Positions 1-44,196 of a stretch of 44,196 nt of DNA are shown here, piece after piece. The position numbers and the translations under genes were made by a program. Every line of letters begins with the position of its first letter. Position 1 is the first letter of the stretch. Under the pieces are notes generated by a model that ran no database searches, was not told where the DNA came from, and worked only from the letters and a program-made list of their open reading frames with translations. The DNA comes from a bacterium (GTDB taxonomy: Bacteria; Zhuqueibacterota; QNDG01; DTFT01), in the NCBI GenBank assembly GCA_016933415.1, contig JAFGAX010000091.1, positions 1 to 44,196 on the forward strand. The letters run 5' to 3'.

Positions 1-37
1 AATCCGTTTCATCCATTCAATCCGTGTTCCATTTTTT

Positions 38-886
38 CTAAATGTTCAGCAGCGGAAATTCCGAATACAGATTATCCACATCCCCCGGAGCGAGATCCAT
101 CGAGCGGAACAGCCTCGGCCGCTTCAACGCCAGCCGGAAGGAAACCGGAATCCGCTCCCCCTTCAGCATCCTCTCATCCGCGTACAGGGACGTGACGCCC
201 AGGCGCAGGCACAGTTTCGCGACCGCGCGTCCGGAGCACCGGCTGAACACCTCCGGATTGCCGATGTGGTGCACAGCGCCGAGCAGAAACGGCTTTTTCC
301 TCCGGACCATGCGGCTGATCACGCAGAAACACCGGCCGCCGCCGGATGTGATGAGAAAGGCGCGGCATCCGGGAAACCGGTGGTCGTCCCGGAGCCTGCG
401 CTCGTCCGGAGTCAGAATGTCATGCTCCACTTCATCCGCTTCGATCACCATGCAGGCGGGCCCTGAGGGAAAGCGGGGCATGAGCACGGACGTGCCGGTT
501 TCCAGTTCACGGAATCCGGCTTTCAGGAGCAGTCCGGACACTTCGGCGGAAGGCGTGAGATCCACGATGTCCGTTCCCGGTTCTTTCAGCAGGGGCAGGA
601 GCATGAACACACTCCGGCCCCGGTACGGTTCCCGCACGATCCAGCTGGTCAGGTTGCACATCCGGCGCTCCCTTCCGGCCAGAACGCGGCGGCTGACCAA
701 AGCGCCCAGGAATCCCACGGGGCTCTCACCGTCCAGCATCAGGGTGCCGCAGGAGGGCTCTCCGGAACCGAACGGATCCGAGAAAAGCCTGCGCCACCCT
801 TCAAGGCCGACATAGGGGTTCCGGAATTCCCGCAGGAGCGGGAGCACGGCCTCGAAATCGCCGGGCACTGCCTGCCGGACGGTCAC
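38..886 (-). CDS. GNAT-family N-acyltransferase-like protein
   Basis: N-terminal VRQAVPGDFEAVLPLLREF and IVREPYRGRS resemble a GNAT fold. GTG at 886 overlaps the upstream stop (GTGA); the ORF track's start at 889 is a TTG. Confidence 0.65.
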   Translation of the reverse strand: MTVRQAVPGDFEAVLPLLREFRNPYVGLEGWRRLFSDPFGSGEPSCGTLMLDGESPVGFLGALVSRRVLAGRERRMCNLTSWIVREPYRGRSVFMLLPLLKEPGTDIVDLTPSAEVSGLLLKAGFRELETGTSVLMPRFPSGPACMVIEADEVEHDILTPDERRLRDDHRFPGCRAFLITSGGGRCFCVISRMVRRKKPFLLGAVHHIGNPEVFSRCSGRAVAKLCLRLGVTSLYADERMLKGERIPVSFRLALKRPRLFRSMDLAPGDVDNLYSEFPLLNI

Positions 887-2172
887 CAATCCGCGGCTCC
901 GGATTCCGGCAGACGGCTCAGGCGCCGCACCGCCCCGTCCGGATCCGCGGCGTATTCATCCGGCCGCGGGTGGGACAGGAACAGGAGCGGGCTGGCCGAG
1001 TACGCGTACGCTCCTGAGTCGTATATGCCTATCCAGTCGCCGATTTCCGGTTTCGCGAGCCGGATGCGGTCTCCCATGACGTCGATGGACGTGCAGAGCG
1101 GTCCGACGGCCGTCACTTCAACCGTCTCCGCGCCGGCCGGCCTGGACAGGTTGGCCGCCCTGAAATTTTTCCGTATGACCTGCCCGAAATTGCCGCTGGC
1201 CGCGAGGTGATGGTTCATTCCGCCCTCGAGCACGGCGTAGTCGCGGCCGCGGGAGGACTTGACGTCCACGACGCGGGCGGCGTACAGGCCGGCTTGCGCC
1301 GTGAGCCAGCGGCCGAGTTCGAGAACCGCGACCGGCGCATCCGCGGGGTTGAGTTCCTTTTTCAGGCCGGCCCATTCCGCGTTCAACGCCGCGCATGCGG
1401 ATGCGGCGTCGAGTTCCGTCTGACCCTCATGATAGGGAACGCCGAATCCGCCGCCGAAATTCACCAGGCGCAGGAGCGGGGTCTTCCCTCCGGCCAGGGT
1501 CCCGCGGACGATGTCCGCGGTTTGTCTGAAATTCGCGGCCAGCGCCTCCGCGTCCAGGCACTGGGTGCCCGCGTACACGTGAATCCCCCTCGGCCGGACA
1601 TGGGGCATGCGGCCGAACAGGTCCAGCATTTCCGGCAGACGCTCCTCGTCCGTGCCGAAGGCGGAGGATTTGCCGCCCATCTTGATCGCGAACGCACGGA
1701 TCAGCAGTGAGGGATTGACGCGCACCGACGCGTCCGCAATCCTGTGTTCCGCAAAAGCGGCTGCCTCGAGCCTGTCGAGCTCGTTCGGCGATTCGACGCT
1801 GATCGCGCCGATGCCGGCCCGGACCGCGAAGCGCAGCTCGGCGTCCGTCTTGCCCGGGCCCGCGAAATGGATGCGCTCGGGGCTGAACCCGGCTTTCAGG
1901 GCGGCCGCCAGCTCGCCCCCGGAGGAAACATCCGCGCCGTCGGTCCAGGCGGCCATGGCGCGGAGCAGATCCGGGTTCGGATTGGCCTTGACCGCGTAAT
2001 AGACGAGGATGGAGGGATCGAGCCAATTCCGGAGCCGCTCCGCGCGCTCCCGGATCAGGCCCAGGTCGTACAGATAGAAGGGCCTTTCCGCGGAAGCGAG
2101 CAGCCCGGCGAAGGCTTCCGTCTCCCAGAACGGGATCCGGTCCGACGCCGGTTCAGGATTTCCGTTTTGCAT
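883..2172 (-). CDS. Fold-type III PLP-dependent decarboxylase (DAP/ornithine decarboxylase-like; resembles exosortase-A-associated decarboxylases)
   Basis: YYAVKANPNP (PLP lysine), HVYAGTQCLDAEAL, NFGGGFGVPY, ELGRWLTAQAGLY, GPLCTSIDVMGDRI, DSGAYAYSAS. Confidence 0.88.
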   Translation of the reverse strand: MQNGNPEPASDRIPFWETEAFAGLLASAERPFYLYDLGLIRERAERLRNWLDPSILVYYAVKANPNPDLLRAMAAWTDGADVSSGGELAAALKAGFSPERIHFAGPGKTDAELRFAVRAGIGAISVESPNELDRLEAAAFAEHRIADASVRVNPSLLIRAFAIKMGGKSSAFGTDEERLPEMLDLFGRMPHVRPRGIHVYAGTQCLDAEALAANFRQTADIVRGTLAGGKTPLLRLVNFGGGFGVPYHEGQTELDAASACAALNAEWAGLKKELNPADAPVAVLELGRWLTAQAGLYAARVVDVKSSRGRDYAVLEGGMNHHLAASGNFGQVIRKNFRAANLSRPAGAETVEVTAVGPLCTSIDVMGDRIRLAKPEIGDWIGIYDSGAYAYSASPLLFLSHPRPDEYAADPDGAVRRLSRLPESGAADW

Positions 2173-3778
2173 CCGAATGCTCCCTGACGGTCCGTGTGCG
2201 GTCGATCTTCCCGTTCGCGGTCAGCGGAAAGGCGGACAGCACGACCACATCGTCCGGCACCAGGTAGAAGGGGAAATTCCTTTTGCAGTCGCCGATCACG
2301 GTTTCAGCCGTCACGGCCGGCGAGGACAGGGTCATGAAAACGCGGAGCCTGATTTCGTCCTCCTCCTCGTATGCCGCGGCCACGCATTCCGCCACGCCCG
2401 GTATGGCCGTGACGCGCTCCTCCACCTCGGTCGGGCTGACGCGGTATCCCTTGGTCTTGATCATGGCGTCGCGCCGGCCCACGTAATACAGAAAACCCTC
2501 GGCGTCGCGCTTCACGATGTCGCCCGAGAAGACCACGGTTTCCAGGTGCCGGTTGGACGGATCGAGCAGGGGATTCGGCCTGAACACTTCGGCCGTCTTT
2601 TCCGGGTTGTTCCAGTATCCGCGGGTGATGAGGGCTCCGCGGTGCACGAGTTCGCCCTCTTCGTCCGGGCCGCATTCGCGTCCCTCGCCGTCCACCACGA
2701 AAATCTCGACCCCGGGGATCGCCTTTCCGATTGATTCGGGCCTGCGGCCGATCTCTTCCGGGTCCAGAAAGGTAGAGCGAAACGCCTCCGTGAGGCCGTA
2801 CATGAGGAAGATCCGGGTCGAGGGAAAAAGGCCGCGCAGTTTGCCGACCACGGCGACCGGCACCTTGCCGCCTGAATTCGTGATCACCCGGAGGCCGGAG
2901 AAATCGTGCGGCTTCGACGTGTCGCAGAGCCTGGGATTGAAGATCTTGAGCCACACGGGCGGCATGCCGGCAAATACCGTGATGCGCTTCGACTCGAGCG
3001 TGCGGAGCAGGTCGTTCGGCATGAAAAACTGATGCAGGACGAATGTGCCGCCGAGCAGGACCGCGTCCATGAGCTGGTTGAACCCGTAGTCGAAGTTGAG
3101 GGGAAGCAGGCCGAGAATCCGGTCGTCGCCGGACAGGCCTGTGTACGCGCTCACGATTTTCGCGCCGTCAATGGAATTGCGGTGCGTCACCACGATGCCC
3201 TTGGGCAGTCCGGTGGAGCCTGAGGTGTAGATGATGTGCGAAATATCGTCCGCGATCCGCCTCGGCTCCGCGGCCGCGGCCGGCGCGGTTTCGGGCCTGC
3301 AGATGCGTTTGAAGGCCGATCCGGAGTCCGAATCCGGAGAACCGGGGTTCTTCGTCCCTCCGCCGAAGGTCACCGCGCCCGTGATTCCCGCCTCCGCCCA
3401 GCGGGCAGGCGCGATGCGGTCCCGGCCGCGGCCGTCCGGCGTCAGCTTGTCGGCCGTGGCGGCCAGGGTCCGGATGCCGCAGTCCTTGACGATGTGGAGC
3501 ACCTGGTCCTCGGCCAGAATGGGATTGAGGAGCACCACGACTCCGCCCGCCATCCACACCCCGAACATGGCCAGCACCTGATCGATGGTCTTGTCCATGT
3601 AAATGCCCGCGGGCGCGCCGGGCTCCAGCCCGGCCTGGATGAGCGCGGCCGCCGTGCGCCTCGACGCTGTGACCGCTGCCGCATAAGACAGGGTCCGCCC
3701 GGGTTCCTCGAGGCAGGGCTTGTCCGGAAAGCGGCTGGCGCTGTCCTCCAGGAGATGATGGCTCAGCCAGGGTCTCAT
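2153..3778 (-). CDS. AMP-forming acyl/aminoacyl-CoA (or -ACP) ligase
   Basis: HIIYTSGSTGLPKGIVVTHRN, YVGRRDAMIKTKGYRVSPTEVEE, LTANGKIDR. ATGA overlap with the ACP gene. Confidence 0.92.
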   Translation of the reverse strand: MRPWLSHHLLEDSASRFPDKPCLEEPGRTLSYAAAVTASRRTAAALIQAGLEPGAPAGIYMDKTIDQVLAMFGVWMAGGVVVLLNPILAEDQVLHIVKDCGIRTLAATADKLTPDGRGRDRIAPARWAEAGITGAVTFGGGTKNPGSPDSDSGSAFKRICRPETAPAAAAEPRRIADDISHIIYTSGSTGLPKGIVVTHRNSIDGAKIVSAYTGLSGDDRILGLLPLNFDYGFNQLMDAVLLGGTFVLHQFFMPNDLLRTLESKRITVFAGMPPVWLKIFNPRLCDTSKPHDFSGLRVITNSGGKVPVAVVGKLRGLFPSTRIFLMYGLTEAFRSTFLDPEEIGRRPESIGKAIPGVEIFVVDGEGRECGPDEEGELVHRGALITRGYWNNPEKTAEVFRPNPLLDPSNRHLETVVFSGDIVKRDAEGFLYYVGRRDAMIKTKGYRVSPTEVEERVTAIPGVAECVAAAYEEEDEIRLRVFMTLSSPAVTAETVIGDCKRNFPFYLVPDDVVVLSAFPLTANGKIDRTRTVREHSDAKRKS

Positions 3779-4026
3779 CCATCCGTCCGCATGTTCCGGA
3801 GCACCAGGTCTGCCACGGATTGAATCGTGGAAAACTGGGCTTCGGTGACGTCTTCAATGGCAATGACCGCCCCGAACCGGGTCTCCAGAAATGTCAGAAA
3901 TTCGACCACTCCGAACGAATCCAGCGCGCCCTTGTCGAACAGGTTGTCCGATTCCGAGGGCTCGAATCCGACGGTTGTTTTAAAATGACCGCGTAATTCC
4001 TGTTTGATTTCGTCGATATTCGGCAT
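3775..4026 (-). CDS. Acyl carrier protein-like protein
   Basis: 83 aa with a GALDSFGVVEFL phosphopantetheine site; directly precedes and overlaps the ligase. Confidence 0.88.
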   Translation of the reverse strand: MPNIDEIKQELRGHFKTTVGFEPSESDNLFDKGALDSFGVVEFLTFLETRFGAVIAIEDVTEAQFSTIQSVADLVLRNMRTDG

Positions 4027-4090
4027 GACCGTCCTTTTTATAACGATTGGGACCCGTATTCGGGCATATCATTCGTTCGCCGTCTAACCA

Positions 4091-4126
4091 ATTGAAAATA
4101 TAGCAAATTCTTCACTTTTTTCCAAT
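4091..4126 (-). promoter_or_regulatory. Candidate regulatory motif upstream of the ACP gene
   Basis: Plus strand ATTGAAAATATAGCAAATTCTTCACTTTTTTCC closely resembles ATTGAAAATACGGCAAAAAATCAAGTTTTTTATTCC upstream of the ybgF-like gene. Both lie upstream of minus-strand genes. Confidence 0.3.
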
Positions 4127-5614
4127 CCGAAAAAGCTTTCCCGCCTTCCCGGCCAGGCTTTTCCGGAACCATTCCAGCTCGTTCCTGTGGAAAAGTCCGA
4201 ACGCCGTGATCAGAACGGCGTACAGGGGAAGCAGTACCGCGCATTGAACCACAGGATGGGCCCCGTTCATCAGCCAGTAAACAGGGGCCATCAAAGTCAA
4301 TGCAGCAAAAGGTTTGCCGAGTACGGCGAGCTGGGAACGAACGACGAATCCGGCCTTTTCGAGAATCCTCCAGTAAAGACACACGATGAAAACATCCGTC
4401 GCCGCGGTGGCCGCGGCCGCGCCGATGATGCCGTAACGCCGGATGAGGATGATATTGACCGCAATGTTGAAAACGCTCCTGGCCGCGGACGCGGCGATCT
4501 CACGCGTCTGCAGGTTCACCGCGATCAGGGTGTTTCCGAACAGGTAGCGGAGATAGGCCGGAACCACGGCCAGGCCGAGCACCGCGAGCGCAACGCCGCC
4601 CTCCCTGTATTCCGGGCCGAACCACCCCATCACGGTTCCGGCCATCAGCACTGTTCCCAGGGCCACGGCGAACGCCGCGGCCGTCAGGTACCGTATCGCC
4701 CGGCCGAGCAGAGTCCGGACCAGGTCCTTGGACACGAGAGTACGGCCCGCGATTTCCGGATAAGTCGCCTCGGTGAGCACGTTCGGCACCAGCCAGAGAC
4801 TTTCCAGTATTTTCCGCGCGACGCCGTAAACGCCGGCCGGTCCGAACCCGACGGTCAGCAGGGAGACCAGCACGGTGTCGATGTAGTCGTACACGCGCCA
4901 GAGCGCGGACTGGGCCACGTATATCCACGATTCCGAGAGCAGGGAAGCCGATACGTTCACGCTCGGCCGGCTGTATCCGCCCGGGCAGAGACGCCTGACC
5001 GCGAAGAACAGCCAGACGAAACTGATCAGGCGTGAGGCCGCGAAAATCCAGGCCGCGGCGAAAACGCCCCGGCCCCCGATCAGCAGGCCGCCGCCGATCA
5101 CGAGCAGGACCACGCGCTCCGCGTTCATGGCCACGGTGTCGTGGTGGAATCCGCCCAGCGCCTTGACCGCGGCGCGGAGCGTCAACGTCCAGCTCTTGAG
5201 CGATTCGGCCGCGAACACCACGAGCAGGAGCAGGCGGAACGGGAGCGTGTACTTTTCGCGGAACACCAGTGCCGCTCCGTAGCACAGCCCCAGCGTGAGG
5301 ACCGTGAGCCCCGCCTGGAGCCAGAGCGCGTTGGAAACGTAAATGCCCGCATCCCGCGGCCGCCGGACAATGACCTTGGTGATCGAGTACGAAAAGCCGA
5401 ACAGAATCAGCATCGCGAACAGGCCGGTGAAGCCCATCGCGGTGTTGAACTGTCCCCAGACATCCTTGCCGAGCCGGTTGGCCGCGAGAAAAAAGAAGGC
5501 GGCCGTGAACAGCATGCTCAGTTCCGAGAAGGCGCTGAACACGGTGTTCCAGACGATGCGCCGCGGCGGGGAAACCCGTCCCTCGGTGCCGGCGTCGCTC
5601 ACGCGTCCCTCCAT
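4112..5614 (-). CDS. Polysaccharide flippase / oligosaccharide translocase (Wzx-like)
   Basis: 500 aa multi-TM protein; N-terminal NTVFSAFSELSMLFTAAFFFLAANRLGKDVWGQFNTAMGFTGLFAMLILFGF is typical of Wzx/RfbX. Confidence 0.85.
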   Translation of the reverse strand: MEGRVSDAGTEGRVSPPRRIVWNTVFSAFSELSMLFTAAFFFLAANRLGKDVWGQFNTAMGFTGLFAMLILFGFSYSITKVIVRRPRDAGIYVSNALWLQAGLTVLTLGLCYGAALVFREKYTLPFRLLLLVVFAAESLKSWTLTLRAAVKALGGFHHDTVAMNAERVVLLVIGGGLLIGGRGVFAAAWIFAASRLISFVWLFFAVRRLCPGGYSRPSVNVSASLLSESWIYVAQSALWRVYDYIDTVLVSLLTVGFGPAGVYGVARKILESLWLVPNVLTEATYPEIAGRTLVSKDLVRTLLGRAIRYLTAAAFAVALGTVLMAGTVMGWFGPEYREGGVALAVLGLAVVPAYLRYLFGNTLIAVNLQTREIAASAARSVFNIAVNIILIRRYGIIGAAAATAATDVFIVCLYWRILEKAGFVVRSQLAVLGKPFAALTLMAPVYWLMNGAHPVVQCAVLLPLYAVLITAFGLFHRNELEWFRKSLAGKAGKLFRIGKK

Positions 5615-6759
5615 GCGTTCTCCAGCAGGGACTCGAAGTCGCGGGCCATGCGTTCGACCGGGAAACGTTCGAACGCGGACCTGCGGCCGGCCGCGGAAAG
5701 CCGCAAGGCGAGGGGTTTATCCCGGAGCATGCGGATCAGCGCGGCCGCGAGGCGGCCCGCATCGGACGGGGGGAAGAGAAGTCCGTTCTCTCCATCGCGG
5801 ATGATTTCGGGTATGCCGCCCACCGCGGGCGCGGCCACGGGCACGGCCGCGGCCATCATCTCGATGAGCGCGATGCCGTGCGTTTCGATGTGCGAGCAGA
5901 GCAGGCCCGCGTCCAGAAGCGGAATCAGGTTCCGCACATCGCTGCGGTATCCTAGAAAGCGCACCACGGACGAGATCCCGAGCGATTCCGCCAGGCGCAT
6001 GAGTTCGGACTTGAGCGGTCCCTCTCCGATGAGGAGGAAACGCGCATGCGGCACCGCCTTCAGGACAACGGGAGCCGCCTCGAGCAGAAGCCTGTGGTTT
6101 TTCACGGGAACCAGGTTGGCGGTGATGCCGACCAGTCTGTCCTTTGGGCCGAAGCCGAGGCTTGCGGCCAACCCGGGCTTCGGACGGACGGTCCGGAACC
6201 GCGACAGATCGATGCCGTTGGGAATCACATCGATCAGGCCGGGCCTTACGCCGAGGCCGCGGACAATGATCCCCTTCAGAAAAGCGGAGGGAACCACGAT
6301 GCGGTCCGTGTCTTTCAGAAGCAGACGGTCCGCGGGCCTGAGCGGCCCGGGATAAAGGCCCTCGATCACCGTGTCCTGGGCGCGGATCACGGTCGGCACG
6401 CCCGCCAGCCGGGCCGCGGCCGGGCCCGCGAACGTGCCGGGGCCGAGCGCGAAGTAGAGCATGACATCCGGCCGCATGCGGCGGAGCGCCGAGGCCGAGC
6501 GCGCGATTGCGGGGAGGTCGAAACGGCCCCGCATGGGAATTTCAACGGTTTCGATTTCCGGCCATTGAAAAAAGGCCCGCTGTCGGATGCGGACGGCTTC
6601 GTCCGTGCGGCGGGCCTTGTAACCCGGGTAGAGGAGGATGACGGACGGCCGGACGCGCCTGCGGTCCAGGTGCCGCATCAGGTGATCCAGCTTGGTCTCG
6701 AATCCCCCGATGTCGTGGCACGCGACCAGAAAGGCGGCCCGGACCGGCCTGCGGCTCAC
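5599..6759 (-). CDS. Glycosyltransferase family 4-like protein
   Basis: GLGVRPGLIDVIPNGIDLSRF, LLIGEGPLKSEL, IALIEMMAAAVPVAAPAVGGIPEII. GTG start forms a GTGA overlap with the upstream gene. Confidence 0.9.
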   Translation of the reverse strand: MSRRPVRAAFLVACHDIGGFETKLDHLMRHLDRRRVRPSVILLYPGYKARRTDEAVRIRQRAFFQWPEIETVEIPMRGRFDLPAIARSASALRRMRPDVMLYFALGPGTFAGPAAARLAGVPTVIRAQDTVIEGLYPGPLRPADRLLLKDTDRIVVPSAFLKGIIVRGLGVRPGLIDVIPNGIDLSRFRTVRPKPGLAASLGFGPKDRLVGITANLVPVKNHRLLLEAAPVVLKAVPHARFLLIGEGPLKSELMRLAESLGISSVVRFLGYRSDVRNLIPLLDAGLLCSHIETHGIALIEMMAAAVPVAAPAVGGIPEIIRDGENGLLFPPSDAGRLAAALIRMLRDKPLALRLSAAGRRSAFERFPVERMARDFESLLENAWRDA

Positions 6760-8744
6760 GGAACCCCGCCCGGAAACAGCCGGGACATGGCTTCATCGAG
6801 CCGGCCGAGCCGGTTTTCCCAGAGAAACTCTTTCTTCAGCGCCTCGAAATCCGCGCCGTCCACGGGCCTGTTCTCCTTCAGGATTCGGACGATCGCTTCA
6901 GGGAATTCCCCTATCGGGCACACCGTCAGCCTGGAGAAGACGCGCGGCACAGCACGGGCGCCGGTTTCCGTGGCCACGACCGGCTTGCCGCAGGCCAGGG
7001 ATTCGACGACCTTGGTCGGCATGCCCCAGCCGCCGGTCATGGGCGAAATCACGACATCCGCCCGCCGGATCAGGTCTGCCACGGATTCCACGAATCCGGT
7101 GAATTCAAAAGCCGGATGGCTGAGCTCAAGCGGTGGATGCGCGCCCGCGAATTGAAAGCGGACGCGGGGATTTGCCTTCAAAACCCGGTCCGCGATACGG
7201 TCGCGCACGGCGGCCACAGCCTCGCGGTTCGTGGAAATCGCGTAATTGCCGAAGAACAGCACGATTTTCGGGTCATTCTTCTCCGGCTTGTACCGTGGAT
7301 TGAGGACCTTTTCGTCAAAGCCCTGCGGCACGACCGTGATCTTGTCCGGCGCGGTCCACCGGCCGTAGAATGCCGCGTCATCGTCCGATATCGCGACGAG
7401 CAGGCGGCATTGCTTCACGGCCTTTTTCTCCGCGGACCGGACCAGGGGCACGAGCGGCCAGCGCCTGGGGTCGGACTTCGCCTTGCCGAGATACTGCCGG
7501 AACTCGATGTTGTGCGACGCGTACACGAAAGGCACGCCGAAGCGCTTCGAGAGTTTCACCCCGTATTTGCCGGCCAGGCCGTAATCACAGAAGATCAGGT
7601 CGTAGCGGTTCTTTTCGAGAAGACGGGCCGCCGCATGATAAAGCGGTTTGCTGAAGAGGAAATACCCCTTCTGTGAAAAGGGGATCGCGATTTTTTCCCC
7701 GACCCCTTTCAGCCGGTTCCCGTACTTTTCCTCCAGAACCGGATCGCCGGGATGTCCCGACCCGGTCATATACACCAGGTCCAGACTGTGCCGACGGGCG
7801 AGAAAATTGACGAACTCGCCGCCGCGCGCGCCCGCGCCCGTGTAGGGCACGGCCGGGTCGTACATGGAGAGATAGAGGATTCTTTTGGATTGCGGGGACC
7901 ACAGGTCTCCGGGTTGTCCCGTCCGTCTCCCGGATGCCGCGTTGGCGTGCGGCGACAGAGCCGCCGCTTTCTGCTTCGCGGCCCTCTCTTCCCTCCCGGT
8001 GGAGGGCCCCGGCTTCCGTTTCCGTACCGTTTTGGCGGGCACGCCCGCGGCCACCGCGTAATCGGCCACGTCGCGATTAACCACCGAGCCCGCGCCGATC
8101 ACCGCGTGCCTGCCCACGGACACACCGTCAAACACCGTGACATGGCTGCCGATCCACCCGCCGGGCCCGATGCGTATGCCCTTGGACTCGCGGCCCTGGT
8201 TGAGCACCGGCACCGCGGGGTCGTCGAACCGGTGTGTGCCGCCGACCAGGTACACATAGGCTGCCAGCAGTTCCTCCGCGCCCACGACCACTTCACTCGC
8301 GCTGAAAATCGTGCAGTTCGACCCGATATTGGCGCGGTCCTCCAGGACGATGTCGCCGTTCTTGCAGTTGAGTATCGTGTTCCGGCCGAGAAAAACGCCG
8401 GCCCCGATCCGGATGCCATTGTTGTCCTGGCCCTTTGCGTCGAGCACGCATCCGTCGTCGATCACCGCGCCGTCGCCGATTTCGATCTTTTGGGGATGCC
8501 TCAGCACCACGCCCCTTCCGAACGTCAGCCCGCGGCCTGTACGGCCGAGAAGTTTCGGGTAGAGTTTGGAGCGAAGCAACAGCCCGGCTGCTCCCGGCAT
8601 GGAGCCGCAAAACGCAGTGATGCACTCATACCGGATCAGCTTCAGCAGGCTCCGCTCGCCCAGGATGAGATCCTGGTATTTCGCGAGCTTGCCCCCGCCT
8701 GAGGCGAATTCCTTCTGGATTTCAATGGTTTCGGTTTTGGCCAT
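6756..8744 (-). CDS. Two-domain fusion: N-terminal hexapeptide-repeat (LbH) acyltransferase and C-terminal GT4 glycosyltransferase
   Basis: N-terminal hexapeptide repeats (IGDGAVIDDGCVLDAKG, IGAGVFLGRNTIL, IGPGGWIGSHVTVFDGVSVGRHAVIGAGSVV, AGVPAKTVRKRK), then RILYLSMYDPAVPYTGAGARGGEFVNFLA and VVISPMTGGWGMPTKVVESLACGKPVVATETGA in one 662-codon frame. Confidence 0.87.
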   Translation of the reverse strand: MAKTETIEIQKEFASGGGKLAKYQDLILGERSLLKLIRYECITAFCGSMPGAAGLLLRSKLYPKLLGRTGRGLTFGRGVVLRHPQKIEIGDGAVIDDGCVLDAKGQDNNGIRIGAGVFLGRNTILNCKNGDIVLEDRANIGSNCTIFSASEVVVGAEELLAAYVYLVGGTHRFDDPAVPVLNQGRESKGIRIGPGGWIGSHVTVFDGVSVGRHAVIGAGSVVNRDVADYAVAAGVPAKTVRKRKPGPSTGREERAAKQKAAALSPHANAASGRRTGQPGDLWSPQSKRILYLSMYDPAVPYTGAGARGGEFVNFLARRHSLDLVYMTGSGHPGDPVLEEKYGNRLKGVGEKIAIPFSQKGYFLFSKPLYHAAARLLEKNRYDLIFCDYGLAGKYGVKLSKRFGVPFVYASHNIEFRQYLGKAKSDPRRWPLVPLVRSAEKKAVKQCRLLVAISDDDAAFYGRWTAPDKITVVPQGFDEKVLNPRYKPEKNDPKIVLFFGNYAISTNREAVAAVRDRIADRVLKANPRVRFQFAGAHPPLELSHPAFEFTGFVESVADLIRRADVVISPMTGGWGMPTKVVESLACGKPVVATETGARAVPRVFSRLTVCPIGEFPEAIVRILKENRPVDGADFEALKKEFLWENRLGRLDEAMSRLFPGGVP

Positions 8745-8797
8745 TTTGGTCCGTTAATCCCCGAAGCAGGGTGAAGGTTTCAATTACTATGAAGTCG

Positions 8798-8880
8798 TGT
8801 CATCCCCGCGCACGTGTCTTTTTCATCCGCGTCAGCGGACGGGGATCCAGTCTTTTTCATCCGCGTCCGCAGGATTCCAG
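8798..8880. repeat. Intergenic REP-like tandem/palindromic repeat
   Basis: GTCTTTTTCATCCGCGTC occurs twice, 34 bp apart (8816 and 8850), with TCCGC-GTCA-GCGGA palindromes and GGATCCAG/GGATTCCAG ends. Confidence 0.55.
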
Positions 8881-8896
8881 TTTTTTACACAATCCC

Positions 8897-9871
8897 CTAC
8901 AGCAGCCCCTGCTCTTTATACCAAGCCGCCGTCCGCCCAAGCCCCTCGGCAAGGTCGATTTTCGGATCGTACCCGAGGACCCTGCGGGCCCTGGCGATGT
9001 CGAACGCGCGGTCCTTGACGAAAAAGTCCACGCGCCTGCGGTAAATCGGCGGTGAAATGCGGAGGGGACGGCAGACCGACTCGCAAATCGCTCCGGCCGC
9101 CAGAAACGGCCAGACCGGGATGCGGATCCGGGACGGCTTTGTATCCAGAACGGCCGCGATGGCTGCGTACAGCTCGTTGAGCGTCGTATACCGCGGCCCG
9201 GCCAGAGTGAAGATCTGGCCCTCGATGCCGGGCGTTTCGCCGACCAGACGGATGCCCTCGACGAGATCGTCGATATAGGTCAGATGGTAAAGGACGTTCC
9301 CGGATCCGATCATGGGCTTGCGGACATTCCGAAATAACTTTAAAAAGCGCGTATCGCCCGGGCCGTAAATACCCACAGGCCGGAATACGGCGATGGGCGC
9401 TCCTTTTTCTTTATAATAGCGGAGGGCCAGCATCTCGCCCTCCATCTTGGATTCCTGGTAATGGTCGCCCGGCCGGTACGGCGCTTCCTCGGTTGCGGGC
9501 GGATTCTCGATATCGCCCTGCACGCCGACCGTGCTGCAGTGCACGAAGCGCTTCACACCGGCCTTCATCGAAGCCTCGATGAGGTTCCGCGTGCCGCCGA
9601 CATTGACGTCGAAAAACAGCCGCCTCGGCACGTTCTCCTCGCGGTACACGGCCGCGATGTGGTACACGGTTTCAACGTCGCGGACCGCTGCGTCCAGGGT
9701 CTCCGGCTGGGTCAGGTCGCCGATGACCGGCTCGATGCCGGCCTGGACCAGCGCACCGGTGTCGCTTTCAGGAAGCGCCAGGGTCCGCACCCGAAGGCCG
9801 CGACCGGCCAGATACCGGCACAAATGTCCCCCCGTGTAACCGGCGCCGCCGGTGACCAGAACAGCGCTCAT
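8897..9871 (-). CDS. NAD(P)-dependent epimerase/dehydratase (extended SDR; HpnA/dihydroflavonol-reductase-like)
   Basis: MSAVLVTGGAGYTGGHLCRYLAGRG Rossmann motif, YQESKMEGE (YxxxK). ATG at 9871 overlaps the upstream stop (ATGA), so the longer start at 9946 is unlikely. Confidence 0.88.
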   Translation of the reverse strand: MSAVLVTGGAGYTGGHLCRYLAGRGLRVRTLALPESDTGALVQAGIEPVIGDLTQPETLDAAVRDVETVYHIAAVYREENVPRRLFFDVNVGGTRNLIEASMKAGVKRFVHCSTVGVQGDIENPPATEEAPYRPGDHYQESKMEGEMLALRYYKEKGAPIAVFRPVGIYGPGDTRFLKLFRNVRKPMIGSGNVLYHLTYIDDLVEGIRLVGETPGIEGQIFTLAGPRYTTLNELYAAIAAVLDTKPSRIRIPVWPFLAAGAICESVCRPLRISPPIYRRRVDFFVKDRAFDIARARRVLGYDPKIDLAEGLGRTAAWYKEQGLL

Positions 9872-11559
9872 GCGACGTTCTCCCGAACCGGCATGTACGC
9901 GGCCTCCGCGTCCCGGATCTCGTTTTTCAGCCTGGTCTCGTCCCATCCGAGTTCCGCGGCCATGAGCCTGCCGCAGGCCTCCAGCGCCTCCGCGCCCGGA
10001 TGCTTCGCCGACCCCAGGCCCGTGCGCCGCCGCACCGCATCGGACAGCCGCACCGCGGCCTCCTCGCGCACCGCGTGCACGATCTGCCCGCCGATCACTT
10101 CAACGGAACCGGGCAGTGTTTTTCCGAGCTCCGGACGGCCTTCGATGAGTTTCAGCACCGCCGGGTAATCCGTGCCGTACTGCGACAGCAGGTGGTTCAG
10201 TACGGCCGGCGCAAGCCCGAACGGAGCGCTAGTCCTGACATTCTCCGCGAACGATTCAAACCGCCGGATGTCCCCGCCGTGCAGGGGCGTATTCCGCGAA
10301 ACGGACCGCCCGACCGGCGCACGCAGTCTCTTCACCAGGAGCTTCACGATCCGTTCCGCCACGTCCCGTGCCGTGGTGTATTTGACGCCGACCACGGACA
10401 CGATGCCCTCCACGCCGTTCTCCACGGAATGGTCGTGAATGCGGTAATGCGGCGTCAGACGCACCTCGCCCGTTTTCGGGTTCAGGCCCTCCATGGGCAG
10501 GAATCCCTTGTGAAAGAAGGACACGTCCTCGCGCCGGAACGCGGCGCCCGGAACCGCGCGGCTGATTTCCGAGAGAGCCGATTCAATGTCCGATTCGGTG
10601 ACCGCCATGGCCTCCGGATCGCCCGTGTAGGGCTTGTGAAAAGTGCCGGCCAGAGTGACGCCCTGCCAGGGCGCGACGAACAGGACGCGGCTGCCCTTGT
10701 ATTCGCTGCCGTCCGCCCGCCGGTGTGAGAAACGGCTGCTGACGCCCGCGGCGCATCCCGGGAGCAGTCCGCGGTTCAGGACCAGATTCATCGCCGTGGA
10801 CAGCCGGATCATTTTATTCCGGATGCCCGGGACGGCCCTGGCCAGCACCGGGTCCGCGAATCCGCCCGAGGCGTTCAGAACCATGCGCGACCGCACTTCG
10901 AATTCCGCGCCCGTAAGCGCGTCCCTGACCACGGCGCCCGCGATACGATTCTTCAAACGCAGAAAATCAACAGCCTCAACGTAATTCGCGCACACCGCGC
11001 CGGCCCGATCGGCGGACTGGATGAAGGCGAGCAGGAGCCGCTCGGAATTGACCATCTGGGCGTCGGACCAGTAGGCGCCGCCCGTGACCCGGCCGCCGTC
11101 GATGCCCGGCACCAGGCCGATGCAGGTTTCCCTGGACACGACCCGGCCCCGCGGGATGCGGTGCTCCGGGTCCAGCCCGCGGTTCCGGTCGAAGCTCAGA
11201 ATGTCGTTCGCAATCATGCCGAACCGCATGACCCACTTGCTTTTCATGAGCATGCCGTAGGTCGGCATCACGCAGCACATGGGCCGCACGAGATGCGGCG
11301 CAACGGACAGCAGGATGCGCCTTTCCCGAACCGACTCGCGCACGCGGGGCAGGTCGAGCGTCTGCAGGTAACGCAGGCCGCCGTGCACGATCTTGAGGCT
11401 GTTGGCCGAGGTCAGCCCGCCGAAATCCGCCTTCTCGACGAGGGCCGTGCGGAGCCCGCGCGAAGCGGCCTCCCACGCGGCCGTGGCGCCGTAAATGCCG
11501 CCGCCGATGATTAAAACGTCGAACTCGGTGTTTTGGAGTTTCTGGAGGTCTCTTTTCAT
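9868..11559 (-). CDS. FAD-dependent glycerol-3-phosphate dehydrogenase-like protein
   Basis: FDVLIIGGGIYGATAAWEAASRGLRTALVEKADFGGLTSANSLKIVHGGLRYL, GVKYTTARDVAERIVK; GlpD/GlpA-like over 563 aa. Confidence 0.88.
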   Translation of the reverse strand: MKRDLQKLQNTEFDVLIIGGGIYGATAAWEAASRGLRTALVEKADFGGLTSANSLKIVHGGLRYLQTLDLPRVRESVRERRILLSVAPHLVRPMCCVMPTYGMLMKSKWVMRFGMIANDILSFDRNRGLDPEHRIPRGRVVSRETCIGLVPGIDGGRVTGGAYWSDAQMVNSERLLLAFIQSADRAGAVCANYVEAVDFLRLKNRIAGAVVRDALTGAEFEVRSRMVLNASGGFADPVLARAVPGIRNKMIRLSTAMNLVLNRGLLPGCAAGVSSRFSHRRADGSEYKGSRVLFVAPWQGVTLAGTFHKPYTGDPEAMAVTESDIESALSEISRAVPGAAFRREDVSFFHKGFLPMEGLNPKTGEVRLTPHYRIHDHSVENGVEGIVSVVGVKYTTARDVAERIVKLLVKRLRAPVGRSVSRNTPLHGGDIRRFESFAENVRTSAPFGLAPAVLNHLLSQYGTDYPAVLKLIEGRPELGKTLPGSVEVIGGQIVHAVREEAAVRLSDAVRRRTGLGSAKHPGAEALEACGRLMAAELGWDETRLKNEIRDAEAAYMPVRENVA

Positions 11560-11599
11560 TATTTAATCCGAATGTTGTGTGCTGATCGTTTTCAATTTA

Positions 11600-11894
11600 A
11601 GTTCAAAGTTCAAGGTTCAAAGTTCAAAGTAACCCGTCCAACCCGGCCAAGCAATTTGAAACCATCAATTTTTTCTTTGAACTATGAGCTTTGGACCTTG
11701 AACTCTTCAATGGATTCTGTCCTATTTCGACAGATCAAGATTAAAATATCCGTTTTTCTTTGAACTTTGAACCTTGAACTTTGAACTCCTATTTGGACCT
11801 TGAACTCTTCAATGGACTCTGTCCTATTTCAACAGATCAAGATTAAATCATCCGTTTTTCTTTGAACTTTGAACCTTGAACTTTGAACTCCTAT
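11600..11894. repeat. Heptad-periodic repeat cassette: 30-bp inverted repeat plus 102-bp tandem duplication
   Basis: AGTTCAAAGTTCAAGGTTCAAAGTTCAAAG (11600-11629) is the exact reverse complement of 11758-11787 and 11860-11889. 11691-11792 is repeated at 11793-11894 with few mismatches. Confidence 0.9.
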
Positions 11895-12679
11895 TTGAAG
11901 GCGAACCCCATGAGATGCCACCCGTACCTCCGCACCAGCGGCCGTGGGACGGCGTTGAAGGCGCCGACGAACACGGTGTTGAAGAGAAACGCCTTGAGCC
12001 CCTTCTGGTGCAGTTTGGAACGGACCGGAAAGCGCTCCGGCACGATGTCGACCTTCGAGAAGCCGGACAGCAGGTCCCGGTATTCCCGGATGGTGTATTT
12101 GTTCAGCACGGGCGCGTCTTCGTGCTCCAGGGGCACGTGAAACCGTTTGGACATCAGGGCGAGCCAGCCGTTGCGGTTGTAAACCATGGAGATGAACAGA
12201 CCGCCCGGTTTCAAAACCCTGCGGGCCTCTTCGATCAGTGCCCGGGCATCGGCCGTGTACTGAATCACGCCGTGGCCGTACACCACGTCGAATGTGCCGT
12301 CCGGGAACTCCAGGGCCTCGGCGTTCATGACGCGCAGGTCCGCGGAGAGCCCCCGCTGACCGAGATTCTGGCGCGCCAGGTCGACGGCGGTCCGAGACAG
12401 GTCCACGCCCGTGCAAAGGGCGCCCCCGGCCGCGAAACGGGCCAGATCGATGCCCGCGCCGCATCCGACTTCCAGCAGGGTTTTCCCGCGGAACCCGGAA
12501 AAATCCACGAGCCGCGGCAGATAATGCAGCTTCTCGAAACGGTAGGCGTCCAGGTCCTCGAAGAATCCCGGCGTCCCCACCGGGTGCCGCACGATTTCAA
12601 GGTCGTGAATGCGCTCGTTCCAGTAACAGCGGACGGCTTCGATGGTCTCGGCGCGTCCCGGTTCCGTCGGTTCAGGCAT
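11891..12679 (-). CDS. SAM-dependent methyltransferase (class I)
   Basis: LLEVGCGAGIDLARFAAGGALCTGVDLSRTAVDLA, FDVVYGHGVIQYTADARALIEEARRVLKPGGLFI. The start at 12679 overlaps the end of asnB. Confidence 0.9.
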   Translation of the reverse strand: MPEPTEPGRAETIEAVRCYWNERIHDLEIVRHPVGTPGFFEDLDAYRFEKLHYLPRLVDFSGFRGKTLLEVGCGAGIDLARFAAGGALCTGVDLSRTAVDLARQNLGQRGLSADLRVMNAEALEFPDGTFDVVYGHGVIQYTADARALIEEARRVLKPGGLFISMVYNRNGWLALMSKRFHVPLEHEDAPVLNKYTIREYRDLLSGFSKVDIVPERFPVRSKLHQKGLKAFLFNTVFVGAFNAVPRPLVRRYGWHLMGFAFK

Positions 12680-14573
12680 GCGTGCTCCCCGCGTACAGGT
12701 CAAACCACTGTTCGAATACCATGAGAGCCCACAGCTTGTGGCTGTGGTTCTCGACGCCGTCCATGTGCTCCTTCACCAGGCTGGAAACGAATTCCGGGCG
12801 GAACAGCCCCTGCCTGCGGATCCGCTCCTCGGACAGGAGGTCGAGCATCATGGGTTTCAGTTCGTTGCGGATCCAGTTCTTGATCGGGATGGAAAAGCCC
12901 TGCTTGCCGCGGTTCTGCACCTCAGGCGGCAGGTCGTCCCAGAAGGCTTTTTTGAGAATGTATTTGGTGCTGAATCCCTTCATCTTCAGTTCCGGCGGAA
13001 GGGACAGCGCGAAATCAACGATCCGGTGGTCCAGATAGGGCACCCGGGCCTCCAGTGAAACCGCCATGGACATCCGGTCGACTTTCACGAGAATGTCGTC
13101 CGGAAGATAGGTCTTGACGTCCACATACCCCGTCTTCGCCACGTCATCCGCGCCGTTGAGGCCCGCCTCCCGGCTGAACCGGAGCATGGATTCATAGGGC
13201 GTTTCAGCGGCCAGGGACGCGAACGCGCCGTCCGTGAACAGGGCGCGTCGCTCGGCTTCGGACAGGAACACCATCCAGCGTCCGTGCATCAGCTCTTTCG
13301 GAAGCCAGGTGCCCTGCACGAAGCGCTTGAAACTGTTGACCGGTCCCTTCTTGCTCTCCGTGGGCGGCAGGGACCGCGCCAGCCGGTCGAGCAGGCCGCG
13401 TTTCACCGCCCTGGGCAGGCGGTGGTAGAACCGGCGGTCGAAACGGTGCGCGCGGTAGGTGTCGTATCCCGCGAACAGCTCGTCCCCGCCGTCCCCCGAC
13501 AGCACGACCGTGACATCCTCCCGGGCCATTTTCGAGACCAGGTAGGTGGGGAAAATGGAAAAATCCCCGAACGGCTCGTCGAACTGGCGGACCAGCGTCT
13601 CGGTGAGATCGAGGGCCTTCGGCTCGATGACGAGCTCGCGATGCTCGGTGCCGTACTTCGCGGCCACGGCCCGGGCGTATTTCAGCTCATTGTACGAGGA
13701 CTCCCTGAACCCGATGGAGAAGGTCTTGACCGGCCGGTCCATGCAGGCCGCCATCCGGGAGACCATGATGGACGAGTCAATGCCGCCGGAAAGAAACGCG
13801 CCCAGGGGCACGTCCGAAACCAGCTGAAGCCTCACCGCGTCGTGCACAAGATAACGCAGGCGTTCCGCCGCTTCCGCCCCGGTCCAGGCCGCGGGCCTGG
13901 GGACTCCGGTCCAGTACCGCCCCGTGCGGACGCCGCCGTCCCCGACGGTCATCCAGTGCCCCGGCTCCAGCTTGCGTATTTCCCTGAAAATGCTCTGCGG
14001 CGACGGCACGTATTCGAAAGTCAGGTACGCGTTCAAGGCGTCGCGATCCAGGGTCCGTGTGACGCCCGGGCACCGGAGAATGGCCTTGATTTCGGACGCG
14101 AACACCAGTTTTTCGGGGTCGCGGTACACGTACAGGGGTTTGACTCCGAGGTGGTCCCGGCCGAGCATCAGGCGTCTGCGCCGGCCGTCCCAGAGGGCGA
14201 AAGCGAATATGCCGTTGAGCCGGCCGCAAACGTCCTCGCCCCACTCCTCGTACCCGTGCACGATGGTTTCCGTATCGCTCGCCGTGCGGAACGCATGGCC
14301 GGACTTCTCGAGTTCAGCCCGGAGCTCCCGGAAATTGTAGATTTCGCCGTTGAAGACGATCGTGACCGATCCGTCCTCGTTCGACAGCGGCTGATGCCCG
14401 GTGCGGAGGTCGATGATCGAAAGCCGGCGCATGCCGATGCCCGCGGCCCCGAACACCGCGATGCCTTCGTCGTCCGGCCCCCGGTGCCGGATCGCGGCGC
14501 ACATGTCCCGGAGCACGGCCGGATCGACCGGACGCGACGGATCGGAATGGACGATACCGCTAATCCCGCACAC
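12672..14573 (-). CDS. asnB: Asparagine synthetase-like glutamine amidotransferase in an EPS locus
   Basis: GTG at 14573 places the catalytic Cys at position 2 (V/M-CGISGIV); RHRGPDDEG, FNGEIYNF, LGAFLSGGIDSS, LSGDGGDELFAGY. Confidence 0.92.
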   Translation of the reverse strand: MCGISGIVHSDPSRPVDPAVLRDMCAAIRHRGPDDEGIAVFGAAGIGMRRLSIIDLRTGHQPLSNEDGSVTIVFNGEIYNFRELRAELEKSGHAFRTASDTETIVHGYEEWGEDVCGRLNGIFAFALWDGRRRRLMLGRDHLGVKPLYVYRDPEKLVFASEIKAILRCPGVTRTLDRDALNAYLTFEYVPSPQSIFREIRKLEPGHWMTVGDGGVRTGRYWTGVPRPAAWTGAEAAERLRYLVHDAVRLQLVSDVPLGAFLSGGIDSSIMVSRMAACMDRPVKTFSIGFRESSYNELKYARAVAAKYGTEHRELVIEPKALDLTETLVRQFDEPFGDFSIFPTYLVSKMAREDVTVVLSGDGGDELFAGYDTYRAHRFDRRFYHRLPRAVKRGLLDRLARSLPPTESKKGPVNSFKRFVQGTWLPKELMHGRWMVFLSEAERRALFTDGAFASLAAETPYESMLRFSREAGLNGADDVAKTGYVDVKTYLPDDILVKVDRMSMAVSLEARVPYLDHRIVDFALSLPPELKMKGFSTKYILKKAFWDDLPPEVQNRGKQGFSIPIKNWIRNELKPMMLDLLSEERIRRQGLFRPEFVSSLVKEHMDGVENHSHKLWALMVFEQWFDLYAGSTHA

Positions 14574-15747
14574 GGCGGCCTTTCCGGTTCGCGACCGCCG
14601 AATCGGCCGCGCGGCCGAGCTTCTCCAGATAGACGCGGTAGCTGTATGCCTCATCGGCCAGCCGGACCGCGGCCCGGCCGATGCGGCCGGCCAGGGATTT
14701 GTCCCTGAGCAGGCGGACGATGCCGGCGCCGAAGGCCGCCGGATCGGGGTCGGTCAGCACGGCCGTGCGTTCGTCAAGCACCTGGGTGTGCGTCCACAGC
14801 CGGGTCGCGACCATGGGCACGCCGGACCGGAGATAGGCGTAGAGCTTGAGCGGCGTGTTCGTTCCGCGCGTGCGCGGCGAAACCAGCACGTCCGCGCACC
14901 GGATGTAGCTGTTGACTTCCTGCGGCTTCACCTGGCCGGTGAACGTGAAGGCGCCGGACAGTCCCCGCTCCGCGACGGACTTTTCAACGGATGCCACCTG
15001 GTCCGGATGCCCGCCGACCATGAGAAAGCGGACCCGCGGAATTTTCCGGACGACCGGAACCGCGGATTCCACGAGCAGGTCCAGGCCCTGGTACGGCTCG
15101 AAGGTGCCGGTGTACAGGACGACCGGTCCTTTTCCCAGCGTCTTTCGGACAGCCGCGGACCGGTCCTCCTCGCCGAACACCATGCCGTAGTCCACGACGT
15201 TTTCAATCATCAGGGAATTCTTTTCCGGAAACTTCTTCCGGACGTGGTCGGCCAGGTCCGGGCAGATGGGAATGACCGTGTCCGCGTGGGTCAGAATCCA
15301 GTCCTCCACGGCCTCGAAGGCACGGACGAGCCGCCGGGACCGGGAAAACTGAAAATTGCCGAGCTGCTGCGGCAGGCTGGAATGCATGTCGTACACGTGC
15401 GGAATGCCGAACCAGCGCGACAGCCAGACGCCCCAGAGTCCGGCTTCCTCGTGCGTGTGGATGAGATCATGCCTGCGCCTGGAGGCCCAGGCGAGGGATT
15501 TCACGGCCAGCAGAAAATCGAGCGGGAGCTTGGCGAGGGAGGGCCCGATTTTCACCCGGCGGATCCCGGGAATCGCGGCCACACGGTGGATCCGCACGGA
15601 GGGCAGGCGGACGTCCGCGCCCATGGAATACGTGAGCAGATCGACCTCATGCCCCAGGTCCGAGTAGGCCTTGAGCCGCCCGACCACCGAAAGCGGCGTG
15701 CCCCGCGGTTCGAAAATCGGTTCCGGAGCGATCATGAGGATGCGCAT
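14560..15747 (-). CDS. Glycosyltransferase family 4 protein
   Basis: MRILMIAPEPIFEPRGTPLSVVGRLKAYSDLGHEVDLLTY, LYTGTFEPYQGLDLLVESA, KLYAYLRSGVPMVATRL. Confidence 0.9.
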   Translation of the reverse strand: MRILMIAPEPIFEPRGTPLSVVGRLKAYSDLGHEVDLLTYSMGADVRLPSVRIHRVAAIPGIRRVKIGPSLAKLPLDFLLAVKSLAWASRRRHDLIHTHEEAGLWGVWLSRWFGIPHVYDMHSSLPQQLGNFQFSRSRRLVRAFEAVEDWILTHADTVIPICPDLADHVRKKFPEKNSLMIENVVDYGMVFGEEDRSAAVRKTLGKGPVVLYTGTFEPYQGLDLLVESAVPVVRKIPRVRFLMVGGHPDQVASVEKSVAERGLSGAFTFTGQVKPQEVNSYIRCADVLVSPRTRGTNTPLKLYAYLRSGVPMVATRLWTHTQVLDERTAVLTDPDPAAFGAGIVRLLRDKSLAGRIGRAAVRLADEAYSYRVYLEKLGRAADSAVANRKGRRVRD

Positions 15748-15751
15748 GGAG

Positions 15752-17050
15752 TCACCGCCCCATGGCGACGTATTGAAAGCCCGCCTCGCGCATCTTTTTC
15801 GGTTCGTAGATGTTCCGCAGGTCAGCGACCGCGGGGGTTTTCATGGCCTCCCGGATCTTCAGGATCTCAAGGTTGCGGAACTGGTTCCACTCGGTCATGA
15901 AGACCAGGCAGTCGGCGCCCGCGGCGGCGTCGTAAGCGTCCCTGCAGTACGTCACGCCCTTGAGCACCTTCGCCGCCTCCGCATGCGCCACCGGGTCATA
16001 GGCGCGGACCGAGGCGCCGGCCTCCTGCAGTTTCCGGATGATGTCGACGGAGGGCGCGTCTCGCATGTCGTCGGTGTTCGGCTTGAAGGAGAGCCCGAGC
16101 AGGGCGACGGTCTTTCCCTTGAGGTCCCCGGCGGCCTGCCGGATCTTTTCAAACGCGATCTCCCGCTGGCGCGCGTTCACCTCCACGGCCGACCGGACGA
16201 TTTTCAGCTCCAGCCCCGCCCCTTTCCCGACCTCGACCAGGGCCAGCGTGTCCTTCGGAAAGCACGATCCGCCGTATCCCGGGCCGGGATGCAGAAACTT
16301 GGAGCCGATGCGGCGGTCCAGGCCCATTCCCTTGGCCACGTGATGCACGTCCGCGCCCACGCGGTCGCAGAGCGCGGCCATCTCGTTGATGAACGAGATC
16401 TTCACGGCCAGAAAGGCATTGGACGCGTACTTGACGAGTTCCGCGGTCTCGAGGTTGGTGATGACGAAGGGGGTTTCAATGAGGTACAGCGGCGAATAGA
16501 GATCCTTCATGATGGCGACGGCTTCCGCGTCCTCGGCGCCGATGACCACGCGGTCGGGACGCATGAAATCCTCGATCGCGGACCCTTCCCGCAGGAATTC
16601 GGGATTCGAGCACACACTGAACCGGTGGGGCTCCCTCTGATGCCGGGAGATGACGTCCGTGATCCATCGGCCCGTGCCCACCGGCGCCGTGCTCTTGTTC
16701 ACCACCACCTTGTACCCGTTCATCGACTCGGCGATGCCCCGGGCCACCTGTTCGATGTACCGCAGGTCGGCGGACCCGTCCGCCCTGGGCGGTGTGCCGA
16801 CCGCGATGAAGACCACCAGCGACCGTTCCACCGCGGACCGCAGATCCGTGGTGAAGGTCAGCCGGCCCTCCTTGACGTTCCGGCTGATCAGGGCGTCGAG
16901 CCCCGGCTCGTAGATCGGAACGCCCCCCGAGTTCAGGGTCCGGATTTTTTCCCCGTTGGCGTCCACGCAAACGACGTCGACGCCGAACTCCGAGAAACAG
17001 GTGCCGGTCACCAGACCCACGTATCCCGTGCCCACGACGCAGATTCTCAA
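15752..17050 (-). CDS. ugd: UDP-glucose/GDP-mannose 6-dehydrogenase
   Basis: LRICVVGTGYVGLVTGTCFSEFGVDVVCVD, GPGYGGSCFPKDTLAL, GLSFKPNTDDMRDAPS. TTG start at 17050 has AAGGAGG five nt upstream. Confidence 0.93.
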   Translation of the reverse strand: MRICVVGTGYVGLVTGTCFSEFGVDVVCVDANGEKIRTLNSGGVPIYEPGLDALISRNVKEGRLTFTTDLRSAVERSLVVFIAVGTPPRADGSADLRYIEQVARGIAESMNGYKVVVNKSTAPVGTGRWITDVISRHQREPHRFSVCSNPEFLREGSAIEDFMRPDRVVIGAEDAEAVAIMKDLYSPLYLIETPFVITNLETAELVKYASNAFLAVKISFINEMAALCDRVGADVHHVAKGMGLDRRIGSKFLHPGPGYGGSCFPKDTLALVEVGKGAGLELKIVRSAVEVNARQREIAFEKIRQAAGDLKGKTVALLGLSFKPNTDDMRDAPSVDIIRKLQEAGASVRAYDPVAHAEAAKVLKGVTYCRDAYDAAAGADCLVFMTEWNQFRNLEILKIREAMKTPAVADLRNIYEPKKMREAGFQYVAMGR

Positions 17051-17164
17051 AGAAGCCTCCTTGTGCCTTTTGCCGGCCCGCGGCACAGTTTGCCGTCCGC
17101 GCCCGGGCCATCGGAGCGGCCGCCGCGGCGTCGAAGCCGGCCGGCGCTCCGGAACAGGAACGGC

Positions 17165-18610
17165 TCAGGCCGCTCCGTACCCCGTCAGAACCACGAACAC
17201 CGTGCGGACAAGAATCTTGAAATCCAGCCACAGCGAAAAATTGTCGATGTACTTCAGGTCGAGTTCCATCCATTGCTCGAAATCGACCCGGTTCCGGCCG
17301 CTCACCTGCCAGAGGCACGTGACGCCGGGCTTCATGCTCAGGCGCCGGCGGTGCCAGGTTTCGTACAGGTCCACCTCGGCTGGGAGCGGGGGCCGCGGCC
17401 CGACGAGGCTCATGTCGCCCCGCAGAACATTGAAGAGCTGGGGCAGTTCATCGATGCTGAACTTGCGCATGAAACGGCCGAAGGCCGTGACCCGCGGATC
17501 CCGCCTGATTTTAAAGACGGGGCCGTTCATCTCGTTCTGCTTCTCGAGCTCCCGCCTGCGCATCTCGGCTCCGGGCACCATCGAACGGAACTTGACGAGG
17601 GTGAACCGGCGGCCGTTCCGGCCGCACCGGACCTGCCGGAAGAAGACCGGGCCCCTCGAATCGATCACGATGCCGGCCGCGGCGAGGATGAAAACCGGCA
17701 GGAACAGCAGGATGAAGAACAGCGAGACGATCACGTCCATAACGCGCTTGACGAAGAGCTGCCATTCCTTGGCCGAGGTCGTCTGAAAGTTCAGCAGGGG
17801 CACGCCCGCGAAACTGGACAGGGACAGCGTTCCGAGTTTGGGCGTGAACAGGTCGACCGACACGGCCGTCCCGACCCCCTCCCGTTCGCAGTGGAGGATG
17901 GCGTCCTCAATGCGGTTCAGCCAGAGACGCGGCACCACGAAAATAACGCGGTCGACCACGTGTTCCCGGAGGATGCGCGGGATGTCGCGGATCCGCCCGA
18001 TGACAGGATATTCGAGAACGGTCTTGCCGAGCAGCTTGGGATCGTCATCCACCAGACCGACGATTTTCAGTCCCCAGTTCGCGTGCGCATGCACATTGCG
18101 GATGAATTCCTGCGCCCGCTTTCCCGTGCCGACGATCAGAAGGTTGACGAGGTTGTAGCCCTGCCGCGAGATGTAGTCCAGAAACCAGCGCCACGCCGCC
18201 TTCGAGATGAACAACCCGATCAGGGCGGTCACGGCGAAAACGGACACGTACATGCGGCTCGTCATTTCCAGCTTGATGAGGAACACGACGCTGCCCAGCA
18301 CGAACATGGCCGCCACGCCCGTCCGCAGGACGCGCCAGCAGGTTTCGATGAAGAGCTTGGTCCTGAAGTTGGCGTAGACGCCGTCCGCCGACATGAGCCG
18401 GATCCACGCGGGAATGGTCACAATGACCAGCCAGAAATGAACCTTGAGAAAACCCCGGAGACCCTCTCCGGCGTGGGCCAGCGGCCCGTAATCGGCGATG
18501 GAGCGGATGAGCAGGGTGATGAAATAGGCCGCGACAAAGGAAACCGCGATGACCAGCCCGTCGGTGAGCTTCATCAGGCGGATGAGGAAAAGTTCCTTCT
18601 CTCGCAGCAT
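17165..18610 (-). CDS. Polyprenyl glycosylphosphotransferase (initiating sugar transferase, WbaP/CpsE-like)
   Basis: N-terminal TM segments, CoA-binding-like middle domain, and KRVMDVIVSLFFILLFLPVFI..RGPVFFRQVRCGRNGRRFTLVKFRSM..FSIDELPQLFNVLRGDMSLVGPRPPLP. Likely ATG at 18610. Confidence 0.92.
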   Translation of the reverse strand: MLREKELFLIRLMKLTDGLVIAVSFVAAYFITLLIRSIADYGPLAHAGEGLRGFLKVHFWLVIVTIPAWIRLMSADGVYANFRTKLFIETCWRVLRTGVAAMFVLGSVVFLIKLEMTSRMYVSVFAVTALIGLFISKAAWRWFLDYISRQGYNLVNLLIVGTGKRAQEFIRNVHAHANWGLKIVGLVDDDPKLLGKTVLEYPVIGRIRDIPRILREHVVDRVIFVVPRLWLNRIEDAILHCEREGVGTAVSVDLFTPKLGTLSLSSFAGVPLLNFQTTSAKEWQLFVKRVMDVIVSLFFILLFLPVFILAAAGIVIDSRGPVFFRQVRCGRNGRRFTLVKFRSMVPGAEMRRRELEKQNEMNGPVFKIRRDPRVTAFGRFMRKFSIDELPQLFNVLRGDMSLVGPRPPLPAEVDLYETWHRRRLSMKPGVTCLWQVSGRNRVDFEQWMELDLKYIDNFSLWLDFKILVRTVFVVLTGYGAA

Positions 18611-18618
18611 GATTCGGT

Positions 18619-19599
18619 CTATTTCCCGGTCGTTTCCCTGTACCAGTCCACGAAAGTCCGGATGCCGTCCTCGATGCGCGTCTTCGGCGCGTAATCCAGC
18701 TCCCGGACCGCCTTCGACACGTCCGCGAAGGTCACCGGCACGTCTCCCGGCTGGTCCGGCAGGCGCTTGATGTTCGCTTTCCTGCCGACCCGCTCCTCGA
18801 TCAGGCGGATCAGATCGCGCAGTTCGATGGTCCGCGACTCCCCGAGGTTGTAGATGGCGTACCCGCGGCACCGCTCCAGGGACTTCTCCATCCCGTCCAT
18901 GATGTCGGAAACAAACGTGTAATCCCGCCGGCTCGTGCCGTCGCCGAACAGCGGGATTTCACGGCCCTCGTCGATCAGGCGCGTGAACTTGTGGATGGCC
19001 ATGTCCGGCCGCTGGCGGGGGCCGTACACGGTGAAGAAACGAAGACAGTGCACCGGCAGACCGTACAGGGCATGGTACGTGTAGGCGAGCAGTTCGCCCG
19101 CCCGCTTGGAGGACGCGTACGGCGAGAGCGGCCCGTCCACGGCATCATTCTCAGAGAACGGGACCCTGGCGTTCGCCCCGTACACCGACGAGGAGGACGC
19201 GAAGCAAAACCGGCCGACGCCGTGCTTCACGGCCGCTTCGAGCAGGTTGGCGGTGCCCTCGACGTTGACCCGCTGATACAGCGCGGGCTCCTGAATGGAG
19301 GGCCGGACGCCCGCCCGCGCGGCAAGATGCACGACCGCGTCGATCCGCTGCTCCGCGAAAATCGCCCGGACCTTCGCGGCGTCGAGAATATCGCCCTCGA
19401 TCAGCCGGTAGATGTCCGTGCCCCGCTCCGTCAGCGCCCGCACGTTCCGGCGCTTGACCGCGGGATCGTAGTAATCGTTGAAATTGTCGAGGGCGGTCAC
19501 GGCGTGCCCCCGCGAGATCATCCGTTCCGAAAAATGGGAGCCGATGAACCCGGCCCCCCCCGTGATCAGAATGCGCAGGCCGGCCGTCTCAGTAGGCAT
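18619..19599 (-). CDS. NAD-dependent epimerase (UDP-glucuronate 4-epimerase-like)
   Basis: LRILITGGAGFIGSHFSERMISRGHAVTALDNFNDYYDPAVKRRN, YASSKRAGE, FFTVYGPRQRPDMAI. Start overlaps the upstream kinase gene. Confidence 0.9.
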   Translation of the reverse strand: MPTETAGLRILITGGAGFIGSHFSERMISRGHAVTALDNFNDYYDPAVKRRNVRALTERGTDIYRLIEGDILDAAKVRAIFAEQRIDAVVHLAARAGVRPSIQEPALYQRVNVEGTANLLEAAVKHGVGRFCFASSSSVYGANARVPFSENDAVDGPLSPYASSKRAGELLAYTYHALYGLPVHCLRFFTVYGPRQRPDMAIHKFTRLIDEGREIPLFGDGTSRRDYTFVSDIMDGMEKSLERCRGYAIYNLGESRTIELRDLIRLIEERVGRKANIKRLPDQPGDVPVTFADVSKAVRELDYAPKTRIEDGIRTFVDWYRETTGK

Positions 19600-21880
19600 A
19601 GTAGCTGTAGCCCTCATGCGCGACCTCCACCCCGGCGCCGTTGAGAATCACGCCGATCACCTTGGCGCGGACGTTCTGGAAGAGCTCCATCTTGCGCTGG
19701 ACGTCGTCGCGCTTCGTCATGCCCGCGCGGATGACCAGGGACACGCCGTCGACCAGCGTGCCCAGAATCACCGCGTCGGACGCCGCGAACAGCGGCGGCG
19801 TGTCGAAGATCACGAAATCGTAGCGCTGCGTGATGCCCTCAATGAACTTCTGCATCTTGTCCGATCCGAGCAGTTCGGAGGGATTCGGGATCATGGATCC
19901 GCAGGTGATCAGCGTGAGATTGGGGATGTAGGTCTCGTTCAGCACCGAATCGAGCGACGCCACGCCCGTCAGGTAATTGGTCAATCCGGGCTTCTTGGGG
20001 CAGTTGAAGCTGTTGTGCAGGACACCGCGGCGGAAATCGGCGTCGATCAGCAGGGTCCTGGATTTCTGCTGGGCCAGCGTGATGGCCAGGTTCGCCGCGG
20101 TGAACGACTTGCCCTCCCCGGGCGCCACGCTGCTGACCACCATCGACTTCACCGGCCCGAAGGTCTTGGAGAAGAGGATGCTGGTCCGCAGGGACCGGTA
20201 GGCCTCGCCGACGGGCGTGGGCGAATAGTCATGCGTCACGATCTGCGAGCTGATGCTCTTCGCCTTCTCGGAATCCTGTAGCTCGTAGGTGTCGAACTTG
20301 ACCTTGGGGATCACGCCCAGGATATTGAGCTTCAGGTACCGCTTGATGTCGTCGCGCGATTTGATCCGCTTGTCCGCCAGCTCCCACAGGAGCGCGGCGC
20401 CGAGGCCGAGGCCCAGGCCCATCAGGAGGCCCATGCCCATCTTCTTGCGCTTGTCCGCGCTGATCGGCCGGCTGGGGGGAAGCGCCCGGTCGTAGAGGGT
20501 GATGTTCTCCGGCTCCACGGCTTCGTTGATCTGGGCCTCCTTGAAGTTCCGCGAGAGCGCCTCGTGGATGGCCTCGTTGGCCCGGCGCTTCCGGTTGAGG
20601 CGGATGAAATTGATCTCCTCCTTGGGCAGTTTGCTGAGCTGGCTCTGAAGCGTCTCCGCCTCGTTCTGGAGCTCGGCCATCTGCTGGTCGATCGCCGTCA
20701 GCTTGTTCCGGGCGAGGTTGAAGAGCGTCGACTGAATTTCCGTCAAATCGTCGTTGAGCTGTTTCACCCGGGGGTTCAATGCGGGCGCGCTGCCCATCCG
20801 GTCGAGTTCGGCGTACTTGCTCCGCCACTGCTGGCTGGCCACGGTCATGTCCGGGTCGCCGCGAAAAACCGGATAGCCGATGATCTGGTCGTAGATGTAG
20901 CGCGCGGAGACGCCGGTTTCAAAATCAGGGCTCGTGGGGTCGAGCCGGGAGAGAAGCTGGGCCAGATCCTTCTTCTGGACCGTCAGGTCGCCGACCCGGT
21001 CGCTGTTCTGGTCGAGTTTGGCCACGATGGCGCGGCTTTCCTCGTCCAGGTTCTGGATGTGCGTGTCCCGGAATTTTTCAAGCTGGTAGTCGGTGTCGTT
21101 CAGGTCGCGCTGGACGATGGCCAGCTGTTCCTCGAGATACTCGCGGCTGAAACGGCTCGCGCGCCGCTGGATCTCGATGCTTTTCTGCACGAATTTTTCG
21201 GCCAGCCGGTTGATCGTCTCCGCCGCGAGATACGGGTCGGTGTCGGTCAGGGTGATCTGCATCAGGGTGCGGCCCTGGGGGATGATATCCTCCGAGGCCT
21301 GCAGTTGCGCGACCGTGGACTGAAAGTCCTGGATATGGAACGCCACCCGCGGACGCCGGCGCACGACTTCGGGATTCAGGCGGAAGGAGAATCCGTTCAT
21401 GCTGACCGTGTCCTCGATGAAATGCTCCACGCGGGCGCTGTCGAGCATCTTCACCTCGGACCACACGGCGGCGGTTCCGTTCGGATGAAAGCGCATTTCG
21501 TACCGGCCGGGCACCGGATTCCGGGTCGTGAAGAACGTCCGGAACACGTCCTGCCGGTACAGCCTCGGATCCGCGTTGTGTATGATCTTCAGCGTCAACC
21601 CCAGCTCCGCCGTGACTTCTTCCGCGAAACTGCGGCTGCGGAGCTTGGCGATGCGGTTCTCGATGAGGTTCTCCGAAACCGTGGCCGAGATGTTCTCGAA
21701 ACTCAGCCAGGCGTCGGCCTTGAAAACAGGCGGTTGCTTTTTCAGATACACGTACCACGGCGTCGCGACGAGGACGGTGCAGCCCAGAACGAGCCACCAC
21801 CGCCGGAGAACGCCGCGGACATACTTCATCAGATCCACATTTTCCTGATTCGGCGCGTTGCTGTCGAAAAACTCTTCCAT
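19589..21880 (-). CDS. Polysaccharide co-polymerase / bacterial tyrosine kinase (Wzc-like, fused Wzz and BY-kinase)
   Basis: N-terminal Wzz region with coiled coil; Walker A SSVAPGEGKSFTAANLA, Walker A' LLIDADFRRG, Walker B VIFDTPP; C-terminal tyrosine cluster GYSYYAY. Confidence 0.92.
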   Translation of the reverse strand: MEEFFDSNAPNQENVDLMKYVRGVLRRWWLVLGCTVLVATPWYVYLKKQPPVFKADAWLSFENISATVSENLIENRIAKLRSRSFAEEVTAELGLTLKIIHNADPRLYRQDVFRTFFTTRNPVPGRYEMRFHPNGTAAVWSEVKMLDSARVEHFIEDTVSMNGFSFRLNPEVVRRRPRVAFHIQDFQSTVAQLQASEDIIPQGRTLMQITLTDTDPYLAAETINRLAEKFVQKSIEIQRRASRFSREYLEEQLAIVQRDLNDTDYQLEKFRDTHIQNLDEESRAIVAKLDQNSDRVGDLTVQKKDLAQLLSRLDPTSPDFETGVSARYIYDQIIGYPVFRGDPDMTVASQQWRSKYAELDRMGSAPALNPRVKQLNDDLTEIQSTLFNLARNKLTAIDQQMAELQNEAETLQSQLSKLPKEEINFIRLNRKRRANEAIHEALSRNFKEAQINEAVEPENITLYDRALPPSRPISADKRKKMGMGLLMGLGLGLGAALLWELADKRIKSRDDIKRYLKLNILGVIPKVKFDTYELQDSEKAKSISSQIVTHDYSPTPVGEAYRSLRTSILFSKTFGPVKSMVVSSVAPGEGKSFTAANLAITLAQQKSRTLLIDADFRRGVLHNSFNCPKKPGLTNYLTGVASLDSVLNETYIPNLTLITCGSMIPNPSELLGSDKMQKFIEGITQRYDFVIFDTPPLFAASDAVILGTLVDGVSLVIRAGMTKRDDVQRKMELFQNVRAKVIGVILNGAGVEVAHEGYSYYAY

Positions 21881-21944
21881 TCCTGCTCCTGATGGACGAT
21901 CGCGCCCCGGCGGGCGCGGGTGATGTCTTATGGATAACGGCGGA

Positions 21945-22658
21945 TCACAGACTGCCGTACCGCAGCCGCAGATACAGAATGAACATCGAGGCGAACAGAT
22001 TGAGCATCACGAGCAGGGTCCCGATATCGATCGACCCCCTCGGATACGCGATAATCTGGTCGCCGGACTCGATGCCCACCTCTTCGAGCGAGTACCCGTT
22101 TTCGAAACTCTGCAGGAGGTCCTTGATCACGACCTTGCCGCTCCGCTCCACCACCATTTTCTTCAGGTCGGCATTCGCCGCCGGCCCGCCTGCTTCCGCC
22201 ACCAGATCCCACAGCGAATTGGCGGGATCCACGCGGTACGATCCGGGCCGGTTGAATGAGCCCTGCATGACCAGGCGGATCAGGGGATGCACCTCGATAT
22301 ACGGATTATGGAGGTATTCCCGGAGCTTTTCCTGGAGCGTATTCATGAGTTCGTAGACCGTGAGCCCCCTGACCTTGACCTCGCCGATGAGGGGCATGAC
22401 GATGAAACCGGACTGATTGATCGGGTAATCGCCGCTCAGGTTGATGTTCGCCGCCTGTTCCTGATACAATTCCCAGACCCGGATGCGCACGGCATCCCCT
22501 GGCTGAAAAATGGTCAGGGACTTGGCGGATTTGCTCCAGCGGGGCTGGGAGGCGCCGGTCTGGCCGTGAAGCCCGGCGGACGCCCCCAGAAAAACGCAGA
22601 GTAAAACGGCGGTAACCCCTTTATTTGCAAAGGACAAAGAGTGCACGGCGCTGCGCAT
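21945..22658 (-). CDS. Polysaccharide export outer-membrane protein (Wza-like, SLBB)
   Basis: Signal-like N-terminus; FQPGDAVRIRVWELYQEQAANINLSGDYPINQSGFIVMPLIGEVKVRGLTVYELMNTLQEKLREYLHNPYIEV. Confidence 0.9.
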   Translation of the reverse strand: MRSAVHSLSFANKGVTAVLLCVFLGASAGLHGQTGASQPRWSKSAKSLTIFQPGDAVRIRVWELYQEQAANINLSGDYPINQSGFIVMPLIGEVKVRGLTVYELMNTLQEKLREYLHNPYIEVHPLIRLVMQGSFNRPGSYRVDPANSLWDLVAEAGGPAANADLKKMVVERSGKVVIKDLLQSFENGYSLEEVGIESGDQIIAYPRGSIDIGTLLVMLNLFASMFILYLRLRYGSL

Positions 22659-22738
22659 TCCGGGCTTCCTTTCCGAAAGAGGATTTGGACGGGTCTTAGC
22701 CCACCCAAAAAGGCAAATCACATACCATGGAGACCGGA

Positions 22739-23440
22739 TTACCTGGAGCGGTAAAACCGGTGGCGTTTCTCCCGTGTTTCCAGGTTCAGGGTTCGGAGCA
22801 GGGAGAACAGGCGGAGGGGGCCGATCCGGACATATCCGTATTTTTCCGTTCCCAGCCGCCTCCGGATCTCCATGAGCCCGGCCATCGGATTATCGATGAC
22901 GATTTTCTTGATCCGCTCGACGACGGGAAAATCCTTATAGGACAATTCGTCTTCCGCGTCCGGGGCCGACCGTTTGCCGTGCAGGCCGGGCGGCACCGGC
23001 GGTTTCTCGATGGAAACGGGTATCGGCGGCCGGGCCGGAGCCTTCGGATTCTGCCGCTCGGTCTCGGTGATGTCGATGCCGCGGAGCAGGTCGAATTCGT
23101 CGACCGCCTCCTCCACCGATTCGTAGGTGTTCAGAATCTTGTGAAACTCGAGCATTTCGAACACCTCGGCGACTTCGGGGACCATGCGGACGAATTTCAG
23201 GTCCCCGCCCTGCTCCCGGATGTTCTTGATTTCGCCGACGAAAACGCCCCAGCCGGCGCTGCTGATGTAGGTCACGCGCCCCAGATCCACGATGATCTGG
23301 ACCTTTTTCTGCCGCATCAGGTCCTGAATGATGTCGGCCATCTCCGGACACGTGGTCGTGTCGATGTAGCCGGAAACCGTGATGAGCGAGAGGTCCAGCC
23401 GGCCGCCGACCTGGTAGATCTGTATCTGTATTCCCTGCAT
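22739..23440 (-). CDS. STAS-domain protein with C-terminal HTH-like extension
   Basis: STAS core VSGYIDTTTCPEMADIIQDLM..IIVDLGRVTYISSAGWGVFVGEIK with conserved Ser; C-terminal VERIKKIVIDNPMAGLMEIRRRLGTEKYGYVRIGPLRLFSLLRTLNLETREKRHRFY. Confidence 0.8.
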   Translation of the reverse strand: MQGIQIQIYQVGGRLDLSLITVSGYIDTTTCPEMADIIQDLMRQKKVQIIVDLGRVTYISSAGWGVFVGEIKNIREQGGDLKFVRMVPEVAEVFEMLEFHKILNTYESVEEAVDEFDLLRGIDITETERQNPKAPARPPIPVSIEKPPVPPGLHGKRSAPDAEDELSYKDFPVVERIKKIVIDNPMAGLMEIRRRLGTEKYGYVRIGPLRLFSLLRTLNLETREKRHRFYRSR

Positions 23441-23450
23441 GCCGGTTCCG

Positions 23451-24941
23451 TCAGGTCTTGATCAGCAGTAAGCACTTATGGTACAGCTGCACGTACCGTT
23501 TCGCGGAGGCTTCCCAGGAGAAATCCTTCCGCATCCCGTTCTTCTGAATGCGCTGCCACGTCCTCGGGTCGCCGAAGGCCTTCACCGCCTGTTTCAGCGC
23601 GGCGACAAGGGATTTCGCGTCGATGGCGGCGAGAACAAACCCGGTGCCCCGCTCGGATCTCGGCTTGACCGGCTCCACGGTGTCGAGCAGGCCGCCCACC
23701 GGCGCGACCACCGGCACCGTGCCGTATTTCAGGCTGTAGATCTGGGTCAGGCCGCACGGTTCAAACCGCGACGGCATCAGAAAAATGTCGGCGCCCGCGA
23801 TGAGCAGATGGGCGAGCGATTCGTCGAATCCCAGATGGACCCCGACGCGTCCGGGGTATTTCTTCACGGCTTTTTTGAAGAAGGTCTCGTACGCCTCCTC
23901 GCCCTGTCCGAGCAAAAGAAAAACGCCGTTCAGTGCCATGATGGGGCCGAAGGCGTCCCGGACCAGGTCCATGCCCTTCTGCCCCGTCATCCGGGTCACC
24001 ATGGCGATGACCGGGACGCCTGCCTTGAAGGGAAGTCCGAAGCGTTCGAAAAGGGCCCGCTTGTTCCCCTCCTTCTCCGGGATGCGCTGGAAATTGTAGG
24101 GATGCGGGATCAGCTTGTCCGTTTCCGGGTTCCAGACATGGGTGTCGATGCCGTTCGCGATTCCGAAAAACTGCTTCTTCCGGGACCGCAGCAGCTTTTC
24201 CAGCCCGAATCCGAATTCAGCGGACGACTGCGCCTCGGCCGCGTGTTTCTCGCTGACCGTGTTCAGCAGATCCGAGGATTGAATGCCGAGACGCAGAAAA
24301 TTCACGCCGCCGTTCGCGTCGAGCCCGCTGTCCGCGGAACGGTTCTTGGTGTCGAAGCCGATCGCGGCCGCGTTTTTCGCGTCAAACCACCCCTGGAAGG
24401 CGAAATTGTGAACCGTGAACAGCGTGGAAGTCTGTGAGAAGAAAGGGTTGCCGAGATACAGGGTTTTCAGGTAATAGGGGATCAGGCCCGTCTGCCAGTC
24501 ATTGCAGTGTATGATGTCCGGCTGCCAGTGAAGGCGGTTCAGGGTCTCCAGCACGCCTTTCGAGAAAAGCGCGAAGCGCTGGGCGTTGTCCGGGTAATCC
24601 GCGCCCGTCTTGGGATCGGTGTACATGCCCTTGCGGAAAAAGAACGGCTTGTAGTCGATGAAATACACCTGCACCTTGGTGTCGGGAAGGAAGGCCGACT
24701 TGACGTGGATCTGATGCGTCTCCGCGCCAACCGAAACGCCGATGTTCTGCAGACGGATCACGTCCCGCAGAATGTACCGCCGCTCGTTGATGCTCTGGTA
24801 CTGGGGCGTGATGATGCGGACGTCGTGCCCCATGTCCTTGAGCGCCTTGGGCAGGGAGCCGCCCACGTCCCCGAGGCCGCCCGTTTTGGAGAACGGCGCG
24901 ACTTCGGAATAAACCATCAGGATCTTCAGCTTGCTCTTCAT
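23451..24941 (-). CDS. glgA: Glycogen/starch synthase
   Basis: LKILMVYSEVAPFSKTGGLGDVGGSLPKALKDMGHDVRIITPQY, HCNDWQTGLIPYYLK, FMPSRFEPCGLTQIYSLKYGTVPVVAPVGGLLDTV. Confidence 0.95.
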   Translation of the reverse strand: MKSKLKILMVYSEVAPFSKTGGLGDVGGSLPKALKDMGHDVRIITPQYQSINERRYILRDVIRLQNIGVSVGAETHQIHVKSAFLPDTKVQVYFIDYKPFFFRKGMYTDPKTGADYPDNAQRFALFSKGVLETLNRLHWQPDIIHCNDWQTGLIPYYLKTLYLGNPFFSQTSTLFTVHNFAFQGWFDAKNAAAIGFDTKNRSADSGLDANGGVNFLRLGIQSSDLLNTVSEKHAAEAQSSAEFGFGLEKLLRSRKKQFFGIANGIDTHVWNPETDKLIPHPYNFQRIPEKEGNKRALFERFGLPFKAGVPVIAMVTRMTGQKGMDLVRDAFGPIMALNGVFLLLGQGEEAYETFFKKAVKKYPGRVGVHLGFDESLAHLLIAGADIFLMPSRFEPCGLTQIYSLKYGTVPVVAPVGGLLDTVEPVKPRSERGTGFVLAAIDAKSLVAALKQAVKAFGDPRTWQRIQKNGMRKDFSWEASAKRYVQLYHKCLLLIKT

Positions 24942-25133
24942 GGGCTTCCCTTCAATCGGACATCCGGCGGCCGGCCGGCTTGCAGGACGCAAGGAACCGC
25001 CGGTTCGGGCCGGATGGAAACGCGGGAGGGTTGGACGCGCCGCCCTCTCCCCACGGCAAGGCGGAGGGCACCGGTCGTCCGATGAGACCGGAAACGCTCC
25101 GCCTGTTCGTTTTGGAACGGAGATGTGAACGCA

Positions 25134-25907
25134 TCACTGCCCGGACGCGGGTCCCTCGATCTGCGCGATGAACTGTCTGGCGATGCCGATGTATTCGCTG
25201 GCCGGATAATTGTTGATCAGCTTCTGGAACTCTTCCCGGGCCCTGGTCTGGTCGTTGAGCTTGACATAGCACAGGCCGAGCTTGAGCTGGGCCGAGTCAT
25301 CCTTGTTCGAATTCGGATAGCTGAACACTTTCTCAAACGAGAGAATGGCCTGCTGGTACTGGCCCTGGTCGTAGTAGGCCTCTCCGATCCAGTACTGGCA
25401 GTTGTCGGCCAGGCTGTTCTTCGCGTTTTCCGCCAGAAGGGCTTCGAATTTCTGTATGGCTTCGCCGAGCCGCTTCGCCCGGTAAGCCTGCAGGGCCTCC
25501 TGGTAACGGCTGCTGTAGGAATCGGTTTTCCATGCCGGAGGCGTGGTCACCCGGTCCGCGGGGGCCGTATTGAATGCATATGTGTCCCCGGTCGCCTGTG
25601 TTTGAGTCTGGGAGGTCTCGAATCCGGTTTCGGCTTCGCTCTGTTCCGCGGGCATGAAAGCCGTTTCCGTCTCGAGCGGGGGCTCTTCGCTGACGCCGAG
25701 AAGCTTCAGCACGTCTTCTTCGTTGATGGATTCGTCCGATCCGTCCTCGCCGCCGATTCCGAGCATTTCATCGAGTTCCGAAAGTTCCTGGTCCGAACCG
25801 TATGGCGATGTTCCATCCATATAACTGTTGGTCGCCGCGCATCCTGTGATCAGAACCGCGGCCGCGGTCATGCAAAGCAGAAAACCGGTGATTCGCCTGG
25901 GTATCAT
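25134..25907 (-). CDS. YbgF/CpoB-like TPR lipoprotein
   Basis: Lipobox LITGC; C-terminal TPR-like repeats (AIQKFEALLAENAKNSLADNCQYWIGEAYYDQGQYQQAILSFEKVF). GGAGG lies 5 nt before the ATG at 25907. Confidence 0.8.
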   Translation of the reverse strand: MIPRRITGFLLCMTAAAVLITGCAATNSYMDGTSPYGSDQELSELDEMLGIGGEDGSDESINEEDVLKLLGVSEEPPLETETAFMPAEQSEAETGFETSQTQTQATGDTYAFNTAPADRVTTPPAWKTDSYSSRYQEALQAYRAKRLGEAIQKFEALLAENAKNSLADNCQYWIGEAYYDQGQYQQAILSFEKVFSYPNSNKDDSAQLKLGLCYVKLNDQTRAREEFQKLINNYPASEYIGIARQFIAQIEGPASGQ

Positions 25908-25948
25908 ACCCGCCTCCATGGAGAGGGATGAATGAAGTAGTATAATTT

Positions 25949-25983
25949 ATTGAAAATACGGCAAAAAATCAAGTTTTTTATTC
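25949..25983 (-). promoter_or_regulatory. Candidate promoter upstream of the ybgF-like gene
   Basis: Minus strand TTGATT-N17-TAAATT within a conserved TTTGCYRTATTTTCAAT motif shared with the ACP upstream region. Confidence 0.35.
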
Positions 25984-26784
25984 CTTCCCCGCCTTTCTGC
26001 GGCTGATCAGCGCCATCAGTACCAGTCCGAACAGCGCCATGAACAGGGAGATCAGCTGGTTATAGGTGAAGGCCATTCCCAGGAATCTGAATTGCACGGA
26101 TGATTCATAATAGCGGACAAAATCGATTGAAAAGCGGAAAATGCCGTAAAGCACGAAAAATAATGCGGATAAGAAGCCGTCCGCTCGTTTTTTGCGGTCT
26201 ACGAGCAGAAGCACGGCCAGCATCAGGAAATCGTACACAGAAGAATATAATTGCGTTGGATGAAGCCGCAATCCAGGCAGAAAAGCCCCGGCCGGGCTCT
26301 GTTCAGGAAATGCCATGCACCAGGGATGGTCTCCCGGTTTGCCGAAACAGCACCCGTTGAGAAAACAGCCGATACGGGTCAGCCCCAGCCCGAACGCCAG
26401 CGAAGGCGCGGCCGCGTCGAAGAACCGGAACACCCGTATCTTCTTATGGATGCAGAAAACCGCGATCGCTGCGACGGCGAACAACACGCCGCCGAGCATG
26501 GACAGGCCCGCGAGTCCGATCTCGCCGTCGCTCTGGAACGGATTGACCGTATCGAGCCATCGGCCCCTGAATTCGTCGACATGGGTCACGACGTAGAACA
26601 GCCGGGATCCCACGATCGCGCTCACCACCGTGATCAGTCCCGCATCCATCACGTCGTTCCCGGGGATGCCCCGCTTCTCCCCCCGCTTCATCGCCCAGAG
26701 AATGCCGACCAGAAAGGAAACAGCGAGCAGGAGGCCGTAGGCGTGAATGACGATGGGGCCGATTTTGAAAAGACTGGGGTACAT
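25978..26784 (-). CDS. lgt: Prolipoprotein diacylglyceryl transferase
   Basis: IHAYGLLLAVSFLVG, GLTRIGCFLNGCCFGKP, LHPTQLYSSVYDF, polytopic. Confidence 0.93.
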   Translation of the reverse strand: MYPSLFKIGPIVIHAYGLLLAVSFLVGILWAMKRGEKRGIPGNDVMDAGLITVVSAIVGSRLFYVVTHVDEFRGRWLDTVNPFQSDGEIGLAGLSMLGGVLFAVAAIAVFCIHKKIRVFRFFDAAAPSLAFGLGLTRIGCFLNGCCFGKPGDHPWCMAFPEQSPAGAFLPGLRLHPTQLYSSVYDFLMLAVLLLVDRKKRADGFLSALFFVLYGIFRFSIDFVRYYESSVQFRFLGMAFTYNQLISLFMALFGLVLMALISRRKAGKE

Positions 26785-26818
26785 GCTTTCTCCTCACTTC
26801 ACTATTTTTTTGATGATG

Positions 26819-26876
26819 CGGGGTTCCCGCCTCCGAGCCTGCGCCGCAGGGGCCGGAGCCTCCCGCGAAGCGGGAC
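26819..26876. repeat. GC-rich REP/BIME-like element, copy A
   Basis: GCGGGGTTCCCGCCTCCGAGCCTGCGCCGCAGGGGCCGGAGCCTCCCGCGAAGCGGGA: adjacent hairpins (GCGGG-GTT-CCCGC, CCTGCG-C-CGCAGG, TCCCGC-GAA-GCGGGA); similar to the elements at 32.2 and 39.6 kb. Confidence 0.7.
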
Positions 26877-26989
26877 CAATCGGCCTTATATTAAAAACAA
26901 TGACGGCCTGCGGGGAAACAATTAGAAGATCATATTCGATTGAGAATCGCAGGCAGTCAGGCCGAAAGTCCTCAATCGTCGATGAGTTT

Positions 26990-28672
26990 TCAGTGCCGGA
27001 AGTGCCTCAGTCCGGTGCACGCCATGGCGATGCCGAGTTCGTCGCACGCGCGTATGCTGTCCGCATCGCGCTTGGAACCGCCGGGTTGAACGATGAAACG
27101 GATGCCGAACTCGGCCGCCGCACGGACCGTGTCGTCGTACGGGAAGAAGGCGTCCGAGGCGAGCACCATTTCGGAAAAGGCTTTCTTTCGATAGGCATCA
27201 AAATCCATGCCCGGGTTGGACGCCGCGTATTCCATCTCCAGGTTTTCCAGGGCCTTGGTGACGGCCAGCTTGCGGAGGGAATCGACCCGGTTCGGCTGAC
27301 CCGCGCCCATTCCGATGACCTGAAAGAATCCGGGGCTGTACTCCCGGCCCAGGACGATGGCATTCGATTTCGTGTGCTTGCAGGCTTTCAGCGTGAATTC
27401 CGCGAGCGCTTTGCGCCTCTCATCGAACCGCGCCTTGGTCACGCCTTCGAACCGGTCCCACACCGCGAGATCCCGGTCCATTTCAAGCATGCCGCCCGTG
27501 ATCTTCCGAAAGGTTTTGGGCTCCGCCCCGGCCGCGTCCAGCGGTCCGGTTTTGAGAAGCCGGAGCGTCTTGCTCCTGCCGAACAGATCCAGGGCCTCGG
27601 CCGAGAAATCCGGGGCGACGACCACTTCGACGAATTTGTTCGGTATCTCCTGGGCCACCAGCCGGCCCGCGGACACGACAAAACCGATGTGGCGGACGTG
27701 CTCGCCTTTCAGAAACTCGGCGAACGCAAGATCCACTGGCGCGTTGCAGGCGATCACGGATCCGAAGGCCGATATCGGATCCCCCGCCCACGCCCGTTCG
27801 AGCGCCTCCCGTGCGGATGCGCCGGTCGCGAAACCGCATGGATTGGTGTGCTTGATGACCGCCACCCCGATCCCGCCGGAAAGATCCTTCACGGCCTCGA
27901 GGGCGGCGTCGCCATCCACGTAATTGTTGAACGACATCTCCTTGCCGCCGATGATTTCCGCTCCGGCCACCGAGGCCTCGCGGCACGAGGCGTCGCGATA
28001 GAACGCCGCCGTCTGGTGGCTGTTCTCTCCGTACCGGAGCGGTCTGCCGTCCGTGTATTTCAGACGGAGGACCGGCTCCTCCAGAAAACGCCCGGACAGG
28101 GTCCGGTCAATGGCCGAATCATAATCCGCCGTGCGTCGGAAGGCCTTGACCGCCAGTCGCCGGCGGGTCTCCGCGGACACGGCCCCGTCGCGGCGGATCT
28201 CGTCCAGCACGGGGGCGTAATCCGAGGGATCGGTCACGATGGCCACGAACCTGTGGTTCTTCGCCGCGCTGCGCACCATGGAAGGGCCGCCGATGTCGAT
28301 GTTTTCGATGATCTCCTCGATGGACACCCCCGGTTTGGCTGCCGTGGCTTCGAACGGATAGAGGTTCACCGCAACCAGGTCGATCCACTCGATGCCCTGG
28401 GCGGCGGCCTGAGCGGCATGCTCCGCGTTGTCACGAAGCCCGAGCAGGGCTCCGTGAATTTTCGGGTGCAGGGTCTTGACCCGTCCGTCCATCATTTCCG
28501 GAAAACCGGTGACCTGGTCGACCGCGGTCACGGGCACGCCGTTTTCCGACAGCAGCCTGTGTGTGCCGCCCGTGGACAGGATGGTGAAACCGAGATCGAC
28601 AAGCGCACGGGCGAAGTCCACGACGCCCGTCTTGTCCGATACGCTGATCAGCGCGCGGCGACCGGTTGCCAA
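26990..28672 (-). CDS. purH: Bifunctional AICAR formyltransferase / IMP cyclohydrolase
   Basis: ALISVSDKTGVVDFARALVDLGFTILSTGGT, GRVKTLHPKIHGALLGLRDN, LRYGENSHQTAAFYRD, VIKHTNPCGFATG, RDADSIRACDELGIAMACTGLRHFRH. Confidence 0.97.
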   Translation of the reverse strand: MATGRRALISVSDKTGVVDFARALVDLGFTILSTGGTHRLLSENGVPVTAVDQVTGFPEMMDGRVKTLHPKIHGALLGLRDNAEHAAQAAAQGIEWIDLVAVNLYPFEATAAKPGVSIEEIIENIDIGGPSMVRSAAKNHRFVAIVTDPSDYAPVLDEIRRDGAVSAETRRRLAVKAFRRTADYDSAIDRTLSGRFLEEPVLRLKYTDGRPLRYGENSHQTAAFYRDASCREASVAGAEIIGGKEMSFNNYVDGDAALEAVKDLSGGIGVAVIKHTNPCGFATGASAREALERAWAGDPISAFGSVIACNAPVDLAFAEFLKGEHVRHIGFVVSAGRLVAQEIPNKFVEVVVAPDFSAEALDLFGRSKTLRLLKTGPLDAAGAEPKTFRKITGGMLEMDRDLAVWDRFEGVTKARFDERRKALAEFTLKACKHTKSNAIVLGREYSPGFFQVIGMGAGQPNRVDSLRKLAVTKALENLEMEYAASNPGMDFDAYRKKAFSEMVLASDAFFPYDDTVRAAAEFGIRFIVQPGGSKRDADSIRACDELGIAMACTGLRHFRH

Positions 28673-28790
28673 ACCTTCCTCCTTCGTTTTATGTTGTCCT
28701 GCCCGTCAAAAATTCCAGAACAATCCGAGACCTTGAGTGTCCGGTCAATCATCCGGCAACCCCCGTTGCTCCTCCTGTTTCCCCCTCGGA

Positions 28791-29414
28791 TCATTCGATG
28801 AACGCGATCCCGCCGCGGATCCGGACCCTCCCTTCCGCGAACGCCTGGAGCACCTCCGGATACAGCGAATGCTCCGTTTCCAGCACGCGGCCGGCCAGGG
28901 TTTCCGCGGTGTCGCCCGGCAGGACGGGCACGCACCGCTGGGCCAGAATGGGTCCGCGGTCGTACTGTTCGTCCACGAGGTGCACGGTCACGCCGGTGAC
29001 CTTGCATCCCTGGCGAATCACGGCCTCATGCACATGACGGCCGTACATGCCCTTGCCCCCGAAGGCGGGAAGCAGGGCGGGATGGATGTTCACGATCCGG
29101 CCCGGATAGAGGGCCACGACCTCCGGAGGGACGCGCTTCATGTATCCGGCGAGCGCGATGAAACCGGCGCCCGATTCGCGGAGCACTTCCGTCAAACGCG
29201 AGACGAAAGCGTCGCGCGAGTCGAAACCGGCGCTGGAGACGGTTTCCGCGCGGACGCCCCGGGCCCGGGCGGTCTCGAGCGCGCCGGCCGCGGGATCATT
29301 CGATATCAGAACGTCCACGGATGCGTTCAGGCGGCGGCCGTCGATCGCCGCCAGAATGGCGGCGAAATTCGATCCCCGGCCCGAGGCGAAAACGCCGAGT
29401 CGCAGGGGTTTCAC
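28791..29414 (-). CDS. purN: Phosphoribosylglycinamide formyltransferase
   Basis: LRLGVFASGRGSNFAAILAAI, LAGYMKRVPPEVVALYPGRIVNIHPALLPAFGGKGMYGRHVHEAVI. Confidence 0.96.
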   Translation of the reverse strand: MKPLRLGVFASGRGSNFAAILAAIDGRRLNASVDVLISNDPAAGALETARARGVRAETVSSAGFDSRDAFVSRLTEVLRESGAGFIALAGYMKRVPPEVVALYPGRIVNIHPALLPAFGGKGMYGRHVHEAVIRQGCKVTGVTVHLVDEQYDRGPILAQRCVPVLPGDTAETLAGRVLETEHSLYPEVLQAFAEGRVRIRGGIAFIE

Positions 29415-29424
29415 CGGACCGCTC

Positions 29425-30720
29425 TCACCGAATCCGGTTCAGGAGGTCGTGAATGGTGCCCTCGAGGCGGTAATCGCCCATGCCCGTGTGATCGATGAAC
29501 AGCACGGACCGGTTGAAGGTGTAGTATGTCCAGACTTCGAAGGGCTTGGATCCCGATTCAAACGGGTGCCGCTCGATTTCCCCCGGAGGGCCCAGGAGAA
29601 TGTACACCATGCCGCGGTCGGTTTTCCACCCGTCGATGAAAGTCCCGAAATTCTGGTTGGCGAACTCGACCCGGCGGTAGTATTCCTCCTCCAGTTCGTT
29701 CGCCTCCGTGTCGGGCGTCGGGTCCCTCTGCCGCCAGAATTCGCGGAACGCCTCGAGCCGGTCCTCGCCCTCCGGCTTCTTCTTCATCTTCCTGATCTCG
29801 GAGCCCTTGGCGATGTACCGCACCTGTTCGATCATCTGGTCCAGATCCGCGGCCTGCCCCGGCATGTCCCCCCAGTGCACGGTCATCGGCCGGGACCGCT
29901 TCACGATCCGTTCTCCGCTTCCCACTTCGATGTCCAGTTTGTACCGCCCGCCCCTCAGGTCGCCCTTGGCGACGGACAGCACGCACACGGTCCGGTTCCC
30001 GGAAAGGGGCCGGTTCAGGGTGTCTGAACGCACCACCGCGCCCTTGATGTCGGTCAGCCGCATCCGGATCGGGACGGACGTGATGGACGGCGGATTGTGG
30101 ATCTCGAACCAGACGAACAGGGTGTCCATGGTTTCGGAGAGATTGCCCAGCACGCTGGCCACGGGCGAGGGATTCCCGGCCGAGTCCGCGACAATGCGCT
30201 CGGCCAGAATGATGTCGGTCACCGTAAGGTCCCCGGGCCTGCCTTTGGCGGTCTGGACGGGTATCTTTTTGACCGCGGCTTTTCTGGAATCCAGGTCCAG
30301 GACCGAGAGCAAGAGCTCGTACCGTCCGGGCGCGATGTCGAATGCGCTCCATGCCGAAGCGAACGCGGAACGGGAGTTGGTGGAATCATAGCCGAGCACG
30401 CGGACCTCGTGGGAGCGGATCTTCGCCTCCACCTGCTCGCCCCGGGCGTTGAACAGAATCGCGGACAGTTCGTAACGGGCGAGGTATCCGCCGCTGTCGC
30501 GGATGAACTGCAGTTCGTCATAGGCGATCTTGACGAAGCAGTTGAACCGGCTTTTTCCGCTGTCCGGCGAGGCCGTGATGGCGGTGTCGAAATGGAAATC
30601 CGGAACGTCCTCGTCGCGGGAAAACCGGATTTCGGCCGGCTGGGCCAGGGCCCCGCAGACCGCCGAGAACAGGAGTCCCGCCAGCATGAGCGGACGGCCG
30701 TGACGGATTTGGGAACGCAT
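29425..30720 (-). CDS. Secreted GWxTD-domain protein
   Basis: N-terminal signal; FANQNFGTFIDGWKTDRGMVYILLGPPGEIERHPF contains the GWxTD signature. Confidence 0.85.
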   Translation of the reverse strand: MRSQIRHGRPLMLAGLLFSAVCGALAQPAEIRFSRDEDVPDFHFDTAITASPDSGKSRFNCFVKIAYDELQFIRDSGGYLARYELSAILFNARGEQVEAKIRSHEVRVLGYDSTNSRSAFASAWSAFDIAPGRYELLLSVLDLDSRKAAVKKIPVQTAKGRPGDLTVTDIILAERIVADSAGNPSPVASVLGNLSETMDTLFVWFEIHNPPSITSVPIRMRLTDIKGAVVRSDTLNRPLSGNRTVCVLSVAKGDLRGGRYKLDIEVGSGERIVKRSRPMTVHWGDMPGQAADLDQMIEQVRYIAKGSEIRKMKKKPEGEDRLEAFREFWRQRDPTPDTEANELEEEYYRRVEFANQNFGTFIDGWKTDRGMVYILLGPPGEIERHPFESGSKPFEVWTYYTFNRSVLFIDHTGMGDYRLEGTIHDLLNRIR

Positions 30721-30753
30721 GGTTCACCTCGCGGATAGGAGCTTCATCGCCGC

Positions 30754-30790
30754 GGACCTGAGCGGTCCATGGGTCGGGCCGTACGGCCCG
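30754..30790. terminator. Palindromes between rimO and the GWxTD gene
   Basis: GGACC-TGAGC-GGTCC (30754-30768) and perfect 16-bp palindrome CGGGCCGTACGGCCCG (30775-30790). No T-tract, so termination is only a possibility. Confidence 0.3.
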
Positions 30791-30805
30791 CCCGTGACGC
30801 GGCTG

Positions 30806-32173
30806 TCAATCACGACCGGCCGGATCTGATCGCCTGTGTTTCCGCCGCGGCCGCCCGGCAGCCGGCGGAACGACCGTTCCCGTCAGGTCATACGCGGAGG
30901 ATCCGTCGATCCGGACCGGCACGATGCGGCCCGGGCCGGCTTTGCCGCGGACCCAGACCGTGGCGTCGATTTCCGGGGCGTCGCCCGGGGTCCGGCCGAC
31001 GCAGAGCCTGCGCCGCCTGTCGGTGCCGTCCACCAGAACCGGAATCACCTTTCCCTCCAGGGACCGGTGGTATTCCGCGGACAGCGATTTCTGGATGCGC
31101 ATCAGCACGCGCGCCCTGCGCTTCGCGGTCGCGGACGGAACGGCCGGCCGCAGCGCAAAGGCCCGGGTTCCCTCCTCCAGGGAGAAGGTAAAAACGCCCA
31201 TGCGCTCGAACCGGACCTCCCGGACGAACCGGGCCAGTTCTTCGAATCGGGTTTCGGTCTCGCCCGGGAATCCCGTGATGAAAGCCGTGCGGAGTGTCAG
31301 GCCGGGCACCAGCGCCCGGAGGTTCTCGATCAGCCGGATCACGTCGGCCTTCGTCATGCCACGGCCCATGGCCTTCAGCAGGGGATCGGAAATATGCTGG
31401 AGCGGCAGGTCCAGGTATTTGCAGACCTTCGGCTCCGCGGCCATCGCGTCGATCAGGGCGTCGTCCACATGCGCCGGATGGCCGTACAGGATCCGGATCC
31501 ATTCGATTCCCTCGATGCGGACCAGTCTTTTCAGGAGCCGGGCCAGCGATGCTTTCCCCCCCAGGTCGCGTCCGTAGGCGGTGGTGTCCTGGGCGATGAG
31601 GATCAGTTCCTTCACGCCCCGGGCCGCGAGAGATTCGGCTTCGCGGACAAGACCCGCCTGCGGCCGGCTGCGGTATTTCCCCTTGAACAGCGGGATGGCG
31701 CAGAAGGAGCAGGCATGATCACAGCCGTCCGCGATCTTGAGATAGGCCGTGTGCGGCGGCGTGGACAGCACGCGTCCGCACCGGCCGGCTTCGGACCACC
31801 GGTACCGTGTCCCGATGATGTAACGCCCGAGCGCCCGAAAAGGTTCTACTCCGAAATAGGCGTCCGCCTCCGGTATTTCCAGGGGCAGGGCGTCCCGGTA
31901 CCGCTCCGAGAGACATCCCCATACCACCACGCGCGGCCGGACGGCCCGGGACCGGCCGGCCTTGTCCCTGATCCGGACGGCTTCGAGTATCGCGTCAATG
32001 GACTCCTGCTTCGCTTCCCGGATGAAACCGCACGTATTGATGCAGATGTCGTCCGCCTTTTCCGGGTCGGCCGTCAGAACGGCCCCGTGCCGCCTCAATT
32101 CGCCAGCCAGCACCTCGGAGTCGACCTGGTTCTTGGGACAGCCGAGGGTGATGATTGCGACTTTACGCTTCAT
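30806..32173 (-). CDS. rimO: Ribosomal protein S12 methylthiotransferase
   Basis: MKRKVAIITLGCPKNQVDSEVLAGEL, DGCDHACSFCAIPLFKGKYRSR, GHPAHVDDALIDAM, TGFPGETETRFEEL. ATG at 32173; the longer ORF start is unlikely. Confidence 0.95.
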   Translation of the reverse strand: MKRKVAIITLGCPKNQVDSEVLAGELRRHGAVLTADPEKADDICINTCGFIREAKQESIDAILEAVRIRDKAGRSRAVRPRVVVWGCLSERYRDALPLEIPEADAYFGVEPFRALGRYIIGTRYRWSEAGRCGRVLSTPPHTAYLKIADGCDHACSFCAIPLFKGKYRSRPQAGLVREAESLAARGVKELILIAQDTTAYGRDLGGKASLARLLKRLVRIEGIEWIRILYGHPAHVDDALIDAMAAEPKVCKYLDLPLQHISDPLLKAMGRGMTKADVIRLIENLRALVPGLTLRTAFITGFPGETETRFEELARFVREVRFERMGVFTFSLEEGTRAFALRPAVPSATAKRRARVLMRIQKSLSAEYHRSLEGKVIPVLVDGTDRRRRLCVGRTPGDAPEIDATVWVRGKAGPGRIVPVRIDGSSAYDLTGTVVPPAAGRPRRKHRRSDPAGRD

Positions 32174-32197
32174 TTCGATTATAGAGATTTCCTTCGA

Positions 32198-32250
32198 GCG
32201 GAGGCTCCCGCCTCCGCGCCTGCTCCGCAGGGGCGGGAGCCCCTGCGGAG
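32198..32250. repeat. GC-rich REP/BIME-like element, copy B (two perfect adjacent hairpins)
   Basis: GCGGAGGC-TCCC-GCCTCCGC (32198-32217) and CTCCGCAGGGGC-GGGA-GCCCCTGCGGAG (32223-32250); complementary loops TCCC/GGGA. Confidence 0.85.
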
Positions 32251-32282
32251 AGAAAAAAGCGCGAATCGTCCATCGTCCAAAG

Positions 32283-33209
32283 TCACTGTCTTTCCTCCCC
32301 CAGAATCCCCTCCGAAAACGCCTCCGCGTCGAACGGCCGAAGGTCTTCGATTCCCTCACCCAGCCCCGCCCACCGGATGGGAATGCCCAGGGTCCGCCGG
32401 ATCGCCAGCACGACCCCGCCCCTGGCCGTGCCGTCCAGCTTGGTGAGCGCGATGCCGGTCACGCCCGCGGCTTCGGTGAACTGCCGCGCCTGGGCCAGCC
32501 CGTTCTGTCCGGTCGTGGCGTCCATCACCAGCAGCGTCTCGTGCGGGGCCGATGGCATCCGCTTGGCGATTACCCGCCGGATCTTCCTCAGCTCCTCCAT
32601 AAGATTGACCTTGGTCTGTAGGCGTCCGGCCGTGTCGACCAGGAGCGCATCCGCGCCATGCCGGACGGCGTGGTCCAGGGCGTCGAATGCGACGGAGGCC
32701 GGATCCGCGCCCGGCTTCTGCGAGATCACCGGAACCCCGGCCCGGCCGGCCCAGACCGCGAGCTGTTCGTTCGCCGCGGGCCTGAACGTGTCCGCGGCCG
32801 CGATCACCGTCTTCCTGCCTTCCGCGGCGAAGCGGTGCGCCAGTTTTCCGATCGTGGTGGTCTTGCCCGTGCCGTTCACGCCGACCACAAGCACCACCCA
32901 GGGTTTTTCCCGGAACGCCGACGGATCCGGACCGCATCCCGCCAGAAGTTCGCGGATGCGCTCCTTCAGGGCGACACGCACGGCCGCGGCTTCGTCCCCT
33001 CCCTCCGGGATCCGGACAGACCGGACAGCCTCGACCAGGTCGGCCGCCGTATCCGGGCCCGCGTCCGCTTCGAGGAGCGCGGTCTCCAGGCCGTCCAGTA
33101 TGGCCCCGCGGTCCGGACCTGCGGCCGTGAACAGGCGGTTGATTCCGTCCCGCAGGGACCTGCCGGCCCTGGACAGACCCGCGGCCCAGGCGATCGAGAC
33201 CGGGCTCAA
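32283..33209 (-). CDS. ftsY: Signal recognition particle receptor FtsY (NG domain)
   Basis: VLVVGVNGTGKTTTIGKLAHRF, VIAAADTFRPAANEQL, ALLVDTAGRLQTKVNLMEELRKI, ALTKLDGTARGGVVLAI. Probable TTG start at 33209 overlapping the pgsA stop (TTGA). Confidence 0.94.
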   Translation of the reverse strand: MSPVSIAWAAGLSRAGRSLRDGINRLFTAAGPDRGAILDGLETALLEADAGPDTAADLVEAVRSVRIPEGGDEAAAVRVALKERIRELLAGCGPDPSAFREKPWVVLVVGVNGTGKTTTIGKLAHRFAAEGRKTVIAAADTFRPAANEQLAVWAGRAGVPVISQKPGADPASVAFDALDHAVRHGADALLVDTAGRLQTKVNLMEELRKIRRVIAKRMPSAPHETLLVMDATTGQNGLAQARQFTEAAGVTGIALTKLDGTARGGVVLAIRRTLGIPIRWAGLGEGIEDLRPFDAEAFSEGILGEERQ

Positions 33210-33778
33210 TCCGCGTCCGCCTTCAAGCCCCCCGAGGCTGAACGGCTGTTCACCGCGGCGCGGAAAGACCGCCAGTAGACCCAGGTTGAATACAGCGTGA
33301 GTGCGATCGCGAGCGCCGTCGCCAGGTTCGCCCACGGCTGCCAGCCGAGAATGAACAGCACCACGCTCACGCCGGTGAAAAAGGCCGAATTCTTCCCCGG
33401 CCGGTTCGCTTCGAGCACCACGCCTTTGCGTCGCGCCGCCCACAGCCCGAACGCCAGCACGGACAGCTCCCGGACCACCAGAAATACGAGGTACCACAGG
33501 GGAAAACGGTAGAGCGGGGACAGCACCATCAGCAGGGCGGCGGACAGCACGTTCACCTTGTCGATGAGCGGGTCCATCATCCGTCCGAGGTCCGACGTCT
33601 GGTTGAAGCGGCGGGCGACCCATCCGTCGATGAAATCCGTGGCAATGCCGAGCAGGATGAAGACGAGCGCGGCGATCCGTCTGCCATCCGCCATGTAGAG
33701 CAGAATGGGAATCAGGAACAGGAGCCGCAGGAGGCTCAGACCGTTCGGGATCGTCCATATCCGCTTGTTGTTTTCCAT
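33206..33778 (-). CDS. pgsA: CDP-diacylglycerol--glycerol-3-phosphate 3-phosphatidyltransferase
   Basis: CDP-alcohol phosphatidyltransferase motif DGWVARRFNQTSDLGRMMDPLIDK; N-terminal IWTIPNGLSLLRLLFLIPILLYM. Confidence 0.92.
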   Translation of the reverse strand: MENNKRIWTIPNGLSLLRLLFLIPILLYMADGRRIAALVFILLGIATDFIDGWVARRFNQTSDLGRMMDPLIDKVNVLSAALLMVLSPLYRFPLWYLVFLVVRELSVLAFGLWAARRKGVVLEANRPGKNSAFFTGVSVVLFILGWQPWANLATALAIALTLYSTWVYWRSFRAAVNSRSASGGLKADAD

Positions 33779-33786
33779 CAGATTCC

Positions 33787-34956
33787 TCAGAAGAAGGACC
33801 GGAACATTTCGAAGGCGAGCTTGGGATGTTTGAACAGCCCGGCCTTGAAAATCTCGGCCGCCGTGCGTTTTTCCTCCGGAATGGCCGACAGGGTCCGCGC
33901 CACACCGTTGAGTTCCTCGTCGGACAGGCCGTACACGACCTTCTTGATCCGGAAATCCCGCTCGATGTTCTCCCCTTCGGCCTTCATCCAGGCTTTGACG
34001 TAGGCCCCCAGCGCCTTTTTCGAAACGTCTCCGCGCCGGACGCATCCGGCCGCGGTTTCTCCCGCGAGCCGGCCCGCGATCAGGGCGTTGAGGATGCCGC
34101 CGCCCGTGAGGGGGCTGGCCTGATGCGCCGCGTCTCCGACGAGTATCAGGCCGTCTGCAACAATGTCACCGCGCGGCGGACAGAGCGGCACCCCGCCCGC
34201 GATCCAGGTCAGCACCGAGGCGCCCGGACACCGCCGTTCGAGAAAATCCTTCAATAAATCAACGGGCTTCCTGACCCGGCAGGCCGCTTCCGGAACACCG
34301 AGACCCACATTCGCGGTCCGTCCGCCCTTGGGGAACACCCAGGCGTATCCGCCGGGCGCGACCGCTGATCCGAAATGGAACTCCGCGAGCTCCGGGTCCG
34401 GATCAAGGCCCGCGACCGTCGCCTGCGCGCAGCTCGCGATGAATTCCGGCGGCGTGCGGGTGTCGAGGCCCGCCCACCGGCCGACGGCCGATTCCACGCC
34501 GTCCGCTCCGATGACGATTTTCGCCGCCACATCAAAGATGCGGCCGAGATGCTCGACCCGGACGCCGGACACGGCCCCGTTCTCACGGAGCAGGCCCGTG
34601 ACGCAGGCCTTGGTGAGAAACACGGCCCCCGCCTCGGCCGCCATCGCGGCCAGGTCTGCGTCGAACACCTTGCGGTGCAGCACGGTTCCGGTGTCCCCGG
34701 GGCAGGCGGTCACGACCGTTCCGTCCGGCGCGACCAGTTTCGCGCCCCTCACCTCGCGGGCGATCCATGACGGCCGCACTGTCACCAGTCCCTCCAGGCC
34801 GCGGGACGACACGCCCTCGGCGCACCGGACCGGGAGCCCGATTTCCCTGTCCTTCTCGAACACCATCACCGAGGCGCCGGCCTGGGCCGCGGACCGGGCG
34901 GCCCAGGACCCCGCAGGTCCGCCTCCCACGACAACGACATCCGCGCGGTCTGTCAT
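33787..34956 (-). CDS. Geranylgeranyl reductase family FAD-dependent oxidoreductase
   Basis: ADVVVVGGGPAGSWAARSAAQAGASVMVFEKDREIGLPVRCAEGVS (PVRCAEG), YAWVFPKGG (YxWxFP), ILVGDAAHQASPLTGGGILNALIAGRLAGE. ATGA overlap with ferredoxin. Confidence 0.9.
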   Translation of the reverse strand: MTDRADVVVVGGGPAGSWAARSAAQAGASVMVFEKDREIGLPVRCAEGVSSRGLEGLVTVRPSWIAREVRGAKLVAPDGTVVTACPGDTGTVLHRKVFDADLAAMAAEAGAVFLTKACVTGLLRENGAVSGVRVEHLGRIFDVAAKIVIGADGVESAVGRWAGLDTRTPPEFIASCAQATVAGLDPDPELAEFHFGSAVAPGGYAWVFPKGGRTANVGLGVPEAACRVRKPVDLLKDFLERRCPGASVLTWIAGGVPLCPPRGDIVADGLILVGDAAHQASPLTGGGILNALIAGRLAGETAAGCVRRGDVSKKALGAYVKAWMKAEGENIERDFRIKKVVYGLSDEELNGVARTLSAIPEEKRTAAEIFKAGLFKHPKLAFEMFRSFF

Positions 34957-35147
34957 TCCGCCTCCTCCCGGACGGGCACGCCCAGCGGGCACATCACGGC
35001 GCAGTCGCCGCACCCGACACAGAGCTCGTCCAGAACGCGGACGGAGGATTCCTTCAGTTCGATCGCCCCGGCCGGGCACACGGCGACGCACACGCCGCAG
35101 AAATCGCAGGCCGCGGCGGAAATCCGGTAACGGACGTTTTGTTTCAA
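34953..35147 (-). CDS. 2x[4Fe-4S] ferredoxin
   Basis: 64 aa with CDFCGVCVAVCPAGAI and CVGCGDCAVMCPLGVP. Confidence 0.95.
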   Translation of the reverse strand: MKQNVRYRISAAACDFCGVCVAVCPAGAIELKESSVRVLDELCVGCGDCAVMCPLGVPVREEAE

Positions 35148-35154
35148 TCGGGCC

Positions 35155-36087
35155 TCACGATGCCTTGAAGTTGGGATAATCGAAGCCGAAACGCTTGCTG
35201 TAATACCAGCGGGAGAGGAAGAACACCGCAGCGATCGGGGCCAGCGTCACCGGAAAACGGACGCAGACCGAGGCCGCCAGCGCGAGTACCGAGAACTTGG
35301 TGGCCCGCAGGGAATCCGGCAGTTTCCCGCGCGCCGCCGCAACCGCGAACAGCGGCAGAACCGCCGCGCTCGGAATGAAAAGCATCATTTCATCCGCGAC
35401 CAGGGCGGTGACCGCACAGGCTGTTTCAAAGACCAGCGCCCAGACGGCCGTGCTGCGGATGCCGTACCGGACTCCGAACGTGATCTTGCCGGTTCTGGAA
35501 TCGCCCTTGATGTCCGGCAGAGTGGTGTTGCAGTACACGGCCGCGGTGCCGAAGCCGTAGGCGATCGCCTGCACGGGAAACGCCTGATCCCCGCCGCCCG
35601 AAACCCAGCCCATGTCGTAGACCAGCATCATGCCGCAGGCGTTCACCGCCAGACCCGGAACGGGGAGGTTCTTCCAGTTTGTCGGCGGAAAATTGTACAG
35701 CATGCCGGTGATGAGAAAAAGCGTGAGAAATCCGAAGCCCAGGAGCAGATCGATCCAGAAAGCGGCACCGAGCGCAGCCGTCGCCAGAACGCCCGCCTGC
35801 AGATAGGCCGATTTCTCGTCCACCATGCCGTTGGCGATCAGGAAGAGCTTCCCGTTCAGCCGGTCGGTCTCCCGGTCCCGGATCTGATTGAGAATGTAAA
35901 CACTGCCGCCCAGCAGGGTCAATGCCGTCATGATCCACGCGGGCGCGACCGGATGGATGAAGTCGGAGGCGCCGCGGCCGAAACGTCCGCCGCCCGCCAG
36001 TCCGGCCAGGAAATAAATCCAGATGGGAAAGAAGAGGGTCGGCCGGAGCAGAAAAAGGCGGTCCAGCAGAGCCATGGACCATTTCAT
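35155..36087 (-). CDS. UbiA-family prenyltransferase
   Basis: Polytopic; first motif LNQIRDRETDRLN, second motif LPDIKGDSRTGKITFGVRYG. ATG at 36087 overlaps the purF stop (ATGA); the track's upstream extension overlaps purF. Confidence 0.88.
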   Translation of the reverse strand: MKWSMALLDRLFLLRPTLFFPIWIYFLAGLAGGGRFGRGASDFIHPVAPAWIMTALTLLGGSVYILNQIRDRETDRLNGKLFLIANGMVDEKSAYLQAGVLATAALGAAFWIDLLLGFGFLTLFLITGMLYNFPPTNWKNLPVPGLAVNACGMMLVYDMGWVSGGGDQAFPVQAIAYGFGTAAVYCNTTLPDIKGDSRTGKITFGVRYGIRSTAVWALVFETACAVTALVADEMMLFIPSAAVLPLFAVAAARGKLPDSLRATKFSVLALAASVCVRFPVTLAPIAAVFFLSRWYYSKRFGFDYPNFKAS

Positions 36088-37532
36088 CGGGCCTCCCGGA
36101 GCGGCCCGTCGAAATGGATCTTTTCGACCGGATCGTCGAAGGGGACGGGGTAGTTCCCGTCGAAACAGGCCGTGCAGTAATCGCCCCCCTCGCCCGGCAC
36201 CGAAGCCAGCATGCCCTCCCTGGACAGGTAGCCCAGGGAGTCGACCTGGAGGAATTCCCGGATCTCCTCCACGGACCGGTTCGACGCGATCAGCTCCTCG
36301 CGCGTGGGAAAATCCATGCCGTAGTAGCAGGGATGGAGGATGGGCGGGGAACTGACGCGGATGTGCACTTCGGTCGCGCCCGCCTTGCGGATGAACTGGG
36401 TCAGGGTTCTCAGCGTCGTGCCCCGGACGATCGAATCCTCGACAACCACGACCCGGCGGCCCTTCAGGACGCCCTCGACGGGGTTGAATTTCACCTTCAC
36501 CCCGAAATTGCGGATCGACTGCTGGGGCTGAATGAAGGTGCGGCCGATGTAGTGGTTCCGTATCAGGCCGAGCTCGAACTTGAGTCCGCTCCGGCGGGCG
36601 AAACCCAGGGCCGCGGTGTTGCTGGAGTCGGGCACGGAGATGACGATGTCCGCGTCCACGGGATGCTCCTCCACGAGGCGCTTGCCGAATTTGCGCCGGG
36701 TCTTGTCCACGCATTCGCCGAAGATGCGGCTGTCCGGCCGGCTGAAATAGATGAACTCGAAAATGCAGCTGCTTCTGCGGCCGGCCCCCTCGAGCTTCTC
36801 CGAACGCATGCCGTACTCGTCGAAGACGATCATCTCGCCCGGCTCCACGTCGCGCACGTATTCCGCGCCGATGAGGTCGAAGGCGCACGTCTCGGACGCC
36901 ACGGCCCAGGCGCCGCCTTCCAGGCGGCCGAGCGCCAGGGGACGGAATCCGCCCGGATCGCGGGCGGCGATGAGACACTCGCGGGAAAGCAGAACGAGAG
37001 AATACGCCCCGCGGACGGCGTTCAACGCCTCCTTCACGCATTCGGTGAAACGGCCGCAGCGGGAGCGGGCGATGAGGTGCAGGATGATTTCACTGTCCGT
37101 GGATGTCTGGAAAATCGCGCCCTCGGACTGGAGCCGCTCGCGGAGGCTCCGGTAATTGACCAGATTGCCGTTGTGCCCGAGCGCGAGCGGGCCTTCCTTG
37201 GAATTGACCACAATGGGCTGAATGTTGATCAGCTGGTCGGAGCCGGTCGTCGAGTAGCGGTTGTGGCCGATGGCCTGGCCGCCCTTGAGGGTCCGGAGTA
37301 TTTCCGGCGCATGAAACACGTCATTGACCAGCCCCTGACCGAGGTGTTTATACAGCCGGATGCCGTCCGAAGAGACGATGCCGCAGCCCTCCTGCCCGCG
37401 GTGCTGGAGGGCGTACAGGGACAGGTAAGCCATTTCGGCCGCTTCAGGGTGGCCGTGGACGCCGATGACGCCGCAGAATTCCCTGGGTTCATCCGGCGCG
37501 GATTGGGGGATCATGCAACCAGCCTTCCTCAT
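36084..37532 (-). CDS. purF: Amidophosphoribosyltransferase
   Basis: EFCGVIGVHGHPEAAEMAYLSLYALQHRGQEGCGI, GHNRYSTTGS, RRVVVVEDSIVRGTTLRTL, DYCTACFDGNYPVPF. Confidence 0.97.
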   Translation of the reverse strand: MRKAGCMIPQSAPDEPREFCGVIGVHGHPEAAEMAYLSLYALQHRGQEGCGIVSSDGIRLYKHLGQGLVNDVFHAPEILRTLKGGQAIGHNRYSTTGSDQLINIQPIVVNSKEGPLALGHNGNLVNYRSLRERLQSEGAIFQTSTDSEIILHLIARSRCGRFTECVKEALNAVRGAYSLVLLSRECLIAARDPGGFRPLALGRLEGGAWAVASETCAFDLIGAEYVRDVEPGEMIVFDEYGMRSEKLEGAGRRSSCIFEFIYFSRPDSRIFGECVDKTRRKFGKRLVEEHPVDADIVISVPDSSNTAALGFARRSGLKFELGLIRNHYIGRTFIQPQQSIRNFGVKVKFNPVEGVLKGRRVVVVEDSIVRGTTLRTLTQFIRKAGATEVHIRVSSPPILHPCYYGMDFPTREELIASNRSVEEIREFLQVDSLGYLSREGMLASVPGEGGDYCTACFDGNYPVPFDDPVEKIHFDGPLREAR

Positions 37533-38578
37533 GTGATCACGATGGGATTGGAATAGACCCAGCCCCGGTTCCTGCGGAAAATTTCGATCCGGTAGACGCC
37601 GGATTCGGACGTGCGCATGCGGACGCTCCGGCCGTGTTCCTCGCGCACGACGCGGCCGTCCCGCAGGAGCCGCATGCGGCCCGGCAGGGGCGCCTCGGCG
37701 CGAAGCAGAACGTTTCCCGAACGCGCCAGACGGCTGCCCATCGGATGCCGCTTTCCGGCCCGTTCGGCCCAGAACCGGAATCCGCGTCCGTCGCCGAGCG
37801 AATAATTGACGATGAACGCCCGGCCGGCGGCCAGCGCCTCGAAAACGGCCGCTTCGGCCGCGGCAGGGGTCGGCACATCCGCCGGCCGCAGGGGCGTTGC
37901 GGTCAGAATGTGCATCCGGATGGACTTGAACTGGACCTTGTAGGGATACAGGGCGACCGGGAACAGGCCCAGGACCTTGTACTCGAACGCGTGCACATCA
38001 ATGCCGCCCAGACCCACGACCCTGCGCTTCCGGTTCAGCCGGTCCCAGCGGTCCAGAGTGGTCCAGACCGGAAAGCGGATGGACCGCAGGGGGTGCCAGA
38101 TCCGCCAGATGAAATTGCGGCGCGTCACGCCCTCGAGCCATTCGGACATCTGGTTCCAAATTTCGATGCCGTCGAATCCGTCGATGTCCCAGTCGGTCCA
38201 GGGATACGGCGGATAGGCGTCTGAAAAACTGCGCTTTTCGGCCGGGTGGGCGATCACCCCGAACCCGCCCTGGCGCGCGACGCGCCTCACGTTCTGCCGG
38301 GCCGTCAGCCCGGCCGGAATTTCCTTTCGGATCCGGAACGCCAGGTAATGGTTGCGGTCGTCCGCGTCATTGAGTTCGCACCCGGCAAGAACCAGCGTGC
38401 GTCCGTGCCAGCCCTCCAGCCCGAGACGCCTGGGCGCGAGCGTGTTGTGGTCCGAGAACAGCAGAAAATCGAGCCCCATTTCCCCGGCAATGGCCGCGAT
38501 CTCGGGGATGGGCAGGGCGCCGTCCGAAAACTGGCTGTGCAGATGAACCGCGCCCGCGGCCTCGTGCCATTCACGCAT
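37529..38578 (-). CDS. PHP-domain metal-dependent phosphoesterase (CehA/McbA-like)
   Basis: GAVHLHSQFSDGALPIPEIAAIAGEMGLDFLLFSDHNTL, GVIAHPAEKRSF, VGLGGIDVHAF. ATGA overlap with purF. Confidence 0.87.
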   Translation of the reverse strand: MREWHEAAGAVHLHSQFSDGALPIPEIAAIAGEMGLDFLLFSDHNTLAPRRLGLEGWHGRTLVLAGCELNDADDRNHYLAFRIRKEIPAGLTARQNVRRVARQGGFGVIAHPAEKRSFSDAYPPYPWTDWDIDGFDGIEIWNQMSEWLEGVTRRNFIWRIWHPLRSIRFPVWTTLDRWDRLNRKRRVVGLGGIDVHAFEYKVLGLFPVALYPYKVQFKSIRMHILTATPLRPADVPTPAAAEAAVFEALAAGRAFIVNYSLGDGRGFRFWAERAGKRHPMGSRLARSGNVLLRAEAPLPGRMRLLRDGRVVREEHGRSVRMRTSESGVYRIEIFRRNRGWVYSNPIVIT

Positions 38579-38583
38579 CCGCT

Positions 38584-38970
38584 TCACCACCACGCAACGA
38601 GCAGAACGCCGCATCCGGCGCCCAGCAGATTGGCAGCCATGTCCTTCCAGCTGGCGTGTCCGCGGCCCGTGCGGTCGAGCAGCTCCTTCAGGCCGCCGAG
38701 CGACACCGTGAAAGCGACTCCCGCGGCGAGACTCCGGCTCCGGTTTTCATGGCCGTGAACGTGCAGCGTGCGGCTGACCGCGCCCGTGAGCAGAAAGGAC
38801 GCGGTGAAATGACGGGCCTTGTCCGCGCCGAACCAGGAATCGCCGCCTCGGATGACGGCGCACGAATCCGCTTCAGCGGCCCGCGCCTCTCCGGCCGCGG
38901 ACGGGACCGCAAGCGCGGCCGCGCATGCCGCTGCGAGAAGACCGGCCTTAAAGACCCAATTCGGCGTCAA
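38584..38970 (-). CDS. Small secreted/membrane protein, YfiM/VanZ-like
   Basis: Signal-like FKAGLLAAACAAALAVPSAAGEARA; DKARHFTASFLLTGAVSR and GGLKELLDRTGRGHASWKDMAANLLGAGCG. TTG at 38970 is a plausible start overlapping the HD gene. Confidence 0.6.
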   Translation of the reverse strand: MTPNWVFKAGLLAAACAAALAVPSAAGEARAAEADSCAVIRGGDSWFGADKARHFTASFLLTGAVSRTLHVHGHENRSRSLAAGVAFTVSLGGLKELLDRTGRGHASWKDMAANLLGAGCGVLLVAWW

Positions 38971-39511
38971 TGGACTGCATCCCTTCGAGCGAAAGGCCGA
39001 TGAAATCACGGAGCGGAACGCCCATGGCCTCGCAGGACCGGATCTGTTCGCGGTTGGCGCCCGCGGCGAAACGCTTTTCATCGAAACGCCTTTCGATGAA
39101 TTCCACGTTCACGTTGCGGATCTTTTTCGTCGGATGCATGAGGGCCGCGGCCACGATGAGTCCCGTGACCGGATCGGCCGCGTACAGCGCCTGGTCGAGC
39201 CGGGACTTCCGCGGAAAATGGCCGGGATGACTCTTGATGGCGTACACAACCGGCTCGGGCACGTTCTTTCCCTCGAGCATCTTTTCCGTCACGATGCCGT
39301 GCTTCGGGAAATCGTTCGCGGTCCGGTCATAGTCGAGGTCGTGCAGAAGACCGGACAGGCCCCACAGTTCCTCGTCCTCGCCGAAATGCCTCGCCAGCCG
39401 CCGCATGACGGCCTCGGCCGCCAGCATGTGCTTGATCAGGTTTTTGTTGGAGACGTTTTTTTGGACCAGATCCAGAGCTTCGTCCCGGGTGATCATTTTG
39501 TTTGATTCCAT
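38948..39511 (-). CDS. HD-domain (HDIG-type) predicted phosphohydrolase
   Basis: HMLAAEAVMRRLARHFGEDEELWGLSGLLHDLDYDRT. Confidence 0.88.
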   Translation of the reverse strand: MESNKMITRDEALDLVQKNVSNKNLIKHMLAAEAVMRRLARHFGEDEELWGLSGLLHDLDYDRTANDFPKHGIVTEKMLEGKNVPEPVVYAIKSHPGHFPRKSRLDQALYAADPVTGLIVAAALMHPTKKIRNVNVEFIERRFDEKRFAAGANREQIRSCEAMGVPLRDFIGLSLEGMQSIDAELGL

Positions 39512-39582
39512 CCGTTAAGGTTCGATTCGGTCCGCGTGGTTTTTAAAGATCATATTCGATGAACGATTGCGGATTTTTCTCT

Positions 39583-39640
39583 CCGCGGGGGCTCCCGCCC
39601 CTGCGGTTCACGCAACCCTGCGGCGCAGAGGCAGGAGCCT
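39583..39640. repeat. GC-rich REP/BIME-like element, copy C
   Basis: CCGCGGGGGC-TCCC-GCCCCTGCGG hairpin (one wobble), then CTGCG-G-CGCAG and AGGC-AGGA-GCCT. Adjacent AAAGATCATATTCGATGA resembles AAGATCATATTCGATTGA beside copy A. Confidence 0.7.
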
Positions 39641-39679
39641 GACACCGGAGGAAAGCCGGTGAATGCCTTCACTTTCAGC

Positions 39680-40318
39680 TCAGAACGAAACGCTCAGCCT
39701 CACTCCCGTCACCCCGCCTCCGAATGCCCCCCACCCCGGCTCCGGGCCCGTGTCGAAATGCCAGAGATGGGCGTCCACATAGGCGTCGGCCAGCGTCAGG
39801 CCGTACAGGCCCGCGACCCACCACCAGGTGAGGTTCCGGCTGTTTTCATAGAAGGCGCGCTCGTCTTCGGTGACCGAATCCGCGGCGCGGCGGTTCTGGA
39901 TGATGATGTTCGCCGCGAGGCCGGCCGCGGCCGCGGCCACCAGGCCGGTCTTCCATTTCGCGCCGTTGTACCACTGGCCCCAGCCGGGCAGAACCGCGGA
40001 CCGGATCAGCGCGCCCCTCGGGGATTTTGTCTCGGTTTTCCGCGGAGCGGTGCGTGCGAACAGCCCGGCGCTGTCCGGTTCGACGCTTTCACGTCCGGCA
40101 GTGTCCGGGCTGACGCTTTGACGTCCGGCGCTGTCCGGCGCGGCCGCACCCGGCCGGACTGCGGCGACAGCCGCGGCTTTGGACGAATCCGGCCCGGTTC
40201 GTGTTGTGTCCGCGGGCCGGGCGAACCCCCAGGCGCTTCCTGCGGAAAGAGCCGCCAGGCCCGCGACCAGCACGGCGGACTTCAGCCGGCCCCGGTCAGG
40301 ACGGGATTTCAGCCACAC
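39680..40318 (-). CDS. Membrane protein, DUF5683-like
   Basis: RSAVLPGWGQWYNGAKWKTGLVAAAAAGLAANIII and WWWVAGLYGLTLADAYVDAHL. Start uncertain (GTG at 40318 or the track start at 40363). Confidence 0.65.
   Translation of the reverse strand: MWLKSRPDRGRLKSAVLVAGLAALSAGSAWGFARPADTTRTGPDSSKAAAVAAVRPGAAAPDSAGRQSVSPDTAGRESVEPDSAGLFARTAPRKTETKSPRGALIRSAVLPGWGQWYNGAKWKTGLVAAAAAGLAANIIIQNRRAADSVTEDERAFYENSRNLTWWWVAGLYGLTLADAYVDAHLWHFDTGPEPGWGAFGGGVTGVRLSVSF
40067..40140. repeat. 30-bp in-frame tandem repeat (about 2.5 units) in the DUF5683-like gene
   Basis: Units start at 40067, 40097 and 40127 (GGCGCTGTCCGG..GACGCTTTnACGTCC); encodes DSAGRQSVSP / DTAGRESVEP / DSAGLF. Confidence 0.75.
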
Positions 40319-40688
40319 ACTCAATTTCAACCAGCGCGTCTTTCGGCAGGCGGCGCACTTCAACCGCGGACCGGGCGGGCGCGGGACCGGAGAAAAAGGA
40401 CCCGTACACGGCGTTCATCTTCGCAAAGTCGTTCATGTCCGCGAGAAAAACCGTGGTTTTCACCACGCGGTCGAGTCCGCTTCCCGCGGATTCGAGAACG
40501 GCGCGGAGATTTTCGACCGCCCTGCGGGTCTGCGCTTCGATTCCGCCTTCGACGAGCGCACCGGTTCCGGCATCGATGCCGAGTTGACCGGCCGTGAACA
40601 CCAGTTTCGCGCAGGACGCAATCACCGCCTGGCTGTAGGGGCCGATGGCCTTCGGGGCCGCATCTGAACGGACTTCCCTGGGGCTCAT
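40296..40688 (-). CDS. ridA: RidA/YjgF family reactive-intermediate deaminase
   Basis: PKAIGPYSQAVIASCAKLVFTAGQLGID, VVKTTVFLADMNDFAKMNAVYGSFF, PARSAVEVRRLPKDALVEIECVA. Confidence 0.94.
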   Translation of the reverse strand: MSPREVRSDAAPKAIGPYSQAVIASCAKLVFTAGQLGIDAGTGALVEGGIEAQTRRAVENLRAVLESAGSGLDRVVKTTVFLADMNDFAKMNAVYGSFFSGPAPARSAVEVRRLPKDALVEIECVAEIPS

Positions 40689-40885
40689 GACTCTCCTCCC
40701 TTTTTCCTGCCGTCGTCGATGTCCTCGAAGTGCGCGTCCTGCACGTCCGACCGGCTCAGGTCCAGGGGTTCGTTTTTGGGCCGTCCCTTGACCCGGGGGT
40801 CCTCTTTATCCGGCCGCCGGGTCATGACCCGCACGGTCTTGATCCCGAAATAAATCAGGAGCATCCAGAATATCAGGCGAAGCAT
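40685..40885 (-). CDS. Small single-TM protein of unknown function
   Basis: 66 aa, N-terminal TM (LRLIFWMLLIYFGIKTVRVM) and charged tail. The stop overlaps the ridA start. Confidence 0.65.
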   Translation of the reverse strand: MLRLIFWMLLIYFGIKTVRVMTRRPDKEDPRVKGRPKNEPLDLSRSDVQDAHFEDIDDGRKKGGES

Positions 40886-40894
40886 GGGCGTTTC

Positions 40895-41527
40895 TCAGGA
40901 TTTGCGAGACACGTAGTACTTGACCCCGACCGGCGGATTCTCGATCTGCCGGATCAGATCCTCGAGGTCCTCGGTGTTCCGCACGAAATCGATTTCCGAC
41001 GTGTTGACCACCAGAAGCGGCGTTTCCCGGTAGTGAAAAAAGTACGTGTTGTAGGCCTCGTTGAGCTGTCGGATGTAGTCCGGCGAAATGTTGCGCTCGT
41101 ATTTCCGGTTCCGCCGGCGGATGTGTTCGATCAGCCGCTCGGTGCTGGACTGGAGGTAGATGGCCAGGTCGGGTTTCGGCAGTTCCTTCTCCATGAGCGT
41201 CGCGACCTTTTCGTATAAAATCAGATCGCGCCGTTCGAGGTTCAGATAGGCGAAAATCTTGTCCTTGGCGAAAAGATAGTCCGCGATGAGGTGGCTGTGG
41301 AACAGGTCCTGCTGGGGAATGCCGAGCAGCTGGCGGTACCGGGTGATCAGGAAAAAGAGCTGAAGCTGAAAAGCGAACCGCTGGGGGTCCCGGTAAAAAT
41401 CCTCGAGATAGGGATTCTCCTCGGAGGCCTCGAACACCAGATTGGCGTTCATCCGCTCCGCGAGCAGACGGGCCAGGCTGGTCTTGCCCGCTCCAATCAC
41501 TCCCTCAATCGCGATATAATAGGGCAT
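40895..41527 (-). CDS. Deoxynucleoside kinase (dGK/dAK-like)
   Basis: YYIAIEGVIGAGKTSLARLLAERM P-loop, DLAIYLQSSTERLIEHIRRRNRKYE. Confidence 0.93.
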   Translation of the reverse strand: MPYYIAIEGVIGAGKTSLARLLAERMNANLVFEASEENPYLEDFYRDPQRFAFQLQLFFLITRYRQLLGIPQQDLFHSHLIADYLFAKDKIFAYLNLERRDLILYEKVATLMEKELPKPDLAIYLQSSTERLIEHIRRRNRKYERNISPDYIRQLNEAYNTYFFHYRETPLLVVNTSEIDFVRNTEDLEDLIRQIENPPVGVKYYVSRKS

Positions 41528-41545
41528 GCCGTTTTCCTCCAGAAC

Positions 41546-42049
41546 TCATCCGTCCCGGATGACCCGCCGGACGGCCCCGCCGTCCACGCAGGCTTTTAGC
41601 ATCTCCGCAACCGTGCGTCCGCTCTCCGGATCGGTGAAGCCGGGGGCGATTTCAGCGAGGGGCTCCAGCACGAACCGGCGTCCGGCGACAGCCGGATGCG
41701 GGATTCGCAGGTTTTCCTCATCCATCACAGCCGTGCCGAAGTACAGGATGTCGATGTCGATGAAGCGCGGGCCCCATCGGCCGCAGGTCCGTCTGCGGCC
41801 GAGCCGTTGTTCAATTGTGCGGCAGGCCTCCAGCAGGCCTGCCGGACTCAGGCCCGTCCGAATTTCCGCAACCTGATTCAGAAAATCCGGCTGCCCGCTC
41901 CGTCCCCAGGGTTCCGTCTCATATACGGAAGAAAGGCGGACCACTTCGGTGTCCGGCAGCTTCGCGATCAGTTCCGCGGCTTGTTCCAGACGGCTGAACC
42001 GGTCGCCCAGGTTGGAACCCATGCCGAGAAAAACGCGGGCCGATGTCAT
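41546..42049 (-). CDS. folK: 2-amino-4-hydroxy-6-hydroxymethyldihydropteridine diphosphokinase
   Basis: VFLGMGSNLGDR, SSVYETEPWGRSGQPDFLNQV, RWGPRFIDIDILYFG, IPHPAVAGRRFVLEPLAEIAP. Confidence 0.95.
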   Translation of the reverse strand: MTSARVFLGMGSNLGDRFSRLEQAAELIAKLPDTEVVRLSSVYETEPWGRSGQPDFLNQVAEIRTGLSPAGLLEACRTIEQRLGRRRTCGRWGPRFIDIDILYFGTAVMDEENLRIPHPAVAGRRFVLEPLAEIAPGFTDPESGRTVAEMLKACVDGGAVRRVIRDG

Positions 42050-42137
42050 GCTTGTGCTGTGATTAATTCCAATTAATCCAAAAATTTATTAAAAATTGTT
42101 GAGATTGTCAATCGGAAACTCCCTGAAAGCGCTTGCT

Positions 42138-42166
42138 TTTCCATCCTCCGTCCCTTACTTTATACT
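42138..42166 (+). promoter_or_regulatory. Candidate sigma70-like promoter for the DUF72 gene
   Basis: TTTCCA (42138-42143) - 17 bp - TATACT (42161-42166). Confidence 0.4.
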
Positions 42167-42190
42167 ATCATGACGAACGTTGAGGAAACC

Positions 42191-43042
42191 GTGATCAGGG
42201 TTGGGCCGGCAGGCTGGAATTATCCGGACTGGTATGGCGTGTTCTATCCCGAAAAGAAGGATAAGTCCTTCAAAGAACTGGACTTCCTTGCTGATTATTT
42301 CGACATGGCTGAAATCAATTCCACCTTTTACCGGCCCGCCAATGCATTCATGGGCCGCAGTTGGGTCATGAAAACGGCCAAAAATCCGGATTTCAAGTTC
42401 ACGGCCAAGCTCTGGAGCCGTTTCACGCACGAAAGGCGGGATTTCGGAACCGATGAAGTGCGGCTTTTCACGACCGGCATTGACCCGCTCTTCCAGGCCG
42501 GAAAGCTGGGGGCTGTGCTCTGCCAGTTCCCATGGAGTTTCCGCAACGACGAACCGAACCGGAAATGGCTCGACCGCGTGCTGGACGCGTTCGGCGCATA
42601 CCCGCTGGTTGTGGAAGTCCGTCATTCCGGCTGGGACAGGCCGGAGATCGCGGAATGGCTGGAAAGGCGGGGCGTGGGACTCGCGGCCATTGACCAGCCC
42701 GTGATCGGCGCATCCATCCCGTTTAAACCCGTGCGCACGGGCGCGATCGGATACGTCCGCATGCACGGCCGAAACACCGCGGCATGGTTCGCGAAGCCTT
42801 CCGGATCCGGCAAGGAGAATCCCTCGGCCCGGTATGATTACCTGTACACGGAAGCCGAAGTGGCGGAAATTACGGCCACGGTGAAAGCCGTGTCCCAGGG
42901 GACAAAGGAGACCTACGTGGTCCAGAACAACCATCCACGGGGCCAGGCGGTCGCCAATGCCATACAGGTCCGCCGTTCACTCGGCCAGGCCATGCGCGAC
43001 CTGCCGGATTCGATGTTTCTGCAGTACCCGTTTCTGCGGTAG
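42191..43042 (+). CDS. DUF72 (YecE-like) TIM-barrel protein
   Basis: IRVGPAGWNYPDWYGVFYPEKK, FNSTFYRPA-like EINSTFYRPA, FKFTAKLWSRFTHER. Start is ambiguous: ATG 42170 (track) or GTG 42191 preceded by GAGG; the latter fits the promoter better. Confidence 0.88.
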   Translation: MIRVGPAGWNYPDWYGVFYPEKKDKSFKELDFLADYFDMAEINSTFYRPANAFMGRSWVMKTAKNPDFKFTAKLWSRFTHERRDFGTDEVRLFTTGIDPLFQAGKLGAVLCQFPWSFRNDEPNRKWLDRVLDAFGAYPLVVEVRHSGWDRPEIAEWLERRGVGLAAIDQPVIGASIPFKPVRTGAIGYVRMHGRNTAAWFAKPSGSGKENPSARYDYLYTEAEVAEITATVKAVSQGTKETYVVQNNHPRGQAVANAIQVRRSLGQAMRDLPDSMFLQYPFLR

Positions 43043-43093
43043 TCGGGGATGCAACTTACGAATTCTCATATCGTAAACACGTGTAAGGTCCGC

Positions 43094-43273
43094 GGGTCCC
43101 GGATTCCGTGTTTCGAGTTCCGGGTTCCGAGTCGAAAAAAAAGAACAACCATTCAACAACGATCTTTCATGAAACAGGAATGACCGGTTTTTGAAAATTC
43201 TACGGACTCGAGCGGCAATCCACAAACAAATACCTCCATTCAACCCGGAACACGGAACTCTGAACCCGGAACG
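43094..43273. repeat. Inverted pair of heptad-periodic arrays
   Basis: GGATTCC-GTGTTTC-GAGTTCC-GGGTTCC-GAG (about 43101-43131) and CCCGGAA-CACGGAA-CTCTGAA-CCCGGAA-CG (about 43243-43272) in opposite orientation. Confidence 0.7.
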
Positions 43274-43319
43274 ATCAAATCAGATTTTTATTAAGGTGAA
43301 CGGGAAGGATCCTGTCCGC

Positions 43320-44196
43320 ATGTCCAAGACTCCCCAATACGTCGATATCTTCAACGCCTCCATCCTCCGCACCGTATACAAGGCGGTGTCCGTCACGCGA
43401 TGGAACCCGTCGCTGTTCGCGTTTTTCGTCAGGGCTGTGTTGCATCAGCGGTCCGCGGCCCGGCGCAGGGCATCATGGACCGACCGGGGCGTGCATGTGC
43501 CGCCCATGATGATCGCCAGCATCACCCGTCGCTGCAACCTGAACTGCGGGGGCTGTTACGCGATGGGACAGCGCCGCGAAGACAGGCCGGAACTGCCCGT
43601 GGAACGATGGCGTGAAATTCTTTCCGAGGCGGACGACCTGGGCGTTTCCATCGTCATGGTGGCAGGCGGCGAGCCCTTCACCCGGCCTTCGTTCATGTCC
43701 CTGACCGCTGAATTCCGGAGAATGCTGTTCCCTGTTTTCACCAACGGTCTTCTGCTGACGCCTGAAACCGTGTCCGCGCTCCGGCGACGCAGGAACCTGA
43801 TACCCGTGTTCAGCCTGGAGGGCGGTGCCCGAACCACGGACAGCCGGCGGGGCGAAGGCGTATCGGCCCGCGTCGGCCGCGCCATGGAATCCCTGTCACG
43901 CGCCGGCGTTTTCTACGGAACGTCCATCACCCTCACGGCCGCCAACCACGACGAAGTCACGGATCCGGATTTCATCCGGCCGCTGGTCGCGGGCGGCTGT
44001 CGGCTTTTCTTCTACGTGGAATACATCCCCGTCGAGGAAGGCACGGAGGACAAGGTGCTCACGGCAAGCCAGAAAGCCGGGCTGGAACCCCTGACCCGAT
44101 CCCTGCGGAGCCGCTTCAACGCGGATTTCATCGCCTTTCCGGGCGACGAGGAGCAATACGGCGGATGCCTGGCCGCGGGCCGGGGGTTCATACACG
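43320..44196 (+). CDS. Radical SAM protein, truncated by window end
   Basis: ATG at 43320 opens MSKTPQYVDIFNASILRTVYKAVSVTRWNPSLFAFFVRAVLHQ..MMIASITRRCNLNCGGCYAMGQ (CxxxCxxC)..VAGGEPFTRPSF. Open to the end, so absent from the supplied ORF track. In-frame GTG at 43296 is an alternative start. Confidence 0.88.
   Translation, partial: MSKTPQYVDIFNASILRTVYKAVSVTRWNPSLFAFFVRAVLHQRSAARRRASWTDRGVHVPPMMIASITRRCNLNCGGCYAMGQRREDRPELPVERWREILSEADDLGVSIVMVAGGEPFTRPSFMSLTAEFRRMLFPVFTNGLLLTPETVSALRRRRNLIPVFSLEGGARTTDSRRGEGVSARVGRAMESLSRAGVFYGTSITLTAANHDEVTDPDFIRPLVAGGCRLFFYVEYIPVEEGTEDKVLTASQKAGLEPLTRSLRSRFNADFIAFPGDEEQYGGCLAAGRGFIH

Follow-up and report, generated by a model that had tools for sequence, protein, structure and literature searches.

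A predicted beta-alanyl-ACP module at the end of a bacterial exopolysaccharide operon

Introduction

In the AFC-BC11 lipopeptide pathway of Burkholderia, a VinN-type ligase, a stand-alone acyl carrier protein (ACP) and a PLP decarboxylase act together: in vitro, AfcQ, AfcK and AfcP load L-Asp via its beta-carboxyl and decarboxylate it on the ACP to beta-Ala, and repeated cycles were shown for AfcQ to yield oligo-beta-Ala (PMC12186527). The starter unit of vicenistatin arises comparably, as VinN/VinL/VinO activate (methyl)Asp at its beta-carboxyl and place it on a stand-alone ACP, where it is then decarboxylated; this route feeds a polyketide synthase and needs a glutamate mutase, an aminoacyl cap and an acyltransferase. 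VinN prefers 3-methyl-Asp, and macrolactam pathways as a rule cap the amine of the beta-aminoacyl-ACP (PMC11284099). In a further precedent, BolO/BolC/BolN, the deletion of bolN is not rescued by beta-Ala (PMC7756342).

Three other systems share parts of this design. In D-alanylation, DltA and DltC combine an amino-acid:carrier-protein ligase with a carrier, and the Dlt system decorates an envelope polymer. In butirosin biosynthesis, loading is carried out by an ATP-grasp enzyme instead of an AMP-ligase. The decarboxylase of that pathway, BtrK, uses Glu on its carrier, the substrate being glutamyl-S-BtrI according to the PDB molecule name. Finally, XrtA/PEP-CTERM loci for exopolysaccharide (EPS) contain a ligase-decarboxylase pair, TIGR03098/TIGR03099, alongside the hydrolases TIGR03100/TIGR03101. 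Annotations in a great many genomes label the pair 'exosortase A system-associated'; both curated models are of type 'hypoth_equivalog', and in the open-licence literature we found no paper assigning them a function. Here we compare these systems with a four-gene locus in a 44,196-nucleotide stretch of bacterial DNA, referred to as the window.

Results

The four genes lie consecutively on the minus strand and encode a stand-alone acyl/peptidyl carrier protein (3775..4026, 83 aa), a VinN-type amino-acid:ACP adenylating ligase (2153..3778, 541 aa), a BtrK-like fold-III PLP decarboxylase (883..2172, 429 aa) and a GNAT-fold transferase (38..889; 283 aa from TTG 889, or 282 aa from GTG 886). Reading the sequence confirmed the coordinates and all three overlapping junctions given in a preliminary description of this DNA, namely ATGA at 3775-3778, a 20-bp overlap at 2153-2172 and GTGA at 883-886. 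Its placement of the set at the close of an EPS operon also holds, as Wzx/Wzc-type EPS genes stand upstream on the same strand. The gene for a Wzx-like flippase (4112..5614, minus strand; PF01943, 54.7 bits) stops 85 bp before the ACP start, and the upstream genes further include GT4, AsnB, UGDH, a WcaJ-type transferase, GalE, Wzc, Wza and a hexapeptide (LbH) acyltransferase fused to a GT4 glycosyltransferase (6756..8744, minus strand; WcaF-like, 77 bits, plus GT4 domains). The four-gene set is conserved in a congener (L022) at 88-94% identity and recurs with its EPS genes in synteny in L023, from another family of the same order, so that the grouping is more than chance. The Wzx-like neighbour is retained in L023, L035 and L036, and the synteny of the hexapeptide acyltransferase/GT4 fusion is preserved in L023.

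The carrier protein passes PF00550 (27.0 bits, cut-off 20.8) and has its 4'-phosphopantetheine serine within LDSFG, in agreement with the DSFG site noted earlier. It is the sole PF00550 match in a profile search of this incomplete MAG, and a phosphopantetheinyl transferase (PF01648) was not found in the genome, which is 76% complete. Its closest NCBIfam models are the AmcB and DltC carrier proteins, both with scores under the cut-off. The ligase likewise scores below the DltA cut-off, and the module differs from Dlt further in having no DltB or DltD beside it, in the decarboxylase inserted into the set and in its predicted beta-carboxyl chemistry.

Which carboxylic acid does the ligase activate? 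It has the expected core motifs, passing both PF00501 and PF13193, and the best PDB match of its core is VinN (3wv4/3wvn; about 28% identical). Its residues D230, S302 and R334 correspond to VinN Asp230, Ser299 and Arg331, which places it with the VinN-type enzymes, and all 84 relatives examined keep the three substrate contacts, with S or T as the residue at 299; among them the conservation of R334 and S302 was not built in by the scan patterns used to pick them. CmiS6, whose substrate is without an alpha-carboxylate, has Ala at the position of the VinN-type Arg. A role as fatty acyl-CoA ligase was rejected given the match to VinN and the presence of D230 and R334. By its sequence, then, the enzyme appears to be of the amino-acid:ACP type, in line with the earlier proposal that it loads an amino acid on the ACP, and we strongly predict that its target is the beta-carboxyl of L-Asp, or that of a close analogue. 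Relatives of the ligase occur in Burkholderia afc and bol-like clusters; in L118 the genes are arranged as in the afc cluster, among them those for carrier, desaturase-like protein, KAS III, decarboxylase, ligase and citrate synthase. The window ligase shares the conserved Asp/Arg pocket with the Afc enzyme, yet its identity to the Burkholderia ligases is only 36-38%, and it departs from them at 4 of 10 positions of the specificity code (DYNGTSMRSK, compared with DASGATMRSK), differences that make Glu, 3-methyl-Asp or another substrate possible. Loading of Glu via the gamma-carboxyl, or of 3-methyl-Asp, would give carrier-bound GABA or 3-aminoisobutyrate. We regard this as rather unlikely: the action of BtrK on a glutamyl carrier, the substrate preference of VinN and the D, T, S, M and R that the window code has in common with VinN speak for it, whereas L-Asp is the substrate of AfcQ (PMC12186527), itself a VinN-type enzyme in which the Arg is conserved, and no glutamate mutase gene was noticed next to the module. 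The AlphaFold model of the ligase has a pLDDT of 54 and was built on an alignment of only four sequences.

The decarboxylase retains the features reported for it earlier, the PLP lysine (K62) and the C-x-x-x-D and GAY motifs with C360, T361, D364 and Y389, and passes PF02784 and PF00278. BtrK is its best PDB match and thus the nearest solved structure by sequence, scoring 239.6 bits; the best-matching DAP decarboxylase (DAPDC) reaches 147.2, a gap of 92 bits. In its CTxxD motif a Thr takes the place of the Glu of DAPDC, as in 75 of 75 sequences; this argues against a true DAPDC, while being in itself no proof of ACP dependence, and a Thr also occupies the position in 6knh, whose annotation reads probable DAP decarboxylase. 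Could the operon simply hold an ordinary decarboxylase for DAP, Lys or Orn next to an unrelated acyl-CoA ligase? General family annotations would permit it, and the protein does reach 231 bits on the lysA model, but this is under the cut-off of 297.9, the LysA-type CEx Glu is missing, and the congener carries a separate, true LysA at 467 bits. Together with the CT motif, the proximity to BtrK and the repeated clustering of the ligase gene with those for decarboxylase and ACP, this makes such a reading highly improbable, and an ordinary role in lysine synthesis was rejected. The assignment in the preliminary description to the ACP-dependent kind of decarboxylase thus fares well at the level of sequence, and we strongly predict that the enzyme converts isoaspartyl-S-ACP into beta-alanyl-S-ACP by taking off the alpha-carboxyl. 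As for the precedent offered there, butirosin, its decarboxylase is indeed the nearest one among solved structures, but VinN/VinL/VinO, BolO/BolC/BolN and AfcQ/AfcK/AfcP are closer precedents for the module.

The GNAT protein has no Pfam or NCBIfam match of its own; its orthologues in L036 and L042 pass PF00583. Its AlphaFold model (pLDDT 89.5) matches tandem-GNAT structures at E 1e-10, the Foldseek matches being 3n7z, 2ozg, Eis and NMT, and by this model the protein is of the tandem-GNAT fold. Its pyrophosphate loop is degenerate, reading YRGRSVF (R90-G-R-S-V-F) in place of the canonical Q/R-x-x-G-x-G/A, and among the aligned homologues L042 (A-I-A) alone comes near the small-residue loop pattern. 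When the GNAT was searched alone, every match in 82 + 297 genomes adjoined a ligase or an ACP-like ORF. The protein is predicted to take its aminoacyl group from the ACP.

How widespread is the module? The preliminary description had let its reading hang on co-occurrence of the genes in related genomes, and a neighbourhood survey found the set in unrelated ones as well: it is present in Pseudomonadota, Thermodesulfobacteriota and Actinomycetota, and the order of its genes varies. Among the Pseudomonadota is the laboratory symbiont Sinorhizobium meliloti, where the set on pSymB (L116) runs GNAT-ligase-decarboxylase-ACP. Ligase and decarboxylase lie no more than 2 kb apart in 74 of 87 loci, and an ACP is nearby in 21 of 21 hydrolase-type and 14 of 14 GNAT-type loci, 12 of the latter found by script and two more by eye. 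On the ligase tree, the association with the GNAT changes at least four times. GNAT and hydrolases do not overlap in the 87 loci; a strict division into one or the other was dropped because L126 carries both, and we speak of a tendency instead of a rule.

The XrtA/PEP-CTERM loci resemble the window in their ligase-decarboxylase pair and ACP, whereas the window has the GNAT and no hydrolases. On TIGR03098 the window ligase reaches 572.3 bits, below the cut-off of 592.35, which is passed by L036 (613.7), L116 (740.0) and L115 (700.1); on TIGR03099 the decarboxylase reaches 424.2 bits, below the cut-off of 478.45, as does L036 (465.8), while L116 and L115 pass. An exosortase (PF09721) was detected neither in this MAG (G000) nor in G001 or G009, an absence that is no proof in an incomplete MAG. 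With no exosortase in the MAG or its congener, the family label 'exosortase A-associated' is not applicable here, and a role in an exosortase system is not borne out by these searches. Among the Burkholderia relatives, L115, the one locus checked, exceeds both cut-offs (700 and 559 bits).

Discussion

What does the module make, and where does its product go? We consider that it constitutes, with a probability of roughly two in three, a beta-alanyl-ACP pathway from aspartate that serves EPS synthesis, the GNAT passing beta-Ala to an EPS component. The predicted chemistry, activation of L-Asp at the beta-carboxyl with beta-alanyl-ACP as the product, follows from the Vin, Bol and Afc precedents. 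In a first step, the ligase would adenylate the beta-carboxyl of L-Asp, with D230 reading the alpha-amino group and S302/R334 the alpha-carboxylate, and the activated Asp would be loaded on the phosphopantetheine of the ACP. The BtrK-like decarboxylase would then remove the free alpha-carboxyl on the carrier, and we propose both steps with strong confidence; repeated cycles to oligo-beta-Ala, as for AfcQ, may occur. With moderate confidence, we propose that the tandem GNAT would finally use the aminoacyl-ACP as donor and transfer beta-Ala to an EPS precursor, onto one of its amino or hydroxyl groups, ahead of export by Wzx. In the open-licence literature we found no report of beta-Ala on EPS or O-antigens.

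The last step could be organized differently. The GNAT might cap the ACP-bound beta-alanine by acetylating its free amine, leaving the N-acetyl-beta-alanyl group to be moved to the sugar by a different enzyme, for instance the hexapeptide acyltransferase domain of 6756-8744. Such capping would accord with the rule in macrolactam pathways (PMC11284099), and the hexapeptide/GT protein, a possible alternative site of acyl transfer, is encoded within the operon and has a homologue in L023; the degenerate CoA pyrophosphate loop of the GNAT speaks against it, and we think it unlikely. A product of another nature, a small molecule or lipid of the N-acyl-beta-alanyl type encoded next to EPS genes by happenstance, would fit the biochemically known relatives, which make lipopeptides and macrolactams. 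The afc cluster directs lipopeptide synthesis and has FAAL, KAS III and citrate synthase but no GNAT. Beside the window set, however, stand no KAS III, FAAL or NRPS genes. Moreover, the window and L023 sets lie in EPS operons, and the S. meliloti and Aureimonas loci sit among polysaccharide-type genes (glycosyltransferase, deacetylase, O-antigen-ligase or flippase), which renders a small-molecule or lipid product distinctly unlikely.

Returning to the transfer of beta-Ala to an EPS component, the biosynthetic logic is already known and the context is new. More tentatively, and with rather less than even confidence, we suggest that the module represents a widespread, hitherto unassigned system for the beta-alanylation, and perhaps oligo-beta-alanylation, of bacterial exopolysaccharides: Asp would be loaded and decarboxylated on a carrier, from which a tandem GNAT would move the beta-aminoacyl group to the glycan, adding cationic amines, and the exosortase-A pair TIGR03098/TIGR03099 would perform the same chemistry, with hydrolases 1 and 2 replacing the GNAT. 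The link to beta-alanyl-ACP enzymes predicts substrate, regiochemistry and product for a widespread pair without an assigned role. If the transfer step is true, it would represent a new route for placing amine groups on extracellular polysaccharides, affecting their charge, adhesion and biofilm properties.

Results

The four genes of the module are transcribed from the minus strand in the order ACP (3775-4026), AMP-ligase (2153-3778), fold-III PLP decarboxylase (883-2172) and tandem GNAT (38-889), and the three stop/start overlaps claimed between them proved exact on direct reading of the sequence. They sit 85 bp past Wzx, downstream of a same-strand EPS operon encoding Wza, Wzc, a WcaJ-type initiating transferase, UGDH, AsnB and glycosyltransferases. 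The GNAT stop is separated from the contig end by 38 bases; as an FG-GAP/dockerin protein gene comes next in the congener (L022, identical to L035), GNAT is probably the final gene of the module. The window ACP is the single PF00550 carrier protein found in its MAG (2.7 Mb, 76% complete), and a whole-genome search found no PF01648 phosphopantetheinyl transferase there; since a fatty-acid ACP is expected, both shortages most likely reflect gaps in the MAG.

At 6756-8744 (minus strand), the window further encodes a 662-aa protein in which a WcaF-like hexapeptide acyltransferase is fused to a GT4 glycosyltransferase; a 593-aa homologue (64% identity over 243 aa) lies in the syntenic operon of L023, from another family of the same order. 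A glycerol-3-phosphate dehydrogenase-like FAD oxidoreductase within the EPS operon (9868-11559, minus strand) has its syntenic counterpart at L023 3-1511.

For the ligase, the expected match to the exosortase-associated family held in part, TIGR03098 being its top NCBIfam model, but at 572 bits, below the cut-off of 592. Its core finds its best match among all PDB chains in VinN, whose contact residues, located by residue count along the aligned VinN chain, correspond to window D230, S302 and R334; the Arg of this set is discussed for AfcQ as well (PMC12186527). These three positions are occupied by D, by S or T, and by R in all 84 survey ligases aligned; in CmiS6, whose substrate is an alkyl beta-amino acid, Ala takes the place of the Arg. 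The Asp motif occurs in one of the two scan patterns, Ser and Arg in neither, so the conservation of Arg is not due to selection by the scan. The ten-residue code of the window ligase (DYNGTSMRSK) differs from that of VinN (DFYITSMRI-) and from that shared by the S. meliloti and both Burkholderia ligases (DASGATMRSK), and these differences leave room for Glu or 3-methyl-Asp as substrate. A divergent family ligase in Streptomyces sp. CB03234 (L068 9956-11551), without a nearby same-strand decarboxylase and with a homologue of the latter on the opposite strand, possibly belongs to a natural-product cluster.

Among PDB chains the decarboxylase matches BtrK best, an enzyme whose entry reads L-glutamyl-[BtrI acyl-carrier protein] decarboxylase (239.6 bits, against 147.2 for the best DAP decarboxylase). 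The relatives retain the PLP Lys and the Cys, Asp and Tyr, which the preliminary description had noted in the window enzyme. Where the CEx motif of DAPDC has Glu, 75 of 75 relatives have Thr, and so does BtrK. This argues against a true DAPDC; because 6knh also carries Thr here, the residue alone is no proof of ACP dependence. The congener has a distinct, true LysA besides the module decarboxylase. In the LysA at L028 6215-7819 (G001), the decarboxylase domain is preceded by an open frame of ~100 aa, either an over-long start or an extra domain. At L048 10795-12110, the ligase-adjacent decarboxylase is broken into two ORFs by a frameshift or an assembly error.

The window GNAT has no database match of its own, although orthologues do pass PF00583. 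Its AlphaFold model (pLDDT 89.5) covers the tandem GNAT fold, with 3n7z, 2ozg, Eis proteins and N-myristoyltransferase as best PDB matches. The CoA pyrophosphate loop is degenerate here and in nearly all aligned homologues, which is consistent with, though no proof of, a donor different from acetyl-CoA.

A scan of genome contigs gave at least 80 loci, which together with loci from relatives and plasmids made up the 87 examined. In 74 of these, ligase and decarboxylase are no more than 2 kb apart, and an ACP was found in 51, including all 21 hydrolase-type loci. Among 14 GNAT-type loci, 12 have an ACP, and the other two have one by annotation (L117) or in an over-long ORF (L106). In line with the anticipated co-occurrence of the four genes, GNAT-type loci occur in four phyla: the window's own, Pseudomonadota (a Rhodocyclaceae MAG, Aminobacter with a weak match, S. 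meliloti, Aureimonas), Thermodesulfobacteriota (Desulfosarcina) and Actinomycetota (Micromonospora, Actinoplanes, Nocardioides, Nakamurella). Gene orders include ACP-LIG-DC-GNAT, GNAT-ACP-LIG-DC and GNAT-LIG-DC-ACP (LIG, ligase; DC, decarboxylase), and the GNAT label requires at least four changes on the ligase tree, counted by starred branches. In reverse, the GNAT profile gave three full matches in 82 own-phylum genomes, all within the module, and one partial match adjoining an ACP-like ORF; of three matches in 297 Actinomycetota, two adjoin a ligase (one being the seed genome) and the third an ACP with hydrolases 1 and 2. An actinobacterial contig (L126 3331-6504) unites both settings, in the order ACP - hydrolase 2 - hydrolase 1 - GNAT - ACP.

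Discussion

Does the module belong to an exosortase system? An exosortase-A EPS role finds no support, as PF09721 has no match in the 76%-complete genome of the window, the congener or G009. Across ten GNAT-type genomes reached via the loci (one being the congener again), it is absent from eight, clear in one and a fragment in one; of the 13 hydrolase-type genomes tested alongside, 12 have it, but G047 and G048, which carry the hydrolases too, do not. The ligase-decarboxylase pair is thus found in two principal contexts, and for that of the window the exosortase label fails.

In Burkholderia, the proteins of L115 score above the cut-offs of TIGR03098 and TIGR03099, and in the ligase tree the Burkholderia rows fall inside the family, near rhizobial and actinobacterial GNAT-type rows. 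The order in B. arboris L118 (carrier, two ORFs, ferritin-like/AurF, KAS III, decarboxylase, ligase, citrate synthase) fits the afc cluster, an assignment made by gene content and order rather than against the deposited afc sequence; its decarboxylase is divergent (27% identity). In vitro, AfcQ activates L-Asp and loads it onto AfcK, and AfcP decarboxylates the carrier-bound Asp to beta-Ala, iteratively (PMC12186527). An equivalent Asp to beta-Ala carrier route has been proposed for bolagladin, where a bolN deletion is not overcome by beta-Ala (PMC7756342), and VinN, VinL and VinO carry it out on 3-methyl-Asp in vicenistatin (PMC11284099). We infer that the 'exosortase A' families connect to beta-alanyl-ACP-type chemistry; we found no literature linking the two.

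What the sequence shows directly is the gene set, together with its recurrent linkage, the residues of the pocket and the relations among the families. In the proposed mechanism, the ligase would take aspartate and activate its beta-carboxyl, the decarboxylase would act on the ACP-bound amino acid and, more tentatively, the GNAT might transfer the product from the ACP to an EPS precursor. On S. meliloti pSymB (CP140883.1; L116 6955-10986), a hypothetical protein (GNAT), ligase, decarboxylase and phosphopantetheine-binding protein adjoin glycosyltransferases and a polysaccharide deacetylase; they are annotated 'exosortase A system-associated', yet the annotation of the 17-kb stretch examined includes no exosortase. 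This set offers a tractable model for tests.
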